This document shows positions 1 through 64,000 of a stretch of DNA of 64,000 nucleotides, piece by piece; positions within the stretch are counted from its first letter, which is position 1, and every line of letters starts with the position of its first letter. The notes beneath the pieces were generated by a model. The model saw only the letters and a program-made list of their open reading frames with translations. It was not told the DNA's origin and ran no database searches. The stretch is from NCBI RefSeq assembly GCF_000426705.1, contig NZ_AUFW01000017.1, positions 124,001 to 188,000 of the forward strand, written 5' to 3'. This stretch comes from Spirochaeta cellobiosiphila DSM 17781 (lineage in GTDB: Bacteria > Spirochaetota > Spirochaetia > DSM-17781). The position numbers and the translations under genes were made by a program.

Positions 1-1048
1 TAGGCATTCCATAGACAATTGAACTTTGCTCATCCTGTCCTATGGTGATCCCCCCTTCCCGGTAGATACGACCTATTTCTCTGGCACCATCTTTGCCCAT
101 ACCTGTCATAATGACACCCATTGCTCGATTTCCATAATTCTTACCAATGGATTCAAATAATACATCAACACTAGGACGGTGACCATTAACAGCATCACCA
201 GAGCGAACCTTGGCTATACTGGCAAAACTCATCCTTTCCACTTCTAAGTGTTTATCACCAGGGGCTATCAGAATACGCCCTGCTTTTATCACATCACCAT
301 CTTGAGCTTCTTTTACTTCAAGGGGACATATTCTGTTCAAGCTATTAGCAAATTCTTCTGTAAATCCTGCAGGCATATGCTGAACAATGAGAATGGGAAC
401 AGGGAAGTCTTCCCTTAGGTGAGGCAACATATGTCTTAAAGCATTAGGACCTCCTGTAGATATTCCCAACCCAAGGATCTCAAGAACTCCTGGTTCCTTT
501 CGTCTGGCGATCTTATCTGCCTGGGGCCTGTCGGCCATAGTAATGCCCAGATCCTTCATAAGAGCTTTCTTTTTGTCGGGAATATAACTACTGGATACAG
601 AAGCAATCTCTTCAGATGTGGCTTCCATTTTCACACCAATGTAATTACCACCATAAGCTATTAATAAATTACAAAGACGCTCTCCCACAACATGAATATC
701 TTCAGAGATAGATCCAGATGGCTTGGTAATAAAATCACTAGCCCCTAAGTCTAATGCCTCCATGGTTATTCGAGCACCTTTTGTAGCAATGGAGGATAAT
801 ATAACGACAGGAATTTTTATCCCTAGACGTTTTCGTTCTTGTAGGAATTCAATGCCATTCATCTCAGGCATTTCCAAGTCTAGAACAATGATATCTGGTT
901 TTAATGAATCTATTTTTTTGAGAGCAAAACGACCATTCATAGCCGTACCTGCTACTTCTAGCTTGTCATTGCCTTCAACAATTTTACTAATGAGATTCCT
1001 CATTAATGCTGAATCATCAGTTACTAGTACGCGTATCTTCTTCGACAC
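1..1048 (-). CDS. cheB: CheB chemotaxis methylesterase/glutamine deamidase, C-terminus cut by window edge
   Basis: Response-regulator methylesterase that removes methyl groups from chemoreceptors in the cytoplasm. It begins at a GTG (1046-1048) with AGGAGT about 8 bases upstream; no ATG fits. An N-terminal receiver domain carries the phosphoacceptor Asp in IIVLDLEMPEMNG and is followed by a linker and the CheB catalytic domain with the Ser nucleophile in GISTGGPNAL, the His in IVQHMP, and the Asp in MTGMGKDGA. At least 349 residues are present and the reading frame is still open at base 1; from family length only a short tail should be missing. It lies 13 bases behind cheR, so the two are probably co-transcribed as an antagonistic adaptation pair. 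Confidence 0.95.
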   Translation of the reverse strand, partial: MSKKIRVLVTDDSALMRNLISKIVEGNDKLEVAGTAMNGRFALKKIDSLKPDIIVLDLEMPEMNGIEFLQERKRLGIKIPVVILSSIATKGARITMEALDLGASDFITKPSGSISEDIHVVGERLCNLLIAYGGNYIGVKMEATSEEIASVSSSYIPDKKKALMKDLGITMADRPQADKIARRKEPGVLEILGLGISTGGPNALRHMLPHLREDFPVPILIVQHMPAGFTEEFANSLNRICPLEVKEAQDGDVIKAGRILIAPGDKHLEVERMSFASIAKVRSGDAVNGHRPSVDVLFESIGKNYGNRAMGVIMTGMGKDGAREIGRIYREGGITIGQDEQSSIVYGMP

Positions 1049-1061
1049 TCAGGACTCCTGT

Positions 1062-1880
1062 TTAATCCAATATTTTTGAGTAAATACAAGCCCAGTCCGT
1101 TTTAAGGAATTGAAATTTCGTATTCATACCAAATAACGGCTCAGAGTGACCTATAAACAAATAGGAGTGGCTATCCAATGCTTGATAAAAGCGATTGACC
1201 ACGGCCTCTTGGGCTGGTTCATCGAAGTATATAAGCACATTCCGGCAAAAGATAATATCCAGATTGGTCAATCCACTGTCATATTTTAGGTTATGATAGT
1301 CGAATTTGATCATTTTTTTGATCTCATCATTGATAACATAACCATCTGCTTTTTGTGTTGTGAATCTTTTTAAGTAATCATCAGGAATACCATTAATACG
1401 CGCCTCTTTGTAGAATCCTTCTTTAGCAGTCATTAATGACTTTAAACTCAAATCAGAAGCTGTTATATCAATAGTAAAATTTGAAGGTAGCTTATCCTTT
1501 AAAACCATGGCTAAAGAATAAGGTTCTTCCCCTGTAGAGCACCCAGCACTCCATAAACGGAATTTGTAATCCCCTTTGGCCTGTTTGCGCTTAACTAAAT
1601 CGGGTATGACGTAATTTTCAAATGTTTCAAAATGGCTTGTATTTCTAAAGAAACGCGTTAGGTTTGTTGTCACAGAGTCAAGCAAACCTTTTAATTCTTC
1701 TGTATCTGAATTAATCTGATCAAAATAGGCTTCCACCGAATCCAAACCAGATTTTTTAAGACGTTCCTTTAACCTAGATTCCAAAATCGTTCTATTCGAT
1801 TCTGAAAAGTGGATACCACTAGAGTTATATATCAAATCACGAAATTTCCCAAAAACTCCGTCGCTTAAGAACTCTGACAT
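1062..1880 (-). CDS. cheR: CheR chemoreceptor glutamate methyltransferase
   Basis: SAM-dependent methyltransferase that methylates glutamates on chemoreceptors. At 272 residues it has the usual length. An N-terminal helical CheR domain (about 1-80) precedes the Rossmann methyltransferase domain, with the SAM site in LWSAGCSTGEEPYSLAM and the family signature IIFCRNVLIYFDEPAQ near residue 210. The start is supported by AGGAAA about 8 bases upstream. It is the upstream gene of cheR-cheB; there is no cheW or cheA in view, so other chemotaxis genes may lie beyond the left edge. Confidence 0.95.
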   Translation of the reverse strand: MSEFLSDGVFGKFRDLIYNSSGIHFSESNRTILESRLKERLKKSGLDSVEAYFDQINSDTEELKGLLDSVTTNLTRFFRNTSHFETFENYVIPDLVKRKQAKGDYKFRLWSAGCSTGEEPYSLAMVLKDKLPSNFTIDITASDLSLKSLMTAKEGFYKEARINGIPDDYLKRFTTQKADGYVINDEIKKMIKFDYHNLKYDSGLTNLDIIFCRNVLIYFDEPAQEAVVNRFYQALDSHSYLFIGHSEPLFGMNTKFQFLKTDWACIYSKILD

Positions 1881-1968
1881 TTAGTATTTCCTATTGTTAT
1901 GGTAATTAAAGTCTAAGTTTTCACATATCTAGTGTCAATCAAAATGTTTTATGAAATTTCCCTATCTC

Positions 1969-1977
1969 TGTGATACT
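1969..1977 (+). promoter_or_regulatory. Extended -10 promoter for the BFN gene, possibly leaderless
   Basis: TG-T-GATACT is an extended -10 element ending 8 bases before the ATG at 1986. I see no convincing -35 and no Shine-Dalgarno between it and the start codon, so transcription would begin at or just before the ATG. The call rests on position and motif only. Confidence 0.4.
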
Positions 1978-1985
1978 TTAATACC

Positions 1986-2462
1986 ATGGAATTAATATCC
2001 TTAACTATAAAAGGCATACTGTTACAGGACGATTCTCTGCAACCCTACCTCATTATGCAGTCATTTGAGGGCAACCGCATCCTACCCTTATCAATATCGG
2101 CTTCCTCAGCTAGTCAATTGATACTACAAATAGAAAACGCTGAAGCTAATCATTCAGGATACTTTCTAAGTGAACTCTGGAATAAGCATCATTTTCTTCT
2201 TAAGCAATTGCTTATCATAAAAGGAAGGAATTATCCATATGAAGGTACATTACATTATAAGAAAGGTTTAAGAAAACACAGAATTTCCATTCCAATATCA
2301 TCAGGAATATCTTTTGCAATCCATCAAAAGGTCCCTATCCTTACAGATATTTCCAATACCCTCTTATTAACAGACTATCCTATCTATAATACTAACTTGG
2401 ATTGGGAGCGGGGGAACCTGGAAACAATTGACTCTTTTAGGCATGACCAACCCTTCATGTAA
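1986..2462 (+). CDS. Bifunctional-nuclease-domain (BFN/DUF151-like) protein
   Basis: 158 residues without signal peptide or membrane segment. The N-terminal half follows the BFN/DUF151 pattern: a beta strand starting MELISLTIKGILL, an alternating stretch ending RILPLSISASSASQLILQIENA, then a second half beginning HHFLLKQLLIIKG. Proteins of this family are often called bifunctional nucleases, but the biochemical role in most bacteria is not settled. It sits just upstream of pyrG with a 38-base gap that carries the pyrG promoter, so it is probably its own unit. No Shine-Dalgarno is visible. I am moderately sure of the family and not of the activity. Confidence 0.55.
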   Translation: MELISLTIKGILLQDDSLQPYLIMQSFEGNRILPLSISASSASQLILQIENAEANHSGYFLSELWNKHHFLLKQLLIIKGRNYPYEGTLHYKKGLRKHRISIPISSGISFAIHQKVPILTDISNTLLLTDYPIYNTNLDWERGNLETIDSFRHDQPFM

Positions 2463-2492
2463 TTGACATTGACCTTCTAATACAACCATAAT
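2463..2492 (+). promoter_or_regulatory. Sigma-70 promoter of pyrG, predicted leaderless transcript
   Basis: A perfect -35 TTGACA (2463-2468), an 18-base spacer and a -10 CATAAT (2487-2492) end 8 bases before the pyrG ATG at 2501. Normal start-site spacing puts +1 at or within two bases of the start codon, and no Shine-Dalgarno is present. The promoter overlaps the last codon of the BFN gene. Confidence 0.65.
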
Positions 2493-2500
2493 CATCTTAC

Positions 2501-4108
2501 ATGAAGAAGTATATTTTTGTTACAGGCGGGGTGTGTTCCAGCCTTGGAAAGGGGATAGCAGCTGCGTCCTTAGGGAGTCTACTAGAGTGTAGGGGATTTA
2601 CGGTTCGAATGATCAAAGTAGATCCCTATATTAATGTTGATGCAGGGACTATGAGTCCTTATCAACATGGAGAAGTTTATGTTACCGACGATGGCGCCGA
2701 AACGGATCTAGACCTTGGTAACTATTCCAGATTCACCGGATCTACTCTTAATCAAGCCAATTCCATTACAACCGGACAGGTGTATCAATCTGTTATTAAG
2801 AAAGAACGTGAAGGTCGATATCTTGGTAAGACTGTACAAGTCATCCCTCATATTACAGATGAAATTAAACAGCGTATCTATAAAATTGGAGAAGATCCTA
2901 ATGTAGATTTTACTGTTATTGAGGTGGGGGGAACAGTTGGAGATATAGAATCCATTCCTTTCCTAGAAGCCGCTCGTCAAATGATTCATGATATTGGTCG
3001 GGAAAATGTTCTATCCGTTCATCTCACATTAGTTCCTACTGTCACTGGTGGTGAATTAAAAACAAAACCAACACAGCATTCAGTAAAAGAACTACAATCT
3101 ATAGGTATTCAACCTGATATTCTATTATGCCGTGCTGCAGTTGAACTTGATCCATCCATGCGAAGAAAAATTGCAAGTTTTACCAATGTTCAGTTGGACT
3201 CAGTCCTAACCGCACGGGATGTTAATACAACAATTTATGAAATTCCTTTAATTTACCATAATCAGGGTCTGGATGAATTAGTTCTTAAAAAGATGGGAAT
3301 GACGATTCCTTCTATTGATCTAAGTCCTTGGCAACATGTAGTGGACATATTCAACACAGCGAAACAAACTGCAAAGATAGCCCTGGTTGGTAAGTACGTC
3401 GACTTGGGAGATGCCTACAAATCCATTGATGAAGCCTTGGTTCATGGTGGTATTGGTAATGGTTCTAAAGTTAAGATAATCAAAATTGATTCAGAACAAC
3501 TAGAAAAAGAAGAACGGCCCCTTGATGAAGTATTCAAGGATATTGATGGGATTCTCATTCCTGGAGGATTTGGTCAACGAGGAATTCAAGGAATGATCGA
3601 CACAGCTAAATACGCTAGAGAGAATAAAATTCCCCTATTAGGAATCTGTCTTGGTATGCAGGTGATGGTTATTGAGTATTCTCGAAATAAAGCTCAACTG
3701 GACGAAGCAGATTCTTCCGAGTTCAAACCAGATGGTCCTCAATCTGTTGTAAGTCTATTGGAAGAGCAAATTAATGTTCAATCCTATGGGGGAACCATGC
3801 GTTTAGGTCGAAGCGAAACCCATCTTAAGGAAAACACTAAGATTTGGCATATCTATGGTTCAGATGTTATATTCGAAAGACATCGTCACAGATATGAAGT
3901 AACCAATAGTTATAAAGACCAGTTAACTGAAAATGGACTTCTTATTAATGGTTATACTCCAGATGGCTCTCTTGTAGAAACTGTTGAATGGCCTGATCAT
4001 CCCTGGGGTATTGGTGTTCAGTATCATCCGGAATTCTTATCCAAACCATTTAAACCACATCCACTGTTTAAGAGTTTTGTTGAAGCCGCCCTTAAGAATG
4101 TCAAATAA
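2501..4108 (+). CDS. pyrG: CTP synthase (glutamine-hydrolysing)
   Basis: Amidates UTP to CTP using ATP and glutamine. The 535-residue protein has the full two-domain layout. The synthase domain starts KKYIFVTGGVCSSLGKGIAA with the P-loop-like ATP site and continues with the conserved YINVDAGTMSPYQHGEV stretch. The class I glutamine amidotransferase domain (about 285-530) has the oxyanion loop IPGGFGQRG, the catalytic Cys in LLGICLGMQ, and the His/Glu of YHPEF. It is the first gene of a run that continues with overlapping lptC, lptA, lptB, rpoN and hpf; its stop codon lies inside the start of lptC. Confidence 0.98.
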   Translation: MKKYIFVTGGVCSSLGKGIAAASLGSLLECRGFTVRMIKVDPYINVDAGTMSPYQHGEVYVTDDGAETDLDLGNYSRFTGSTLNQANSITTGQVYQSVIKKEREGRYLGKTVQVIPHITDEIKQRIYKIGEDPNVDFTVIEVGGTVGDIESIPFLEAARQMIHDIGRENVLSVHLTLVPTVTGGELKTKPTQHSVKELQSIGIQPDILLCRAAVELDPSMRRKIASFTNVQLDSVLTARDVNTTIYEIPLIYHNQGLDELVLKKMGMTIPSIDLSPWQHVVDIFNTAKQTAKIALVGKYVDLGDAYKSIDEALVHGGIGNGSKVKIIKIDSEQLEKEERPLDEVFKDIDGILIPGGFGQRGIQGMIDTAKYARENKIPLLGICLGMQVMVIEYSRNKAQLDEADSSEFKPDGPQSVVSLLEEQINVQSYGGTMRLGRSETHLKENTKIWHIYGSDVIFERHRHRYEVTNSYKDQLTENGLLINGYTPDGSLVETVEWPDHPWGIGVQYHPEFLSKPFKPHPLFKSFVEAALKNVK

Positions 4109-4640
4109 GGTCTTTATTGGGATAATAGTTATCCTCCTTAGTAGTTGCTCCTTAGATTATGAAGGAGCCAACTTAGCAGAATCTTTGGAGGATGATATCC
4201 CCAATAGTGAACTTGATAATTTCAAACAAACAGTTATAGAGCAAGGTCAAATACGTTTTAGCATTGAGGCTCAAAAAGCTAAGATATTCACAGAAAAAAC
4301 AAAATCTCTATTGTATGAGGCTCAATTTAATGAGTTTGAAGATGGGCAACAGATAACTCATGGCCAATCTGATTACATCATGTATGATGATCAGAAAAGA
4401 GATGCTAATCTCAAGGGGAATATAATAATTGATTCTCTGAAGGAAGCAACTGCTATAAAAGCGGATGAACTTAATTGGAACGAGGAAAAACAAACTCTGG
4501 CAGGAACATCAGAAGGCTTAGTTAGGGTTGAACAACAAGAAGGTAGTTTGATGTATGGAACAGGCTTTGAAGTTAATCTTAAATACAATTTTATTAGGTT
4601 TAATCATTTCATTAAGGGCCAATATGCATCGGAAAATTAG
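4098..4640 (+). CDS. lptC: LptC-like LPS transport lipoprotein
   Basis: 180 residues from the ATG at 4098, which overlaps the pyrG stop by 11 bases; a longer in-frame reading inside pyrG is not credible. The N-terminus FIGIIVILLSSC is a lipoprotein signal with a Cys at about residue 17, unlike the transmembrane anchor of E. coli LptC. The remainder is a beta-rich LptC/OstA-type fold with repeated strand pairs such as LNWNEEKQTLAG. Together with the next two genes it would form the periplasmic part of the LPS bridge. Assignment rests on fold pattern plus strict gene order; sequence similarity in this family is weak. Confidence 0.75.
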   Translation: MSNKVFIGIIVILLSSCSLDYEGANLAESLEDDIPNSELDNFKQTVIEQGQIRFSIEAQKAKIFTEKTKSLLYEAQFNEFEDGQQITHGQSDYIMYDDQKRDANLKGNIIIDSLKEATAIKADELNWNEEKQTLAGTSEGLVRVEQQEGSLMYGTGFEVNLKYNFIRFNHFIKGQYASEN

Positions 4641-5292
4641 CCTATATATATTTTTAATCATTAGCCTTATCCCCTGCTATGGAGATGACTTTTCCTTCTA
4701 TGCAGATTCGGTCATATCCTCTATTGCCAAAGGCGATGAAAAAACCCAACTCCTTGGCCATGCCAAAATAGTCACAGAGACCTTAACAATTACAGCGGAT
4801 AAGATTGAAATATACGGAAGTAATTACCGTTTTGCTAATTGTGAGGGTAATGTCTATGTAAATGACACGGACAAAGGTATCAAACTTAGTTCTAACAGTA
4901 TGCTTTATGATAGAGAACTTGATATTAGTAAAGTTCAAGGCCAGGCGCAAATGGAAGACCTAAGAAATGAACTGATTGTAAAAGGCTCTTACCTCGAAAA
5001 CCGTGGCCAGGAAGAAATCACTATTATTCAAGTTGGTGTTAGGGTATTAAAAGCAGATCTTATATGCCGTTCTGAGTTTGCCTTATATCGAAGACAAACA
5101 GATCAACTTGAATTATCAGGCTTCCCTTATGTGGAATCAAAAGGAGACATATACGAAGCGAGTCGTATTCATATCAATCTTGATACAGAAGAGATAAATC
5201 TCTATGGAGATGTATCAGGTACGGTCAACCAGGAAGAAAAACCCGAAGAGACTCTCGATCAGAATCAACAGGATAAACCAAATGAACAGTGA
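4624..5292 (+). CDS. lptA: LptA/OstA-family periplasmic LPS transport protein
   Basis: 222 residues from the ATG at 4624, which overlaps lptC by 17 bases. A Sec signal peptide (about 1-20, KISLYIFLIISLIPCYG) is followed by OstA-type repeating beta strands, e.g. LTITADKIEIYGSNYRFANC and later KADLICRSEFALYRRQ. LptA bridges the inner-membrane LptBFGC complex to LptD. The C-terminal tail is charged and Gln/Glu rich. Immediate overlap with lptB supports the role. LptD, LptE, LptF and LptG are not in this window. Confidence 0.82.
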   Translation: MHRKISLYIFLIISLIPCYGDDFSFYADSVISSIAKGDEKTQLLGHAKIVTETLTITADKIEIYGSNYRFANCEGNVYVNDTDKGIKLSSNSMLYDRELDISKVQGQAQMEDLRNELIVKGSYLENRGQEEITIIQVGVRVLKADLICRSEFALYRRQTDQLELSGFPYVESKGDIYEASRIHINLDTEEINLYGDVSGTVNQEEKPEETLDQNQQDKPNEQ

Positions 5293-6022
5293 AACCCTTC
5301 AAGTATTGGAGCTCCGCAAAGAATTCGGAAAGAAAGTTGCTGTTAAGAATGTTAGCTTTAGTATGAATAAAGGGGAAGTCGTTGGACTTTTAGGCCCTAA
5401 TGGTGCAGGGAAAACTACAATCTTCTATATGATTGCTGGATTCATAACACCCACTAAAGGTATTATTAAGCTTAATAATCAGAATATAACTAAAGTAGCT
5501 ATGTATAAAAGAGCCAGACAGGGTATTTCCTATTTACCTCAGGAAGCCTCTGTATTTCGTAAGCTCAGTGTAGAAAATAATATCTACTCTATCCTTGAAA
5601 CACGACAGGACTTGAGTAAAATACAAAAAAAAGAAACTCTTAATGAATTAATTGATGAACTTGGTCTAGATCATATCCGAAAACAACATGCTTATACTTT
5701 ATCAGGAGGAGAGCGACGAAGAACAGAAATAGCCAGAGCTTTAGCTATAGAACCGCATTTCCTTCTTCTTGATGAACCTTTTGCCGGTATTGATCCTATT
5801 GCCGTAGGAGAAATCAAAGGTATTATCAAAAAACTGGCAGATAAGGATATTGGAGTCCTTATAACAGATCATAATGTTCATTATACCCTTGAGATCACCC
5901 ACCGATCGTATATAATCAATCAAGGAGAAATCCTCGTATCCGGTTCCAGGAATGAAATAATAAATAACGATTTGGCTAAAAAGTTTTACTTGGGACAGGA
6001 TTTCAAGATGTATATTGATTGA
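5282..6022 (+). CDS. lptB: LptB, ATPase of the LPS export ABC transporter
   Basis: 246 residues from the ATG at 5282, overlapping lptA by 11 bases. Walker A GPNGAGKTT, Q-loop region ISYLPQEASVFRKLSVENN, signature LSGGERRRTEIARALA and Walker B FLLLDEPFAGIDP are all intact. The PQEASVFRKL and DEPFAGIDP variants are typical of LptB rather than generic ABC ATPases. It powers extraction of LPS from the inner membrane. The gene order lptC-lptA-lptB-rpoN-hpf is widely conserved in Gram-negative bacteria. Confidence 0.95.
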   Translation: MNSETLQVLELRKEFGKKVAVKNVSFSMNKGEVVGLLGPNGAGKTTIFYMIAGFITPTKGIIKLNNQNITKVAMYKRARQGISYLPQEASVFRKLSVENNIYSILETRQDLSKIQKKETLNELIDELGLDHIRKQHAYTLSGGERRRTEIARALAIEPHFLLLDEPFAGIDPIAVGEIKGIIKKLADKDIGVLITDHNVHYTLEITHRSYIINQGEILVSGSRNEIINNDLAKKFYLGQDFKMYID

Positions 6023-6075
6023 GTTGCCCAGGATGCCTTCCCATTGGTATACTATAGGAAACCAGGGAGGTAAAA

Positions 6076-7440
6076 TTGCAGTTTCAAAAACCTGTAATGC
6101 GACAAGAACAGCGCCTCAAGATGAGCCCGCAGTTATTTCAGTCAATTCAACTGATGACACTGCCTGTTCAAGAATTGTCACAACGCATACATGACGAGGT
6201 TGAAAAGAACCCTGCATTAGAAATACTCTCGGAAAAGCCCTTATCCTCCTTAAGTGGAGAGGAACCCTCAGGGGAAGCAGATTACTTTGAAAACACATCA
6301 GACCCTGGATATTCTCCTCAATTAGCTAGTGAGAAGTCTGACAATAAGCGACAATTTCTGGAAGGTGCTATTAGCCGACCCGAAAGCCTTCATGAACATC
6401 TATTATGGCAGCTTCAACTTGAAATCCTCACCCCCCAACAGATGAAGGTGGGGGAACTTCTTATCAATAATTTGAACGAAGATGGTTTTCATATAGAAGA
6501 TCCAGAAACTCTTGTTAAAAGCAATGAATTGGATATCCTTTATAGTGTAATGGAAATAATACAGGAATTCGAACCAGAAGGAACTTGTACAGCCGATGTC
6601 CATGAGTCATTAATTGTACAGAGTCAGGTACTGGAAGGAGCCCCTAAAGAGCTGTCTGTTATACTAACAGAGCATTGGAATTTACTAGAAAAGGGTAAGA
6701 TTGATGAGCTTATTAAAGCAACTGGCTTTAATAGTTGGGATATTACTCATGCTTTGGATTACTTAAAGGATAAATTAAGTCCTTTTCCCGGGAGAAAGTT
6801 TTCTCAAGAATCAGCCACACTAGTTGTTCCTGACTTAATGTTAAGAACGAGAGAAGGTGAGTTTATCCTTGTATTAAATGACGAAGAAATACCCGTCTTA
6901 GGGGTAGATTCCTTATTCCAACAACTCATGAAGAATAAAGAAGACAGGAAGGCCAAACAATTTGTAACATCCAGAGTGAAAGACGCCCAATTTTTTATTA
7001 GAAGTATTCAACAACGTAATGATACATTACTAAAAGTAGCCAGGACAATAATAGAGTTCCAGAGAGACTTTTTTTATAAAGGACCAAAGTACCTGGTTCC
7101 TCTTACTCTTAAGGATATAGCCGAGGAGGTGGGTGTTCACGAAGCGACCGTGTCCAGACTAACTAACGGCAAATATTTACAAACAGAGAAGGGTATATAT
7201 GAACTAAAGTATTTCTTTTCCAACTCCGTAGGAACTAGCTCTGGTAATCCCAGCCGCTATTCCAAAGAAGGAGTCAAAGAAATCATAAGAGAAATTTTGG
7301 AAGAAAATACCTCGGGGAAGAAATTATCAGATCAAAAAATATCTGATATTTTACAGACCCGTGGAATAAAAGTAGCGAGGAGGACGGTGGCTAAGTATCG
7401 AGGAGAACTCGATATATCATCATCCTACTCAAGACAATAA
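6076..7440 (+). CDS. rpoN: RNA polymerase sigma-54 factor
   Basis: 454 residues. It starts at TTG 6076 with a strong GGAGG five bases upstream; no ATG is available nearby. Region I is the Gln/Leu-rich activator-response segment (QRLKMSPQLFQSIQLMTLP). The core-binding region follows, then the HTH that reads the -12 element, and the C-terminal RpoN box ARRTVAKYRGEL that reads -24. The protein needs an AAA+ activator; two, NifA and NtrX, are encoded in this window, and three sigma-54-type promoters are found near the nif genes. It lies 53 bases behind lptB. Confidence 0.97.
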   Translation: MQFQKPVMRQEQRLKMSPQLFQSIQLMTLPVQELSQRIHDEVEKNPALEILSEKPLSSLSGEEPSGEADYFENTSDPGYSPQLASEKSDNKRQFLEGAISRPESLHEHLLWQLQLEILTPQQMKVGELLINNLNEDGFHIEDPETLVKSNELDILYSVMEIIQEFEPEGTCTADVHESLIVQSQVLEGAPKELSVILTEHWNLLEKGKIDELIKATGFNSWDITHALDYLKDKLSPFPGRKFSQESATLVVPDLMLRTREGEFILVLNDEEIPVLGVDSLFQQLMKNKEDRKAKQFVTSRVKDAQFFIRSIQQRNDTLLKVARTIIEFQRDFFYKGPKYLVPLTLKDIAEEVGVHEATVSRLTNGKYLQTEKGIYELKYFFSNSVGTSSGNPSRYSKEGVKEIIREILEENTSGKKLSDQKISDILQTRGIKVARRTVAKYRGELDISSSYSRQ

Positions 7441-7451
7441 GGGGGCCTTAA

Positions 7452-7775
7452 ATGAACTTAACTGTTAAAGCTGTACACTACAACTTGTCTGACACGACGA
7501 GGGACTTCATTGACAAAAAATTGGAAAAACTAAATCATGTCAAAGAAATCATAGTCGATTTCGCCCTAACTATTACAAAAGAAAAGCAGCACTATCGTGC
7601 AGAGGCAACGATTCATTATCGTTGGAACAAAGACGCTCATTTTCATGATGATGAAAAGGAGTTATACAAAGCCATTGAGATTTTAATTGATAAGGTTGAA
7701 TTGGCAACTACAAAGGAAAAGGAAAAAATAAAAACCCATACAGGTGTCGATAAGAGAGAGGTTGTTGAAGAATAA
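7452..7775 (+). CDS. hpf: Short ribosome hibernation-promoting factor
   Basis: 107 residues, the length of short HPF/YfiA proteins, with no C-terminal dimerisation domain. It opens with LTVKAVHYNLSDTTRDFIDKK and has the beta-alpha fold with conserved basic residues that bind the 30S decoding site and help inactivate ribosomes in stationary phase. A GGGGG-containing Shine-Dalgarno lies 11 bases downstream of the rpoN stop, so it is co-transcribed with rpoN, the usual arrangement. A clear terminator follows. Confidence 0.93.
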   Translation: MNLTVKAVHYNLSDTTRDFIDKKLEKLNHVKEIIVDFALTITKEKQHYRAEATIHYRWNKDAHFHDDEKELYKAIEILIDKVELATTKEKEKIKTHTGVDKREVVEE

Positions 7776-7785
7776 CTTCCAAAAG

Positions 7786-7811
7786 GCCGCTTTTTACAAG
7801 CGGCTTTTTTT
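7786..7811 (+). terminator. Intrinsic terminator of the pyrG-lpt-rpoN-hpf unit
   Basis: A perfect 7-bp stem GCCGCTT/AAGCGGC with a 5-base loop, followed by seven T residues, 10 bases after the hpf stop. Confidence 0.93.
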
Positions 7812-7903
7812 ATCTAATAGAGACATACAACATTGTTTGGATTTCACAATATCCGTAAAAACATATAACTCGGGTAATACTTCTTTGTATGTGTTAGAAA
7901 ACA

Positions 7904-7936
7904 ACAAAAAACCCCTTATTTAGTACATAAGGGGTT
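7904..7936 (-). terminator. Intrinsic terminator of the nif operon
   Basis: A perfect 10-bp inverted repeat (AACCCCTTAT at 7910-7919 with ATAAGGGGTT at 7927-7936, 7-base loop). On the minus strand it is followed by a T run, 24 bases past the stop of the ferredoxin gene, the last gene of the nif operon. Confidence 0.9.
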
Positions 7937-7959
7937 AGAAAAAAGATTAAGTGTTGCGC

Positions 7960-8274
7960 TTATTCCGCAAGAAGAAACTGATCAGCCCCTTCCCCTTCTT
8001 CAAGTGCATCGAGGATTTCATCAATATCATCTTCTGATTCGAATCCTCCATACCATTTGCCTTCAGGATAAATCACCATGGCTGGCCCACGGTCACATAC
8101 CTTTAAGCAACCAGTTGTCGAAACCATTACAGTCCCTAATTCATCCCGATCCATGAGTTCTGTTTCCAGATACTGTACAAAATTAAAGGCGCCTTTTTTA
8201 TGGCATACTCCCTGAGGAGTTCCAGCGGCTCTAAAGCTTGCACAGACCAAAATATGCCTGTCTGGTTTTTCCAT
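7960..8274 (-). CDS. Thioredoxin-like [2Fe-2S] ferredoxin, nif operon
   Basis: 104 residues with four Cys at 11, 24, 56 and 60 (VCASFRAAGTPQGVC and TGCLKVC), the cluster ligands of the thioredoxin-fold [2Fe-2S] ferredoxins first known from Clostridium pasteurianum and Azotobacter. The CDRGPAMVIYPEGKWYGG stretch and acidic tail are also typical. GGAGG stands 6 bases before the ATG. As the last gene of the nif operon, just after nifB, it may donate electrons in cofactor assembly or to nitrogenase; which of these is not settled by sequence. Confidence 0.88.
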   Translation of the reverse strand: MEKPDRHILVCASFRAAGTPQGVCHKKGAFNFVQYLETELMDRDELGTVMVSTTGCLKVCDRGPAMVIYPEGKWYGGFESEDDIDEILDALEEGEGADQFLLAE

Positions 8275-8310
8275 CTATGTCCTCCATATCCAATTAATTT
8301 AATGGGATTA

Positions 8311-9561
8311 TCAACCACAACCTTGTGCCGTTCCCTGACAAGAAGAACCACAACTAAATGCTTGTCTTGGTTTAAGGGAGTCCATACTTTTTGATGTGTA
8401 AATCCTTTCTACACCCTCAGATATTAACCCTTCCATCATATGAATAGCGATCCCTGATTGGGTAAGGACTTTTTGAGGCTTAGGCCCAATACCACTGACA
8501 AGTAAAGCAGCACAATCTTTTAATAATTCAGCCAGGGCTTCCCAACGATCATTACCCGTGCCCTTTCCTGGTGAAGCTCTTCGCTCTACTGGAACAGTTC
8601 TACCATCTTCATACTTATATATTCGTATGTGAGTAGCTTCTCCAAGGTGTTCATTAACAAGAAATCCTTCCCGGCTAGTTACACCAACATAGGGTCTTGT
8701 TTTTCTGGGAACTCCCATACTTGCTTTAATTAACGCCTGTACTAATTCTTCAGGACTTTTCTGACCAAGTAAGCCAACAGCATCTGCTCTACATCGCATA
8801 CAGTGAGTCATCTGTGGTAAAAATTTTTGAGCCTCTGACCTAACCTGATGAATCAGTTCACGACTGGGCTCTTCTAGTACGCCAAAAGGAGTTCCTTCTA
8901 CAGGTTTTAGAGGTAGAATATTATGAACCTTTACCCCTTTATCTTTTAAAAATTCAGCAAGCTTGGGGATCTCTTTATCATTAACCCCAGGAAGTAAAAT
9001 AGTGTTGATCTTGATCTCAAAACCTGCAGCTAAAGCAGCATCCAATGCCTCAAGCTGCCTTCGTTTTATTTCCTGTCCAGCAGCCAAACCTCTAAATATT
9101 TTGACCTTAGGTCTGATCCAACTATAAGTATCAGCAAGAATCTGTTCATCCAGACCATTCATCGTTATAGTCAGGTGGCTGACTCCTACAGTCTTCAGCT
9201 CATCAATGTGTTCTGCAAGGGCCAAACCGTTAGTGCTCAAACAGAAGGTCATGTCTGGATCTTCTTCCCTAATGAGTCTAAAGGTTTCAATGGTAGCTTC
9301 AGGATTGGCCATAGGATCACCAGGTCCAGCGATACCAACAACGGCTAGATTACTAAGCTTCTCCTTAACTTCCTTGAAGTACTCCAATGCCTGGAGTGGT
9401 GTTAACACGGCACTTGTAACGCCAGGTCTGCTTTCATTAACACAGTCATATTTTCTATTACAAAAATTACATTGTACATTACATTTAGGAGCGACTGGGA
9501 TATGAACTCTGGCACTGGTAGCGTGGTCTTTTTTGTTGAAACAGGGATGTTTCTTACTCAT
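8311..9561 (-). CDS. nifB: NifB, radical SAM FeMo-cofactor precursor (NifB-co) synthase
   Basis: 416 residues. The radical-SAM motif C27-x3-C31-x2-C34 (CNVQCNFC) lies in the first 40 residues and is followed by the GIAGPGDPMANP and STNGLAL signatures. From about residue 290 a NifX/NafY-like domain is fused (starting near VGVTSREGFLVNEHLGEA), so the protein is the two-domain type. It fuses two [4Fe-4S] clusters with a carbide from SAM to give NifB-co, which goes to NifEN. The last 14 residues hold three Cys (CGSSCQGTAQGCG), an unusual tail. AAGGAGA precedes the ATG; 19 bases separate it from nifN. Confidence 0.97.
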   Translation of the reverse strand: MSKKHPCFNKKDHATSARVHIPVAPKCNVQCNFCNRKYDCVNESRPGVTSAVLTPLQALEYFKEVKEKLSNLAVVGIAGPGDPMANPEATIETFRLIREEDPDMTFCLSTNGLALAEHIDELKTVGVSHLTITMNGLDEQILADTYSWIRPKVKIFRGLAAGQEIKRRQLEALDAALAAGFEIKINTILLPGVNDKEIPKLAEFLKDKGVKVHNILPLKPVEGTPFGVLEEPSRELIHQVRSEAQKFLPQMTHCMRCRADAVGLLGQKSPEELVQALIKASMGVPRKTRPYVGVTSREGFLVNEHLGEATHIRIYKYEDGRTVPVERRASPGKGTGNDRWEALAELLKDCAALLVSGIGPKPQKVLTQSGIAIHMMEGLISEGVERIYTSKSMDSLKPRQAFSCGSSCQGTAQGCG

Positions 9562-9580
9562 TCTAATCTCCTTTGTTTAC

Positions 9581-10909
9581 CTAAATGTAGGTGTATCCTA
9601 TTTCCGAAGTATTTTGCTTTATCTCGATTAAGGTATTCACTACCCTATCAAAAAGGGTCAGACTTCCTTCGTAATCTATATGTTTAACTCTAGCAGCACC
9701 AAAGCGGTCATGTATGGGAAAACCAATTCTGATTAAGGGTATGTCCAATGCTTTGGACAACTTATATCCTTTACTATTACCAATGAGGAAATCTGCGTCT
9801 CCCTTATGTACTAGACTGGTCAAATCATCGAAATCTAAATCAACTTCTACTTGTACCTTTTCCGGATGTTTTAGATTTTGTTCTATTTCTGCCTTTAATA
9901 ATTTCGTATCAGATCCTGTTGCACAAAGGACAGGAACAATACCTATTTCTTCTAGAAATACAGCCATGGACAAAACTAATTCTGCTTCTCCATAGACAAC
10001 AGCTTTCTTACCAAAAGTATATTTATGAGCATCTGTATAGGCATCAAGTAGACGGTTACGCATGACAACAAACTCTTCTGGGATTTCCTTGCCTGTTAGC
10101 TTACGCATTAATCTGTGAAATCTATCAGACAGCTGTACACCAATAGGCATAGGAATTGTAAACCTTTGTTTATTAAGATTATCCCCTAGGTACTTAGTAC
10201 CCCCATTTTGAGTAAGAGTTGTAAAGTCGATACAGAAAGAGGCATCACCTGCTTGAGAAATTTGTTCAACAGGAACTCCACCTGGTGAGATCTTTTTATA
10301 GGACTCCCAGACTCCACCGTCTAATGTCTCCGAATAATCGCCCATCAATAATAGGGGATAATCATAGACTTTGAAGACTTTCTTGAGCTGTCTTAGATCT
10401 TCAGGACTGACTAATCCTGGTGTGATAACACCCAAATTACGAGGGAACTCCTGTTTGGCTAACGAAGAAAGAATCGCACCTATAGCGGCCCAATAACCAT
10501 CTGCATGGGTACCTCTATAACTTGGAGTTGATACATTGAACAATGTTGGTAACGGGTTTTCACCATGTTGTTTACGAAACTCGGATAACAATAAATTCAT
10601 ATCTTCACCTATTGTTTCTGTTAGACAGGTAGAAGCAATACCAATAGCCTGTGGATTATATTGACTTATTAAGTTGTTAATAGCTGTTGTTAAGTTACGT
10701 CCTCCACCAAAAATAGCCGTATCTTCTGTAAACGAAGTAGAAGCAATATCAATGGGTTCTCTATAATGGGAAATCGTGTAGCGCCTCATATAAGTGGCAC
10801 AACCTTGGGATCCATGGAGGAGAGGAATACAACCCTCTACTCCTTTAAAAGCTAAGCATGCACCCAATGGCGTACATAACTTACAAGCGTTTTGTGTAGC
10901 GGTTTTCAT
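9581..10909 (-). CDS. nifN: NifN, FeMo-cofactor maturation scaffold beta subunit
   Basis: 442 residues, NifK-like. Conserved N-terminal segments are CKLCTPLGACLAFKGVEGC and LLHGSQGCATYMRRYTISHY, then ASTSFTEDTAIFGGGRN and IGIASTCLTETIGEDM. These mark a nitrogenase-component-1 family beta-type subunit, and the position directly behind nifE with AGGAGG makes it NifN. With NifE it forms the scaffold on which NifB-co matures. NifK proper is encoded separately two genes upstream. Confidence 0.95.
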   Translation of the reverse strand: MKTATQNACKLCTPLGACLAFKGVEGCIPLLHGSQGCATYMRRYTISHYREPIDIASTSFTEDTAIFGGGRNLTTAINNLISQYNPQAIGIASTCLTETIGEDMNLLLSEFRKQHGENPLPTLFNVSTPSYRGTHADGYWAAIGAILSSLAKQEFPRNLGVITPGLVSPEDLRQLKKVFKVYDYPLLLMGDYSETLDGGVWESYKKISPGGVPVEQISQAGDASFCIDFTTLTQNGGTKYLGDNLNKQRFTIPMPIGVQLSDRFHRLMRKLTGKEIPEEFVVMRNRLLDAYTDAHKYTFGKKAVVYGEAELVLSMAVFLEEIGIVPVLCATGSDTKLLKAEIEQNLKHPEKVQVEVDLDFDDLTSLVHKGDADFLIGNSKGYKLSKALDIPLIRIGFPIHDRFGAARVKHIDYEGSLTLFDRVVNTLIEIKQNTSEIGYTYI

Positions 10910-10910
10910 C

Positions 10911-12248
10911 TTACAGAACCTCCTTTCTTAGATTCCATATAGGACTCATAACGGAAGCATGTACTTCAACGGCAAAGTTGTACATTCCTTTGAATCCTGC
11001 CAGAGCTATCTTACGTTCGTGATTGTGATCAACAAAACCTAATCCCATTTTCATTGCGATGGGACGTTCTTTAACACCTCCAATAAAGAGATCTGCACCT
11101 GTTTCTTTAACAAATTTTGATAATTCGAGAGGATTACTATCATCAACAATTATGGTTCCTGGTTCACATAGGTCCTGAAGCATTTCATAATCTTTTTTAT
11201 TTCCTGTTTGAGATCCAGCTATCACAACGGTCATTCCCAAATGTTTAAGTGCTTTTATTAGACTAAAAGCCTTAAAGGCCCCACCTACATAGATTGCCGC
11301 TTTCTTCCCTTCCAGATCATTTCGAAACGCTGTTAATTGTGGTAACAACTCTGATAATTCATCAGCTACCAACTCTTCTGTTTTTTGACGAATCTCAGGA
11401 TAATCACTAAAATGTTCTGCAACATCATAAAGAGCCTCAGCCATATCTTCGATTCCGAAATAACTGACACGGATATAAGGTATACCGTATTTTTCTTTCA
11501 TTAATTCAGCCAAATAGGTCATAGAACCTGAACACTGTACAACATTCAAAACTGCTCCGTGACTTCGGGCAATTCGTTCAACACGGCCATCACCAGTCAT
11601 TACGGCGACAACCTCTACACCCATTCTTTTGTAGTATTCCTGAATCATCCAGGCTTCACCAGCGAGATTGAACTCACCTAGTATGTTGATACTAACAGGA
11701 GATACATTATCTATATTGCCATGACCAATTAGGCTGAATAGCGCCTCACAAGCCGCTTTGTAACCATCTTTCTTAGTTCCTTTGAATCCTTCTGAATGAA
11801 CAGGTAGAACTGGAATGCCTTTTTCTTGACTTACTTTCTTACATACTGCATTTACGTCATCACCAATAATACCTATGATACAGGTAGAGTAAACAAAAGC
11901 AGCTTTAGGTTCATGTCTATCTATTAACTCGATTAGACTTTCATAAAGCTTTTTTTCCCCTCCATATATAACTTGTTTTTCACGAAGGTCAGTTGAAAAG
12001 CTGTTTCTATGAAGTTCTGGGCCGGAACTTAGGGCACCTCTTATATCCCAAGTGTAAACAGCACAACCAATAGGGCCGTGTACCAAATGAAGGGCATCAG
12101 CAACAGGATAGAGCACAACTCGGCTTCCGCAAAATACACAGGCTCTTTGACTGACAGAACCAGCTTCACTTTTCTTTTCACATGAGATGTTAAAATTATC
12201 CTTACCTTTTACTAATATTTGACCTTGTCTTGCAGCTATATAATCCAT
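10911..12248 (-). CDS. nifE: NifE, FeMo-cofactor maturation scaffold alpha subunit
   Basis: 445 residues, NifD-like but shorter. Cys37, Cys40 and Cys62 (ACVFCGSR and HGPIGCAVYTW) and the VYSTCIIGIIGDDV segment fit the P-cluster-like site of NifE. The FeMo-co ligands used by NifD are not conserved in the same way. It is translated from an AAGGGG site that sits directly beside a small palindrome (12260-12274) and 37 bases from a strong hairpin separating it from nifK. Overlap-free junction with nifN is one base. Confidence 0.95.
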   Translation of the reverse strand: MDYIAARQGQILVKGKDNFNISCEKKSEAGSVSQRACVFCGSRVVLYPVADALHLVHGPIGCAVYTWDIRGALSSGPELHRNSFSTDLREKQVIYGGEKKLYESLIELIDRHEPKAAFVYSTCIIGIIGDDVNAVCKKVSQEKGIPVLPVHSEGFKGTKKDGYKAACEALFSLIGHGNIDNVSPVSINILGEFNLAGEAWMIQEYYKRMGVEVVAVMTGDGRVERIARSHGAVLNVVQCSGSMTYLAELMKEKYGIPYIRVSYFGIEDMAEALYDVAEHFSDYPEIRQKTEELVADELSELLPQLTAFRNDLEGKKAAIYVGGAFKAFSLIKALKHLGMTVVIAGSQTGNKKDYEMLQDLCEPGTIIVDDSNPLELSKFVKETGADLFIGGVKERPIAMKMGLGFVDHNHERKIALAGFKGMYNFAVEVHASVMSPIWNLRKEVL

Positions 12249-12259
12249 ATTACTTCCCC

Positions 12260-12274
12260 TTGTTGAATCAACAA
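12260..12274 (-). repeat. Small palindrome beside the nifE ribosome binding site
   Basis: TTGTTGA-A-TCAACAA is a perfect 7-bp palindrome around one base, immediately upstream of the nifE Shine-Dalgarno (AGGGGAAG). It could be an RNA hairpin modulating nifE translation or a DNA site; only the symmetry is observed. Confidence 0.5.
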
Positions 12275-12284
12275 AAGCTCATAC

Positions 12285-12313
12285 CCGGTGCTGATCCCAG
12301 CCTTCAGCACCGG
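12285..12313 (-). other. Strong intercistronic hairpin between nifK and nifE
   Basis: A perfect 10-bp inverted repeat, CCGGTGCTGA (12285-12294) and TCAGCACCGG (12304-12313), with a 9-base loop, begins 10 bases after the nifK stop. There is no T run after it on the minus strand, so it is unlikely to be a full terminator. A likely role is protecting the 3' end of the nifHDK mRNA or partial attenuation so that nifHDK is expressed above nifEN. Confidence 0.8.
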
Positions 12314-12322
12314 AACTGAGCA

Positions 12323-13705
12323 TTACATTACTAGCTCGAATCGCTCTTCGGGAGCGTCTCGATCCTGTCGGTCATGGAACAGTCCCAATATTTTTTCTAC
12401 AATTCGAAGTCCGCCTTCATAACCTAAGGTTGTGAAATAACTGTGGCCAACTCGATCATATATGGGAAATCCATAGCGAAGGAAAGGTAAGTCCTCATCT
12501 CTTGCTATATATTTTCCATAAGTATTTCCTATCAATAGATCAACACCTTGTTCTTTGATCCACTGGTGTAATAAGAACATGTCTGCTTGTGGCCCGTTTT
12601 TAACTTTTCCATCAATACCATACTGTTCAAATAGCTCTTTGATTCTCTTCTCAAAGTATTTTCCAGGGGTTCCGGATACGACATATACAGGTTCCATATT
12701 TAGGTCTAATAAAAACTCTGTAAGAGGTATTAATTGATCAGGATCACCAAAAATCGCCACTCTCTTACCATGAAGATATTGTTCCTGGTCTGTGATTACG
12801 TCGACTAATCGTCCTCTTTCACTCTTGAAATCAGAAGGAACTTCAACACCAGCAGTCTGGGAAAGCTTCATGATAAATCGATCTGTAGCTTTGATTCCTA
12901 CAGGAATATCTAATACTTCATAATCAACGTTGCATTTTTTGTTTAAAAGCTTAGCAGCTTGTTCGGAAGCAAAGGACCCCATTGCTATTGTGAAGATAGA
13001 ATCACCAGCAGAGACTAACTCTTCTTTTGTTACTCCACCGTCTGGATACATTTGGTGTTTACCTATTAAAGGAGCATCAAGGACATCACTTGTATCAGGG
13101 AATAGTATATTCTCTACGCCCATTCTTTTAGCAATGGATTTGATTTGTCGCATATCACATGGTTCAACCCAACCAGGAATAAGATTAACCTTTCCATTGG
13201 ATTTGCCAGAATTAATAGATAAATACTTTACCATTGCTTCAACCATTGCAGAGAACCCTGTAATGTGGCTTCCAACATAAGAAGGTGTAGGTGCTGATAT
13301 AACAGACTTACCTTCCGGAACTTTACCATCTTCTTGAGCCTTGATTAGAATCTGATTCAAGTCATCACCTATAGTTTCAGATAAACAAGTACTGTGTACG
13401 GCAATGATTTCAGGATCATAAATAGTAAAAATGTTGTTTACAGCCTGTAATAAGTTAGCTTGACCACCAAATACAGAAGCACCTTCTGTAAAGGAAGAAG
13501 TTCCAGCCATAACTGGCTCTTTATAGTGTCTTGTCAATGCTGATCTATGATAAGCGCAGCAACCTTGTGATCCATGACTATGAGGTAAACAACCATGGAT
13601 TCCTAATGCTGCATACATAGCACCAACGGGCTGACAAGTTTTAACAGGGTTGATGGTTAACCCTTCTCTTTCTACCACATCTGCGGTTGTATGACGTAAT
13701 AACAT
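12323..13705 (-). CDS. nifK: NifK, nitrogenase MoFe protein beta subunit
   Basis: 460 residues. P-cluster ligand positions are visible as Cys24 (TCQPVGAMYAALGI), Cys49 (HGSQGCCAYHRS) and Cys107 (VHSTCLSETIGDD), and the HYKEPVMAGTSSFTEGASVFGG stretch is characteristic. The protein is short at the N-terminus compared with the proteobacterial form, as in clostridial and methanogen nitrogenases. It lies 11 bases after nifD with AAGGAG. It pairs with NifD in the alpha2beta2 MoFe protein. Confidence 0.98.
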   Translation of the reverse strand: MLLRHTTADVVEREGLTINPVKTCQPVGAMYAALGIHGCLPHSHGSQGCCAYHRSALTRHYKEPVMAGTSSFTEGASVFGGQANLLQAVNNIFTIYDPEIIAVHSTCLSETIGDDLNQILIKAQEDGKVPEGKSVISAPTPSYVGSHITGFSAMVEAMVKYLSINSGKSNGKVNLIPGWVEPCDMRQIKSIAKRMGVENILFPDTSDVLDAPLIGKHQMYPDGGVTKEELVSAGDSIFTIAMGSFASEQAAKLLNKKCNVDYEVLDIPVGIKATDRFIMKLSQTAGVEVPSDFKSERGRLVDVITDQEQYLHGKRVAIFGDPDQLIPLTEFLLDLNMEPVYVVSGTPGKYFEKRIKELFEQYGIDGKVKNGPQADMFLLHQWIKEQGVDLLIGNTYGKYIARDEDLPFLRYGFPIYDRVGHSYFTTLGYEGGLRIVEKILGLFHDRQDRDAPEERFELVM

Positions 13706-13716
13706 AACTTGTCTCC

Positions 13717-15321
13717 TTATCCTGCTGCGTATTGAGCTTCAACTTGCGTGGACTTTTCCCAAGGTGCTTCAACTAAATCCCAAACACGCGTTGTAACCAT
13801 TCGTTCGATATCTTTGTAGAAATTAATAGCTCCTACAAATCCAGCATAAGGTCCACCATAGTCATAAGAGTGTAATTGCTTTAGGGGAACTCCGCTCTTT
13901 TGCACAACATACTTTTCTTTTATACCTGCGCAGAAGATATCAGGCTTATATGCTTCAATAAGTTTTTCAGTTTCATAGTGACTGATATCATCAATAACAA
14001 GAGAGCCAGACTCCATGTCCCTCATCATTCCACCATATTCAGACCATTCAAGCTTATCGCTCTTAGTGTAGTCTCTGAACTCTTCATCAGATTTCTCAAC
14101 CTTGATTTCTTCAATATTTCGAGAATCAGCATCTACTTTGATATCTGGAATGATTTCACGACCTTCATAGTCATCACGATGTCCGAACTCATATCCAGCA
14201 GCCAAAGTTTTCATACCTAATTCATTGAATAGTTCCTGGTAATGATGAGCTCTTGATCCACCAACAAAGAGCATGGCTGTTTTACCTTCAGTATTTGGTC
14301 GAAGTTTGGCAACAGTTTCTTCTATTTGGATTGTTTCTTCTTTGATAACTTCTTCTACACGTTGTATTAACTCTTTATCATCAAAATACTCAGCTATCTT
14401 TCGGAGTGATTTGGCAGTAGATTCAGCACCAATGAAATTAACTTTCATCCAAGGGATCCCATACTTTGTTTCCATCATTTCAGCTACATAGTTGATAGAT
14501 CGATGACACATTACAACATTTAGATCAGCAAAATGACTGTTGGCAAATGAGTTATAATGTGAGTTACCACTAAAAGTTGATACAAGAGTTAATCCTGCTT
14601 TTTCGAAGATTCTTTCTAACTCAAATGCATCACCACCAATGTTGTATTCACCAAGAATATTAACTTTGAATTTGCCTTCTGGTTCTTTATCCTGTGTACC
14701 AATAACATGTTTGAATAACTGGTTATTAGCAATGTGGTGACCAGCTGACTGGCTAACACCTTTGTAACCTTCACAAGAAAATCCAAAGACATTACAATCG
14801 CCTAATTCTGCTGTCATTTCACGTGCTACAGCATGAACATCATCACCAATCAACCCAACAGGACAAGTTGAGAATATCCCAATGGCTTTAGGATGAAATA
14901 AGTCATAAGCTTCTTGAACAGCTTTCCTTAGCTTCTTTTCCCCACCAAATACAATGTTTTGATCCTGCATATCAGTACTAAAACAGTAGTTCATGAAATT
15001 CTCTTCACTACCTTCAGCAGGTTTCGTTTGATTACGTCTTGTTAACCAGCTATAAAAACCACAGCCGATTGGACCATGTGTTAAGTTAATAATGTCACGA
15101 GTTGGTCCTAAAACTACCCCTTTACACCCAGCATAGGTACAACCTCGCTGAGTTATGATTCCAGGAACGGTACGTACGTTCGCCTGGATTTCCAAAGCTT
15201 TATCTTTGTTTCCATCATTGGTAACCATTGATTTCTTTCTTTTTCTTGCTACCTTAGTTGGATACTTTGCTAGAATCTCTTCTTTGATCAGCTCTGGAGC
15301 CGGAATGGTATGTTCACCCAT
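13717..15321 (-). CDS. nifD: NifD, nitrogenase MoFe protein alpha subunit (clostridial-type with insertion)
   Basis: 534 residues from ATG 15321, which has AGGAG 8 bases upstream; an upstream in-frame reading into nifI2 is not real. P-cluster ligands are Cys61, Cys87 (HGPIGCGFYSW) and Cys153. Cys272 (MCHRSINYVAEM) and His484 (QLHSYDYGGPYAG) hold FeMo-co, and the GVSQSAGHHIANN segment has the substrate-channel His195. All expected residues for an active Mo nitrogenase are present. About 50 extra residues (roughly 390-440, Asp/Glu rich) match the insertion typical of clostridial NifD. Confidence 0.98.
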   Translation of the reverse strand: MGEHTIPAPELIKEEILAKYPTKVARKRKKSMVTNDGNKDKALEIQANVRTVPGIITQRGCTYAGCKGVVLGPTRDIINLTHGPIGCGFYSWLTRRNQTKPAEGSEENFMNYCFSTDMQDQNIVFGGEKKLRKAVQEAYDLFHPKAIGIFSTCPVGLIGDDVHAVAREMTAELGDCNVFGFSCEGYKGVSQSAGHHIANNQLFKHVIGTQDKEPEGKFKVNILGEYNIGGDAFELERIFEKAGLTLVSTFSGNSHYNSFANSHFADLNVVMCHRSINYVAEMMETKYGIPWMKVNFIGAESTAKSLRKIAEYFDDKELIQRVEEVIKEETIQIEETVAKLRPNTEGKTAMLFVGGSRAHHYQELFNELGMKTLAAGYEFGHRDDYEGREIIPDIKVDADSRNIEEIKVEKSDEEFRDYTKSDKLEWSEYGGMMRDMESGSLVIDDISHYETEKLIEAYKPDIFCAGIKEKYVVQKSGVPLKQLHSYDYGGPYAGFVGAINFYKDIERMVTTRVWDLVEAPWEKSTQVEAQYAAG

Positions 15322-15331
15322 TTGATTCTCC

Positions 15332-15709
15332 TTAGTCCAAGATATCATCACCGGTTTCACCGGTTCTGACTCTAGCGGCTTCGTGTATTGGTAACACGAA
15401 GATCTTCCCATCACCGGCATGGCCGGTTTTGTTAGTCTTAATGATGGTATCAACAACAGTTTTGACCTTCCCATCAGGAACAGTCACAGTCAAAAGCCTT
15501 TTAGGAACCAATCGGGGTCCTTGCCCTAATTGGTCTATGGCTTCCTGATACCCCTCTTTTGCACCGGCTAATATCCGGTAATCGACTTGACCTTTACCTC
15601 TACCCATCACACGACCAGTAGCAGTAAAGCTTGATATCCCTACAGCAGCTAAAGCCCGTTTGGTATCATTGATCTTGTTCATGCGAATGACTGCCATTAC
15701 TTCTTTCAT
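15332..15709 (-). CDS. nifI2: NifI2, PII-like regulator of nitrogenase activity
   Basis: 125 residues of the GlnB/PII superfamily. It starts MKEVMAVIRMNKINDTKRAL, has a T-loop region after GRGKGQVDYR and the C-terminal GDGKIFVLPIHEAARVRTGE signature. NifI1 and NifI2 form a complex that, when 2-oxoglutarate is low, binds the MoFe protein and stops nitrogenase without covalent modification; this is established in methanogens. It lies between nifI1 and nifD as in archaeal and clostridial clusters. It is translated from GAAGAAGAG overlapping the end of nifI1. Confidence 0.95.
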   Translation of the reverse strand: MKEVMAVIRMNKINDTKRALAAVGISSFTATGRVMGRGKGQVDYRILAGAKEGYQEAIDQLGQGPRLVPKRLLTVTVPDGKVKTVVDTIIKTNKTGHAGDGKIFVLPIHEAARVRTGETGDDILD

Positions 15710-15713
15710 AGCA

Positions 15714-16043
15714 TCACTCTTCTTCGGAAAGACCAGAAGAAATGGTATAAACTTCGTCCACAGGGCTCACGAAGATCTTCCCATCACCGAAGGCACCAGA
15801 AGCACTTGTCTTAGCTTCTTCCATTATGGTTTTAAGGACGAAATCCTTATCTTTGTCCTTAACTACGGTGAGAAGAAGTTCTTTAGGGAGTTCGTCATAC
15901 ACTACTTCTCCGACCTTTAATCCTCTTTGCTTTCCTCGACCAACAACACTTACTTTGGTTACGGCAGGATAACCTGCATCTAACAGAGCCGCCAAAACAC
16001 TATCTGATTTTTCCGGCCGTACTATGGATCTAATCATTAACAT
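15714..16043 (-). CDS. nifI1: NifI1, PII-like regulator of nitrogenase activity
   Basis: 109 residues from ATG 16043, chosen because AGGAGA stands 7 bases upstream; a start at 16070 would overlap nifH and has no Shine-Dalgarno. It is a PII-superfamily protein: IRSIVRPEKSDSVLAALLDA at the N-terminus, T-loop after VGRGKQRGLKVGEVVYDEL, and the C-terminal GDGKIFVSPVDEVYTI signature. It partners NifI2 for 2-oxoglutarate and nucleotide-dependent switch-off of nitrogenase. Located 16 bases behind nifH. Confidence 0.95.
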   Translation of the reverse strand: MLMIRSIVRPEKSDSVLAALLDAGYPAVTKVSVVGRGKQRGLKVGEVVYDELPKELLLTVVKDKDKDFVLKTIMEEAKTSASGAFGDGKIFVSPVDEVYTISSGLSEEE

Positions 16044-16059
16044 TGGGCTTCTCCTGGTA

Positions 16060-16920
<861 letters not shown>

Positions 16921-16923
16921 CTA

Positions 16924-16942
16924 TTGCAGGAGCTGTGCCAAA
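16924..16942 (-). promoter_or_regulatory. Sigma-54 promoter of nifH operon
   Basis: On the minus strand TTGGCAC-AGCTC-CTGCAA has the -24 GG and -12 GC exactly 10 bases apart (GG at 16939-16938, GC at 16927-16926). The predicted +1 is near 16914, giving a 36-base leader before nifH. The -24 half is a consensus match; the -12 half has C instead of the first T. Confidence 0.88.
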
Positions 16943-17226
16943 CTTATGATTTGAGTCAAAGGGATACAGTTTTTCCCCTTTTTAACAAAATCGTGACAAA
17001 TTCATCTGTTTTTATTAGAAAAGGATATATTATGTTTTTTATAACCATTACTACTGAGTAAATTCACTAAGACCTTATGACGTAAATGTAAATTTATGTG
17101 AATTAAGAGGTTTTCCATAGATAAGCATAACTTTATGCCTCAATTATCTCCATAAAGGCTAAAAGTATCTTCAACTAGAATAAGGATAACTAACAGAATT
17201 GTAAAAAACGGAACTATAACCGGAAT
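16943..17226. promoter_or_regulatory. Upstream control region of nifH
   Basis: 284 bases without a gene between the nifH promoter and the GNAT stop. It is very AT rich. I found no TGT-N10-ACA site, the NifA operator known in proteobacteria. The best symmetric element is GCATAA-CT-TTATGC (17125-17138), a perfect 6-bp inverted repeat about 210 bases upstream of the predicted nifH start. That is within reach of a looping activator, but nothing else supports it. Confidence 0.35.
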
Positions 17227-17691
17227 TTATGCAGTTTTTACATAGAAAAGCATTTCGGGGTTGGTCTTGTCAAAACCGAATTTGTGATAAAGTTTTTGGG
17301 CATAAAGATTATCTTTACGTACCTCAAGGGAAATCTTGACAGCATCCTGATCTTTGGCCCAAATAAGGAAATGTTCAAATAAGTAACTTCCATTTCCCAG
17401 ACGTCTATAATCAGGATGGATATAGAAATCATGTATATTATATGCCTTGCCTCCAAGAAATGTAGAATACACCTCAAAGGCAAGGATAAAACCAATTGGT
17501 TCACTACAGTGACAGGAAAAGAAACCTTTTATGTGGAGCATGGAAGATAGATCTGCCAAGATCCTACTTTTCTTCTCTTTTGTAAGAACAGGGAGTCCTC
17601 CCATAGGATCTAACATATAACCTTCAAGTAAACTCAAGAAATCGATTTGATCTTTGCTATTATTAAAATCAATTTTCCTGAAATTACTCAT
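17227..17691 (-). CDS. GNAT-family N-acetyltransferase
   Basis: 154 residues with the GNAT acetyl-CoA-binding motif A (FYIHPDYRRLGNGSYL, R/Q-x-x-G-x-G) near residue 95 and motif B with VRKDNLYAQKLYHKFGF near 125. The substrate cannot be predicted. The ATG is 4 bases past the nifA stop with AAGGA upstream, so it is the last gene of nifV-nifA-GNAT and probably co-regulated with nitrogen fixation. No relation to NifL can be seen. Confidence 0.85.
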   Translation of the reverse strand: MSNFRKIDFNNSKDQIDFLSLLEGYMLDPMGGLPVLTKEKKSRILADLSSMLHIKGFFSCHCSEPIGFILAFEVYSTFLGGKAYNIHDFYIHPDYRRLGNGSYLFEHFLIWAKDQDAVKISLEVRKDNLYAQKLYHKFGFDKTNPEMLFYVKTA

Positions 17692-17695
17692 ACCA

Positions 17696-19246
17696 TTAAT
17701 CCTTGTTAGGGTTTCTATAAATCCTATAATCTATATCGTATTTTTTTAATCGCAATCCTAACTTACGATAAGATAGACCTAAAACATCGGACGCTTTACT
17801 TACATTTCCATTTGCCTTTTTCAATTCTTCAATAATAAGTTCATACTCAATAGCATCTAAAGTTGTTTCTAGATTTCCCTTAAAATGTGTTGATGCGGGA
17901 TGGCTGGTCTGAAGCGTTGGTGGTAAATCATAACCATGAATAGTGTCAGAATCTGCTAATATCACAGCACGCTCTAAACAATTTTCCAACTCACGTACAT
18001 TTCCCGGCCAATGATAGCTCATGAGCATATCAATGGCAGCTGTAGATATTCTCCGGATGTTTTTTCCTAGTTTATCAGAATATTTCTTTATAAAAAAATC
18101 AGCTAATAACGGAATATCTGTTTTTCGATCTCGCAATGAAGGGACAGTTATAGGAAAAACATTGAGTCGATAATAGAGATCTTCCCTAAATTCCCCTTTT
18201 TGTACTAAGGATTCTAGGTTTTTATTCGTTGCAGCCACAATACGTACATCACAAGTTAAACTTTGATCAGATCCAACTGGCTGAAATTCATGTTCCTGCA
18301 AGATACGCAATAATTTAGTTTGGACATTCAAACTGAGCTCACCAACTTCATCCAGGAATAAGGTGCCACCTTCTGCTAACATAAAGCGCCCAAGCCTTTT
18401 ATTGATTGCTCCAGTAAAGGCACCCTTTTCATGACCAAACAATTCGGATTCAACCATACTTTCAGGCAAGGCAGCACAGTTAAAGCGAATAAAAGGTCCT
18501 GATGTACGATAACTTGCTGCATAAATAGAATGAGCTACTAACTCTTTTCCTACACCACTTTCACCTAATATAAGAGTAGTAGTATCTGTAGGTGCTATTT
18601 TTTGAATAAGGTAGAAGACATCCCGCATACCCTTAGCATTACCAATAATATTATCAGGATGAAATTGCTCAAGGAGTTGAGAATGTAATCGCTGGTTTTC
18701 ATCACGCAACTTTAGATTTTCTTCATGTATTGATCTATGAAGTCTTACGGCACGAGCTATCATAGGTGTGATAATGCTTAATATTTTTTGATCTGTTTCT
18801 AGGGTTTCCTGACCAGCTTTATTCCGATACGCACTTAACGTTCCCAGAACTTCTTTGCCATAACAAATAGGAACGCATAAAAAGGATTGATCATCCGATC
18901 CTATACCTGTTTTGTTGAGGAATCTAGAATCCTTAGCTACATCAGGAACAATAACGGGTTTACCCGTCTCAACAACTTCCCCTGTGATGCCTTCACCAAG
19001 TCGATAAACTCCTCTGGCTTGCTCCTCTTCGGTCATGCCAAATGATTCCTCAGTGAATATGGCACCATTTTCCCTATTTAAAATAGTCAACATACCTCTA
19101 GTAAGACCAAGATAATCTTTCATAACCATAAGAACGGGAGTGAAAACTTCTGATATTTCCTCCTCCCGACTCAAAGCTTCAGATACTTTATGAAGTAAAT
19201 CGACTACCTTTGATGCATCATTTTCAACATTAAGCAGTGACGGCAT
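17696..19246 (-). CDS. nifA: NifA, sigma-54-dependent activator of nif genes
   Basis: 516 residues. An N-terminal GAF domain (about 20-165) is followed by the AAA+ domain: Walker A GESGVGKELVAHS, sigma-54 contact loop GAFTGA, Walker B LFLDEVGEL and the WPGNVRELENC segment. The C-terminal Fis-type HTH reads VSKASDVLGLSYRKLGLRLKK. The interdomain linker lacks the paired Cys of oxygen-sensing rhizobial NifA proteins (only the Cys of RELENC remains), and no nifL is nearby. It overlaps nifV by 17 bases, so its expression depends on the nifV promoter, itself of sigma-54 type. Confidence 0.93.
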   Translation of the reverse strand: MPSLLNVENDASKVVDLLHKVSEALSREEEISEVFTPVLMVMKDYLGLTRGMLTILNRENGAIFTEESFGMTEEEQARGVYRLGEGITGEVVETGKPVIVPDVAKDSRFLNKTGIGSDDQSFLCVPICYGKEVLGTLSAYRNKAGQETLETDQKILSIITPMIARAVRLHRSIHEENLKLRDENQRLHSQLLEQFHPDNIIGNAKGMRDVFYLIQKIAPTDTTTLILGESGVGKELVAHSIYAASYRTSGPFIRFNCAALPESMVESELFGHEKGAFTGAINKRLGRFMLAEGGTLFLDEVGELSLNVQTKLLRILQEHEFQPVGSDQSLTCDVRIVAATNKNLESLVQKGEFREDLYYRLNVFPITVPSLRDRKTDIPLLADFFIKKYSDKLGKNIRRISTAAIDMLMSYHWPGNVRELENCLERAVILADSDTIHGYDLPPTLQTSHPASTHFKGNLETTLDAIEYELIIEELKKANGNVSKASDVLGLSYRKLGLRLKKYDIDYRIYRNPNKD

Positions 19247-20381
19247 GACTTAGGGTGTCCTTGAAGTGCTTGTATATGTCAAGAATCTCCTTATTTTCTA
19301 GATAAGAGTGTTTAACTTCAGAAGTTTCCCTTATTTGAGGTAGCATAGCCAAAGCCTCTTCCCTAGTTATAAAAACTCCTTGATCACTTAATATTCTTTG
19401 GACCATAAAAGAACCTGAATGGCTTCCAACAACAAAACTATGCCCATCATAACCAAACTCTTTAGGGTCTAGTTCACAAAAAGTTCTGTCATCCTGTAAT
19501 AATCCATGGCCATGGACACCAGATTCGTGGGTAAATACATTAACCCCTGTAATAGGATTACACATATTTCGATCAAAACCTGATAACTCTTTGAATGTAC
19601 TTGCTAGAGTTGGTAATGCTTTTCTACTTACAGATGTAAAATAATTACCTTGATAAGGTAGTGCTGTAACAACTTCTTCAAGACTAGCATTACCCGCACG
19701 TTCGCCTACACCACTGATTGTAACACTAATCTCTTTGGCACCGCCCTCTACAGCAGCTAAGCTATTAGCAGTAGCCAATCCTAAATCGTTGTGACCATGA
19801 AACTCTAGAATTGCTTTGGTATTTACGTGAAGCTTTTCAAAGAGCTCTTTTATTTGATCAGGAGTGGAAATTCCTACAGTATCAGCAATTCTTACACGAT
19901 TAACGCCTGCGGCATCCGCTCGATGAACAAATTGTTTGAGATCATGTAAGGAAGCTCTGGTAGCATCCATAGCACCAAGACTAACATAGTCAAAGTGAAC
20001 CCTGGCTAAAGCGACTAGTTCCGGTATTGTATCCAGAACCCATTTCCAATCCTTTTCATATAGTTTTAATTGTATATCGGAGACAGGAAAAGCGATGTGA
20101 ATACTAGATACATTTGAACGTGCAGCTTCCAAGATATCCTCTTTTCTTGCACGGCACCATGCAGTAACACGTACATTGGGGATATCATGTTTTAAACTTC
20201 TCAAAAAACGGATTTCCTGTTTATCCATAATGGGAATACCAGCTTCCAACTCATTAACACCTGCTTCTGCTAACATTCTAGCAATAGCTTTTTTCTCTGA
20301 ATGGTTTAAAGAAACACCTGGGGCTTGAAGCCCATCTCTGAGGGTACTATCAATTATCCATAATTGCTCGTATTTGTTCAT
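19230..20381 (-). CDS. nifV: NifV, homocitrate synthase
   Basis: Condenses acetyl-CoA with 2-oxoglutarate to give homocitrate, the organic ligand of FeMo-co. 383 residues from ATG 20381, chosen for GGAGG 8 bases upstream; a longer reading would run through the sigma-54 promoter. The TIM-barrel DRE motif is [14 protein letters not shown], metal-binding HGHND is in [16 protein letters not shown], and [14 protein letters not shown] is typical of the family. Isopropylmalate synthase is excluded by the short length (no LeuA regulatory domain) and by the position with nifA. Confidence 0.93.
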
Positions 20382-20402
20382 AGTTCTGCCTCCACAAACA
20401 AA

Positions 20403-20422
20403 TATGCAATATATATGCCAAA
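20403..20422 (-). promoter_or_regulatory. Sigma-54 promoter of nifV-nifA
   Basis: Minus strand TTTGGCAT-ATATA-TTGCATA has GG at 20419-20418 and GC at 20407-20406 with exactly 10 bases between, and both halves match consensus well. The predicted +1 near 20394 leaves a leader of about 13 bases that starts with the GGAGG ribosome site. Confidence 0.88.
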
Positions 20423-20711
20423 GCACAATTAAAAATATATTAATAAATAATTCTTTTTGTAACAAATAAATAATCACACAAATATAGAAATTACATCTAA
20501 AACAAAAAAACTACACAAACTACAATTAACAACAATTTTGTATGGTTTTTATGTATTATCTACATTCCTGATCTATCTATCTTTATAAAATGGTAGGAAT
20601 AGTTCTACATAATAGAAAAATAGATATTCACAATTAACATTAATGTAAAAACAACCGTTTTACCTCATCTTATATTTCCTTACCGGATCAATACTTATTA
20701 TTTTCCAAGCA
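20423..20711. promoter_or_regulatory. Shared control region between two divergent sigma-54 promoters
   Basis: About 290 AT-rich bases between the -24 elements of nifV and of the two-gene unit. There is no TGT-N10-ACA. The best symmetric element is GTAAAA-N7-TTTTAC (20645-20663), a 6-bp inverted repeat centred about 85 bases upstream of the predicted start of the rightward unit, a typical distance for an activator site. No coding potential is seen. Confidence 0.45.
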
Positions 20712-20729
20712 TTGGCATGATTAATGCTT
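20712..20729 (+). promoter_or_regulatory. Sigma-54 promoter of the uncharacterised two-gene unit
   Basis: TTGGCATGATTAATGCTT has GG at 20714-20715 and GC at 20726-20727 with exactly 10 bases between. The predicted +1 is near 20739, so the leader is about 12 bases and begins with AGGAGG, the same compact layout as at nifV. Confidence 0.8.
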
Positions 20730-20750
20730 TTATTAATTAGGAGGTAACAT

Positions 20751-21089
20751 ATGAGCGATAACACAGGAACAAACTATCTTAAAACCATAGAAAAGAGTCT
20801 TGAGTCTCAAAAGTTCTCAAATGATTTTCTATGGGATTTACTTTTTATGGCCTTAGAAAGTTTGTCCACTAGTTACTATACTGATCCCATGGATGTCCCC
20901 CATCATTTAACAGGTAAAATAATGGGAATACGAGAAAAAGGGTTCATTGATGCCTATCAAGAAGAGGTCTTACTTACAATGAGTAGAACGAGTGCATGTT
21001 GTTCCACAAAACCTAATTATATCAATCTTGATTTCGCCCAATGTTTTGAAGCTGTTAAATCACTCCGGAGGGAATCTAATGTTCACTAA
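20751..21089 (+). CDS. Uncharacterised 112-residue protein in the predicted nif regulon
   Basis: I do not recognise a family. The protein is soluble, mostly helical by eye, with no signal peptide, and carries one Cys pair (ACCSTKPNYINLDF, about residues 82-83) plus a later Cys. It is translated from TTAGGAGG 7 bases before the ATG and reads from a sigma-54-type promoter. It stands divergent to nifV-nifA and overlaps the next gene by 11 bases. These features suggest a role under nitrogen-fixing conditions; nothing in the sequence says what it does. Confidence 0.8.
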   Translation: MSDNTGTNYLKTIEKSLESQKFSNDFLWDLLFMALESLSTSYYTDPMDVPHHLTGKIMGIREKGFIDAYQEEVLLTMSRTSACCSTKPNYINLDFAQCFEAVKSLRRESNVH

Positions 21090-21495
21090 AATCGAAGTAC
21101 CTAAAGATTATGAAGTTTGGGCAGATCAAAGTTACCATAAAATACAAAGGCATTTAAAAGATAAAGGAATAGAATTCTTTGAAGATCTTTTATTGGACTG
21201 GATAGCAGCTCCTTATTTTTCTCTATGGAAAGGAAAAAACAAAGAAGGAATCATTTGGGTTCTTCATAATGACCTAGCCACAGATGCCTTTGTTGACAAA
21301 GATATGATACAAACTCGCCAAGCGTTAGCATTCTACGCTTATCGGTGGATTAATTGCAGTGACTTAAAAATATATAATGATTTAACAGCTGAAAAAGGTA
21401 TCTCAGAGATTAACCTTTATGGAAGCATATCATCATTAGGTAAAGTTTTGAGCGAAACAGTAGAAGACCCAGAATTATGGGAAGAAGAGGAATAG
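21079..21495 (+). CDS. Small acidic protein resembling DUF4826, predicted nif regulon
   Basis: 138 residues from ATG 21079 (CCGGAGGG upstream), overlapping the preceding gene by 11 bases. The pattern WIAAPYFSLWKGKNKEG, then WVLHNDLATDAF, a later ALAFYAYRW and an acidic end DPELWEEEE resembles what I recall of DUF4826 proteins; I could not check this. No signal peptide or membrane segment is seen. With its partner it forms a two-gene unit behind a sigma-54 promoter. Function unknown. Confidence 0.75.
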   Translation: MFTKIEVPKDYEVWADQSYHKIQRHLKDKGIEFFEDLLLDWIAAPYFSLWKGKNKEGIIWVLHNDLATDAFVDKDMIQTRQALAFYAYRWINCSDLKIYNDLTAEKGISEINLYGSISSLGKVLSETVEDPELWEEEE

Positions 21496-21502
21496 TGTAG
21501 AA

Positions 21503-21531
21503 AGCTTCAAGGATAGCCTTTGAAGCTCCTC
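21503..21531. terminator. Hairpin between convergent genes, probable terminator
   Basis: An 8-bp inverted repeat AGCTTCAA/TTGAAGCT (21503-21510 and 21520-21527), extended by GG/CC with a bulge, 8 bases after the stop of the two-gene unit. The run after it is only CCTCTTTCT, so termination would be weak rightward. Confidence 0.6.
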
Positions 21532-21534
21532 TTT

Positions 21535-23283
21535 CTATAATTCTTCTAACATTCCATCCTCTTCAAATAATGCATGTTTAGAAATTGCCAAGCTTTCCAT
21601 CAATTCATCAATACTTCTCTTAACCTGTTCACTCATTGGTTCAAATTGCACTCCGTAACTGACAGGTAAAAACCCCGACCCCTCTTTTTTTACCCACCTG
21701 ACTTTTCCTTTTACAACAATATGAGATTCTTCCTTACGAAATAAGCGGGGTAAAACTAATTTGAATTTTTTTACTGAACCTTCTTCTTCCATTTTATCCG
21801 ATAAAATCATCATCCCTCCTGGAGACAAATCTCCTATAAAGCCGACATGAGACATATCTTCATCCACTATTTCAAGATTATACATAAGACGATGCCTAAC
21901 GGCTCTTCGACCATTACGGAATTTCAGACTTTCCTCATCTAGTTCAAAAGTTCTAATAAAAATTGCTAATTCTTCACCGCCTACTTTTAAAAACTGTGAT
22001 AACTCAGCAAGCATAACAGAAACATCAGCCTGGTGTTGTGCATTTTTAGAAGCTTCAGTGATACCTGCCTGTATCTCTGCATAACCAGATATCTGGTTTT
22101 TAAGTTTAGTCCCTGCCTCAATAGAAGAATGATGAGTCTTTTCTCCATATCTAATCAAATCCTGCATCTTTCCAATTTGAGTATAAAGCTCCTTATTAAC
22201 CTGGGCTGCCACTTCATGGATTTCATCAACATAGGAAATCAACTCAACATAACTATCATTTGATCTAGCAGACCATTCTTTGAGCTCCTTTGCCGTAGAT
22301 TCCCAGTTGACGATAGTATTTTGTACTCTTTTATTAGATTCACTTAACTGTTCTATTGTCTGAGAGACATCACTAATAGCATTTTGTGCAGTACCAGCAA
22401 GGCCATGCATTTCTTTTGCTATAACACCAAAACCTTTACCAGACGACCCCGCACGCGCAGCCTCTACAGCGGCATTAATGGCTAATGTATGAATATTCTC
22501 TGCAATTTCATCAATACTAGATAAGGTTTTAGCAACATGAGTGGTTTCACTTAATACTGATTGAACACTATTAGATATATCTACCATGCTTTTAGTTATC
22601 TCTTCTGAATACTTTGCATTCTTCTCAATACTTTCTTTACCAATTGATAAAGATTGAGATGAGGCTAGGGTTTTATCATCAAGGGCTTTCATCTCATCTA
22701 TGAGGGTATCATTTTGTTCAACAAAACTTTGAAAAGTATGATGACTTAATTGAGCATGCTGTACTAAATCATCCATCAAACTGGTCATTCCATTTAATTC
22801 TGATTCAAAGGTATCTATTTTTTGCAGTACTTCTTTCATAAATAAAGCTTGTTCAGAAGATTGCTCTGTTAATTGTTTTGAGGAAAAATTCATATCTGTG
22901 GAAAAAAAAGTAAACTTAACTGCTGATTCTTTGATCAGAAATAAATCCTCATTTAATTTTTCAAGTAATTCAATGTAAGGCCTAATAAGACGAGCCAATA
23001 AACCACTTGCTTTTTGAGCTTCTTTTATACGTTTGAAATCACCCTTTCCTTCTTTGAAACGTTCTGCCCTTTGATAATAGGGTTTAAGTTTCATATGCAT
23101 CCATTTTTTATAGATTACTAGGGACAGTATTATCATTATGCAGCTTATGAAAAAAATAGATAGGTAATATATCAGTCCCCTTTTTTCAGAAAGGGGATTA
23201 AAAAATAAGAATAGTGATTGTATAAGAGCTAAACATAAGCCAATGAATACATCTATGTGATATGAATACTGCTTCGATTTCAT
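21535..23283 (-). CDS. Chemoreceptor with C-terminal PilZ domain
   Basis: 582 residues. Two transmembrane segments near the N-terminus (about 9-29 and 38-60) are joined by only some 8 residues, so there is no periplasmic sensor domain. A long coiled-coil signalling region follows, with the methyl-accepting hairpin tip LAINAAVEAARAGSSGKGFG near residue 275. A PilZ domain occupies about 470-575, with both c-di-GMP-binding motifs: RRAVRHR and DLSPGG. Input is therefore probably cytoplasmic, with c-di-GMP acting at the C-terminus. It starts 3 bases after the adenosine deaminase stop, last gene of the gcv run. Confidence 0.92.
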   Translation of the reverse strand: MKSKQYSYHIDVFIGLCLALIQSLFLFFNPLSEKRGLIYYLSIFFISCIMIILSLVIYKKWMHMKLKPYYQRAERFKEGKGDFKRIKEAQKASGLLARLIRPYIELLEKLNEDLFLIKESAVKFTFFSTDMNFSSKQLTEQSSEQALFMKEVLQKIDTFESELNGMTSLMDDLVQHAQLSHHTFQSFVEQNDTLIDEMKALDDKTLASSQSLSIGKESIEKNAKYSEEITKSMVDISNSVQSVLSETTHVAKTLSSIDEIAENIHTLAINAAVEAARAGSSGKGFGVIAKEMHGLAGTAQNAISDVSQTIEQLSESNKRVQNTIVNWESTAKELKEWSARSNDSYVELISYVDEIHEVAAQVNKELYTQIGKMQDLIRYGEKTHHSSIEAGTKLKNQISGYAEIQAGITEASKNAQHQADVSVMLAELSQFLKVGGEELAIFIRTFELDEESLKFRNGRRAVRHRLMYNLEIVDEDMSHVGFIGDLSPGGMMILSDKMEEEGSVKKFKLVLPRLFRKEESHIVVKGKVRWVKKEGSGFLPVSYGVQFEPMSEQVKRSIDELMESLAISKHALFEEDGMLEEL

Positions 23284-23286
23284 ATC

Positions 23287-24498
23287 TTAAGTATTGAGGA
23301 TGTTATATTCCTTTTCCAGGCTTTCATAATAATTGATCGCTTTTCTTACATACTCTCTTTTCTCTTTATAGCCACCATAAAAGAAAGATCTTTTGAACCC
23401 ATAAATGATAATATTTTTAAGATGACTTGGAGTTATATCAAAGTGATTCAAGGCTAATAAGATTTCTTTCGTTACTGATGTATGACTTACTAAGCGATTA
23501 TCAGTACACAAGGTAATACTCAATTTTTCGTCCAACATACGTTTAAGACTGTGATCCTGAAGTGATTTTAAGTGGGGGGATGTTTGCATATTACTAGTAA
23601 GACACACTTCGATAGTTGTTCGATGGTTTGCAATATATTGTTGTAATCCTTGCAAATAAGCTTCTGGATTTTCAATGGAGGGATCAAGCATTTCTTCATC
23701 AAATAAATGTAAAGCATGCCCTATTCTGTCAGCATGAAGGTCTGTTACAGCTTGAAAAATACTAGAAGGTCCATAGGCCTCACCAGCATGTACTGTTTTA
23801 TTCAAGAAGTTCTTGTGAATATGATCATAACTACGTTGATGCCCAGAAGCAGGATATCCATACTCAGCACCTGCTAGATCAAATCCAACGATTTGAATAT
23901 TCGTTTCTTCCTTAAGTTTCGTAGCCCCCCTAGCTAACTCAAGACTGGCCCTATGGATAATCTGTTTTTCAGAAGAAAAGGGTAATACTTCAAACAGACT
24001 TTTATAATAAGGAGAAAAAGACCCATTAAAATATCTCATAGCACATAAAATTATTCCGTATTCAAATCCAGGCTCTTCATTAGGTAAATGATGATTAAAT
24101 TGAGCTTTTGCTCGTTTTAACCCCTTATCTACAGCTTCAACAACATCTCGAAAAGATAATTCTTTTGACATATGTAATTGAGGTGCAAATCGAACTTCTA
24201 GATATCTCACACCTTCTAGCCAATTATCTTCTGCCAATTCAAAAGCTATGCGCTCCAAATTTTCCGGACTTCTCATAACAAGTCCCGTATAATAAAAACC
24301 TTTAAGATACTCTTCCAAACTTGCGTATTTCTCTTTAAATACTTTTTCCTTTAATTCTTCTTCATTTTGACCAGGTAAAGAAATATTTAAATCACTGGAT
24401 AATTCCAATAAGGTTTTTAATCTTAAAGAACCATCCAAATGGACATGTAAATCTGTTTTAGGAATTCTATGTATGAAATCTGTGTTATTCCAATTCAT
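23287..24498 (-). CDS. add: Adenosine deaminase
   Basis: 403 residues. Zinc and catalytic signatures of the amidohydrolase fold are TDLHVHLDGSL (about 16-26), VHAGEAYGPSSI with the catalytic Glu, DRIGHALHLF with a zinc His, and LCTDNRLVSHTSVTKE with the metal Asp. The TDN form in place of TDDP occurs in other bacterial adenosine deaminases. It converts adenosine or deoxyadenosine to inosine forms. Larger than the usual 330-350 residues because of extra loops around 120-200. It lies 4 bases after gcvPB, so it is probably in the glycine cleavage operon. Confidence 0.88.
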   Translation of the reverse strand: MNWNNTDFIHRIPKTDLHVHLDGSLRLKTLLELSSDLNISLPGQNEEELKEKVFKEKYASLEEYLKGFYYTGLVMRSPENLERIAFELAEDNWLEGVRYLEVRFAPQLHMSKELSFRDVVEAVDKGLKRAKAQFNHHLPNEEPGFEYGIILCAMRYFNGSFSPYYKSLFEVLPFSSEKQIIHRASLELARGATKLKEETNIQIVGFDLAGAEYGYPASGHQRSYDHIHKNFLNKTVHAGEAYGPSSIFQAVTDLHADRIGHALHLFDEEMLDPSIENPEAYLQGLQQYIANHRTTIEVCLTSNMQTSPHLKSLQDHSLKRMLDEKLSITLCTDNRLVSHTSVTKEILLALNHFDITPSHLKNIIIYGFKRSFFYGGYKEKREYVRKAINYYESLEKEYNILNT

Positions 24499-24502
24499 TA
24501 TT

Positions 24503-25957
24503 CTAACTCTCTTTTAATTGCTCTAACCAATCGTCACAATGACATAAAATGGGCTTGCGAGCAGCTTTTACTTCATCAAATCTTGTAACACTTGTTGTAT
24601 GTGGTGCTGTTTTCACCAAATCAGGAGTATTTTTCGCTTCTTCATAAATATTTAATAAGGCCTCAGCAAACAGATCTAACGTCTCTTTGGATTCGGTCTC
24701 TGTAGGCTCTATCATCATGGCTCCATGCACAATAAGAGGAAAATAAACAGTCGGAGGATGGAATCCATAATCTAGCAACCTTTTTGCCACATCCATTGTG
24801 GTAACACCATTCGGTAAGGAAGAATCATCGATGACGAACTCATGCTTACACAAACCTTTAAAAGGTAAAGAGAATACTGGCTCTAATTTTTTTCTTAGAT
24901 AATTAGCGTTGTTCACGGCTTTTATTGTAACGTCTTTTAATCCATCAGATCCTTGAGAGAGTATGTAAACATAGGCTCTAAGTAATATTCCAAAATTCCC
25001 AAGAAATCCCTTCATTCTACCAATAGACTTAAGAGGATTGTATAACGAATACCCACTAGTACTACGTTTAACAATAGGACCTGGTAGGTAATCAACTAAT
25101 TGCGCCTTTACACCGATAGGTCCTGCGCCGGGACCACCACCGCCATGGGGAGTTGAAAATGTTTTATGTAGATTTAAGTGACATATATCATATCCCATAT
25201 CGGCAAAACGTGATTGCCCTAACAAGGCATTACTATTGGCACCGTCACAATACATTAAGCTGCCATTGTTATGTACTAGCTGACAAATTTTTTCTATATC
25301 TTTTTCAAATAGTCCTAGAGTATTAGGATTCGTTAACATCATACCAGCAACTTCGTCATCAAGTAGATCTTTTAAAGCTTTAATATCTACCAATCCATCA
25401 GGACCTGACTTGAGAGGCACTGGAATAAACCCACACATTGTGACTGATGCAGGGTTTGTACCGTGACTAGAATCAGGGCAAATTATCTTCCTTCGATTCT
25501 CACCTCTTTCCTTATAATAAGACTTCATTATCATTAGGCCCGCAAGCTCACCATGGGCTCCCGCTGCTGGTTGAAGACTAAATTGATCAAACCCTGTTAT
25601 ACCCTGAAGTAGAGTCTGTAATTCATACAGTACTGTCAAATTCCCTTGTGACTTTTCAACGTCGACATAAGGATGGGTATTGGCAAATCTAGGAATATTA
25701 GCTATACGTTCATTCAACTTAGGATTGTACTTCATCGTACAACTTCCTAAAGGATAGAATCCGTTATCCACACCAAAATTATTACGTGATAAATTTGTAT
25801 AATGACGAATAACTTCTAATTCAGATAGGTTGGGAATATCTAATTCCTCTCTAAGTTGATCTTGAGAAGGATTAAAATCATTTAGAGATTCCTCTAATGT
25901 TATATATTGAGGAGGAATACTTTGGGCTTTATCAAATATTAATTCAACCTTACTCAT
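24503..25957 (-). CDS. gcvPB: Glycine dehydrogenase (decarboxylating), subunit 2
   Basis: 484 residues, the PLP-carrying half of the two-subunit P protein. The Schiff-base Lys is in HLNLHKTFSTPHGGGGPG near residue 275, and the YPLGSCTMKYNPK segment is a family signature. It decarboxylates glycine and passes the aminomethyl group to the lipoamide of GcvH. Its ATG overlaps the gcvPA stop in an ATGA junction, so the two subunits are translationally coupled. Confidence 0.97.
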   Translation of the reverse strand: MSKVELIFDKAQSIPPQYITLEESLNDFNPSQDQLREELDIPNLSELEVIRHYTNLSRNNFGVDNGFYPLGSCTMKYNPKLNERIANIPRFANTHPYVDVEKSQGNLTVLYELQTLLQGITGFDQFSLQPAAGAHGELAGLMIMKSYYKERGENRRKIICPDSSHGTNPASVTMCGFIPVPLKSGPDGLVDIKALKDLLDDEVAGMMLTNPNTLGLFEKDIEKICQLVHNNGSLMYCDGANSNALLGQSRFADMGYDICHLNLHKTFSTPHGGGGPGAGPIGVKAQLVDYLPGPIVKRSTSGYSLYNPLKSIGRMKGFLGNFGILLRAYVYILSQGSDGLKDVTIKAVNNANYLRKKLEPVFSLPFKGLCKHEFVIDDSSLPNGVTTMDVAKRLLDYGFHPPTVYFPLIVHGAMMIEPTETESKETLDLFAEALLNIYEEAKNTPDLVKTAPHTTSVTRFDEVKAARKPILCHCDDWLEQLKES

Positions 25958-27231
25958 TTGAGAACCTCCATAGTTTTCAAGATGTCCGATTTGTCTAGTA
26001 ATTCAGTCACACAAAAAAGCATACAATCTCTTAGTTGGGGATAGACCTCACCTAAAGGATATCCCGTTTGGATTCCTGCTGCTTCTAAACGACTTTTAAA
26101 AGTATCCAGAGATCTTGCTTTAATAACAAACTCATTAAAAAATCCATTGGGATATAAAATCTCTATACCTGGAATATTACTAAATTGTTGTGCTGCATAA
26201 TGGGCTAAACGATAATTCTGCAGAGCAACTTCTTTTAATCCTTTTTGCCCCATTGTTGCCAAATAAACTGTTGCCGCCATGGCACACAATGCTTGGTTGG
26301 AACAAACATTAGAAGTGGCTTTATCCCGTCTAATATGCTGTTCTCTAGCCTGTAAGGTAAGAACAAAACCTTCTTTGCCATTATTGTCTTTTGCTAATCC
26401 AACAATCCTGCCAGGTAGTTTACGAATATGTTTTGACTGACAAGCTATTATGCCTAAATGAGGTCCACCATAATTCATATTTATACCAAGAGATTGCCCT
26501 TCTCCTACGACAATATCAGCATCATATTTACCTGGTGGATGAAATAATCCAAGATGAAGAGCTTCTGTAAAAGCAGTAATAAATAAGGCTTTAGTTGATA
26601 CTAATAAGTTCTTAACTGCATCTAAATCCTCAATTTGTCCGAGAAAATTTGGACTTTGAATAATGACTGAGGCAGATTCAGAATCTAGATGATCACGAAG
26701 TAATTTAAGATTTGTTTTTCCCATATCAAAGTGAAGAGGAATAGAGACAACATCTATTGATCGAGCACGACAATAGGTTTCAAGTGTTTGACGATATTCT
26801 GGGTGAACACCTTCAGAAATTATTATCTTCTTGTTATTCGTTATTAAAGTACTCATAACGGCAGCTTCTGCCAATGCCGAGGCCCCATCGTATAGGGATG
26901 CATTAGCAGCATCCATTCCTGTTAATCTGGATATCATTGTTTGAAATTCAAATATTCCTTGTAATAGACCTTGGGATATTTCAGGCTGATAGGGAGTATA
27001 GGATGTATAAAATTCAGACCGACCTGTAATTGCGGATACGGTAGCTGGTATATAATGTTGATAACATCCTGCACCTAAATAGGAAATACTTGGTATCCAA
27101 TTTTCTCTAGATAATCCATGAAGATGCTTCTCAACTTCCCATTGGGATAATCCTTTGGGTATAGGAATTTCACCCTTAAGTTTTATCGACTTCGGGATAT
27201 CTGAGAAATAATCTGATTGATTTTTCTCCAT
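25954..27231 (-). CDS. gcvPA: Glycine dehydrogenase (decarboxylating), subunit 1
   Basis: 425 residues from ATG 27231 with GAAGAAGAG about 7 bases upstream; a TTG at 27249 would overlap gcvH and has no better site. It has the N-terminal P-protein features ISYLGAGCYQHYIPATV, FYTSYTPYQPEISQG and LYDGASALAEA. It forms the heterodimer partner of GcvPB. The split P protein is typical of Firmicutes, archaea and some other phyla, against the single-chain proteobacterial form. Confidence 0.96.
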   Translation of the reverse strand: MEKNQSDYFSDIPKSIKLKGEIPIPKGLSQWEVEKHLHGLSRENWIPSISYLGAGCYQHYIPATVSAITGRSEFYTSYTPYQPEISQGLLQGIFEFQTMISRLTGMDAANASLYDGASALAEAAVMSTLITNNKKIIISEGVHPEYRQTLETYCRARSIDVVSIPLHFDMGKTNLKLLRDHLDSESASVIIQSPNFLGQIEDLDAVKNLLVSTKALFITAFTEALHLGLFHPPGKYDADIVVGEGQSLGINMNYGGPHLGIIACQSKHIRKLPGRIVGLAKDNNGKEGFVLTLQAREQHIRRDKATSNVCSNQALCAMAATVYLATMGQKGLKEVALQNYRLAHYAAQQFSNIPGIEILYPNGFFNEFVIKARSLDTFKSRLEAAGIQTGYPLGEVYPQLRDCMLFCVTELLDKSDILKTMEVLK

Positions 27232-27235
27232 ATTG

Positions 27236-27622
27236 TTACTCTTCTTCAAGTTGTGATTCGTAAGCTTTAGAATCCATTAGGTCATCTAAAAAACTAGTAT
27301 CTTCTACTTTTATCTTTACAACCCATCCTTTTTCATAAGGGTCTTGATTAACTAATTCGGGTTGATCTGTCAATTCTTCATTTACAGCCATAATTTCGCC
27401 TTCAGCAGGAAAATACAAGTCTGAAACAGATTTTACAGATTCAAGTACGGCTACCGAATCTTTTGCTTTTATCACTCTACCGACCTCAGGTAATTCAACA
27501 AAAACAACATCTGATAATTGATCTTGGGCATAATCCGTAATACCACAGGTAATAATATTACCTTCCTGTTGATACCACTCATCCTCTTTAGAATATTTCA
27601 AATGCGATGGAAAATGTGCCAT
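27236..27622 (-). CDS. gcvH: Glycine cleavage system H protein
   Basis: 128 residues. The lipoyl-lysine is in AVLESVKSVSDLY near residue 62, and the ending EKGWVVKIKVED is characteristic. It shuttles the aminomethyl intermediate between the P, T and L proteins. Its start overlaps the gcvT stop by one base (TAATG). No lipoate ligase or L protein is in the window. Confidence 0.97.
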   Translation of the reverse strand: MAHFPSHLKYSKEDEWYQQEGNIITCGITDYAQDQLSDVVFVELPEVGRVIKAKDSVAVLESVKSVSDLYFPAEGEIMAVNEELTDQPELVNQDPYEKGWVVKIKVEDTSFLDDLMDSKAYESQLEEE

Positions 27623-28731
27623 TAATGACCTCCTCGGTATTTGTAAAAAGGCCGTTTTACAACTTTGGCTCTTTTTTTATTACCTCTTATATCAATGGTA
27701 ATTTCTGTATCCAGCGGACTCAAAATTGAGTTAATGAAGCCTAACCCAATTTGCTTATCCAATGTGGGTGAATACCCTCCACTAGTGACAAAACCTACCA
27801 CTTCATCATCTTTACAAATATTATATCCATGTCTTGGGATTGCTTTTTCTATCATTTCAAAGGCAACAATAATCCTATTGGGACCATTTCTTTTCTGTGT
27901 TAATAATGGATGTTGTCCAATATATTCAACTTCTTTTTCTTTAACTACCCAACCTAAACCAGCTTCTATGGGGGATATTGTATCCGTAAGTTCGTGACCA
28001 TATAAGGTATATCCTGACTCAAGACGTAGACTATCCCTTGCCCCCAATCCAGCTGGTTTTAACCTACTATCCTCTTTGCCCAAGGTCATTAGAGCTTCCC
28101 ATAATACAGGAGTAAATTTCCAAGGCACATAGAATTCAAAACCATCTTCTCCTGTATATCCTGTCCGAGAGATCATATGATTAATACCACCAACTAGAAC
28201 ATTTTTGAATGAAAACCTAGGCCAACTTTCTTCACTACAATCAAATTGCACGTAATCCTGTAACAAAGCTTCTGCTAAAGGACCTTGTAAATCAATTTTT
28301 CCCAGCTTAGAAGATATATCATTAATTTCTACATCATACGATAAAGACTTATCTTGTAGCCATTTGACGACTCGAGATACATTAGATGCATTTAAAACAA
28401 TAAAGAAGATATCTGAGGAAATCCGAGAAACAAAACAATCATCCAGAGCATAACCTTTTTCATTACAAATCAGTGAGTAAAAGGAGTAATTATCTATCAG
28501 TTTACGAAGATCATTGGTAAGTATCATTTGAAGAAATTGATAAGCATCAGATCCTGAGACTTGTACTTCCCCCATATGTGAAGTATCAAAGAGTGAAGCG
28601 TTCATTCTTGTTTGATGATGTTCTTTAATGATTCCTTCATACTGAATGGGAAGCTTCCACCCAGCAAAATCTACCATTTTACCACCACATTCTATATGCT
28701 GCTCATATAACGATGTTTTTAAACTGTCCAT
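27622..28731 (-). CDS. gcvT: Glycine cleavage system T protein (aminomethyltransferase)
   Basis: 369 residues from ATG 28731. I prefer this start to the in-frame ATG at 28743 because a TATGAT -10 box ends 7 bases before it and covers the earlier ATG. Signatures include MVDFAGWKLPIQYEG, FDTSHMGEVQVSG, the folate-binding SRTGYTGEDGFEF and GLGARDSLRLESG. It forms 5,10-methylene-THF and ammonia. It is the first gene of gcvT-H-PA-PB-add-chemoreceptor. No glycine riboswitch is found in the 53-base gap upstream. Confidence 0.97.
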   Translation of the reverse strand: MDSLKTSLYEQHIECGGKMVDFAGWKLPIQYEGIIKEHHQTRMNASLFDTSHMGEVQVSGSDAYQFLQMILTNDLRKLIDNYSFYSLICNEKGYALDDCFVSRISSDIFFIVLNASNVSRVVKWLQDKSLSYDVEINDISSKLGKIDLQGPLAEALLQDYVQFDCSEESWPRFSFKNVLVGGINHMISRTGYTGEDGFEFYVPWKFTPVLWEALMTLGKEDSRLKPAGLGARDSLRLESGYTLYGHELTDTISPIEAGLGWVVKEKEVEYIGQHPLLTQKRNGPNRIIVAFEMIEKAIPRHGYNICKDDEVVGFVTSGGYSPTLDKQIGLGFINSILSPLDTEITIDIRGNKKRAKVVKRPFYKYRGGH

Positions 28732-28738
28732 GATAAAT

Positions 28739-28767
28739 ATCATAAGTAATATAGATTAAAATGGTAA
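28739..28767 (-). promoter_or_regulatory. Promoter of the gcv operon, predicted leaderless
   Basis: On the minus strand TTACCA (28767-28762), a 17-base spacer and TATGAT (28744-28739) stand 7 bases before ATG 28731. No Shine-Dalgarno lies between, so the mRNA would start at the ATG. Confidence 0.6.
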
Positions 28768-28784
28768 AGCACATTTATTAATTA

Positions 28785-29276
28785 TTATTTTTCATAAGAA
28801 CTCAACAGCTTTTTAAGGATTCTATTCAAATCCTCTATTTCATTGTGATCCAAAACCTGAATTAGCTTTTTCTCATTATCAAGGTGGTCTGGATATGCAG
28901 TATCAATGAGAGTTTTACCTTTGGGAGTCAAGTTAACTAACAGACCTCTTCTATCCTCAGGATTAGGTTTTCTCTCAATCAGGCCTCTTTTTTCAAGTTG
29001 ATCTAAACGATTAGTCATAGTTCCAGAGGATAGCATTAACGAGCTATATAACTGAGTCGGAGTTAATTGATAAGGTTCGCCAGATCGTCGTAATGTAGCT
29101 AATACGTCAAATTCACAGTTATTAAGGCCATGCTTATTATGATTAGTTAAAATCCCTCTTCCTAAATATTCTGTAACTCTTGAAAGTCGTCCCGTTACAG
29201 CCATTGGAGTTGTATCTAACCCTGGGAACTCCCTGTTCCATTGTTCAACAATAATATCTACAAGATCCTTATTCAT
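28785..29276 (-). CDS. MarR-family transcriptional regulator
   Basis: 163 residues with a winged helix-turn-helix: CEFDVLATLRRSGEPYQLTP, the recognition helix region SSGTMTNRLDQLEKRGLIER and the wing RKPNPEDRRGLLVNLTPKGK. It is divergent from two DMT half-transporters and an MFS transporter. The intergenic region carries two related palindromes that overlap the promoters of both directions, so it probably represses itself and the efflux genes until a small ligand binds. No Shine-Dalgarno precedes its ATG. Confidence 0.93.
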   Translation of the reverse strand: MNKDLVDIIVEQWNREFPGLDTTPMAVTGRLSRVTEYLGRGILTNHNKHGLNNCEFDVLATLRRSGEPYQLTPTQLYSSLMLSSGTMTNRLDQLEKRGLIERKPNPEDRRGLLVNLTPKGKTLIDTAYPDHLDNEKKLIQVLDHNEIEDLNRILKKLLSSYEK

Positions 29277-29283
29277 ACTATTT

Positions 29284-29311
29284 ATTGTACAGAATAAAAA
29301 ATTGATGTCAA
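29284..29311 (-). promoter_or_regulatory. Promoter of marR, predicted leaderless
   Basis: On the minus strand a perfect TTGACA (29311-29306), a 16-base spacer and TACAAT (29289-29284) stand 7 bases before ATG 29276. The -35 lies inside the left arm of the MarR palindrome. Confidence 0.75.
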
Positions 29312-29326
29312 GTATCTTGACATCAA
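29302..29326. promoter_or_regulatory. MarR operator 1, perfect 11-bp inverted repeat
   Basis: TTGATGTCAAG-TAT-CTTGACATCAA is symmetric over 11 bp per arm. Each arm carries a TTGACA-type -35: one for marR, one for the efflux genes. It shares TATCTTGAYATYAAG with operator 2. Confidence 0.85.
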
Positions 29327-29345
29327 GCTAATATTGTATTTATCT
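29317..29345 (+). promoter_or_regulatory. Promoter of the DMT/MFS efflux operon
   Basis: TTGACA (29317-29322), a 17-base spacer, TTATCT (29340-29345). The -35 lies in operator 1 and the -10 overlaps operator 2. An AAAAGGAAG ribosome site follows. Confidence 0.65.
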
Positions 29346-29358
29346 TGATATTAAGATA
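29341..29358. promoter_or_regulatory. MarR operator 2
   Basis: TATCTTGATATTAAGATA is a near-perfect palindrome with the same TATCTTGAYATYAAG core as operator 1, 28 bases downstream, covering the -10 and probable start of the efflux promoter. Confidence 0.75.
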
Positions 29359-29374
29359 CTTAAAAGGAAGATAT

Positions 29375-29833
29375 ATGCCCCGTAATAGAAATCTAATCTA
29401 TCCAGCCCTTTCCCTTGGAGCAGGAACATTATTAACTATCATGACCTTTTTAAATGGATTATTAAGCCACTATACTTCTCCCATCACATCCTCACTCATT
29501 GTTCATTTTGTCGGTTTATTGATGAGTGTATTTCTATGGATGTTTATAAAGAGAAAAAATCTTATCTCTCCAAAACTATCTATTCACTATTATTGGGGAG
29601 GTCTAGCTGGTGCTCTTGCGGTAGTTACAGCGAATGTTGCAGTCAATTCAACATTAGGATTAGCAGGAAGTTTAAGTTGTTTTATTTTCGGTCAGACCAT
29701 TACTTCATTGCTATTTGATAGATTTGGACTTTTCGGCAATTCTACCAGAAAACTAAGACCTCTAGATGGCATCAGAAGTCTATTAATTATGACTGGAGCT
29801 ATCTTAGTTATCTATTCAGGGCAAACTGTATGA
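29375..29833 (+). CDS. Half-size DMT transporter (YdcZ/DUF606-like), first subunit
   Basis: 152 residues from ATG 29375 (AAAAGGAAG upstream). Four or five hydrophobic helices are evident: about 8-30, 38-58, 72-95, 100-118 and 133-150. The Pro/Gly-rich short layout matches YdcZ-type proteins of the drug/metabolite transporter superfamily. It overlaps the next, similar gene by 4 bases (ATGA), so the two probably form a hetero-oligomer. Substrate unknown; MarR control points to export of a toxic compound or metabolite. Confidence 0.8.
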   Translation: MPRNRNLIYPALSLGAGTLLTIMTFLNGLLSHYTSPITSSLIVHFVGLLMSVFLWMFIKRKNLISPKLSIHYYWGGLAGALAVVTANVAVNSTLGLAGSLSCFIFGQTITSLLFDRFGLFGNSTRKLRPLDGIRSLLIMTGAILVIYSGQTV

Positions 29834-30261
29834 TTATCCTGTTCATAATTTTAGCCTTCATTAATGGATTTCTTGTCATAACAAGTAGATCTTTGAATGC
29901 ACAACTTGGGGCAAAGACCTCTCCCATTGGAGCATCCATCTGGAATCACGTGACAGGGTTTCTTTTTATGCTTTTATTACAATTTCTTTTAGGAAAATGG
30001 ACCATCAATATCAAAAATCCACCATTTTACATTTTTATAGGTGGAGCCATAGGAGCGATTTATGTGAGTCTTGCCAATTATCTTATACCAAGGACAGGGA
30101 CAGCTAAGGCAACCATTTTAATGATTGGTGGTCAGATATTTTTAGCTGCCATAATCGATTTACTAAAGGGAAATATAGACACACCACATTGGACATTATT
30201 GGGTATTGCCCTTGTGATATCTGGTGTATGTATAGGAGAATTAAATGAACAAACTAAATAA
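29830..30261 (+). CDS. Half-size DMT transporter (YdcZ/DUF606-like), second subunit
   Basis: 143 residues, membrane protein of about five helices. It repeats features of its upstream neighbour: an N-terminal NGFLVITSRSLNAQLG, the pattern TSPIGASIWNHVTGFLFML and GGAIGAIYVSLANYLIPRTG, which also appear in YdcZ proteins. It is coupled to its neighbours by ATGA overlap upstream and a 17-base overlap with the MFS gene downstream. Confidence 0.8.
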   Translation: MIILFIILAFINGFLVITSRSLNAQLGAKTSPIGASIWNHVTGFLFMLLLQFLLGKWTINIKNPPFYIFIGGAIGAIYVSLANYLIPRTGTAKATILMIGGQIFLAAIIDLLKGNIDTPHWTLLGIALVISGVCIGELNEQTK

Positions 30262-31417
30262 AATGACCATCCCTTTACTTTCTATCTCATGTGGACTAAT
30301 AGTCGCCAACCTTTATTATGCGCAACCATTGATTGATTTAATAAGCAAAGATATTAATCTAAAGACCAGTACTGCTGGCTTAATTGTAACAATGACTCAA
30401 ATTGGCTATGTAATTGGACTTATCTTTATTGTCCCCCTAAGTGACTTGATGGAAAACAAAAAAATAATGATCACAACACTAGCTCTTGCACTCATAGGTT
30501 TACTAATAATAACGATTAGTCATCAAAGCTTATTATTATTGTTCGGTTCAGCAATATTAGGAATTGGATCAGTGACGGCCCAAATTATTGTTCCTTATGG
30601 TGCCAGTATGTCAGAGGCTAACGAAAGAGGTAAAACAGTAGGAACTATCATGAGTGGACTCTTTCTTGGAATTCTATTTTCCAGACCACTATCCAGCCTA
30701 ATCGCAACTTTTAATAGTTGGAGACTTGTATATGCACTATCTGCGCTTATCATACTTACTGTAATAATATTGATATTTACCTTATTACCGAAACGACAGG
30801 TAAACACTCAGCTTAGTTACTCAAAAGTTATTCGTTCATTGGGACAAATACTAATTCATACCCCCATCCTCAGAAGAAGAGCTATTTATCAAGCAGCTCT
30901 ATTTGGATCCTTCAGTATATTCTGGACAGTTACCCCATTGTGGTTAAAAGATCATTATAATCTCACTCAAGGGCAGATAACATTATTTACTTTACTAGGA
31001 GTAGGCGGAGCCATTGGATCTCCTATTGCAGGTCGCCTAGCGGACAAAGGATATACAAGGGCTCTTACTGGAGTGGCGATAGTATTAGTTTCACTTAGTT
31101 TTTTAATAACCCATATGGGGAGTACTGGTAATATTTCATTGATAATGTTTTGTATTTCCGCTGTATTACTCGATACCTTTGTATCCTTTAATCTAGTATT
31201 AGGCCAACAACAAATCTATTCATTAGGAGATGAATTAAGAGGACGCCTCAATGGATTATTTATGGCTTTGTTCTTTATTGGAGGTGCCATAGGATCGGCC
31301 ATTGGAACTTGGGCATATACGAAAGGACAATGGAATCTTAGTTCGACTATTGCTATTACTGTACTTATTATCACTATAGTTTATTATTCAACAGAATATC
31401 TACCTAAGAAGCATTAG
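30245..31417 (+). CDS. MFS transporter
   Basis: 390 residues with about 12 hydrophobic helices. The motif A-like loop between helices 2 and 3 is VPLSDLMENKKIM, and the mid-protein repeat GRLADKGYTRALT is its counterpart in the second half. The N-terminal SCGLIVANLYYAQPLIDLI stretch is seen in the AraJ/YgaY-like subfamily of exporters. GGAG precedes the ATG. It ends the MarR-controlled transport operon and converges with the histidine kinase gene, overlapping it by 4 bases. Confidence 0.9.
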   Translation: MNKLNKMTIPLLSISCGLIVANLYYAQPLIDLISKDINLKTSTAGLIVTMTQIGYVIGLIFIVPLSDLMENKKIMITTLALALIGLLIITISHQSLLLLFGSAILGIGSVTAQIIVPYGASMSEANERGKTVGTIMSGLFLGILFSRPLSSLIATFNSWRLVYALSALIILTVIILIFTLLPKRQVNTQLSYSKVIRSLGQILIHTPILRRRAIYQAALFGSFSIFWTVTPLWLKDHYNLTQGQITLFTLLGVGGAIGSPIAGRLADKGYTRALTGVAIVLVSLSFLITHMGSTGNISLIMFCISAVLLDTFVSFNLVLGQQQIYSLGDELRGRLNGLFMALFFIGGAIGSAIGTWAYTKGQWNLSSTIAITVLIITIVYYSTEYLPKKH

Positions 31418-32472
31418 TCTTGTATAGGGAGTGTTATCGTAAAGGATGTCCCTTTACCAAGTCCTTGAGACGCTGCAGTTATTTGCCCTTCATGCAATTC
31501 TACAATTTTTTTAACAATGGATAAGCCTAACCCGCTGCCATTGTTAATATCATTTCGATTTCTTGATTTATCTGCTTTAAAGAATCGATCAAATAGAAGG
31601 GGAATATTGTCTCCTTCTATCCCTATTCCTTCATCTAAAAAAACTACTATTACAAAGGTATCTGATATTGACATTGTGATTTGTATTGTTGAATCTGTAG
31701 GAGAAAATTTAATGCCATTATGTATTATATTTGACCAGACGTGAAATAAAAGTTCCTCAGCACCTAAGAATTCAACAGGCTCCAAATCTAGAACAATATC
31801 TATGTTTTTAGCTGTCCATTGAGACTCGCAATTTAATACACAACTCCTAATTTGTTGATCTAGATAAAAATTATGTTTATCTACTGTATTATCCAGTCGT
31901 TCCAGTCTCGTTAGTTGCAGTAAATTATCACTTATCGATGATAAACGCCTACATTCATCTTCAATAATACTTAAATAGTGTTTTTGCTTTGCTAAAGGCA
32001 AAGATTCCTCTTTTAATATAGAAGCAAAACCTTTAATCGATGTTAATGGAGATTGTATTTCATGGGACACTGTAGATATAAACTCTTGGCGCATCGCTTC
32101 GACAGCCTTTAAAGAATCAACCATTTCATTCATCCCTTCCGCTAATCTATCAAAGCGACCTCTATAACTATGCTTGATTTTAGGAATTTCAAATTCGCCC
32201 TCACCTACTTTCTTAAAAGTATCTAGGAAGTAAGTAAAGGGATCTTGCCAATTGGGTCTAAAGAGTGAAATTATTGGCATTTCCAATATCATTAATAACA
32301 TTGTGAAAAAAAATAATAAGAATAATTTAAGTAAGATAGGTAATTCATGATCAATGTGGAACTCAACTTGGTTATAAATAGCATATAATAGAACACTATT
32401 AATCCACATAAGGCATACGGTACAAAATAAATACACAAAAGTATGAAGGCCATGATTATTTCTTTTTTTCAT
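31414..32472 (-). CDS. Membrane sensor histidine kinase
   Basis: 352 residues. Two transmembrane helices (about 12-33 and 44-72) have only a short external loop, so it has no clear periplasmic sensor. A HAMP region follows, then the phosphorylated His in FISTVSHEIQSPLTSIKGFA (about residue 140), N-box WSNIIHNGIKFSP, G1 DEGIGI and G2 GSGLGLSIVKKI. The intramembrane-sensing layout is like kinases that pair with ABC exporters. It overlaps its response regulator by 17 bases. Confidence 0.95.
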   Translation of the reverse strand: MKKRNNHGLHTFVYLFCTVCLMWINSVLLYAIYNQVEFHIDHELPILLKLFLLFFFTMLLMILEMPIISLFRPNWQDPFTYFLDTFKKVGEGEFEIPKIKHSYRGRFDRLAEGMNEMVDSLKAVEAMRQEFISTVSHEIQSPLTSIKGFASILKEESLPLAKQKHYLSIIEDECRRLSSISDNLLQLTRLERLDNTVDKHNFYLDQQIRSCVLNCESQWTAKNIDIVLDLEPVEFLGAEELLFHVWSNIIHNGIKFSPTDSTIQITMSISDTFVIVVFLDEGIGIEGDNIPLLFDRFFKADKSRNRNDINNGSGLGLSIVKKIVELHEGQITAASQGLGKGTSFTITLPIQD

Positions 32473-33142
32473 CTATTATCTTTACCTTATAACCTAACCC
32501 ACGAATGGTTTGTATTTCAAAACCAGCTAAGGCAGAAGGGAATTTATCTCTTAATCTATTAATATGAACATCTACAGTTCTATCAACACCTTCAAAATCC
32601 ATTCCCCAAATATCTGCTAAGAGTTGCTCTCGGGTAAATGTTCGCCCTGGTGATTCTGCCAACTTAAACAACAAGCGAAATTCTTTTAAAGGCAAATCTA
32701 TCTCTTTCCCATTAAAGTTCACATGATAGCGACATTGATCAAGGATAATCTTACCAATACTAATAACACCCGTATTTTGTATTCCATATCGTCTTAGTAA
32801 TGCCTTTATTCTTGCTAACAATTCTATTGCCTCAAAAGGCTTGGTAAGATAGTCATCACTACCCATTTTCAAACCTTTAACTTTGTCTACAACCTGACTC
32901 TTTGCAGATAGAAATAAAATAGGTAAATCTGAGCTTTTACGGATGGTGGTACAAAATTCCCAACCATCCATATGGGGCATCATCACATCCAATACAATTA
33001 AATCAAAGTCTGATCTATTAAAGAGGGATAAGCCCTCTTTACCATCAGAAGCAATCGTAACTAAATACCCAGCACCTTGTAAGATGTGAGAAACTAACTG
33101 CTGAATGTGGTAGTCATCATCAACTAACAATATGTGAGCCAT
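32456..33142 (-). CDS. OmpR-family response regulator
   Basis: 228 residues. Receiver domain with acidic pair DDD at 8-10, phosphoacceptor Asp in LIVLDVMMPHMDG and Lys in YLTKPFEA. A winged-helix DNA-binding domain (about 130-225) carries FTREQLLADIWG and VDVHINRLRDKF. AAGGAAG lies before the ATG, inside the end of the ABC exporter gene. It probably controls the exporter and the kinase. Confidence 0.96.
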   Translation of the reverse strand: MAHILLVDDDYHIQQLVSHILQGAGYLVTIASDGKEGLSLFNRSDFDLIVLDVMMPHMDGWEFCTTIRKSSDLPILFLSAKSQVVDKVKGLKMGSDDYLTKPFEAIELLARIKALLRRYGIQNTGVISIGKIILDQCRYHVNFNGKEIDLPLKEFRLLFKLAESPGRTFTREQLLADIWGMDFEGVDRTVDVHINRLRDKFPSALAGFEIQTIRGLGYKVKIIDEKKK

Positions 33143-34916
33143 AACTTCCTTTATTCAATTGATGTTCAGAGAATTTTCGATAAAGAGGATGTTTTTCATA
33201 TAAATCCGAATGGCTTCCTTCCCCAGTAACAATTCCCTTATCTATAAATATTATTTTATCCGCATCAATAACCGTTGATAAACGATGAGCAATGATAACG
33301 ACAGTACGATCTTTCATCAAATTTTTAAGAGCTTCCTGAACCCATATTTCTGAATCACTATCTAAATTAGCTGTTGCTTCATCTAACATAAGAATTTGCG
33401 GATTTCTCAGAAAAGCTCTCGCAATAGCTATTCGTTGACGTTGCCCACCTGATAATTTCACGCCTCTTTCACCAACTTGGGTACTATACCCCTCAGGTAG
33501 TGATGAAATAAAGTCATAAATATAAGCAGAACGAGTAGCTATTTCTAATAAAGAATCATCTACTTCATGGGTTAAGCCGTAGCAAATATTATCATATATA
33601 GTTCCAGCAATAATGGGAGTATCCTGACTTACATAACCAATGTTCTTTCGCCAAGATTCAAGTGAGTAAAAGTTAATTGGTTCGCCATCATAGCTGATAT
33701 AACCACTAGCAGGATGATAATATCTTTCTAGTAAAGCGAATATGGTAGATTTACCACCTCCTGATGGTCCTACAAATGCTGTGACCGCCCCCGGCACTAT
33801 GGTAAAACACAAATTATGAAGTTGTTCTTCATCATTTGAGGCATATGAGAAACTTACATTCTGAAAACTAATGACCTTATCAATAATTGATAGAGAATGA
33901 CCTGACTCTAATACCTCATCTACTTCTTCCATTATACTAATAATACTTTCCGTAGCCCCTCTTGTCTTACTAAGTTGTGTAATAAACATTGATAATTGAG
34001 TCATTGGCATAATAATCTGTACAAAGTATAAGATGAAGGCCACCAGGTCACCAGCGCTCATTCCCCCATTAGATACTTTGTAACCACCAAGTCCAACAAT
34101 TACCACGAGTAAGCCCATCGTAACGAAGGTCATCATAGGTCTAACAAGAGCCTGAACCTTTCCTTCTTTGACTCCAAGATGATACAAGGAATCAACAAAA
34201 TGAGCCCCCTTTGAATATTCAACTTTTTCTGTATTTGATGATTTAACTAATCGTATTTCAGATAATGTTTGGCTCAAGAAACCTGTAAAGGAAGCAGTGG
34301 CCGACATGGAATCACGACCAATTCGGTGCATATGCTTCCCCATGGGCATCAATATTCCAAAAGCGAGGGGAACAGCTAAAGTCATTACAAGAGTCATCTG
34401 CCAATCTAAATAGAGAAGTAAGACATAGGCACCAATTATAGAAATAACTCCTGATATAAAACTAGACAAATAATTCGTTATAAGGTCTTTGATAATAGCA
34501 GTATCATTCGTCATACGTGATACCATATCACCAGATATGTGATTGTCAAAAAAGGATACTGGTAAATGGAGTTGTTTTTTCCATAATAGTTTCCGCAACC
34601 CTGATACAATCCTTTGTCCAACAATTGTTAATAAGTAGGCTGCCAACACGGATAATCCTATTTGAGCAATAAAGGCTAACACTAATAAAATAATTTGATA
34701 GGTTTTGATATTTGATAAACTGAATCCATCAATAAGTCCTTTGGTTAATATGGGAACGACTAAGCTCGTTAAAGAGGTAACTAGACTTAAGAAAATTGCA
34801 ATTGAGAATAGTCCAATCGATGGCTTGCTTTTAGCTATAAGAGCCCAGAAACGTTTTATAGTAAATTGGCTTCCATCATTGCTAGGCTTGTATTCAATTA
34901 ATGTAGGATGTGGCAT
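33120..34916 (-). CDS. ABC exporter, fused membrane and ATPase domains
   Basis: 598 residues. Six helices occupy about 20-320; the ATPase domain has Walker A FVGPSGGGKST, signature KLSGGQRQRIAIARAFL, Walker B ILMLDEATANLD and the His switch VIIAHRLSTV. A half-transporter of the multidrug/lipid export type (MsbA/LmrA-like); it must dimerise. AAGGAGG precedes the ATG. It is the first gene of an exporter-regulator-kinase operon. It could be a drug, peptide or lipid exporter; sequence alone does not decide. Confidence 0.93.
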   Translation of the reverse strand: MPHPTLIEYKPSNDGSQFTIKRFWALIAKSKPSIGLFSIAIFLSLVTSLTSLVVPILTKGLIDGFSLSNIKTYQIILLVLAFIAQIGLSVLAAYLLTIVGQRIVSGLRKLLWKKQLHLPVSFFDNHISGDMVSRMTNDTAIIKDLITNYLSSFISGVISIIGAYVLLLYLDWQMTLVMTLAVPLAFGILMPMGKHMHRIGRDSMSATASFTGFLSQTLSEIRLVKSSNTEKVEYSKGAHFVDSLYHLGVKEGKVQALVRPMMTFVTMGLLVVIVGLGGYKVSNGGMSAGDLVAFILYFVQIIMPMTQLSMFITQLSKTRGATESIISIMEEVDEVLESGHSLSIIDKVISFQNVSFSYASNDEEQLHNLCFTIVPGAVTAFVGPSGGGKSTIFALLERYYHPASGYISYDGEPINFYSLESWRKNIGYVSQDTPIIAGTIYDNICYGLTHEVDDSLLEIATRSAYIYDFISSLPEGYSTQVGERGVKLSGGQRQRIAIARAFLRNPQILMLDEATANLDSDSEIWVQEALKNLMKDRTVVIIAHRLSTVIDADKIIFIDKGIVTGEGSHSDLYEKHPLYRKFSEHQLNKGSYGSHIVS

Positions 34917-34991
34917 AAATTCCTCCTTATCATCCTTGATGAATACAAGATAAAAAACAAATGTAAACTGTATTTAAACTCTTACTTTATT

Positions 34992-35894
34992 TTAATATCG
35001 GTGACCATAATATAATTTAACTCCACTGGTAGAAGTAGATAGTTCAATATGATCGTTGAGTCTAGCCAGGTTTGTATAATCTAAATCCCAATTAAAACCC
35101 CAATAATTCTTGGGCCTGTCCACACCTATATTGAGATTGGCTTTTAACATAAACACATAGGTTATTCGATCAGAATAACGGTCAGTATAGATATAGTTTT
35201 GATACTGGACTGCAGGACCGACAAACAATAATCCGCGGACAAAGAAATAGCTTTTGACATAGGAATATGTATAACCGGGTAAAAGACCAAAAGATTGAAA
35301 AGAAGCTTCCGATACATTATCACCAACAACATCTGCGATATCATCCAAGTTATGATAATTATAAGTCATCATACCCAACCAGGCACCACCTGATTCAGAT
35401 AAATTATCAAACTCATTCATGACACCTTTTAAGGAAAGATCTTTCTTACTAAGTTTAAATATAAATTCAGCATTCAAATCATATAACATCATACTAGGAT
35501 ATTTCTCATAATCAGAATCCTCTGAGGAATCTAAGTAAAAACCTTTATTTCGAACAAATCGTCCTGCCAATCCCCAGTTATCACGGTAATAGGACAATCC
35601 AAAGCTAGAGTATTCAGACGCCCCATAAACATCATTATCTTGAACACTGACCAGGGCATAAGAAATAGAACCACTAAATCGACCATAAAGGAGAGAAATT
35701 CCAGGAATTAAAGGGGCATTTGGAACAAAAGCTTGACTGTTATCAGGATCATCAACACTAGCAATATTAAGTTGTTGAATTATGGTAGCTAAATTATATT
35801 GCAATATAAAAGGAGTTTTCTCATCCTCACTAAATAGTGTCAGAGTTAAAAAACTAAATAGAATGAGGGCTAAACATATTCTCTTATTTATCAA
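34992..35894 (-). CDS. Secreted beta-rich, probably outer-membrane protein
   Basis: 300 residues with a Sec signal peptide (KRICLALILFSFLTLTLFS, cut near residue 22). The rest is rich in alternating aromatic and hydrophobic residues (ISYALVSVQ, FGLSYYRDNWGLAGRF, YFFVRGLLFVG) and ends in Tyr, as in beta-barrel outer-membrane proteins. The WGLAGRFVRNKGFYLD segment resembles DUF4421 proteins from memory; unverified. It overlaps the upstream oxidoreductase gene by 11 bases. Confidence 0.65.
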   Translation of the reverse strand: MINKRICLALILFSFLTLTLFSEDEKTPFILQYNLATIIQQLNIASVDDPDNSQAFVPNAPLIPGISLLYGRFSGSISYALVSVQDNDVYGASEYSSFGLSYYRDNWGLAGRFVRNKGFYLDSSEDSDYEKYPSMMLYDLNAEFIFKLSKKDLSLKGVMNEFDNLSESGGAWLGMMTYNYHNLDDIADVVGDNVSEASFQSFGLLPGYTYSYVKSYFFVRGLLFVGPAVQYQNYIYTDRYSDRITYVFMLKANLNIGVDRPKNYWGFNWDLDYTNLARLNDHIELSTSTSGVKLYYGHRY

Positions 35895-36978
35895 ACCAAT
35901 GACCCCAATCTAAGGAAAGAGAACTATTATTATTGTGCCATGACTCCTCTAATGCTAGCTCTGTCCTTCTATCTATATAGGCATTGAACATACCATAATC
36001 TAAGCAACCCTGGCCTTGAACAGCCTCGATTAAGTTTTTAAGACACAAGGCAATACTTAATAAGTCATCATCCAATTCTAAATGTCTTAGAGGATTCTCC
36101 CACTCTAGATTTATAGAACCACCAATACTCATCGCATTGGTAATATCTAAGTTATTTTTCACTACATTATTTCTTTTCATTTTGACATTATGGTTTGTAC
36201 TTAACTGATCAATATAATTAATACTATCATTCATAATCATCCCTTGCATTCCGTAGATCAGGAAGGGATTATCCCTTCTGTTTTGACGCATAGGGGATCC
36301 ATAGGTCAAACTCGAATAATGATAAACACCACTTTGACCCGAGTCATAAGTAATCATACCGTGTTGCCAGTTCTCTGTATTTCGTAGGGGATATCCCTTA
36401 CGCCAAATATGATTCATGACTTCAAAATTTTGTTCATGAGCTGAAACACTGATAGGTTTTCTGTCAAATCCAACTATATTTCTCAGAAGACTCAAGCCAT
36501 GATATCCATGAGCAACCGAAACACTAAAAACTAATTGGGGGATGCCTATTATTCCTTCTGATAGGATTTTCTTAATGAGTTGCATTCTAGGGTAACGAAA
36601 GTATTGTTCAACAACCTCAACATAAATATCTTTTTCCTTCTTAACATTAAGCATAAGCTCCATATCTTCCCTGGTTTCAGCAAGGGGAGTCTCCACCAAC
36701 AGAGAGACACCCATATCCGCTAGTTTTAAGAAAGGTTCCAAATGCTGATCTCTAGAAGTAGTAATAATAGCAATATCAGGTTTTGTTTGATTAACCAGTT
36801 TTTCCAAGTCCGTGAACCAAGGAATATTATATTTTCTCCCAAAATAAGCCACTTTTTCTTCTGTTCTACTCATAACTCCCACTAAGGAACAATAACTTGA
36901 TAGTTGCTCTAGGATGGGTATAAAAATATTTTCAGCCCTTTTTCCAGCTCCAATTAATACAACTTTTAACTGTGACAA
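35884..36978 (-). CDS. Gfo/Idh/MocA-family NAD(P)-dependent oxidoreductase
   Basis: 364 residues. The N-terminal Rossmann fold opens with LKVVLIGAGKRAENIFIPIL, and residues 90-100 hold a VETPLAE motif where typical family members have EKP, so the catalytic Lys is replaced by Thr. The start is TTG 36978 with GGGGTAGGT upstream. The lost Lys suggests a changed reaction or a non-catalytic role. Its partner is the beta-rich secreted protein downstream. Confidence 0.82.
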   Translation of the reverse strand: MSQLKVVLIGAGKRAENIFIPILEQLSSYCSLVGVMSRTEEKVAYFGRKYNIPWFTDLEKLVNQTKPDIAIITTSRDQHLEPFLKLADMGVSLLVETPLAETREDMELMLNVKKEKDIYVEVVEQYFRYPRMQLIKKILSEGIIGIPQLVFSVSVAHGYHGLSLLRNIVGFDRKPISVSAHEQNFEVMNHIWRKGYPLRNTENWQHGMITYDSGQSGVYHYSSLTYGSPMRQNRRDNPFLIYGMQGMIMNDSINYIDQLSTNHNVKMKRNNVVKNNLDITNAMSIGGSINLEWENPLRHLELDDDLLSIALCLKNLIEAVQGQGCLDYGMFNAYIDRRTELALEESWHNNNSSLSLDWGHWFDK

Positions 36979-37329
36979 TACCTACCCCTTAGAATTCTTT
37001 AAAACAGATAAGTAAAGTCTATAATGGTTACATTATTTGTGCTATCTTTTTGCTTCTCATTTCAGATTACAGGAGTAAGAATATCATTCTCAACTTCTAA
37101 AAAGAAAATTTACAAACCATCAAAAATGTACTTTATAAATATAAAAATAGACAAAAATCGGATACAGCCCTAAGGATGATACTACTACCTCAATTAAAAA
37201 CTCCCAAAGTATTGATTCACAATGTTAGAGTCTCCTATCCTGTGGTTGATGAATCAGGGGCAACAAAATGGGTATAGCCATGCTTATCTCTAGAACATAC
37301 CATACACAAGCTAATACAGTAGAATAGCT
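36979..37329. other. Gene-free stretch with a possible gene remnant
   Basis: 351 bases. Most of it is AT rich without clear sites. A frame open from 37101 to the TAG at 37277 reads plausible protein (… MILLPQLKTPKVLIHNVRV … VVDESGATKWV) with an ATG at 37176 and AAGG just before, but is too short to assign. It could be a 33-residue small protein, a decayed gene, or chance. Confidence 0.3.
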
Positions 37330-38100
37330 CTATTTAATAGAAGGATCCCTATTTTTGATTATTTTGTTATTTATATAAATTTCTTTTTGATCAAATAGAC
37401 TATCACCATCTAGATCTTTATAGATGGTGTAGGATCCTTCTTTATCACCCATGACCATTTGTTCGTCAACGATTAGATCTTCATTCTTGTCTTGATTAAT
37501 AATGAGAGGAGATCCTGTTGTATTGTATATGATATTCCGTTCATAAATTCCATTCTCATTATCATCGTAGTATTCATATAATAGTTGGCCTGCAATTCCA
37601 TAAACTTGAACCTTCTCAATATTACCATTGGAGTTTTCATCAATATACACCCATTTGATATTAGGGTTTGTTTTCAAAGTTTGTGTATACTGGTTATTAC
37701 TCATTTGATTTATAAAATTAGCCCTGTCTTTGTTATAATATTTTTTAATCATCATATAGTCACTAATGAAACTGTATAAGGTATATAACGCTAATCCAAG
37801 TAAAATAATAAAACTAATAGTAACTAATATTTTTATACCGCTCTTATCTTGAGACAAAATAGTATCATGGGTATTTGGTATTTTAATTATATTACCAAGT
37901 AATTCACCAATTTGATTTCTATAACTTTCTGGAGCTTCTAATATGGCATAGGTAAAATCAGTTTCTAATACGCCAGGATATCCACTTATTTGTTTTTTTG
38001 TTATATGAAAAGGTATTTCTTCCTGAGTTAAGCACTCTGATATTTCTTCTGCAATTACCTGATTATCTATATCGCAAATTTTAACTATTCGATCTTCCAT
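37330..38100 (-). CDS. Single-pass membrane protein with Ca-binding-like D-x-N/D repeats
   Basis: 256 residues from ATG 38100, chosen because a TATGAT -10 box ends 6 bases upstream. Residues 1-75 look like the small DUF2007-type domain (VKICDIDNQVIAEEISECL). One transmembrane helix follows (about 90-110, VTISFIILLGLALYTLYSF). The C-terminal part carries four acidic loops: DENSNGNIEKV, DDNENGIYERN, DKNEDLIVDEQ and DLDGDSLFDQK, like EF-hand/dockerin calcium loops. The outside part may bind Ca2+ and signal inward. Function unknown. Confidence 0.75.
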   Translation of the reverse strand: MEDRIVKICDIDNQVIAEEISECLTQEEIPFHITKKQISGYPGVLETDFTYAILEAPESYRNQIGELLGNIIKIPNTHDTILSQDKSGIKILVTISFIILLGLALYTLYSFISDYMMIKKYYNKDRANFINQMSNNQYTQTLKTNPNIKWVYIDENSNGNIEKVQVYGIAGQLLYEYYDDNENGIYERNIIYNTTGSPLIINQDKNEDLIVDEQMVMGDKEGSYTIYKDLDGDSLFDQKEIYINNKIIKNRDPSIK

Positions 38101-38106
38101 ATTACG

Positions 38107-38134
38107 ATCATAACAGAGACTAAGCATTTTACAA
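38107..38134 (-). promoter_or_regulatory. Promoter, predicted leaderless
   Basis: Minus strand TTGTAA (38134-38129), 16-base spacer, TATGAT (38112-38107), then 6 bases to ATG 38100; no Shine-Dalgarno. Confidence 0.5.
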
Positions 38135-38218
38135 GATTATCTTAGGTATTTATTTCTGAAATATTTCTTATTTAAAGCAAGGACTTCTAAGTGATTTTAT
38201 TTTCTCAATTGAGACTGA

Positions 38219-38350
38219 TACAATTCCAGCCTGACCTTATCAGAATTCTAGCTTGAGCCAGACACCCAGAGAGCCTGAGGTAGACAGAATTTTAGCCTGA
38301 GCAAGACACCAAACCAGCCTGGATTTGACAGAATTCTAGCCTTAAGAATT
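38219..38350. repeat. Six imperfect 22-bp tandem repeats
   Basis: Units begin at 38219, 38241, 38263, 38285, 38307 and 38329. A shared core is AGCCTGAG, with alternate units starting CAGAATT and CACC, so a 44-bp higher-order period is also seen (CAGAATTCTAGC recurs at 38241 and 38329, with CAGAATTTTAGC at 38285). There are no unique spacers, so this is not a CRISPR. It fills most of the gap between two minus-strand genes. Confidence 0.85.
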
Positions 38351-38382
38351 CCTATGATAACAATTGATAAATTCCAAATTCG

Positions 38383-39180
38383 TCAATTGACAAATTCAGA
38401 CATAGACAATTGTCCTTCTTGCCCACTATCTAAATAATTCAATAGTTCTATAAAGGAAGAACTATGAGAATCAACAAAATCCATATGTTCACCTCCTTCA
38501 ACTTCTATGAGCTGAACCTCTTCATTCATTGAGCTAGCTTTTGAAATATAATCTTTCATTTGCTTAACAGGTATTATGCTATCCTTTTCTCCTATTATTA
38601 TTAATTGCTTATGATTTAAAGGAAGCATTTCTATGGGTGAGACATGTTTATAGCGATCAGGAAAATCTTGAGGTGCACCACCTATAAAAGGTAGAACATA
38701 TTTTCCTTTATATAAATCAAAGATTGATACTAGATCTAATGCAGGAGCCAAACCAATAATACGTATGGGAGAATAGAGTAAACGTTTATCTGTAACACCC
38801 TTTCCCTTTTTACTTAACCAAAAAGCTAGATGCCCACCGGCCGAATGGCCAATGAAGTACAACTGGTTCATTGTAATATTATGATACTCTCTACTTAATT
38901 CACCCAAATAATTAACAGCATCAATAACGTCTTCCAATGTCCCTGGATAACCTCCTCCCTCATAACCAGCTCTTCTATACTCTATATTCCAAACGGTATA
39001 TCCCTGGTTAAGAAGAAATATCGAAATAGCGTCCATTTGATGTCTATCATATTGTAACATCCAAAATCCTCCATGAAAGAGGCAAAGAGTGGCTTTGGGC
39101 TTTCCTTCTGTAAGGTATAAATCACCAACTTGATGAGAATCTGGTCCATATTTTAATGTCTGTATATTCATTATATTCAT
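38383..39180 (-). CDS. Alpha/beta-hydrolase, esterase of the BD-FAE/HSL-like type
   Basis: 265 residues without a signal peptide. Oxyanion motif FHGGFWMLQYD (about 35-45), nucleophile elbow FIGHSAGGHLAFW, Asp in IIGEKDSIIP and His in EGGEHMDFV form a full catalytic set. The N-terminus is short, and the start may be the ATG at 39171. The family includes carboxylesterases and kynurenine formamidase-like enzymes; substrate unknown. Confidence 0.87.
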   Translation of the reverse strand: MNIMNIQTLKYGPDSHQVGDLYLTEGKPKATLCLFHGGFWMLQYDRHQMDAISIFLLNQGYTVWNIEYRRAGYEGGGYPGTLEDVIDAVNYLGELSREYHNITMNQLYFIGHSAGGHLAFWLSKKGKGVTDKRLLYSPIRIIGLAPALDLVSIFDLYKGKYVLPFIGGAPQDFPDRYKHVSPIEMLPLNHKQLIIIGEKDSIIPVKQMKDYISKASSMNEEVQLIEVEGGEHMDFVDSHSSSFIELLNYLDSGQEGQLSMSEFVN

Positions 39181-39264
39181 AGTACTTCACTTAATATCTT
39201 AATTACCATTTAGTTTCTGTTTAAAAACTGTTATATAGTTATTATTGATGAAAAGGAGAATTAT

Positions 39265-39744
39265 ATGAAGAGAATATTGGGATTACTTCTTATTATAGGG
39301 GTAATGATGTCCTGTGCGACAACACAAACAGAAAGTAAGATCACCTATCTAAATGAAGGCTTTTCGATAGATACACTAGAATCAGAGACTACTGCCCAAG
39401 GTCATCAAATTTTAATGATGTTCCTACCTACTGACAAAGGTTTTGCACCAAGTGTAAATATCATGACCCAAGATTATTCAGGCTCCCTTGAAGATTACAA
39501 AAAAATTAGTGAATCACAATTCCAGCAATTGGGAATTGAAGTAATCATTAGTGTTATTGATGAGGGAAAACTAAATATGGAATATATGGGAGTTTTACAG
39601 GGCCAAGATATACATGGATATGCAATAGCTATTAAAAAAGATAATTATATCTATCTCACGACAGGTACTACTCTCAGAAGCCAATGGGAAAAATACAAAG
39701 ATCAACTTATCAAAGTTGTTTTAAGTTTTGAACTAACTGAGTAA
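39265..39744 (+). CDS. Small lipoprotein, PsbP-like/DUF1795-like
   Basis: 159 residues with a lipoprotein signal GLLLIIGVMMSCATT, Cys at residue 17. The mature part is a compact alpha-beta domain of about 140 residues; its pattern (FSIDTLES...APSVNIMTQDYSGSLEDYKKIS...) resembles the PsbP/DUF1795 fold, but I am not sure. AAAAGGAG precedes the ATG. It stands alone; neighbours on both sides are on the other strand. Confidence 0.75.
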   Translation: MKRILGLLLIIGVMMSCATTQTESKITYLNEGFSIDTLESETTAQGHQILMMFLPTDKGFAPSVNIMTQDYSGSLEDYKKISESQFQQLGIEVIISVIDEGKLNMEYMGVLQGQDIHGYAIAIKKDNYIYLTTGTTLRSQWEKYKDQLIKVVLSFELTE

Positions 39745-39757
39745 ATAAATATTTTAT

Positions 39758-39778
39758 GGGGGAATATTAATTCTCCCC
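39758..39778. terminator. Weak hairpin between convergent genes
   Basis: GGGG paired to CCCC around GAATATTAATTCT, 14 bases after the lipoprotein stop and overlapping the end of the minus-strand gene. A 4-5 bp stem without a clear T run; a weak bidirectional terminator at best. Confidence 0.35.
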
Positions 39779-40501
39779 TATTTCATTAATAAAAATTCTA
39801 GCAGATTCAAATAAACCTTCATGACTATTTATTGCCTCAAATTCAAGAAATTTATAGAAAAAAGGTAATGCCTGTTTTTTATTCTTATTGTAAATCAACA
39901 TTCCTAAGTAAAAATAAGCTAAATAATAATTACTATCCCTACCTAATAACTCTGTAAATAAAGACTCAGCCCTGTCTTTATTATCAAGATAGAGCTGACA
40001 AAGGGCACTATAAAAATAGGCTTCCCTTAATGGCTCACAAGAAATAATATTTTGAAAGCTACGATAGGCTTGCTCAAATTGACTATCCATATATTGAATA
40101 TAAGCTCTATAGAAATCTAAAACATTATCCTTCTTTTTACGGACATATCTCTTGAGTAAAGCATGACGTAAACCTTCAACATCCTCATTAGAATACAGAA
40201 TAAAAAGCTGTCCCTTAAATAAATGGAAAGGACGAATAAATCCAGTAATAGGTTTGACAAAAAACTGTATTGATTCATTACTTATGCCTTCATTTGATGA
40301 TGAATATATTTCTGAGAGAATAGATTGATAATAAGAATATCGCTTTATATGAATACTGATAAGAAATAACCAGACTCCAAGAATAGAGACTATAAGATAT
40401 CCCCAAAGCATGCCAAGGAAATAATAGGCAAGAAAGAAACTTATTGTTAGCATAAACAAAGTAAAGGTCAGGTAGATCAACATTCTTTTTTTATTTAACA
40501 T
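39767..40501 (-). CDS. Membrane-anchored TPR-like protein
   Basis: 244 residues. Two transmembrane helices at the N-terminus (about 7-29 and 31-49) are followed by a cytoplasmic helical region with tetratricopeptide-type repeats (YIQYMDSQFEQAYRSFQNII, AYFYSALCQLYLDNKDRAES, YLAYFYLGMLIYNKNK). Probably a protein-protein scaffold at the inner membrane. AGGA precedes the ATG. Partner unknown. Confidence 0.7.
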   Translation of the reverse strand: MLNKKRMLIYLTFTLFMLTISFFLAYYFLGMLWGYLIVSILGVWLFLISIHIKRYSYYQSILSEIYSSSNEGISNESIQFFVKPITGFIRPFHLFKGQLFILYSNEDVEGLRHALLKRYVRKKKDNVLDFYRAYIQYMDSQFEQAYRSFQNIISCEPLREAYFYSALCQLYLDNKDRAESLFTELLGRDSNYYLAYFYLGMLIYNKNKKQALPFFYKFLEFEAINSHEGLFESARIFINEIGEN

Positions 40502-40704
40502 ATTTATCCTGTTCCTATTTCTTATAGCACTCGGCTACAAAAGAATGATGTTCCAACTATAAAGCCTCGTACTGTATGATCCATTCATACTCCCTTCAAT
40601 ACAGAACTGACACAATCTTATATTATATTACATTCGAGGAATTACTGTTACAAATTATATTTTTTAACAAGATCAATTGATTCAATATTACAAAATGTGA
40701 GAAA

Positions 40705-41136
40705 ATGCACAGTATGAGTAAGTTAGTAGTAATTAAGCCTATTAGTATCAAAGGTTATGATATAGACGTAATGGGTATAGTCAGTAATGTACATTATGTG
40801 AGATGGTTCGAAGATATTCGTCAGGTATTTTTAGATGAAAATTATCCTTTTTCTAGGATGATAAATGAAAACATTGCTCCTATTCTGATGAAAACAGAAA
40901 TTGAATACAAAAGACCCCTTACTATACACGACAAGCCTGTAGGTAAAGGAATTGTCACAAAAATGGAAAGAATGAAATGGGAGTTTAAGTTTCAGATTTA
41001 TACAGAATCCCATATTCATTGTATTGGTACACAAGTGGGTGCTTTTTGGGATCTATCAAAGGAAAGACCAACTCCTATCCCTGACAAACTTCGCCAATTA
41101 TACACAGAAGAAATAGAACTTATGACTAATATTTAA
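40705..41136 (+). CDS. Hotdog-fold acyl-CoA thioesterase (4HBT/YbgC-like)
   Basis: 143 residues. The signature GYDIDVMGIVSNVHYVRWFEDIR (shortened here to key parts: Asp, G-I-V-S-N, HYVRWFE) near residues 16-38 marks the 4-hydroxybenzoyl-CoA/YbgC thioesterase family; the Asp is the usual catalytic residue. The real start may be the ATG at 40714. It converges with an 80-residue minus-strand gene, overlapping by 11 bases. Substrate chain length unknown. Confidence 0.85.
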   Translation: MHSMSKLVVIKPISIKGYDIDVMGIVSNVHYVRWFEDIRQVFLDENYPFSRMINENIAPILMKTEIEYKRPLTIHDKPVGKGIVTKMERMKWEFKFQIYTESHIHCIGTQVGAFWDLSKERPTPIPDKLRQLYTEEIELMTNI

Positions 41137-41368
41137 TTTGACTAATCTGTGATAATTCAGAAAAATTTGCCCTAATCCAATTAATGATGTCATCTATATT
41201 ATCCGTTTCCAGACGGCTTTCTGAAATCAAAATGCGTTTTTCATTACCATTTATATAAAACTTATAAACGCTACAGCCTTTAGTCATGTCCCGCAGATAG
41301 ATAACATCTCTACCACTAAAGCCCTTAACAGCTGCTAATATTTCTTCGACTTTTTCTTTAAATGTCAT
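41126..41368 (-). CDS. Small protein of unknown function
   Basis: 80 residues, soluble, no recognised family. AAGGTGG lies about 8 bases before the ATG, which supports translation. It has one Cys and a basic centre (YINGNEKRILISESRLE). It is divergent from the double GNAT gene with which its start region is shared. Confidence 0.6.
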   Translation of the reverse strand: MTFKEKVEEILAAVKGFSGRDVIYLRDMTKGCSVYKFYINGNEKRILISESRLETDNIDDIINWIRANFSELSQISQIKY

Positions 41369-41403
41369 TCTCTTACCACCTTAATATCATCTATTATAGT
41401 TCT

Positions 41404-42249
41404 ATGGATATCATAATTAATGTTGATAACTTAACACCTGAGCACATTAATAATTTTGCTCAACTAATACATATTTGCAATAACCATGATCAAATAGATT
41501 ATAGTTTTGAGCCTGAAGCTAAGCACTTTTTCTTATACTATAAAGAAGACAAACTTATCAGTGCTATCTATCTATTCGCCCCTTTTAGTGAAGAAGCAGA
41601 GGTCTATGGTTTTACCCATCCAGAGTATAGAAATCAAGGCTATTTTAAATCTTTAATTCATTCTGTGAAGAAATATGTCCATAAAATAAAGATATCAACT
41701 ATTTTATTTCCCATTGACTCTCAATTAGACACGTCATTAGGAGTAATACAAAATTGGGGTGCTCAATATGACTTTAGTGAATATGCTATGACCTACAAAG
41801 GTGATATATTAAAAGAAAATGACACTCTAAAACTGATAAAAAGTGAAAAAGAAGAAAAAGCATTCCTCATTACCCTAACTAAAGAGGCTTTCAATATAAC
41901 AGAAGAAGAAGCTCATCAACGATACGATGAGATATTTCAATCAAACCTAAGAGAACATTTCACTATATATAAAAATTCAACAATGATAGGTCAAATCGGA
42001 CTCTATGTAGAATCTACATCCTGTTATATTTATGGATTTGGGATTATAAATAATTACAGATCAAAAGGTCATGGTAAGACAGCACTAAAAAACCTAGTAG
42101 CTTATGCCCAAAATAAATATCCTGATAAAACTATAACTTTGGAAGTAGAGGTAAAGAACAATAATGCCCTTAACCTCTATACAAGTTGTGGTTTTGTTAC
42201 AAACTGTATGTATGAATATTGGCGTATAACACCAAACAAACTTCCCTAA
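41404..42249 (+). CDS. Tandem GNAT-domain acetyltransferase
   Basis: 281 residues from ATG 41404; the longer reading from 41362 would overlap the divergent gene, and TATTAT ends 6 bases before 41404 with no Shine-Dalgarno. Two GNAT domains: the first (about 10-130) has the motif A EYRNQGYFKSL, the second (about 140-275) has NYRSKGHGKTALKNLV plus VKNNNALNLYTSCGF. The second matches the motif better and is probably the catalytic one. Substrate unknown. Confidence 0.82.
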   Translation: MDIIINVDNLTPEHINNFAQLIHICNNHDQIDYSFEPEAKHFFLYYKEDKLISAIYLFAPFSEEAEVYGFTHPEYRNQGYFKSLIHSVKKYVHKIKISTILFPIDSQLDTSLGVIQNWGAQYDFSEYAMTYKGDILKENDTLKLIKSEKEEKAFLITLTKEAFNITEEEAHQRYDEIFQSNLREHFTIYKNSTMIGQIGLYVESTSCYIYGFGIINNYRSKGHGKTALKNLVAYAQNKYPDKTITLEVEVKNNNALNLYTSCGFVTNCMYEYWRITPNKLP

Positions 42250-42626
42250 TCAATACTAGCTATTACTTCAATTTCAACTAAAGCACCTTTAGGTAGGTCT
42301 TTTACAGCAAAAGCAGCTCTAGCAGGATAGGGTTCATCAAAATATTCTGCATAAACTTCGTTCATTCCGGCAAAATCTTGAATATCAGCTAGTAATACTG
42401 TTGCTTTAGCTACATGATTCATAGTTAAACCTTGGGAAGTTAATATTCCTTTTATGTTTTCAAAGGACTGTTTTGTTTGTGTCTTTATATCTGAGCCAAT
42501 AATCTGTCCAGTATTGGGATCTAAAGGTATTTGACCAGAAACAAATACTAAATTTCCTACAGCTGTCGCTTGAGAATAAGGACCTATGGCCTGAGGTGCC
42601 TGATTAGTGCTTATCGATTTTTTCAT
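42246..42626 (-). CDS. ridA: RidA/YjgF-family enamine deaminase
   Basis: 126 residues. Family pattern is clear: QAPQAIGPYSQATAVGNLVF, SGQIPLDPNTGQI, and the Arg-bearing end YPARAAFAVKDLPKGALVE. It hydrolyses reactive enamine/imine intermediates from PLP enzymes. GGGAG precedes the ATG. Confidence 0.94.
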   Translation of the reverse strand: MKKSISTNQAPQAIGPYSQATAVGNLVFVSGQIPLDPNTGQIIGSDIKTQTKQSFENIKGILTSQGLTMNHVAKATVLLADIQDFAGMNEVYAEYFDEPYPARAAFAVKDLPKGALVEIEVIASID

Positions 42627-42717
42627 TCTTTACTCCCGTTTAACAATAATTTAACTTAATTTAACTCATATGGGCTGACAAAACCAAGGAAAATAAAGCA
42701 CAATATATATCAGCGAT

Positions 42718-43398
42718 ATGATTATGTATAAGATTTGTATAATTTCCTTTTTTTTAACATTAAGCTCCCTGTTACCAATATATTCTCTTGATCAGGAAGC
42801 ACTCGAAGTCTGGAACCAAGCCAAACAATGTTACGAAGAATATAGTAACTGGATGCCTGAAGATATTTCTTTAAATATGAATAAATTAGATAAAAATAAA
42901 AATATTAAAGATTCTTATTATATCTCGATTCATAGTTACGTAGACAACGTTGGTGAACGTAAACATGATATTAACAGCAATAGCAAACTATTAGAAATCA
43001 TAGCTAATCAATATTTTAAGAAGAGACCCAAAACAGCTAAGGAAGATAATATCTTTACAGCGACCTTAGAAAATTTTGATTTGATTCTAAGTAAAATTAG
43101 AACAGTTGAAAGTGAAAATGATATACAAAAGTTAATGTATTCTTCTACAGAAGTATCTGGTGAGATTTGGATTAATATGAAAGAAAAACATTTGATTAAA
43201 TTAATCTCTAACTGGACAGGTGAAGGAAATTCTAAAAATAAAAGTTCAACAAGTGCTACCTATGGATGGGATATTAAAAATCAATGGATGCCTTTAGTTG
43301 TAGAACAAACAACAGAAAAGAAAAAGCTTTTATCCAAAAGGAAAGATATCACTAGCATTCACATGATATTTAATAACTATTACAAAACTGAGACTTAG
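42718..43398 (+). CDS. Secreted protein of unknown function
   Basis: 226 residues with a Sec signal peptide (KICIISFFLTLSSLLPIYS, cut near 23). The mature part resembles periplasmic proteins of the outer-membrane lipoprotein-sorting fold (SYYISIHSYVDN..., GEIWINMKEKHLIK) but this is a loose impression. The start could be the ATG at 42724. There is no Shine-Dalgarno. It lies just upstream of the TPP riboswitch and is not part of the thiamin operon. Confidence 0.6.
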   Translation: MIMYKICIISFFLTLSSLLPIYSLDQEALEVWNQAKQCYEEYSNWMPEDISLNMNKLDKNKNIKDSYYISIHSYVDNVGERKHDINSNSKLLEIIANQYFKKRPKTAKEDNIFTATLENFDLILSKIRTVESENDIQKLMYSSTEVSGEIWINMKEKHLIKLISNWTGEGNSKNKSSTSATYGWDIKNQWMPLVVEQTTEKKKLLSKRKDITSIHMIFNNYYKTET

Positions 43399-43441
43399 AA
43401 TCATTTGACAAAAGAGAAGAGCAAAGGTTACAGTTAGCCAA

Positions 43442-43528
43442 CTCATCAGGGGCGTTTGTTCATTAGAACAGGCTGAGAATTGTCCCTTAGAACCTGATCC
43501 AGGTAATACTGGCGCTAGGAAGCATGAG
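43442..43528 (+). ncRNA. TPP riboswitch aptamer (THI box)
   Basis: Has the conserved core GGGGCG, then GGCTGAGA, then GAACCTGATCCAGGTAATAC and TGGCGCTAGGAAGC. P1 closes by CTCAT (43442-43446) with ATGAG (43524-43528). It controls the seven-gene thiamin operon that begins at 43615. Confidence 0.96.
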
Positions 43529-43582
43529 AAGCGATTACAAATAGATATGGAAACATATTCTATTCCTCTTATATTCAAAGAG

Positions 43583-43610
43583 GCGCTCCCTGATGAGAAA
43601 ATAGGGAGGC
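43583..43610 (+). promoter_or_regulatory. Expression platform sequestering the thiM ribosome site
   Basis: CTCCCT (43586-43591) pairs with AGGGAG (43603-43608), extended by GC/GC past a bulged G. This hides the AGGGAGG Shine-Dalgarno of thiM. The overlapping CCCTGATGAG (43588-43597) is the exact complement of aptamer bases 43442-43451, giving an alternative 10-bp pairing that would free the site. Ligand binding would therefore switch translation off. Confidence 0.85.
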
Positions 43611-43614
43611 ATCT

Positions 43615-44391
43615 TTGGAAAAACACCCCTACCAGGAATTACATAAAAAAAATCCTCGTGTTTATGTACTAACTAATGATGTAACCAGAAAGTTTATTGC
43701 TGATGCTCTATTAGCAATAGGGGCAAAACCTATAATGGGAATAGCTCCAGAAGAAGCGTTTGAACTTACTTCGTATTCGGATGCTCTATGTTTAAACCTA
43801 GGGACTCCGACTAAGGAAAAATTTAAAAGTTATATAAAAGCTCTCAAATCTGGAATGAAAAATAATATTCCAACAAGTATTGATATCCCCGGAGCCAGTG
43901 CCAGTCATTATAGAAAAGACATAAGTACACAAATCATAAAGCAAATACCTAACTTGACAAACAATCAGGAATGGCCACGAGTTATACACGGCAATCCTTC
44001 AGAAATCATTTCACTATCTGGAAATGAGGTCGTATCACAGATTGATTCAATTCACACAGTCCAAGAGGCCTCACTTCATACGAATAATTTGAAAGATATC
44101 TTCCATTCCATCGTGATAACTGGACCTCAAACATTAATTAAGGGAGACTCAACAACTCTTATCCCCGGAGGGAGTCCCTATATGTCTTATTGTTCCGGTT
44201 TTGGCTGTGTACAAACAGCTCTTATGGCTGCCTTTTTGACACTCCCCATACAAGCAACAGAGGCTTGTATATTAGCTGCACAACTCATGTTTTGTGCAGC
44301 TAAGCAAATAAAAGCCCCCAATGGTCCCAGAGATTTTCAAAATAAATTTATAGATCATTTATTTCAGATTACATATAAGGAGCATCTATGA
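43615..44391 (+). CDS. thiM: Hydroxyethylthiazole kinase
   Basis: 258 residues from TTG 43615 with AGGGAGG 5 bases upstream. The N-terminus VYVLTNDVTRKFIADALLAIGAKPIM and GNPSEI fit ThiM, and the catalytic Cys is kept in CSGFGCVQTAL. Two conserved motifs are altered: the usual DPVGVGAT reads DIPGASAS and GSGC reads GFGC. It phosphorylates the thiazole moiety for thiamin salvage. ATGA overlap couples it to thiD. Confidence 0.88.
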   Translation: MEKHPYQELHKKNPRVYVLTNDVTRKFIADALLAIGAKPIMGIAPEEAFELTSYSDALCLNLGTPTKEKFKSYIKALKSGMKNNIPTSIDIPGASASHYRKDISTQIIKQIPNLTNNQEWPRVIHGNPSEIISLSGNEVVSQIDSIHTVQEASLHTNNLKDIFHSIVITGPQTLIKGDSTTLIPGGSPYMSYCSGFGCVQTALMAAFLTLPIQATEACILAAQLMFCAAKQIKAPNGPRDFQNKFIDHLFQITYKEHL

Positions 44392-45206
44392 AATACAAAA
44401 CTGTTTTGAGCATAGCAGGAAGTGATCCCTCTGGCGGTGCAGGAATACAAGCAGATTTAAAAACCATAACAGCCTTAGGAGCTTATGGTATGACTGTTAT
44501 CACTGCATTAACAGCACAAAATACGAATGGAGTGGAGGATGTACTAGGAATTCCTTCTCATTTTGTTGGTAAACAATTAGAGACCATATTAGCTGATATC
44601 ATACCAGATTCAATAAAAATCGGTATGCTTCATGATAGTGCTATCATTATGATCATTTGCAATATTCTAAAGGACTATCCAAGGATTCCCATTATTCTTG
44701 ATCCTGTCATGGTAGCTACAAGTGGTGATATTTTACTTGAACAAAAAGCTATCGATTCCATTCAAGAAAAACTTTTTCCCTTGTCCACGCTAATCACACC
44801 TAACCGACATGAATTACAAATACTAACTCAAAGGAAAATCAATAATTCAGAAGATTTAATTGAGTCGAGTGAGGACCTATCTAGACGATGGAATATTCCC
44901 GTTCTTGCTAAAGGAGGAGATCTTGCCTTCACAAATGAAGCACTAGATTATTTGGCCTATCCAGATTCAAGAGAAGGAAGAATATATCAATACCCCAAAG
45001 TTGTTACACAAAATACTCACGGAACAGGATGTACTCTAAGTTCAGCAATAGCAACTAATATGGCCAAAGATTTGGGCTTGGAAGAATCTATTGCCATTGC
45101 CAAATCTTATATTCAAAACGCACTTCAATCAGGAAAGGAATTTACTATCGGTCACGGAAGAGGTCCTGTGAATCATCTTTGGAGTATAGAAGGAGTATTA
45201 CGATGA
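44388..45206 (+). CDS. thiD: Hydroxymethylpyrimidine (phosphate) kinase
   Basis: 272 residues of the ribokinase-like fold. AGSDPSGGAGIQADLKT and ALTAQNTNGV are ThiD signatures; PVMVATSGD and the anion-hole/base segment NTHGTGCTLSSAIA are intact. It phosphorylates HMP and HMP-P. ATGA overlaps join it to thiM and to the symporter. Confidence 0.97.
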   Translation: MKYKTVLSIAGSDPSGGAGIQADLKTITALGAYGMTVITALTAQNTNGVEDVLGIPSHFVGKQLETILADIIPDSIKIGMLHDSAIIMIICNILKDYPRIPIILDPVMVATSGDILLEQKAIDSIQEKLFPLSTLITPNRHELQILTQRKINNSEDLIESSEDLSRRWNIPVLAKGGDLAFTNEALDYLAYPDSREGRIYQYPKVVTQNTHGTGCTLSSAIATNMAKDLGLEESIAIAKSYIQNALQSGKEFTIGHGRGPVNHLWSIEGVLR

Positions 45207-46576
45207 TTGCCATCTTAAGTATTGGGGGGTCTGCCATTTTGGGAGTCCTGTTTGTCCTTGTGAGTATTAAGAAAAAAGCCCTTTCCCTTGATGATTATAT
45301 AACATATCGTCATAAGAGCTCTTATCTGATGACAGCCATTAGTTTGTCAGCTTCTGTATTAGGAGGTTGGATACTTTTCAACCCAATTGAGACCGGAACC
45401 TGGGCAGGAATAACCGGTCTTATTGGTTACTCTCTTGGACAAGCAATGCCATTGTTTGTATTGGCATTTCTTGGTCCTCATCTCACTCAAAGACTACCGC
45501 AGGGCTATGGTCTGAGTGATTTTGTCTACCATAGATATGGAAAAAGAAGCGCTCAATTCACCAGTTTACTAATGATTTTCTATATGGGCACGTTTCTTAC
45601 AGCGGAGCTTTCCGCCATTGGCCAAGTTCTGTCTTATATTTTTCATATTCCCCTTATTTTAACTTGTTCTTTAACCATGATAATCATATTTGCCTATGTT
45701 TTTAGAGGAGGATTAGGAGCCTCAATTTATACAGATAAAATTCAACTCTATTTATTAGTTCCTATGATTATAGCGTTATTTGTTGGAGTTGGTCTCAAAG
45801 AAGGATTTCAAAGCCTTACTTTAAATTCTGATCTTATAAATTTATCCTATATCCCCGGTATAAAGTTTGGCTTTGTTCTTCTCATAGGCGTTACAGCAAG
45901 CAATTTATTTCATCAAGGTTTTTGGCAAAGAGTGTATTCTCTTAAGCAGGAGACAACTCAACCTAAAGCTTTTATCCTGGGAGGAATTCTTGTTATTCCC
46001 ATTATAATATTAATAGGTTTATTAGGTATTATTGCCACCAATACAGGAGTTGTTAATCCAAATGAGCCTTCTTTGGCACTATTTCCCCTTATAGAACGTT
46101 TATCTCCCTATTTTACAATTATTATAATTTTACTTACCTCCGTTTTAGTAATGAGTAGTATTGATACATTACTCAATGGATTAGTAAGCACCATAATATC
46201 CTGGAAAGGAGTAAAAGAAGAGGAGAACAAATCACTGAGAAAAGCTCAATCACTGACCATACTAATTGGGATTATCGCCATACTATTAGGTAGTAGAGGC
46301 GGTAGTGTTCTATATTTCTTCCTTGTGGCGGACTTGGTTTGTTCGGCTTTTGCCTTTCCCTTAACCTTTGGATTATTTAATAAAAAAATTAATGGAGCTA
46401 AAGCTTTAATAGCAGGAACCTTAGCCACAATCATAGGAGCATTGTTTTTTCCGAAATATGATTATACTTCATGGTCCGGGTTACCAGCGGATATGCTCAT
46501 ATCCTTTAGCTTAGCTCTCATATTATCAATAGCGTTTACTCTTAGTTTATCGATAATCAGGTCACATAATGAATAG
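45203..46576 (+). CDS. Sodium:solute symporter family protein in the thiamin operon
   Basis: 457 residues from ATG 45203 (AAGGAG 8 bases upstream; ATGA overlap with thiD). About 12-13 hydrophobic helices; the SASVLGGWILFNPIETG stretch near residue 47 and FHQGFWQRVYSLK near 230 are SSS-family patterns. Its place between thiD and thiE suggests it imports a thiamin precursor such as HMP. This is similar in idea to the predicted ThiV-type transporters, but I recall this from comparative work and could not check. Confidence 0.85.
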   Translation: MIAILSIGGSAILGVLFVLVSIKKKALSLDDYITYRHKSSYLMTAISLSASVLGGWILFNPIETGTWAGITGLIGYSLGQAMPLFVLAFLGPHLTQRLPQGYGLSDFVYHRYGKRSAQFTSLLMIFYMGTFLTAELSAIGQVLSYIFHIPLILTCSLTMIIIFAYVFRGGLGASIYTDKIQLYLLVPMIIALFVGVGLKEGFQSLTLNSDLINLSYIPGIKFGFVLLIGVTASNLFHQGFWQRVYSLKQETTQPKAFILGGILVIPIIILIGLLGIIATNTGVVNPNEPSLALFPLIERLSPYFTIIIILLTSVLVMSSIDTLLNGLVSTIISWKGVKEEENKSLRKAQSLTILIGIIAILLGSRGGSVLYFFLVADLVCSAFAFPLTFGLFNKKINGAKALIAGTLATIIGALFFPKYDYTSWSGLPADMLISFSLALILSIAFTLSLSIIRSHNE

Positions 46577-47177
46577 ACAACTCTATACTGTTGCCTCGAA
46601 TATAGAAGAGGCACAATTGTTTTTTGAAAGTGGGGTTAATCTTGTGCAACTTCGAAACAAAGAGTTATCAGAACAAGAGTTACTAGTTGTAGCTAAACAA
46701 GTGGTCGAATTATCCCATAAATACAAAAGCTCTCAGATCATCATTAATGATAACATTGATATAGCCCTAAAATCTAAAGCTTATGGTGTTCATTTAGGTC
46801 AAGACGATGGTGATATTCCTTATCTATGCAAATCATACGGTAAGGAATTAGTCATTGGTGTTTCGGTGGATAATGTGGAAGAGGCAAGAGAAGCAGAATC
46901 ATGGGGTGCCCATTACATTGGTGCTGGAGCTGTTTTTGGATCATTAACAAAACCTGAAGCTCCTCATATCGGATTGGCAACATTAAAAGACATATGTAAA
47001 TCCGTTCAAGTGCCAGTAAGTGCTATTGGTGGAATAAAACTTTCTCTTCTGAATAAAGTATTAGAAGCAGGAGCTCAGTACATCTGTGTTATATCTGATA
47101 TTAATCAATCAACTAATAGAAAATTACAAATACGCGAATATCTTAACCAAATAAGGAAGAATAATGAATCCCTATAA
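46569..47177 (+). CDS. thiE: Thiamin-phosphate synthase
   Basis: 202 residues, TIM barrel. LVQLRNKELSEQEL, IIINDNIDIALKSKAYGVHLGQDDGD, IGAGAVFGSLTKP and VSAIGGI are the expected active-site segments. It joins HMP-PP with thiazole phosphate. Overlaps the symporter by 8 bases and thiW by 14. Confidence 0.96.
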   Translation: MNRQLYTVASNIEEAQLFFESGVNLVQLRNKELSEQELLVVAKQVVELSHKYKSSQIIINDNIDIALKSKAYGVHLGQDDGDIPYLCKSYGKELVIGVSVDNVEEAREAESWGAHYIGAGAVFGSLTKPEAPHIGLATLKDICKSVQVPVSAIGGIKLSLLNKVLEAGAQYICVISDINQSTNRKLQIREYLNQIRKNNESL

Positions 47178-47673
47178 AAAAATTGCTCTAGTTATAATAT
47201 TCATGGCATTGGGGCTTGCATTGGCGCCCTTTACCAGTATCCCCATAGGAATAGCAAAGATTAATCCAACACAACATTTTATAAATGTATTACTTGCCAT
47301 ATTGGCAGGGCCTTGGGCTAGCGTTTTGTCAGCGACTGGTTTAGCCATCATCAGGAATTCCCTAGGACTAGGAACAATATTAGCCTTTCCTGGTGGAATG
47401 ATAGGTGCTTTTATTGCTGGAGTTCTATACAAAATAACCGGAAAATTCATTAGTGCTTCAATGGGAGAAGTAATAGGATCAGGTATATTAGCTCCCCTTA
47501 TCAGTAGTATCCTTATAGCTCCTTTTATTATGGGGAAACATATTGGAATTGTAGCTTTAATTCCCTCCTTCTTATTAAGTAGCCTGAGTGGAAGTATTCT
47601 TGCCTATATCACTATTATATCATTAAAGAAAGCCAATGTATTACCTGAACGATCTATGCCTCTACATAAATAA
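47164..47673 (+). CDS. thiW: ThiW, substrate-binding (S) component of a thiazole ECF transporter
   Basis: 169 residues, about five or six helices. PTQHFINVLLAILAGPWASV and GTILAFPGGMIGAFIAGVLY closely match ThiW. The family is predicted to take up hydroxyethylthiazole. The ECF ATPase and T component follow directly, which fits a complete dedicated transporter. Confidence 0.93.
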   Translation: MNPYKKIALVIIFMALGLALAPFTSIPIGIAKINPTQHFINVLLAILAGPWASVLSATGLAIIRNSLGLGTILAFPGGMIGAFIAGVLYKITGKFISASMGEVIGSGILAPLISSILIAPFIMGKHIGIVALIPSFLLSSLSGSILAYITIISLKKANVLPERSMPLHK

Positions 47674-48856
47674 TCGTCTCATTCTATCTGAGATAACAGA
47701 AGTAATAAAAAAAGGTGAACTCATACACTTAAAAGGAAGTAATGGTTCTGGGAAGACAAGCTTTTTAAGGATATTAGCAGATCTAATTCCTTCCCTCTAT
47801 CCAGGAGTGATCCAGGGCAACATAAAAAAAGAACAGACAACTGTAGGATTGACAGGCCCTTGGGCTAGTAGCCGTTTATTTTGCAAAACAGTATGGGAAG
47901 AATTAACTTTTGCACAAGGATCTAGAGAAGAACTAGTTGAACAATATTTGGACTTTTTTCAGATCAACCATCTAAAAGAAAGACATCCTCACCAATTATC
48001 AGGAGGTCAGCAACAGCTTATTTTACTAATTGCCTTTTTATCATTGGATCGATCGGTTTATCTATTGGATGAGCTGCTTACTCAATTATCTACTCCCTAT
48101 AGGCAAAAAGTGTTGGATTTGACAAGGCAATTACATTCAGATGGTAAAACGATCGTAATAATTGATCATACTTATTCTGTAAAAGAAGCAAGAACTATAA
48201 TGTTACCATCTATAGGACGTGAAATTTTAATGCCTCAAGATAAGATAAGAAAAAATCTTATCCCTAAAGACAAAGAACTATGCCTAATTAACTTCCAGCC
48301 TCAACTTACAGGTTTTATTCAACCAATTTTTAATATTAAATTAGAACCTGGGACAATGTGCCTGATAAAAGGTGATATTGGTTCTGGAAAGTCGACCTTA
48401 CTAAAAGCAATAGCTGGTCTTATCAAATCAAAAGGTAAATGTACTTATGGTAATCAACCTATTAATATTGGAATCTGCGGTTATGCTTCTCAAACACCAG
48501 ATACCTCATTCATCTGCTCCACTGTTTTTAAAGAAATAGAATTTACTCCCAGAAAGCTTGAACGCTATAATCCTAATCTGATAGATAATTTACTTGATGA
48601 TCTGAATTTAAGATATTTATCTGATCAATCCCCTTTCTCCCTTAGCTTTGGAGAAAAAAAAAGGCTACAATTAGCCATGCTCCTTAGCTTTGAACCTCCC
48701 ATACTACTTCTTGATGAAATTGATTCTGGTCTGGATAAAATCTCGCTAAAAACAATAACCCATGTTGTAGAAAATTACCTAGCAGCAGGCAATATTGTTT
48801 TATGGGTTAGTCATTCTTTAAAGCCCAAAAAATCGGACATTGTCATTGACCTATAA
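47636..48856 (+). CDS. ECF transporter ATPase with two fused ABC domains
   Basis: 406 residues, two nucleotide-binding domains in one chain. First: Walker A LKGSNGSGKTS, signature QLSGGQQQ, Walker B VYLLDEL. Second: Walker A KGDIGSGKST, signature LSFGEKKR, Walker B ILLLDEIDSGLD. Such fused pairs (YkoD-like) act in place of separate EcfA1/EcfA2. The start overlaps thiW by 38 bases. Confidence 0.92.
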   Translation: MYYLNDLCLYINNRLILSEITEVIKKGELIHLKGSNGSGKTSFLRILADLIPSLYPGVIQGNIKKEQTTVGLTGPWASSRLFCKTVWEELTFAQGSREELVEQYLDFFQINHLKERHPHQLSGGQQQLILLIAFLSLDRSVYLLDELLTQLSTPYRQKVLDLTRQLHSDGKTIVIIDHTYSVKEARTIMLPSIGREILMPQDKIRKNLIPKDKELCLINFQPQLTGFIQPIFNIKLEPGTMCLIKGDIGSGKSTLLKAIAGLIKSKGKCTYGNQPINIGICGYASQTPDTSFICSTVFKEIEFTPRKLERYNPNLIDNLLDDLNLRYLSDQSPFSLSFGEKKRLQLAMLLSFEPPILLLDEIDSGLDKISLKTITHVVENYLAAGNIVLWVSHSLKPKKSDIVIDL

Positions 48857-49448
48857 ACTACTACTTACCCTATCTATTGTAAACTTGATACTAATCTATA
48901 CATTTCCCAAAGTAAGTATGATAACTACGTTACTAATTACAATTACACTCTTCATAAGAAACAGGGAACAGCTACAAAAAGTTGTAAAACTACTTTTCTC
49001 TTCAAGCTTATTTATATGTTTTATCTATCTAGTAGCAGGAGAATGGTATGGGGGAATTCGTACAATAACGACATTATGGTTATCAACCTTAACGTTACAG
49101 CTCTATTTTTCTTATTATCCTGATCTTTCTCTCTATCTCCTACTTACTAAAACTGGTTTTCCTAAAAATTTTTCCTTCTTATTGTATTGTTCTGTAAACT
49201 ACAGCTTCATGATCACACCTATTATAAGGGAAATAAAAAATAACATTAGATTAAGAGGAATTGATATCCAGAAAGGATGGAGGGGCGTTCCTTATTGGCC
49301 ACATCTCATATTACCTTTGATAGTTAGACTCATTAAAGGATCAGATTATTTAGCAGAAAGCTTACTTTTACGTAATCATTATTTGACTTGTCAGAAATGC
49401 AGTACTATGTTGAATAAAGAAGTTCCCAGCTCTAAGGAGAAAATATGA
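48840..49448 (+). CDS. ECF transporter transmembrane (T) component
   Basis: 202 residues, several helices, TTG start at 48840 overlapping the ATPase gene by 17 bases. The coupling-helix motif with Arg-Gly is in IRLRGIDIQKG near 140. It would link the double ATPase to ThiW. Last gene of the riboswitch-controlled operon, overlapping the next by 4 bases. Confidence 0.85.
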   Translation: MSLTYKLLLTLSIVNLILIYTFPKVSMITTLLITITLFIRNREQLQKVVKLLFSSSLFICFIYLVAGEWYGGIRTITTLWLSTLTLQLYFSYYPDLSLYLLLTKTGFPKNFSFLLYCSVNYSFMITPIIREIKNNIRLRGIDIQKGWRGVPYWPHLILPLIVRLIKGSDYLAESLLLRNHYLTCQKCSTMLNKEVPSSKEKI

Positions 49449-50227
49449 ATGTTAATAAGTTTATAACAACAGGATTCTTACTTTTATTAAGTGGGCTCAT
49501 TTTTGGTCAAAACATAGAGAATAAAAAAGGAAAGGAAGTCATGGTAAAGGAAATCACCTATCATGTAGATGGTCAGAGATTAGTCGCTTATCTCGCCTAT
49601 GAGGATAATAATACAAAAAAACCTGGAGTGATTGTTGTTCATGAATGGACAGGATTAAATGACTATGCAAAAAAGAGAGCTAGAGATTTAGCAACAGAAG
49701 GATACATTGCTTTAGCCATAGATATGTATGGAGATGGTAAAGAGATAGACGTTTCTAAAGCTCGGCAAATGTCCAGCAAAGTAGGATCTGACTTTGATTT
49801 GATAAAAAAAAGATTCAATGCAGGCCTTGATGTCCTAAAGAGTCAACCGAATGTGGATACATCAAGACTGGGAGCGATAGGGTACTGTTTTGGAGGTGGT
49901 ATTGTTTTAAACATGGCACGTATGGGAGTTGATTTAAAGGGAATCGTCAGTTTTCATGGAACGATCAATACAGGTCTGAATGCAAAACCAGGTGATATTA
50001 AGACAAAACTATTGGTCATACAAGGTCAAGGAGATCCTGTAACTCCTCCAGAACGTCAGGAAGCATTTAAACAAGAAATGTCCAACGCTAAAGCTGATTA
50101 CAAGTATATTATTTATCCTGGAGTTAATGCCCATAATTTTACGAACCCCTCTGGACAAACTTTCTATCCAGAAGAAGCTTCTCAAGCATGGAAAGAGATG
50201 TTGGTTTTCTTCAAAGAGAATCTATAA
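49445..50227 (+). CDS. Secreted dienelactone hydrolase-family protein
   Basis: 260 residues. A Sec signal peptide (about 1-22) is followed by the DLH fold: VVHEWTGLNDYAKKRARDLA, nucleophile Cys in GAIGYCFGGGIVLN, Asp in QGQGDPVTPPE and His in NAHNF. Export of a DLH protein to the periplasm is not usual for muconate-type enzymes, so the substrate is probably another ester. AAGGAG precedes the ATG. Converges with the lipase gene and overlaps its end by 17 bases. Confidence 0.88.
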   Translation: MNVNKFITTGFLLLLSGLIFGQNIENKKGKEVMVKEITYHVDGQRLVAYLAYEDNNTKKPGVIVVHEWTGLNDYAKKRARDLATEGYIALAIDMYGDGKEIDVSKARQMSSKVGSDFDLIKKRFNAGLDVLKSQPNVDTSRLGAIGYCFGGGIVLNMARMGVDLKGIVSFHGTINTGLNAKPGDIKTKLLVIQGQGDPVTPPERQEAFKQEMSNAKADYKYIIYPGVNAHNFTNPSGQTFYPEEASQAWKEMLVFFKENL

Positions 50228-51149
50228 ATTCAACAGCTTTCTCAATAAAATATTCATCATTTGAAGGAGATAAAATGTCGCCAGCTATAACATGCATTTC
50301 TTCATTATCTCCTTCTACAATTGGAAGAATCTCTTTCTTTACAGAACTAAATTGATTAAAAACCTTTTCAGTTCTTTTTGGCTCAACTACATGATCTTTT
50401 GGTGAGTAAAAAATTAATACAGGTACTTTGATATCTTCAATATTAGACTTTTCTGTAGCTTTTACAAGATCCATCATGGGAAACAAAGCTTGTGTTGGAT
50501 AGGACTCAGTCCAATAGAGGGCATGTTGTTCATTTAGAGGAGTAAAACTGGTCTCCTTACCAATAATGGGAACTAACCAGTTTTTCGCTCCTGGCCATGT
50601 TAATAGGGTTGACATTTTATTCTTAGGATAAAAATTGGGAGATATAAACAACAAAGCTTCTATGTCTTCTTGGCTACGTGTTGCATACCATGTTTCTAAA
50701 GTTGCGCCTGTAGACGTACCCATCAATATAACTTTTTCTCCGATTTTCTTACCAATGTCCATGGCTTCTTCCATATCCTGAAACCAGTCCTCTAATGAAG
50801 CAGAACCTAAAGCCTCTCCTGTTCTCCCATGCCCCTTTAATCTCGTAAAAAAGATATTGGCGCCAATTCGATCAGCAATTTGATCTGGAACAGGTTCTAC
50901 TTCCATTCGCGTTGCGGAAAATCCATGAATATACACTATAGATAGGGGTGTTTTGCGTCCAGATTCTTTATACCAATGTATGACTTTTTCCGTACCGGGA
51001 ACAATGTCATCATATTTAGACTCTTCTTCTACTAAATAAGCATCCAAATCTTTAACATTTAAGAAAGAAGCATCAAGATTGTCCTGTTCATATTTCTGAC
51101 AAGAAATCAATGATAATAAGCTCATAAGTAGTATAATGCATATTTTCAC
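50211..51149 (-). CDS. Lipoprotein alpha/beta-hydrolase (lipase/esterase)
   Basis: 312 residues from GTG 51149 with AGGAGG 8 bases upstream; a longer ATG reading to 51341 would overlap the divergent gene and has no site. The lipoprotein signal ILLMSLLSLISC puts Cys near residue 17. Oxyanion YIHGFSATRMEV, Ser in MGTSTGATLE, Asp in YSPKDHVVEP and His in EEMHVIAGD give a complete triad like monoacylglycerol lipases. Likely anchored to a membrane facing the periplasm. Confidence 0.87.
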   Translation of the reverse strand: MKICIILLMSLLSLISCQKYEQDNLDASFLNVKDLDAYLVEEESKYDDIVPGTEKVIHWYKESGRKTPLSIVYIHGFSATRMEVEPVPDQIADRIGANIFFTRLKGHGRTGEALGSASLEDWFQDMEEAMDIGKKIGEKVILMGTSTGATLETWYATRSQEDIEALLFISPNFYPKNKMSTLLTWPGAKNWLVPIIGKETSFTPLNEQHALYWTESYPTQALFPMMDLVKATEKSNIEDIKVPVLIFYSPKDHVVEPKRTEKVFNQFSSVKKEILPIVEGDNEEMHVIAGDILSPSNDEYFIEKAVEFIDSL

Positions 51150-51258
51150 AACAATAGCCTCCTGTCTGTTAACAATACCACAGGAATAAAAAACAATGAA
51201 TAATTGAAAAATATCTGATATCCTTTGTAAAGCTATGTTTATGTGGGAGTAAAGACAT

Positions 51259-53925
51259 ATGAAAGTTTTTTTAAAAACACTTGGAATTATATCAATCACA
51301 ATTGTTGCAATTATAGCTATAACTGTTGGTACTTTTGCCATCCTGGCTTTATTAGATCATGGAAAATCATCTGATTATTTTCCCACAGACAGTACTTTGA
51401 GAATTGAGGTTACTTCAGTTGGTGATCTAATTGAAGAATTAACAGATTGGGAAGTCTCAGATATTGTTTTATCAGAACCTGAGATGAAAGATATATATCA
51501 ATCCTTTCTTGAATGGAAAAACAACCCGGTTAGAGAGAATTTTTTGGTCAAAAGAGCTATGTCTTTAGATGCGAATATCTTATTCAATGATAATTTTGAT
51601 CCTTTAATCATTATTAATATGGGTTGGAGATCCTTTGTCAATAGAATCATACTATGGTCAGAACCATTACTAGGCTTCTCCCCTATCGAAATAAAGAAAA
51701 CTAATTTTGAAGGTCACAGCTATTTTACCATAATCCCTCCCAAGAAAACACAGGCAGAAGAGGTGGAAGCTAAAGAATCAAAACCTATTTATGTCTTTAT
51801 AAAAGGAAAAATACTTCTGATAAGTACAAATGAAAAATTTATACAAGATACCTTAATGGGAGCCCCTTTTGCACAAACACATCAACTTAACTACTCTTTT
51901 AGCACAAATCCTTTAATCAAAATACACTTAAATACACAAAAACTTGTTCAGATGTTTCAGAAAGATTTTCCTGACTTAATACCATTAAGTAATAGATTGA
52001 ACTTCAATAAGGAAACTTTATTGGCCGTTGATATTAAGAAGGGAGAAATTAATTTGGAAGGCTATACTCCTTTTCATACAGATACTGAAGATTTAGTGGA
52101 ATACCTCAGTTATGACCCTGGTTATTTAAGAGTCCCACAATATTTACCAGATTCTGTTAATATTTTAACTGGATTCCGTTTTAGAAATTTTGATAGTCTA
52201 ATAAATCTTGTTAATAATTTTATAGATAATAAAAAACAAATTAATCTATCCAATTTTGATGTTTTAACAAAATCTATTCTGGGCCTTTCTTCTCAGGAGT
52301 TAGTTACAGATTGGCTGGGCCGGGAAGCAGGGGCTTTCACTCTAAAAGGATATAGTAGCAATCCTGTAATGTTTGTGGAGATAGAAAATCAAGAGAACTT
52401 GGATAAGGTATTTGAAAAATTAAAAAATAACTTATTCATTAAGGCGAAGGATAATTTAGTTATCGACAAAATAAGAGTAGCAAGTCTAAATTTTCCTGCA
52501 CCACTAATGAAAGTTTTAGAAGTTTTCACAGGACCTATAGATACACCTTATATGGTACGTAAAGGTAATTATTTGTATCTCTCAAATAATCCTGAAACAC
52601 TTGCTCACTTGTTGAAAGAGATAAAAGGAAAAAATTATTTATCAGATTCTAAATCCTTCAAAAATGTTACAGGTAAATTACCTAGCAGAAGTCCTTTTCT
52701 TTTTTATTATGACCTAAATTCAGCGATGCCAAGATTCTTATTAAGCCAAAACGTCTTAGCAAAAATTTTCCGTTTATATGAGAAAGGACATTTTTATATC
52801 TCTTATCATCAAGAAGAAATCAGATTCCAATTTCATGGAGACAAATCTCCTATCACAGGAACAACAAATTTTCCTGGATTTCCTGTAGATACTCATGAGA
52901 AAATTAATAGTCAGGTTATTGTTGGAGATATCGGAGAATCAGCACTACCGGAACTGTCCTTTCTTAACACCAAAAATGAAATGATCATAACAAATATGAT
53001 TGGAATCAAATTATCCAGAACAACTATGCCAGATAGAACAAGTCTCTTAAAAGCTGTCCCCCAAATTGGCATACTGACTTATGGTAGTAGTGGATTTCTC
53101 AGTATTCCTATAGAGGGCATAGGTATGGATCAACAGGAAAAGAAAGTCGAATGGGATTGGACTTTTGACCCTACCCCCTATAAGGATGGCTATATCATAT
53201 TTGATAAGTCTCTACAAAAGCTCATCTATCTTCGTGACAATGGTTCCTATCCTTTACCACAAATATATACAAAGAATATTCTCGCGCCCCCCTCTGTACT
53301 TGAAAATAGATATCTTGGTATATATCCCAAAGATATATTTGGGACATATTACATTACAGATGACGAGGGAATTCCCTTAGCTAGTTGGCCACAAAGAGCA
53401 GGAAGTGTGGCTATAAAAGGCCCGCAATTAATAAGAGATAAAAATCAAATATATTCCATATTCTTAACTCAAAAAGGGATTTTGGAAATAAGAGATGTCG
53501 AAGGTAGCTTAATACACGACCCTGTTGAAATGGAAGGAACTTTCTATAGTTCTCCAGCCATAATAAAAAATAAAAGGGAACATGATGTTGTCATTATTAA
53601 CAAAGATGGAGATATAACTATTTTTTCTCTTAAAGGAGAAATTCAAAATCAGTTTAAGGTCAAAATACCTAATTCTGAGACAGCTGGAATTATAGGATAT
53701 GATATCAATGATGATGGCATTGAAGAATTATTTCTTTATGGTGCAGGAAGCAAGATATATGGATGGACCAAAGAAGGGAAACTTCTTGAAGGTTTTCCAG
53801 TAGAAGGTCATTTTAAACCAGTATTTACAGATTTGGATTCTAATGGTATTCCTGAAATGATTACTGGAGGTTTAGATAGAAAGATTTATGCTTATACTGT
53901 TCGATATGGTATAGAAGGAGAATGA
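51259..53925 (+). CDS. Large membrane-anchored protein, DUF3352-like plus C-terminal VCBS-type repeats
   Basis: 888 residues, one N-terminal transmembrane helix (about 7-33). Residues 40-500 look like DUF3352-type proteins (paired alpha-beta units such as NILTGFRFRNFDSLINLVNNF). The last 250 residues have repeated D-x-N-D-D-G/D-x-D-S-N-G loops (YDINDDGIEELFLYG, TDLDSNGIPEMITGG), typical of FG-GAP/VCBS beta-propeller blades that bind Ca2+. GGAG stands 9 bases before the ATG. Coupled by ATGA region to the next lipoprotein gene. Function unknown. Confidence 0.75.
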   Translation: MKVFLKTLGIISITIVAIIAITVGTFAILALLDHGKSSDYFPTDSTLRIEVTSVGDLIEELTDWEVSDIVLSEPEMKDIYQSFLEWKNNPVRENFLVKRAMSLDANILFNDNFDPLIIINMGWRSFVNRIILWSEPLLGFSPIEIKKTNFEGHSYFTIIPPKKTQAEEVEAKESKPIYVFIKGKILLISTNEKFIQDTLMGAPFAQTHQLNYSFSTNPLIKIHLNTQKLVQMFQKDFPDLIPLSNRLNFNKETLLAVDIKKGEINLEGYTPFHTDTEDLVEYLSYDPGYLRVPQYLPDSVNILTGFRFRNFDSLINLVNNFIDNKKQINLSNFDVLTKSILGLSSQELVTDWLGREAGAFTLKGYSSNPVMFVEIENQENLDKVFEKLKNNLFIKAKDNLVIDKIRVASLNFPAPLMKVLEVFTGPIDTPYMVRKGNYLYLSNNPETLAHLLKEIKGKNYLSDSKSFKNVTGKLPSRSPFLFYYDLNSAMPRFLLSQNVLAKIFRLYEKGHFYISYHQEEIRFQFHGDKSPITGTTNFPGFPVDTHEKINSQVIVGDIGESALPELSFLNTKNEMIITNMIGIKLSRTTMPDRTSLLKAVPQIGILTYGSSGFLSIPIEGIGMDQQEKKVEWDWTFDPTPYKDGYIIFDKSLQKLIYLRDNGSYPLPQIYTKNILAPPSVLENRYLGIYPKDIFGTYYITDDEGIPLASWPQRAGSVAIKGPQLIRDKNQIYSIFLTQKGILEIRDVEGSLIHDPVEMEGTFYSSPAIIKNKREHDVVIINKDGDITIFSLKGEIQNQFKVKIPNSETAGIIGYDINDDGIEELFLYGAGSKIYGWTKEGKLLEGFPVEGHFKPVFTDLDSNGIPEMITGGLDRKIYAYTVRYGIEGE

Positions 53926-53927
53926 CC

Positions 53928-55001
53928 ATGTTCAAGAAAACCTTTGTAATAATGATAATATCATCAGGTTTGATGTTTATGTCATGTATGTCTATGTCTG
54001 ACAATGTAGTTCAAACCATTGATGAAGAATCTTTTCAGGAAACAGAAACTCTACTCAATGAAAGTATTAGATATTATCTTGGGTTACCTCTTAAGGAATC
54101 GGAGGAAACAATAAATTCACAGCTTGAAAAGCTACTAAATGTTCAGACATTTAACTTAGACTATAAAGCAAGAATCATTGGAATAAATGCTCTATGGAAT
54201 GATCTTCATGGGCATAAGATCAAATCTAGATCCATGATTAAGGATTTGGAAGAAACAGGAAGATTAGATGAGTTATTGTATATCACCAGATCTTTGAACT
54301 CTGAAGAACCTATTAAAGAATTAGAAAAGGGCCTAGAGGAATTGTATGAACCTCGTTATCTACATTTCTTTCTTGGTGAAGCTTACTTTAAGGAAGGAGA
54401 CTTTGGAAAAGCCACAACAGAATATGAAAAATGTCCTCCAGGCTTAGATTCAGACATTCAGGATATGATTGATAAACGAATTGATGCTGGACTAAAGTTA
54501 TACAATCAGAATGAAATATCATCAAAGGAACTAAATATTTTATCAAAAGAACATGTAACCCTTGGTGACTTTATGAACCTTCTACATTCAGAATCAGATC
54601 TATATAGCAGATTAATTGGCACATCTAAAGAAGATACAGCTACAAATTGGAAATCAGCCAATTTATTGGAAAATAATGATAATTTAGAATCAGTACTACT
54701 TAGAAAAAAACTGGCAGACGTTTTATATAGACTGGCAGCTTACAAAGAAAACCCTGAAACATTAGAGAATTATAGTACCTCAAGCAATTCAGATAGCAGC
54801 TTGGAGATGTCCATAGCCACCAGCCCAATAAGTGATGTATCACTAAATGACGCTTATTTTCAGCCAATAATATTTGTTATTGAAAGGGAATGGATAAACA
54901 TGATAGATGGTGAACATTTTAAACCGAACCAAGAAGTAACAGGTCAAGAACTACTCGCCATCATCGATGAACTTAAAGAATACTATAGTTTAAAAGGGTA
55001 A
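53928..55001 (+). CDS. Lipoprotein with SLH-like C-terminus
   Basis: 357 residues from ATG 53928, 7 bases after AAGGAG; the ATG at 53922 is only one base from it. Lipobox GLMFMSC. The middle is helical with TPR-like parts (YLHFFLGEAYFKEGDFGKA). The last 55 residues (SLNDAYFQPIIFVIEREWI...FKPNQEVTGQELLAII) match a surface-layer-homology motif, which often binds cell-wall polymers. It probably works with the 888-residue protein upstream. Confidence 0.72.
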   Translation: MFKKTFVIMIISSGLMFMSCMSMSDNVVQTIDEESFQETETLLNESIRYYLGLPLKESEETINSQLEKLLNVQTFNLDYKARIIGINALWNDLHGHKIKSRSMIKDLEETGRLDELLYITRSLNSEEPIKELEKGLEELYEPRYLHFFLGEAYFKEGDFGKATTEYEKCPPGLDSDIQDMIDKRIDAGLKLYNQNEISSKELNILSKEHVTLGDFMNLLHSESDLYSRLIGTSKEDTATNWKSANLLENNDNLESVLLRKKLADVLYRLAAYKENPETLENYSTSSNSDSSLEMSIATSPISDVSLNDAYFQPIIFVIEREWINMIDGEHFKPNQEVTGQELLAIIDELKEYYSLKG

Positions 55002-55026
55002 ATACCCTTTAATCGTGCAATATTTA

Positions 55027-55056
55027 TCTACACATAATCATTAAATGTAGTATAAT
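55027..55056 (+). promoter_or_regulatory. Promoter of hprK, predicted leaderless
   Basis: TCTACA (4 of 6 at -35), 18-base spacer, perfect TATAAT (55051-55056) ending 7 bases before ATG 55064. No Shine-Dalgarno. Confidence 0.6.
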
Positions 55057-55063
55057 ATTGGCG

Positions 55064-56053
55064 ATGAAGAATTTTACTGTACTTGATTTATTAGATCTTG
55101 ATCTCAAGGAACGTGACTCTCTTAATTTGAAGTGTATTTCTGGTCGTCCTGGATTAGTTAATACGATAACAACGCCAAACATGAATAGACCAGGATTGGC
55201 ATTAAGTGGTTTCTTTGAGGAGTTTGGTAATCAACGGGTACAAATATTTGGACAGGGAGAAAACGCTTATCTACTTAAGATGGGTGAAGAACAAAATTTT
55301 CAGACCATTCAAGATATTTTTCAATATACTATACCAGCCTGTATATTCACTCATAACAATGCGCCTCCCGATTGGTTCATTAAAATAGCAGAAAAAGCTA
55401 AGTGTCCTATATTAATAACAGACATTCCTACCACGGAATTTTCTTCCCGATTTATTCGAGCTTTAGATAATGTATTTGCTCCAAAAAAAACAATACATGG
55501 AGTTTTAGTCGAAGTATCAGGAAGAGGAGTGCTAATAACAGGAGATAGTGGTGTAGGAAAAAGTGAAACAGCCCTGGAATTGATTGAAAGAGGGCATCGC
55601 CTTGTAGCAGATGATGCAGTGGAAATCCGTTGTACTTCCGGAAATATTTTGGAAGGTTCAGGAACAAACAGGGCATTAGGGCACCATATGGAAATAAGAG
55701 GTTTAGGTATTATAAATGTAGCACACCTATTTGGTGTAGGTGCTATACGAGATGTTAAACAAGTACAGATGGTTGTCCATCTTGAGGAATGGGATAATAG
55801 CAAGACCTATGAAAGACTGGGACAAGCAGATGCCACAACGGATATTCTTGGCGTTAGTGTTCCTTATCTACTAATACCTGTGAAACCAGGTAGAAATATA
55901 CCCATTATTATTGAAACAGCCGCTATGAATGAACGTTTAAAGAGACTTGGTTATTATTCTGCAAAAGAATTTAATCAGAACGTTTTGCAGTGGCTTGAAA
56001 GTGAAAATGCTCGTACCTTATACTTACAACGAAGCGATCTGGAAAATACTTAA
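55064..56053 (+). CDS. hprK: HPr kinase/phosphorylase
   Basis: 329 residues from ATG 55064; a TTG two codons upstream is possible. N-terminal domain then the kinase domain with Walker A TGDSGVGKSETALELI, then HRLVADDAVEI and the signature EIRGLGIINVAHLFG; the C-terminal NIPIIIETAAMNERLK is also conserved. It phosphorylates and dephosphorylates HPr at a serine. It lies 10 bases before the HPr gene. Its presence with no PTS permease here points to regulatory use of HPr. Confidence 0.97.
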   Translation: MKNFTVLDLLDLDLKERDSLNLKCISGRPGLVNTITTPNMNRPGLALSGFFEEFGNQRVQIFGQGENAYLLKMGEEQNFQTIQDIFQYTIPACIFTHNNAPPDWFIKIAEKAKCPILITDIPTTEFSSRFIRALDNVFAPKKTIHGVLVEVSGRGVLITGDSGVGKSETALELIERGHRLVADDAVEIRCTSGNILEGSGTNRALGHHMEIRGLGIINVAHLFGVGAIRDVKQVQMVVHLEEWDNSKTYERLGQADATTDILGVSVPYLLIPVKPGRNIPIIIETAAMNERLKRLGYYSAKEFNQNVLQWLESENARTLYLQRSDLENT

Positions 56054-56063
56054 AGGAAAGAGA

Positions 56064-56330
56064 ATGGTCGATAAAGAGGTTGTTATTAAAAACAGAGCCG
56101 GAATACATGCTAGACCTGCAGCTATGATCGTACAAACAGCCAGCCAATTTGAATGTAATGTTTTTATTGAAAAAGATTCAGAACAAATAAACGCTAAATC
56201 AATAATGGGAATCATAACCTTGGGTGCAGGTTATAAAACCGCATTAAAACTAGTCTGCGAAGGTTCTGATGAAGCATCTGCTCTAGAAGCAATGGTTAAA
56301 ATATTTGAAAACCGATTTGAAGAGGAATAG
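56064..56330 (+). CDS. ptsH: HPr phosphocarrier protein
   Basis: 88 residues from ATG 56064 (AAAGGAAAGA upstream). His15 for PEP-dependent phosphorylation is in RAGIHARPAA and Ser46 for HprK is in NAKSIMGII, so both sites are intact. It is translated directly after hprK and overlaps the next gene by about 26 bases. Confidence 0.96.
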   Translation: MVDKEVVIKNRAGIHARPAAMIVQTASQFECNVFIEKDSEQINAKSIMGIITLGAGYKTALKLVCEGSDEASALEAMVKIFENRFEEE

Positions 56331-56862
56331 TTTATTTTTTATTTTACTTCTTTCTATTGCTGTTTCTCTTTATTCTTCAGATCTTGAGTTTGAATATAAT
56401 TGGTCATTAGCTCACCTAGCAGTAAATACTAGCTTTAGAAATGATAAAAGTTTATTTGATGCTTTGGATAAAGGTTATCATTCAGAGATTGAGTTTCAAA
56501 TTTCTTTGAATAGGCATTCAAAGAATTCTCTTCTCCCTTGGTTCATGCAAGATATTACTGATATAAAGGTAAAAAAGGAAGCTTGGTGGGATCCCTTTGA
56601 ACAGGTGTACAAACTTAAAATCGGTGAAAAAGAAACAATAGACTATAGAATTAAACAAAAAAAACAGCTATCTGAGGATTTTTTCTCTTATAGTCATGAG
56701 TTTTTTATTCCTGATCAAGAAAGAGATACAGAACCAAGATACACTATTAAGGCCAGCGTTAAATGGCGGAAAGTTGTGTTAGTAACCCCTGTGAATATTT
56801 TATACATAATTCCTTATTACTTAGTAGAAAAGTCAGGCTGGGAGACATTTAATATTCCATAA
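56305..56862 (+). CDS. Periplasmic DUF4390-like protein upstream of ntrY
   Basis: 185 residues, TTG start at 56305 (or 56317), with signal peptide SLFFILLLSIAVSLYSS. The remainder is beta rich and fits my memory of DUF4390 proteins, which stand just before ntrYX in beta-proteobacteria; the same order here supports it. It may be a periplasmic partner of the NtrY sensor. No Shine-Dalgarno; translation is probably coupled to ptsH. Confidence 0.55.
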   Translation: MKTDLKRNSLFFILLLSIAVSLYSSDLEFEYNWSLAHLAVNTSFRNDKSLFDALDKGYHSEIEFQISLNRHSKNSLLPWFMQDITDIKVKKEAWWDPFEQVYKLKIGEKETIDYRIKQKKQLSEDFFSYSHEFFIPDQERDTEPRYTIKASVKWRKVVLVTPVNILYIIPYYLVEKSGWETFNIP

Positions 56863-56866
56863 GTTT

Positions 56867-58660
56867 ATGAAAATAGGAAAGAATCAGAAGTCTATTAATC
56901 TAAGGTCTTTTACCAGCCTCATTGTTTTATACTTTATATTGATAAGTCTTATAATTTTATTCTCTAGTCAAACTCTAAATAATATTACCTTGGGAAGAGA
57001 GGCTAATTTTCCTATTATACTTAACTTTGCTTTAATTTTGCCTGCAGGTATATTAATTGCTATCGTTATTTATGCTTTGAGTGTGTATAGAGAATTAAGA
57101 AAAGATGGACCAGGTGTTAAATTAAAAATCAAACTGATTCTATCTTTTAGCTTGTTATCTTTGATATCCGCTATCCCTCAAACAATTCTATCTGTCAACT
57201 TTGTAACTACAGCCTTAACAGAATGGTACAATCCACAATTAGAGAAAGCTATCAATGGGAGTCTAACAATTACATTGGACTATTACCAGGAAAAGCTAGA
57301 CAACTTAGGTAAATTTGCTAGAAGTCCTTCTCTACTATCCGTATTACAGGGAATAGATATAAATCCTGATTTAAGCTGGAAAAAACTAAGTGACTATAAT
57401 CCCGCTGTCGATAGCTTAGAAGTTTTTAGAGAAGACGGGACTATTCTTGTTTTTTTAGGCGATCCTAAAGCCAATAGGCCTTTCAGTCAGATACAACGTC
57501 AAAATGAAGGACCTTTACCTCGCCGAACAGAACAAGGCCAAACATTCCTATCTTATCTAAAACTTATTGAATCAGGATCCTTTAAATATTATGTAGTGCT
57601 TAGTGATTTATTAAGTCCGGATTTTCAAACTAATACAAATTATCTGACAAATGCGGTATCTTCTATTAACCAAATCAAAGAATATAGAAATCAATTTTGG
57701 TTGTTATTGCCATTACTTTATATGTTTTTCGCTGTTCCTCTTTTTCTTATTTCAATATTAATTAGCTTTTTATTATCAGAGGACCTTATCAGACCCTTGG
57801 CTAATTTAGAAGAAGCAACAAAAAGAGTAATAGATGGTGATTTTTCCTTTCGTATTTTATCTCGAGGTAAAGATGATTTTGGAATGCTTGCTCAGTCGTT
57901 TAATAAGATGATTCTTGAACTTGAGAACTCAAGAAAACAAATATTACAAACAGAAAAAATAACTGCATGGCAAGAAATTGCCCAAAGACTGGCCCATGAG
58001 ATTAGAAATCCTCTAACTCCAATCAAATTAAGCGCTCAAAGATTATTAAAACGTTATGAAACAAAACCTGAAACTATAGGAGAGTTACTTAGACCAGCGG
58101 TTACTGCTATTGTTACAGAAGTAGACGGTCTTGATAATTTAATAAAAGAATTTAGAGATTTTGCTAGGTTACCCAGTTCTCATAAACAAAAAATTAATCT
58201 TAATGATATTGTGTTAGAATCAATCAAAGTATACAAAACAAGTAATCCAAACATTCAATTTGATACAGAGGGAGTTCCTCAAGACTTTCCTATGAAAGCA
58301 GACCCCAATCAGTTGAAGCAAATATTTACTAACCTTATCAAAAACGCCATTGACGCAATGAAAGGATCTGGACAGATAACTTTTAGAGCTGACGAAGTTA
58401 AAAAAGGAACCTTTACCTACTGTCGTATACAAATACAGGACGCAGGAGAAGGAATTAAGGAAGATATCATAGATAAAGTATTTCATCCTTATTACACTAC
58501 TAAACATGGGGGATCAGGATTAGGACTAAGCATAGTTGAACGTATTGTTCACGATCATGGTGGACAGATATGGTTTGAATCACAAGAAAATGTAGGCACA
58601 ACTTTTTTTATAGATATTAGATTGGAGGTTGAAAATGAGTACGATATTAATCGTAGATGA
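56867..58660 (+). CDS. ntrY: NtrY-like membrane histidine kinase
   Basis: 597 residues. Several N-terminal helices (about 15-36, 46-67, 88-109 and 275-302) with a periplasmic domain between the last two, then HAMP, then His in RLAHEIRNPLTPIKLSAQRL, N-box LKQIFTNLIKNAIDAM, and G2 GGSGLGLSIVERI. NtrY/NtrX pairs sense nitrogen or redox state in other bacteria. It overlaps ntrX by 26 bases. A PAS domain usual in NtrY is not obvious. Confidence 0.88.
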   Translation: MKIGKNQKSINLRSFTSLIVLYFILISLIILFSSQTLNNITLGREANFPIILNFALILPAGILIAIVIYALSVYRELRKDGPGVKLKIKLILSFSLLSLISAIPQTILSVNFVTTALTEWYNPQLEKAINGSLTITLDYYQEKLDNLGKFARSPSLLSVLQGIDINPDLSWKKLSDYNPAVDSLEVFREDGTILVFLGDPKANRPFSQIQRQNEGPLPRRTEQGQTFLSYLKLIESGSFKYYVVLSDLLSPDFQTNTNYLTNAVSSINQIKEYRNQFWLLLPLLYMFFAVPLFLISILISFLLSEDLIRPLANLEEATKRVIDGDFSFRILSRGKDDFGMLAQSFNKMILELENSRKQILQTEKITAWQEIAQRLAHEIRNPLTPIKLSAQRLLKRYETKPETIGELLRPAVTAIVTEVDGLDNLIKEFRDFARLPSSHKQKINLNDIVLESIKVYKTSNPNIQFDTEGVPQDFPMKADPNQLKQIFTNLIKNAIDAMKGSGQITFRADEVKKGTFTYCRIQIQDAGEGIKEDIIDKVFHPYYTTKHGGSGLGLSIVERIVHDHGGQIWFESQENVGTTFFIDIRLEVENEYDINRR

Positions 58661-59993
58661 TGAACCAGGTATAAGATCCATTTTATCAGATATTCTTGAA
58701 GATGAAGGCTACTCGGTTTTAACAGCAGAAGATGGTTTTCAAGGCCTCAACATACTAAAAACCTCCGAAGTATCCCTGGTTTTTCTTGATGTCTGGCTTC
58801 CCAATATGGGAGGAATTGATGTACTAAAAGAAATCAAGAAAGATTATCGACAATTACCCGTAGTGATAATATCAGGTCACGGAAATATCGATATGGCAGT
58901 AAAAGCCATTAAAATGGGCGCTTATGATTTTCTAGAAAAGCCATTATCACTTGAAAAAATAACTACACTGACTAGGAATGCTCTAGAACTTGAGCAGCTA
59001 AAAAAAGAAAACCAATCCTTAAAACAATCGCTATTTCCACAAGAGATAATGATAGGAAGAAGTAAACCTATAAATAAAATACGCAGTATTATAGAACAGA
59101 GTGCAGATTCAGATGCTCGTATGTTGATTTTAGGTGAAAATGGAACAGGAAAAGAATTAGTCGCAAGAGAAATTCATAAGCAAAGCCAGAGGAACTCAGG
59201 TCCTTTTGTTGAAGTCAATTGCGCTGCCATTCCCGACAACTTAATTGAGTCAGAACTATTTGGCCATGAAAAAGGAGCCTTCACTTCAGCCATAAATCAA
59301 AAGAAAGGTAAGTTTGAACTAGCAGACAAAGGTACCCTTTTCCTTGATGAGGTAGCTGATATGAGTTTATCAGCACAAGCAAAAGTCCTGCGTGCCATTC
59401 AAGAAATGAAATTTGAAAGAGTTGGTGGAGAAAAAAGTGTATCCGTTGATATTAGAGTTATAGCAGCTACAAATAAAGATATACAAACAGAGATTTCAAA
59501 AGGAAATTTCAGAGAGGATTTATATTTTAGATTAAATGTAATACCTATTTATGTCCCACCTCTTAGGGAAAGAAAAGATGATATTGCTTTACTAATTGAA
59601 TATTTTATATCAAAAACACAAATGGGATATAATAAAAAATTGAATAAGGAAGCTCTTGAATATCTTACGGAATATCATTGGCCTGGTAATATTAGAGAAC
59701 TAAAAAACTTTGTGGAACGAATAACCGTTATGTGCGATGATAGTATTATCAACTTATCTTTTGTTAAGCAATACTTACATCCAGACACACCGAAAGAAGA
59801 AACGGATCATTTCAAAGAGGAGTTTGGCAATTTGAAATTACAAGAAGCACGAGATAAGTTTGAAATTAAGCTAATTACCAGTAAGCTTAGGGAAAATGAC
59901 AATAATATATCAAAAACAGCTCAAGCTTTGGGTGTTTACCCAAGTAATTTACATGGTAAGATAAAGAAATTTGGAATAGAAATAGAGAAATGA
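58635..59993 (+). CDS. ntrX: NtrX-like sigma-54 response regulator
   Basis: 452 residues from ATG 58635 (TTGGAGG 6 bases upstream). Receiver Asp52 in VFLDVWLPNMGG. AAA+ domain with Walker A GENGTGKE (167-174) and Walker B LFLDEVADM. The sigma-54 contact loop reads GAFTSA (214-219) instead of GAFTGA. The C-terminal Fis-type HTH is SKTAQALGVYPSNLHGKIKK. The loop change may alter sigma-54 contact. ATGA overlap with lexA. Confidence 0.88.
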   Translation: MSTILIVDDEPGIRSILSDILEDEGYSVLTAEDGFQGLNILKTSEVSLVFLDVWLPNMGGIDVLKEIKKDYRQLPVVIISGHGNIDMAVKAIKMGAYDFLEKPLSLEKITTLTRNALELEQLKKENQSLKQSLFPQEIMIGRSKPINKIRSIIEQSADSDARMLILGENGTGKELVAREIHKQSQRNSGPFVEVNCAAIPDNLIESELFGHEKGAFTSAINQKKGKFELADKGTLFLDEVADMSLSAQAKVLRAIQEMKFERVGGEKSVSVDIRVIAATNKDIQTEISKGNFREDLYFRLNVIPIYVPPLRERKDDIALLIEYFISKTQMGYNKKLNKEALEYLTEYHWPGNIRELKNFVERITVMCDDSIINLSFVKQYLHPDTPKEETDHFKEEFGNLKLQEARDKFEIKLITSKLRENDNNISKTAQALGVYPSNLHGKIKKFGIEIEK

Positions 59994-60592
59994 AAAAGCT
60001 TACAGAAAGACAAAGTGAAGTATTAGGCTTCATTAAGTCCTACATAACAAATAAACAATATCCTCCTACAATTCGAGAGATTTCGAGTAATTTTGAAATT
60101 TCTGTAAAAGGAGCATACGATCACATTAAAGCACTGGAGAAAAAGAACTTTATAAGGTGCAATGAAAATCGTTCAAGAGCTATTGAAGTGTTGGGGGAAC
60201 AACTCCTTGACGAAAAGACTATTGAAATACCTATTATCGGTAATGTCGCAGCAGGAGTACCATTAATGGCAGAAGAGAATTGGGAAGGATCCTTATCTCT
60301 TCCTACTGCATTATTTGGAAAAGGAACACATTTTGGACTTCACGTAAAAGGTGATTCTATGATTGATGCGGGAATACTTGATGGTGACTTAGCTTTAATA
60401 AAGCAGCAAGAAACTGCTGAAAATGGAGAAATCGTTGTTGCCATGGTTGAAGAAGCTGTCACCTTAAAAAGGTTTTATAAAGAAAAAAATAGGATTAGGT
60501 TGAAAGCTGAAAATTCAAACTACAAGCCTATTTTCACTCAAGATGTTAGAATTTTAGGTAAACTGGTTAATATTATACGATCTTATGGCTAA
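59990..60592 (+). CDS. lexA: LexA repressor
   Basis: 200 residues. Winged HTH (about 1-65: PPTIREISSNFEISVKGAYDHI), cleavage site Ala88-Gly89 (GNVAAGVP), Ser123 (VKGDSMIDAG) and Lys160 (AVTLKRFY). SOS repressor that self-cleaves with RecA. Its position inside an ntrYX operon is unusual; no own promoter is seen. Confidence 0.96.
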   Translation: MKKLTERQSEVLGFIKSYITNKQYPPTIREISSNFEISVKGAYDHIKALEKKNFIRCNENRSRAIEVLGEQLLDEKTIEIPIIGNVAAGVPLMAEENWEGSLSLPTALFGKGTHFGLHVKGDSMIDAGILDGDLALIKQQETAENGEIVVAMVEEAVTLKRFYKEKNRIRLKAENSNYKPIFTQDVRILGKLVNIIRSYG

Positions 60593-61556
60593 TTGGTTAT
60601 TACTTGGTCCCGAAGAAGGGGAAAAACACGAATTTATTAATACTATAGTTTTATCTCTGGAAACAGAACATGGTGGGTCCTTAGAACGCTATAAGTTTTA
60701 TCCATCTGAGACAGATTTTAATGAAGTTATTTCTCTCTTAAAAAATGGTTCCCTTTTCAGTCCTCATAAATTGGTGATTATAGATCAAGCTCATGATATT
60801 AAGGGCAAAAAAAACACTGATCCAATAATAGAATATATGAAGAATCCTTCACCTGAAGGATCATTAATATTAACTTCTAACCAACCAGGAATTGATAAGA
60901 AGATTGAAAAAGTATTCAAGAATAAAAAGATTTTTTGGGAAATGTTCGAGAATCAAAAATTAGGTTGGGTACAAAATTTCTTTAAGAAAAACAACTACAC
61001 CATCACAAATGAGGCAGCAGAACTCATTCTTGATCTTGTTGAAAATAATACTGAAGCTCTCAAAAGAGAATGCCAGTCACTTATCTTGTTTTTACCAGTA
61101 TCAACAGAGATAAATGTATCGACTATAGAAAAATATATCTATCATAGTAAAGAAGAAAATGTTTTCACATTATTCGAAAAAATAGCTTCCTCAGATTTAG
61201 AAGGAGCATTAGAAATCTATAAAAAGATAAGACTGTCCGGGGATTCTAATCCAGTACAGATATTAAGTGGTCTGACTTGGCAAATACGTAATCTATTAAA
61301 GATTCAATACCAACGTCGCAATGGATTTCAACTAAAAGAGATATTTCCTCAACTAGGAATCAGAAGTAAGAAGAACCAAAGCGTATATACAAAGGGGATT
61401 CAAAACTATCGCATTGTTGACCTAGAAAAAATAATCGCTCTCGCTAGTGAATTTGATCTTAGATTAAAAGGGTCTCGTATTGAGTTAGGGATTTGTCAAA
61501 TGGAATTACTTATCTATTACATAATAATAAATAAAGGCAGAAAATTATCTGCCTAA
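60585..61556 (+). CDS. holA: DNA polymerase III delta subunit
   Basis: 323 residues. The fold of the clamp-loader delta subunit is recognised from FSPHKLVIIDQAHDIKGKK, TSNQPGIDKKIEKVFKN and the C-terminal PVQILSGLTWQIRNLLKIQ. Overlaps lexA by 8 bases and the convergent uvrC stop by 4. Confidence 0.9.
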   Translation: MANWLLLGPEEGEKHEFINTIVLSLETEHGGSLERYKFYPSETDFNEVISLLKNGSLFSPHKLVIIDQAHDIKGKKNTDPIIEYMKNPSPEGSLILTSNQPGIDKKIEKVFKNKKIFWEMFENQKLGWVQNFFKKNNYTITNEAAELILDLVENNTEALKRECQSLILFLPVSTEINVSTIEKYIYHSKEENVFTLFEKIASSDLEGALEIYKKIRLSGDSNPVQILSGLTWQIRNLLKIQYQRRNGFQLKEIFPQLGIRSKKNQSVYTKGIQNYRIVDLEKIIALASEFDLRLKGSRIELGICQMELLIYYIIINKGRKLSA

Positions 61557-63373
61557 TTTTTTGATTTATCGATTTCGACTTTTTTAGTCACAAATGTTTT
61601 TACTGTTTCAGCTAGTTCCATAGGAATCCTTGCTTTTTCAGAAATTTCTTCATAGGAAGCAGATTTAATTCCATCTAGACCACCGAATGCTTTTAGTATT
61701 CTTTGACTTCTCTTTGGTCCAATCCCTTCAATTCCTTCAAGAGTAGCTATTTTTATCCTCTTTTGCCTTAGCTTTTTGTTAAATGTTGTTGCAAACCTAT
61801 GTGCTTCGTCCCTTACTGCAATTAAAATTCTTAGTGCAGGAGAACCAATAGGAATAATAATCGGTTCAGATTTATCAGGAAGGAAGATTTCCTCTTCCCT
61901 TTTTGCTAAACCGAGTAAAGGAATATCACCTAAACCTAAAGCTCTTAACACCCCCATCGCAGAACTAACTTGCCCCTTTCCACCATCAATTAGTATTAAA
62001 TCAGGCTTAGGAAGATCATCATTAATGACCCTTGAGTAGCGTCTAGCAACAGCTTCTCTAATTGATTTGAAGTCATCAATTTGTCCACCTAAGGATTTCA
62101 TATGAAATTGTCTATATGCTTTATTATCCGGTTTCCCCATCCAAAAACTAACCATTGAAGCTACTGGATCTTTTCCATGTAATTGAGCAATATCAAATCC
62201 CTCTATTCTTTTTGGCAAATGAGATAAGTTCAATACACGCTTTAACTCTTCTAAACCAGGATCGATTTCTTTATCACGCATTTGTCTATCAATATCAAGA
62301 CGTGCGTTCTCCATAGCCATTTTCATAAACTTTTGGTGACGTCCTCTTTCAGGTAAGTGAAACTCAGTTCGATGCCCCCATTCTGAAGAAAAAAGATCCT
62401 TTAAAATTATAAAATCTAATGATACAGAAACAAAAATCTGTTGAGGTGGAATTGTGGTATTTTGGTAGTAAAGTAGAATAAAATCTGTCATGGCATCTTC
62501 TTCTGTACCATATATCTTAGTTCTAAACAAATCCCGACCAATTAATTTTCCATTACGCATCTGAAAAACAACAAAAGTAGCTAATTCTCCTTCATGTACT
62601 AAAGCTATGTAGTCTCTTTTTTCTTCATCAAAATCAATAATTTTTTGTTCCGATCCAATTTGTTCGATGGCAATTAATGTGTCTCTTAATTTTGCAGCAC
62701 TTTCAAAATTCAATTCTTCAGATGCTCTTAACATTTCTATTTTAATTTTTCTTGTCAGTTCTTCTGTTCTACCGGACAAAAGTTGTCTGACCTTTTCTAC
62801 ATCTTCTTCATATCCAGCTTCTGTAATCTTTTTAACACACGGGGCTTTACATCGTCCTATATGGTAATATAGACAGGGACTATCTCTATATTTTAATTTC
62901 CCTTTACATTTTCTGAGAGGAAATAATTTTTCTATTAATTCAAGATAGATATCAATTGTCTTTACATTAGGAAACGGCCCGAAATATTCGGATCCATCCT
63001 GTATGATTCTTCTTGTGCGATAGACCCGGGGAAATTTATCATTTGTGATCCTTATTACGGGATAGGATTTACCATCTTTCAAATTGATATTGAATCTTGG
63101 ATTGTATTTTTTAATTAAATTATTCTCTAATAATAGTGCTTCGTATTCACTTTGAGTGGTGATAAATTCTAAAAAATCTATTTTTCTTAATAAAACTGAT
63201 GTCTTTATATCTTTTTGCCCAGTAAAATAAGAACTCACACGGTTACGTAAAACCTTAGCTTTGCCGACATATATAACAATACCCTTTTTGTCCTTCATAA
63301 GGTATACGCCCGGTGTTTTGGGGAAATCTTTAACTTGAGATTTTAATTTGTTAAAGGTTGAATCTTCTTGCAT
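61553..63373 (-). CDS. uvrC: UvrC, excinuclease ABC subunit C
   Basis: 606 residues. GIY-YIG nuclease (GVYLMKDKKGIVIYVGKAK, about 19-38), a Cys cluster (CKGKLKYRDSPCLYYHIGRC), UVR motif near 205-235, RNase H-like nuclease with EGFDIAQLHGKDP, and C-terminal HhH (GIEGIGPKRSQRIL). Makes the 3' and 5' cuts in nucleotide excision repair. A -10 box ends 7 bases before the ATG and there is no Shine-Dalgarno. Confidence 0.97.
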   Translation of the reverse strand: MQEDSTFNKLKSQVKDFPKTPGVYLMKDKKGIVIYVGKAKVLRNRVSSYFTGQKDIKTSVLLRKIDFLEFITTQSEYEALLLENNLIKKYNPRFNINLKDGKSYPVIRITNDKFPRVYRTRRIIQDGSEYFGPFPNVKTIDIYLELIEKLFPLRKCKGKLKYRDSPCLYYHIGRCKAPCVKKITEAGYEEDVEKVRQLLSGRTEELTRKIKIEMLRASEELNFESAAKLRDTLIAIEQIGSEQKIIDFDEEKRDYIALVHEGELATFVVFQMRNGKLIGRDLFRTKIYGTEEDAMTDFILLYYQNTTIPPQQIFVSVSLDFIILKDLFSSEWGHRTEFHLPERGRHQKFMKMAMENARLDIDRQMRDKEIDPGLEELKRVLNLSHLPKRIEGFDIAQLHGKDPVASMVSFWMGKPDNKAYRQFHMKSLGGQIDDFKSIREAVARRYSRVINDDLPKPDLILIDGGKGQVSSAMGVLRALGLGDIPLLGLAKREEEIFLPDKSEPIIIPIGSPALRILIAVRDEAHRFATTFNKKLRQKRIKIATLEGIEGIGPKRSQRILKAFGGLDGIKSASYEEISEKARIPMELAETVKTFVTKKVEIDKSKN

Positions 63374-63380
63374 ATATATA

Positions 63381-63408
63381 ATTTTACTAACGAATGGTGA
63401 GTTGTGAA
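63381..63408 (-). promoter_or_regulatory. Promoter of uvrC, predicted leaderless
   Basis: Minus strand TTCACA (63408-63403), 16-base spacer, TAAAAT (63386-63381), then 7 bases to ATG 63373. It overlaps the start codon of the divergent gene. Confidence 0.6.
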
Positions 63409-64000
63409 TAGGTTTATCTTATTAATTTGTTTTATGTTTTGTTTTAACTTTCTTCTACACAGTCAAGACAGTGTCATTCAACTTGGCGGAGATCAAGGTT
63501 GGGACTTACTTCAAAATTATCATAATATTACTCAACAAATAGGATTACATGGTTATATGGACCTATATTTATCTGATAATACTAGTAAGAACGATATGTT
63601 CACAGATTTATTATTGAGTGAAAAAGGTCTTATAGATACTGAAAACTATACTTTAGAGGGCAATAAACCCAATATAATAAAGAATGGAATCAGAGGTGAT
63701 TGGGCTTTTCGGTTCAATGGAACAGAATCACTACAACTTATTCCAAACTCAAAATCTATTTTTAAATCCTTTACTGGTAAAAAAGATTTTTCTATTGAAT
63801 TTTGGATAAACCCTTTTGTTATTGAAAATAGATCAACAATTATTAAATGGAATGGCGGAATTCTGCATGATAATATATTTACTCCTCAGAGTTTATCTAT
63901 AAATTTTCAAAAACGAAGATTAGGGATTTATTTTAAGAATGTATTCCAATATCCAGATGGAACCCTAGCTTCTGATATCAATATTACAGGATTAACCAAT
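63404..64000 (+). CDS. Secreted LamG-like protein, cut by window edge
   Basis: At least 199 residues from GTG 63404 (GGTGAG upstream); the frame is open to base 64000. A signal peptide (FILLICFMFCFNFLLHS) is followed by a region that reads like a laminin-G/concanavalin-type domain: WAFRFNGTESLQLIPNS, FSIEFWINPFVIENRST, IIKWNGGILHDNIF. These domains bind carbohydrate or other proteins on the cell surface. The divergent start is only 30 bases from uvrC. Confidence 0.75.
   Translation, partial: MNRFILLICFMFCFNFLLHSQDSVIQLGGDQGWDLLQNYHNITQQIGLHGYMDLYLSDNTSKNDMFTDLLLSEKGLIDTENYTLEGNKPNIIKNGIRGDWAFRFNGTESLQLIPNSKSIFKSFTGKKDFSIEFWINPFVIENRSTIIKWNGGILHDNIFTPQSLSINFQKRRLGIYFKNVFQYPDGTLASDINITGLTN

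Follow-up and report, generated by a model that had tools for sequence, protein, structure and literature searches.

In clostridia, internal terminators with an unpaired mid-stem region and few U residues set the stoichiometry of operons, and the stem-loops tested gave 20.7–96.1% termination (PMC9045158, cited here in part). In the ABC importer operons of Ruminiclostridium cellulolyticum, such terminators follow the genes for substrate-binding proteins. The hairpin considered here lies between nifK and nifE of Spirochaeta cellobiosiphila DSM 17781, within an analysed stretch of 64,000 nucleotides (the window, whose positions are used throughout). It resembles the R. cellulolyticum elements in its location, a long intra-operon gap after a gene needed in excess, and in its long GC-rich stem; some of their classes also share the unpaired mid-stem region and the modest U content. 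The folding energies are −38.3 to −10.1 kcal/mol in R. cellulolyticum and −26.9 kcal/mol for the nifK–nifE hairpin. However, termination was measured in R. cellulolyticum, whereas it is predicted here, for another operon in another phylum (PMC9045158).

The stem-loops of the cip-cel operon are likewise strong, and are situated inside the operon at the 3′ end of a gene needed in excess (PMC4423207, in part). In that case the processing sites were mapped and most stem-loops lack a U run, while the nifK–nifE hairpin is known from sequence and has a U-tract. The text of PMC4423207 does not mention the nif operon (no matches for "nif"), and nif is also not mentioned in PMC8219983.

Among nitrogenase systems, the relative amounts of the nif1 transcripts of Anabaena variabilis are controlled at the RNA level with stem-loops, as may be the case here. 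Unlike the hairpin after nifK, the stem-loops described in the cited portion of that report are near the processing sites of nifH1, vnfH1, vnfDG and fdxH1 (PMC4284476). The nifHI1I2DKXEN operon of the archaeon Methanothermococcus thermolithotrophicus has the present gene order except for nifX, and its nifEN genes are less induced than nifHDK: the log2 induction is 7.0–8.8 for nifI1I2HDKX, 5.3 for nifE and 4.6 for nifN. The passages of the report on this operon mention no hairpin (PMC9765008). In Klebsiella, NifHDK accumulate faster than the accessory Nif proteins (PMC8381380, in part). By analogy with these other organisms, the nifHDK products would be needed in excess over the scaffold. Many anaerobes produce the structural subunits and the scaffold from one operon and one promoter, though the subunits are needed in greater amount.

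The nifK–nifE gap and its hairpin

The genome comprises 3.95 Mb in 29 contigs, and the GC content of the window is 35.6%. On the minus strand, the order of the genes is nifH, nifI1, nifI2, nifD, nifK, nifE, nifN, nifB and a 2Fe-2S ferredoxin gene, where nifI1 and nifI2 are two PII-type genes named from their position and their PII matches. The intergenic distances in the operon are −17 to 36 nt, with the exception of the 74 nt between nifK and nifE. The features are as follows.

16926..16940, minus strand: sigma-54 −24/−12 site TGGCACAGCTCCTGC, 62 bases upstream of nifH, matching 9/10 consensus positions
16878-16060, minus strand: nifH, upstream end of the operon
12323..13705, minus strand: nifK, 460 aa, the structural gene preceding the gap; TIGR01286 (NCBIfam), 450.5 bits, cut-off 427.3
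12277..12321, minus strand: complete hairpin, 45 nt, −26.9 kcal/mol, minimum-free-energy fold
12285..12313, minus strand: inner perfect inverted repeat, 10 bp, or 11 pairs counting T-G 12314/12284
12269..12276, minus strand: U-rich tract TTTTGTTG, immediately 3′ of the outer stem, 6/8 T
12258..12276, minus strand: weak second hairpin of −3.9 kcal/mol, TTTTGTTG-att-CAACAAGG, in which CAACAAGG is the partner of the U-tract
12256..12261, minus strand: Shine-Dalgarno (SD)-like AAGGGG of nifE, 7 nt upstream of the ATG, partly paired in the second hairpin
10911..12248, minus strand: nifE, first cofactor-scaffold gene; TIGR01283 (NCBIfam), 621.5 bits, cut-off 505.1
7895..7936, minus strand: operon-end terminator 3′ of the ferredoxin gene, with a hairpin and T run at 7936-7910, the yardstick for the nifK–nifE hairpin, score 23.5

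Both inverted repeats noticed by a first-pass annotation of this DNA are present on the minus strand. The arms of the inner stem, CCGGTGCTGA (12313-12304) and TCAGCACCGG (12294-12285), enclose a loop of 9 nt, and its first base is indeed the tenth after the nifK stop codon (TAA, 12325-12323). The complete hairpin adds an outer 5-bp stem, formed by GCTCA (12321-12317) and TGAGC (12281-12277), which is separated by a 2x2 internal loop from the inner stem of 11 bp. The annotation had described the hairpin as having no T run, which is true of the inner stem alone but not of the complete hairpin, whose outer stem leads into TTTTGTTG. The second palindrome, TTGTTGATTCAACAA (12274-12260), which had been placed directly before the nifE ribosome site, is also there, and its final two bases are the AA of AAGGGG; on its own, however, it is weak.

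The stable GC-rich hairpin ends at 12277, directly at the U-tract on its 3′ side, only by way of the outer stem across the internal loop. With this stem, the terminator score of d'Aubenton Carafa (d) is 27.8 for the hairpin and U-tract, against 23.5 for the operon-end terminator, and the tail score of TTTTGTTG is 4.79 against 5.09. The inner stem by itself scores −17.9, and the case for a terminator therefore rests on the outer 5 bp. A terminator scan of the window that considered uninterrupted stems did not list the nifK–nifE hairpin as terminator-like. Five further hairpins of the same genome were scored, with d = 29.6 to 59.2 in four and 14.9 in the fifth, which follows a flavodoxin gene.

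The site TGGCACAGCTCCTGC before nifH is the only sigma-54 site detected for the operon; none was found in the nifK–nifE gap, and no sigma-70-like site was listed on the minus strand between 11893 and 17205, which covers nifK and the gap. With neither type of site in the gap or in nifK, nifE has no promoter of its own among the patterns scanned and is apparently reached by read-through. The combination of a complete stop after nifK and an unseen nifE promoter was rejected, as no site of the sigma-54 or sigma-70-like types scanned is available for it.

That a perfect GC-rich stem is striking in such AT-rich DNA, as the first-pass annotation remarked, was borne out by several counts. Dinucleotide shuffling of the 74-nt gap, repeated 5000 times, never yielded a Watson-Crick stem of 10 bp. 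The window contains five perfect stems of at least 10 bp, of which the nifK–nifE stem is the sole one with at least six G-C pairs, and 10 shuffled windows contained none of this kind. The fold z-score is −3.56 over 111 nt and −5.1 for the gap. An outer stem together with such a T tract appeared in 0.055% of flank shuffles, and a 5-bp outer stem irrespective of the U-tract in 6.2%.

Together, the window and 20 stretches sampled from the same genome cover 439,559 bases, in which 19 hairpins with an energy of −14 kcal/mol or lower are located between co-directional genes. Twelve of them have fewer than five T in the following eight bases, and the nifK–nifE hairpin ranks seventh by the energy of its inner stem. 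Strong hairpins lacking a long T run are also found between the genes of EF-Ts and ribosome recycling factor (L175, 16283) and between the flavodoxin and DUF2023 genes (L170, 2818). EF-Ts and flavodoxin are expected to be needed in larger amounts than the products of the genes downstream.

nif junctions in other genomes

Of 394 genomes of the same class, 29 (the window's own among them) contain a NifE relative, as do 70 of 241 genomes in the class to which a Desulfobacterales record (G395) belongs and 5 of 395 in the class represented by a Bacteroidetes record. From the G395 class, 61 of the 70 matching genomes were used, with one place taken per genome (G418, G495, G497, G501, G508, G525, G605, G608 and G626 were left out), and the group labelled Des also includes L160 (G397, Syntrophobacterales). 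The nif genes were assigned by rule in 97 loci including the window, with gene starts set by rule from alignments rather than curated. These loci yielded 81 nifK–nifE junctions, since loci without adjacent nifK and nifE give none; seven junctions with a ferredoxin-like gene following nifK were counted separately. Hairpins were sought in the first 100 nt of each gap and terminators were scored in the first 150 nt, for gaps of at least 20 nt. Strong hairpins, defined as those reaching −12 kcal/mol, were compared in gaps of at least 40 nt.

In such gaps, nifK–nifE ranks first among the nif junctions for strong hairpins, which occur in 20 of its 51 gaps and in 20 of the 190 gaps elsewhere (p = 6.7e-6). 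The nifK–nifE gaps are longer than the others, a difference for which the gap cut-off is a partial control. The second-ranking junction, nifD–nifK, has a strong hairpin in 8 of 53 (p = 0.0051 against nifK–nifE). The Fisher tests treat genomes as independent, which is remedied in part by thinning on NifE identity: with one locus per 90% identity group the counts are 19/41 against 19/159 (p = 4.2e-6), and at 80% they are 9/20 against 10/92 (p = 0.00099). Of the 30 loci that have six junctions and a hairpin reaching −8, 17 have their best hairpin at nifK–nifE, this junction making up 33% of the scanned length. Terminator-like hairpins (d > 0) in gaps of at least 20 nt occur at 7 of 61 nifK–nifE junctions against 1 of 249 others, and at 7/54 against 1/226 after the removal of close relatives (p = 4.8e-5). 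For the window's class taken by itself, the difference is not significant at −12 (7/16 against 3/19, p = 0.074), and at −16 the counts are 4/16 against 2/19 (p = 0.25). A strong hairpin is absent from 61 of the 81 nifK–nifE junctions.

The first-pass annotation had proposed a comparison of the hairpin between genomes; at the level of sequence its outcome was negative. No sequence homologue of the hairpin was found among the compared nifK–nifE gaps, none of which aligns with that of the window. The closest NifE proteins are 73–75% identical, and those of the same class at most 72%. What recurs is the position of the hairpin, in sequences that are mostly unrelated. The recurrence at this border was not found in the literature searched, which is no proof of its absence there. 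The device itself is of a known sort, and what may be new is its repeated, mostly non-homologous occurrence at the same nif border.

Several individual gaps deserve description. A sigma-54 site of its own precedes nifE at 3 of the 81 junctions (L068, L070 and L074), all in the window's class; junctions other than nifK–nifE have none, and as a positive control the scan found a site upstream of nifH in 49 of 80. In L068 (G168), a hairpin and nine T follow nifK, and a sigma-54 site, TGGCATGTTTATTGC, precedes nifE by 39 bases; the operon is apparently split there, by a terminator and a new sigma-54 promoter. L069 (G246) and L084 (G061) have two and three tandem strong hairpins, respectively, right after the nifK stop codon, with gap z-scores of −7.5 and −8.7. 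The nifK–nifE gap of L139 shares a near-identical palindromic repeat (26 nt, 92%) with L156, a locus of a different class; the palindrome is probably a widespread dispersed repeat, and some nifK–nifE hairpins elsewhere thus look like dispersed repeats. In L092 (G005) and L093 (G007), nifE appears to be split into two open frames that overlap, as though by a frameshift or an insertion.

Leaky termination and its alternatives

Our first choice is that the nifK–nifE hairpin is a leaky intrinsic terminator within the sigma-54-driven nifH-I1-I2-D-K-E-N-B-fdx operon, which would also cap the nifHDK RNA; we give it about an even chance. It is preferred because the parts of an intrinsic terminator are present, imperfect in two respects, and because no other transcription start that can be scored is available to nifE. 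From these we infer incomplete termination and a stoichiometry resulting from it. As the polymerase leaves nifK, the 45-nt hairpin would fold while the enzyme is positioned over TTTTGTTG, causing some of the complexes to stop. The 3′ end of the stopped nifHDK RNA would be capped by the hairpin of −27 kcal/mol, hindering 3′ exonucleases. Termination would remain incomplete on account of the broken U-tract and the 2x2 internal loop, and the read-through RNA would provide a smaller amount of nifEN-B for cofactor assembly. In this RNA the U-tract is predicted to pair with CAACAAGG, which may slightly reduce access to the nifE ribosome site.

The first-pass annotation had suggested that the hairpin stabilises the nifHDK mRNA or lowers read-through, so that the structural subunits exceed the scaffold. 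This interpretation is supported in part, its direction fitting the position, the strength and the comparative data, and the loss of read-through is likelier than the annotation held, given the U-tract of the complete structure. If the border hairpin sets the ratio, the ratio would be predictable from sequence, testable with a two-gene reporter, and reusable in rebuilt nif operons of other hosts.

On a wider scale, operons of the nifHI1I2DKEN type could generally be controlled at the nifK–nifE border, where different devices (a leaky terminator, a bare 3′ hairpin, or a terminator with a new sigma-54 promoter) that keep the structural subunits above the cofactor scaffold would have arisen repeatedly, each time independently, in unrelated lineages. 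We advance this proposal tentatively, as somewhat short of an even chance. If true, the stoichiometry of nitrogenase would depend on a single RNA junction, recurrent in position but not in sequence. For term-seq data of diazotrophs with this gene order, the comparison points to a specific site to inspect.

The main rival to leaky termination dispenses with termination: RNase Y would cut after the hairpin, the nifHDK piece would be shielded from 3′ exonucleases of the PNPase type, and the nifEN piece would decay. This selective processing and stabilisation predicts the same nifHDK:nifEN ratio, and we regard it as possible, though rather unlikely. The hairpin is a strong intra-operon stem-loop that follows nifK, a gene whose product would be needed in excess, and the genome has genes for RNase Y and PNPase and no match for RNase E/G. 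Precedents are 33 stem-loops of Clostridium cellulolyticum, of which 27 lie at 3′ processing sites and 28 have no U run (PMC4423207, in part), and the nif1 transcripts of A. variabilis, with stem-loops at processing sites and differing half-lives (PMC4284476, in part). Moreover, the majority of the strong nifK–nifE hairpins in other genomes lack a U-tract and so fit stabilisation better. Against this rival, the window's hairpin has a U-tract in register with its complete stem, the feature on which leaky termination draws.

It is improbable, in our estimate, that the hairpin has no role in expression and is an accidental or decaying palindrome, tolerated where there is no coding load. Such an origin would be consistent with the lack of sequence conservation, with the occurrence of about equally strong hairpins elsewhere in 440 kb of the genome, with the short, hairpin-less nifK–nifE gaps of many diazotrophs, and with the probable dispersed repeats among the hairpins of other genomes. 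However, the shuffles of the gap failed to reach the stem, the U-tract and the outer stem are in register, and hairpins of mostly unrelated sequence recur at the same junction. A dispersed palindromic (REP-like) repeat was rejected because the hairpin is unique in its genome.

Control exerted mainly on nifE translation, in which the second hairpin would hide the ribosome site and the first would isolate it from upstream RNA and ribosomes, is very unlikely. CAACAAGG does overlap AAGGGG, and the predicted ensemble shows its first bases paired; yet the last two SD bases are 70–87% unpaired, the energy of the second hairpin is small, and shuffling of the downstream flank gave a comparable stem in 2.0 to 5.8% of cases. 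Least probable of all is a transcription-factor binding site at TTGTTGATTCAACAA, a near-perfect DNA palindrome with one more exact copy and three one-mismatch sites in the genome: all four of these other sites are inside open reading frames, the gap has no promoter of the scanned types, and the operator was rejected.

A known Rfam element was likewise rejected: no family matched the hairpin at its gathering score, and the sub-threshold matches were to eukaryotic families only (E 0.37 and 0.74). Elsewhere in the window, a TPP riboswitch at the gathering score occupies 43438-43539 on the plus strand, and a perfect 12-bp stem lies 0.7 kb beyond it, at 44272-44303.

Follow-up and report, generated by a model that had tools for sequence, protein, structure and literature searches.

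In this study, we examined two small genes, ORF1 and ORF2, that lie beside the nitrogen fixation genes of Spirochaeta cellobiosiphila, whose 3.95-Mb genome falls in the same class as the Spirochaetales MAGs mentioned below. The whole stretch of DNA analysed, 64 kb in length, is called the window here. It holds the cluster nifHI1I2DKENB, a nifV-nifA-GNAT group, and rpoN, which encodes sigma-54 (Table 1). The top matches of NifV and NifA are their own named families, although both score below the equivalog cut-offs by a slight or moderate margin. The genome encodes two NifA-type activators, which are 55% identical across 393 compared residues, and the gene of the paralogue adjoins amtB. By eye, a small ferredoxin-like gene (7960-8274, minus strand) immediately follows nifB. 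A gene for a methyl-accepting chemotaxis protein with a C-terminal PilZ domain (21535-23283, minus strand) is convergent to ORF2.

An earlier note on this DNA described ORF1 and ORF2 as a pair encoding 112 and 138 residues with an 11-base overlap, preceded by a sigma-54 promoter of exact GG-N10-GC spacing and separated by 290 bases from the divergent promoter of nifV. The gene coordinates, the overlap, the promoter and the gap were all found as described. When the window was scanned for a 13-position -24/-12 consensus in which GG-N10-GC was fixed, the three best intergenic sites in the 64 kb were the nifH, nifV, and ORF1 promoters, and there were no other good intergenic ones; the remaining top site, at position 81, is apparently inside a gene. 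TTGGCAYN6TGCW has 12 matches in the whole genome, compared with two for the reversed control. These 12 sites precede nifH, nifV, ORF1, the type III glutamine synthetase gene, amtB, three Hsp20-family genes, an AraC-type regulator gene, and a DUF2202 gene, and two of them fall within genes. The geometry of the two divergent promoters is nearly identical, with 39 nt (ORF1) and 40 nt (nifV) between the -24 element and the ATG. The predicted ORF1 transcript would start near 20739, leaving a leader of only about 12 nt, and a GGAGG ribosome-binding site is located 6 bases 5' of the ATG. The interval between ORF2 and the convergent chemotaxis gene contains a strong hairpin, which is a probable transcript end.

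Table 1 Features of the nif region and the ORF1-ORF2 unit (positions in the window).
Feature	Position	Strand	Remarks
rpoN (sigma-54)	6076..7440	+	TIGR02395, 393 bits, above cut-off; PF04552
nifHI1I2DKENB	8311-16878	minus	gene cluster
sigma-54 promoter, nifH	16925..16941	-	-24/-12 consensus scan
candidate activator dyad upstream of nifH	17077..17092		11.3 bits, third in window
candidate activator dyad upstream of nifH	17190..17205		11.1 bits, fourth in window
nifV-nifA-GNAT	17227-20381	minus	
nifA-type activator	17696..19246	-	GAF + AAA+ + Fis HTH; TIGR01817, 504 bits (cut-off 528.85)
nifV (homocitrate synthase)	19230..20381	-	TIGR02660 is the best family, score below equivalog cut-off
sigma-54 promoter, nifV-nifA	20405..20421	-	TTGGCATATATATTGCA; -24/-12 consensus scan
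second candidate activator dyad	20529..20544		ACAACAATTTTGTATG; 10.7 bits, fifth in window; about 108 bases upstream of nifV promoter
candidate activator (UAS) dyad	20634..20649		TTAACATTAATGTAAA; 15.8 bits, best in window; 78 bases upstream of ORF1 -24 element
sigma-54 (-24/-12) promoter, ORF1-ORF2	20712..20728	+	TTGGCATGATTAATGCT; score 12, joint best in window
ORF1	20751..21089	+	112 aa, orphan
ORF2	21079..21495	+	138 aa, DUF4826 (PF16108)
strong hairpin in the gap from ORF2 to the convergent MCP-PilZ gene	21496..21534		fold -16.8 kcal/mol

Profile searches, suggested in the earlier note for both proteins, assigned a family to ORF2 but none to ORF1. The resemblance of ORF2 to DUF4826, suggested in the earlier note, was borne out by a match of 41.9 bits (curated cut-off 22; E = 1.4e-10) over profile positions 6-129 of 129. 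Fourteen residues are invariant in the five spirochaete homologues (ORF2 numbering): M1, E6, E12, W14, L39, W41, P45, W60, H63, W90, L124, D130, L133, and W134. A match of the DUF4826 profile to PDB chain RPB_PLP3_R6 was discarded as far too weak. ORF1 has no family match among the Pfam, NCBIfam, or PHROGs profiles, and its NCBIfam match to DndA (E = 0.14) was likewise far too weak. No relative of ORF1 was present in 395 genomes of the class, and the plasmid, phage, and viral contig collections contained no relatives of either protein. Weak ORF1 matches among the 395 genomes (best E = 0.004) were rejected, as the top one runs antisense to an oxidoreductase gene and the rest are noise-like, their number being that expected by chance. 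In codon statistics, ORF1 scores 0.095 bits per codon, more than any of the eight spurious nested ORFs (maximum 0.066) and less than ORF2 (0.21) or nifI (0.20-0.22); the coding statistics of ORF2 are nif-like. AlphaFold models had mean pLDDT values of 56.6 for ORF1, an all-helical prediction of low confidence, and 67.9 for ORF2; with these poor models, Foldseek returned nothing at E ≤ 0.001.

DUF4826 homologues were found in five of the 395 genomes of the class (E ≤ 0.001), a sample with no other members of the family to which the source genome belongs; the copy in genome G129 scores just below the curated cut-off. Sampling across the phylum showed the family in G000 and G063 only. Of two scans of genome contigs, one was empty and the other yielded only two Spirochaetales MAGs that were already known. 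All five DUF4826 genomes possess nifH (NifH above cut-off), compared with 45 of 395 overall (Fisher 1.6e-5, uncorrected for kinship and with three genera behind it). Within family f26, nifH is present in 4/4 DUF4826 genomes versus 11/26 (p = 0.02). DUF4826 is dispensable, because 40 of the 45 nifH-bearing spirochaetes do without it.

Adjacency of a homologue to nif genes was seen in one other genome. In G063, the DUF4826 gene is located 70 bases 3' of nifK, in a nifHI1I2DK cluster behind the nifH sigma-54 promoter. By eye, an integrase-like fragment, a nucleotidyltransferase/HEPN-like pair, and other genes split that nif cluster between DUF4826 and nifE (L009, 7169-9806). No such linkage exists in G168 and G186, where the gene lies between queH-like and endonuclease IV-like (nfo) genes in a non-nif operon without a sigma-54 site. 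In G129, the gene stands alone, on the same contig as nifH at a distance of about 190 kb and outside any nif cluster, with a sigma-54 site of its own (TTGGCATCCTAATTGCA) about 55 bases 5' of the ATG. A candidate dyad (CATACAAAATTGTGGG, score 10.2) is present 68 bases upstream of this site; it is the second best match in its 19.5-kb locus, and about 1.6% of 300-base windows score as high. Another G129 gene with an identical -24/-12 box has a best dyad score of only 2.1.

The canonical NifA upstream activator sequence in Proteobacteria is TGT-N10-ACA (PMC4999443). This motif was sought in the control regions of nifH and nifV-ORF1 and not found. A different dyad, ACA-N4-TGT, occurs 27 times upstream of nifH, glutamine synthetase, and amtB promoters, a count that takes in three sites of the nifV-ORF1 and G129 DUF4826 regions, compared with 0-6 occurrences of the same triplet at the other spacers tested. 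The same site read one base wider, TAC-N6-GTA, occurs 28 times. The dyad, TACA-N4-TGTA, was first spotted post hoc in the source genome; therefore, it was tested out of sample with a symmetric matrix built from 18 sites of other genomes and run on the window. Four of the top five matches in the 64 kb are located in two nif control regions totalling 578 bp (binomial 3e-8), and the best of all is the one upstream of ORF1. No other 290-base segment of the 64 kb reaches 15.8 bits, and 0.4% reach 10.7. The second best match, TTTACCTAAATGTAGG (9576-9591), is at the nifN-nifB junction and may be an internal activator site or a chance occurrence.

The specificity of the dyad was assessed from the best match within 300 bases of sigma-54 promoters of five genomes. 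Nitrogen-gene promoters score at least 10, and Hsp20, PspA, and ClpB promoters score at most 6.1. In this comparison, promoters outside the training set (type III glutamine synthetase, nifH, and amtB of the source genome, and amtB of G168) score 11.6-16.5. The dyad marks nitrogen control and not nif specifically, because glnN (glutamine synthetase) and amtB carry the same dyad. ORF1-ORF2 and one distant homologue (that of G129) thus each have a sigma-54 box together with an activator dyad, the two halves of a nitrogen-type promoter. Strong nitrogen-type dyads were also observed at five other sigma-54 promoters (L022, L077, L083, L087, and L089); the genes behind them encode an AraC-type regulator, two ABC solute-binding proteins (one Pfam-checked), a response regulator, and a dihydroorotate/dihydropyrimidine dehydrogenase-like protein, and are candidate members of the nitrogen regulon. 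Some Hsp20 sigma-54 promoters (L015 and L021 in the source genome, L093 in G129) carry a distinct dyad, TGTCAAAANGAAACA, which is likely a separate stress-activator site; other hsp20 promoters examined do not have it. In 15 other spirochaete genomes, nifH has no upstream sigma-54 site scoring 10 or more; therefore, nif control there is probably different.

We consider it likely that ORF1-ORF2 is a two-gene transcription unit in the NifA-type activator and sigma-54 nitrogen-control regulon of this diazotrophic spirochaete. The main rival reading, which is unlikely but deserves serious weight, is that the unit belongs to a general nitrogen-starvation regulon unrelated to nitrogenase, and that its position next to nifV is a convenience of sharing a promoter region. 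Such a regulon would accord with the same dyad and sigma-54 box before glnN and amtB, in the source genome and in relatives, and with the distance of about 190 kb between the G129 copy and nifH. It sits poorly with the presence of nifH in every one of the five DUF4826 spirochaetes, though 350 of the 395 genomes lack nifH, and with the G063 copy directly behind nifK. The nif adjacency in two lineages and the co-occurrence with nifH favour the nif reading over general nitrogen starvation. ORF1 might also be a leader whose translation couples or tunes that of ORF2, with no functional protein as its product. We regard this as rather improbable: the lack of relatives wherever they were searched for, the weak coding statistics, the poor fold, and the ORF2 homologues that manage without ORF1 are in its favour, but ORF1 has a good ribosome-binding site and a coding score above that of spurious ORFs, and 112 codons would be long for a leader.

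Two further explanations concern the promoter itself. At the score of the ORF1 promoter, 0.75 sites are expected by chance per 64 kb; the score alone is thus no proof, and position and context carry the case. A chance site in front of ordinary neighbouring genes is nevertheless hardly credible, as the site lies on the correct strand 39 nt before the ATG with the best dyad of the window upstream, and a homologue elsewhere (G129) has the same arrangement. Assignment to a sigma-54 stress regulon under an Hsp20/PspA-type activator would fit the fact that sigma-54 also drives hsp20, pspA, and clpB in these genomes; it is very unlikely, since the hsp20-type dyad is missing from the nifV-ORF1 region (best match with four mismatches) and nitrogen dyads are present.

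Membership of ORF1-ORF2 in a nitrogen or nif regulon is well supported at the sequence level, and the two genes are probably switched on alongside nitrogen fixation. Their proposal in the earlier note as candidates for the nitrogen fixation regulon is upheld with respect to NifA-type/sigma-54 nitrogen control through common dyads, the nif linkage of DUF4826, the separate sigma-54 control in G129, and the co-occurrence with nifH; it is weakened by the occurrence of the same dyad at glutamine synthetase and amtB and by the non-nif location of two of the five spirochaete homologues.

We propose a scheme for the control of this unit. Under nitrogen limitation, a NifA-family activator (the product of the nifA-type gene in the window or the amtB-linked paralogue) would bind the two TACA-N4-TGTA dyads between nifV and ORF1 (20634 and 20529) and, from this joint region, fire sigma-54 polymerase at both divergent promoters, transcribing nifV-nifA and ORF1-ORF2, and the location of nifA downstream of nifV would allow self-amplification. 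Translation of ORF2 is presumably coupled to that of ORF1, and transcription would stop at the hairpin 3' of ORF2. ORF2 may be a small helper protein in the cytosol of nitrogen-fixing cells, one that serves nitrogenase or the pathways supplying it and is not an enzyme of cofactor synthesis, with ORF1 as a possible lineage-specific partner. The role of ORF2 as a nitrogen fixation helper is a guess, and a doubtful one. We offer with similar reserve the broader idea that spirochaetes have in DUF4826 a new protein family of the nif regulon, serving to assist or protect nitrogenase, and that spirochaete NifA-type activators use a TACA-N4-TGTA enhancer.

These findings bring two candidate members to a nitrogen fixation regulon, and the papers found say little about how nif genes are controlled in this phylum. 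DUF4826, a family without an assigned function and with no mention in the literature searched, gains a testable physiological setting through the nif linkage of ORF2. A small nitrogenase helper protein, CowN, is known (PMC8047169). ORF1 and ORF2 resemble CowN-like helpers in being small and in their proposed co-production with nitrogenase; this parallel is functional only and speculative, and neither protein matches any such family in Pfam or NCBIfam. The TACA-N4-TGTA motif separates spirochaete nitrogen promoters from sigma-54 stress promoters. No description of this spirochaete dyad emerged from a limited literature search, which argues only weakly for its novelty. Regulation of this kind is already known; what is new is the spirochaete dyad and the placement of DUF4826 and an orphan gene under it. 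In common with the proteobacterial NifA/sigma-54 nif regulon, the locus has -24/-12 promoters, a GAF-AAA-HTH NifA-type activator, and divergent nif promoters with a joint control region. The proteobacterial regulon uses TGT-N10-ACA, whereas the dyad here is TACA-N4-TGTA and is common to glutamine synthetase and amtB; if this distinct spirochaete enhancer is real, it would define a regulon whose members could be predicted in one genome after another.
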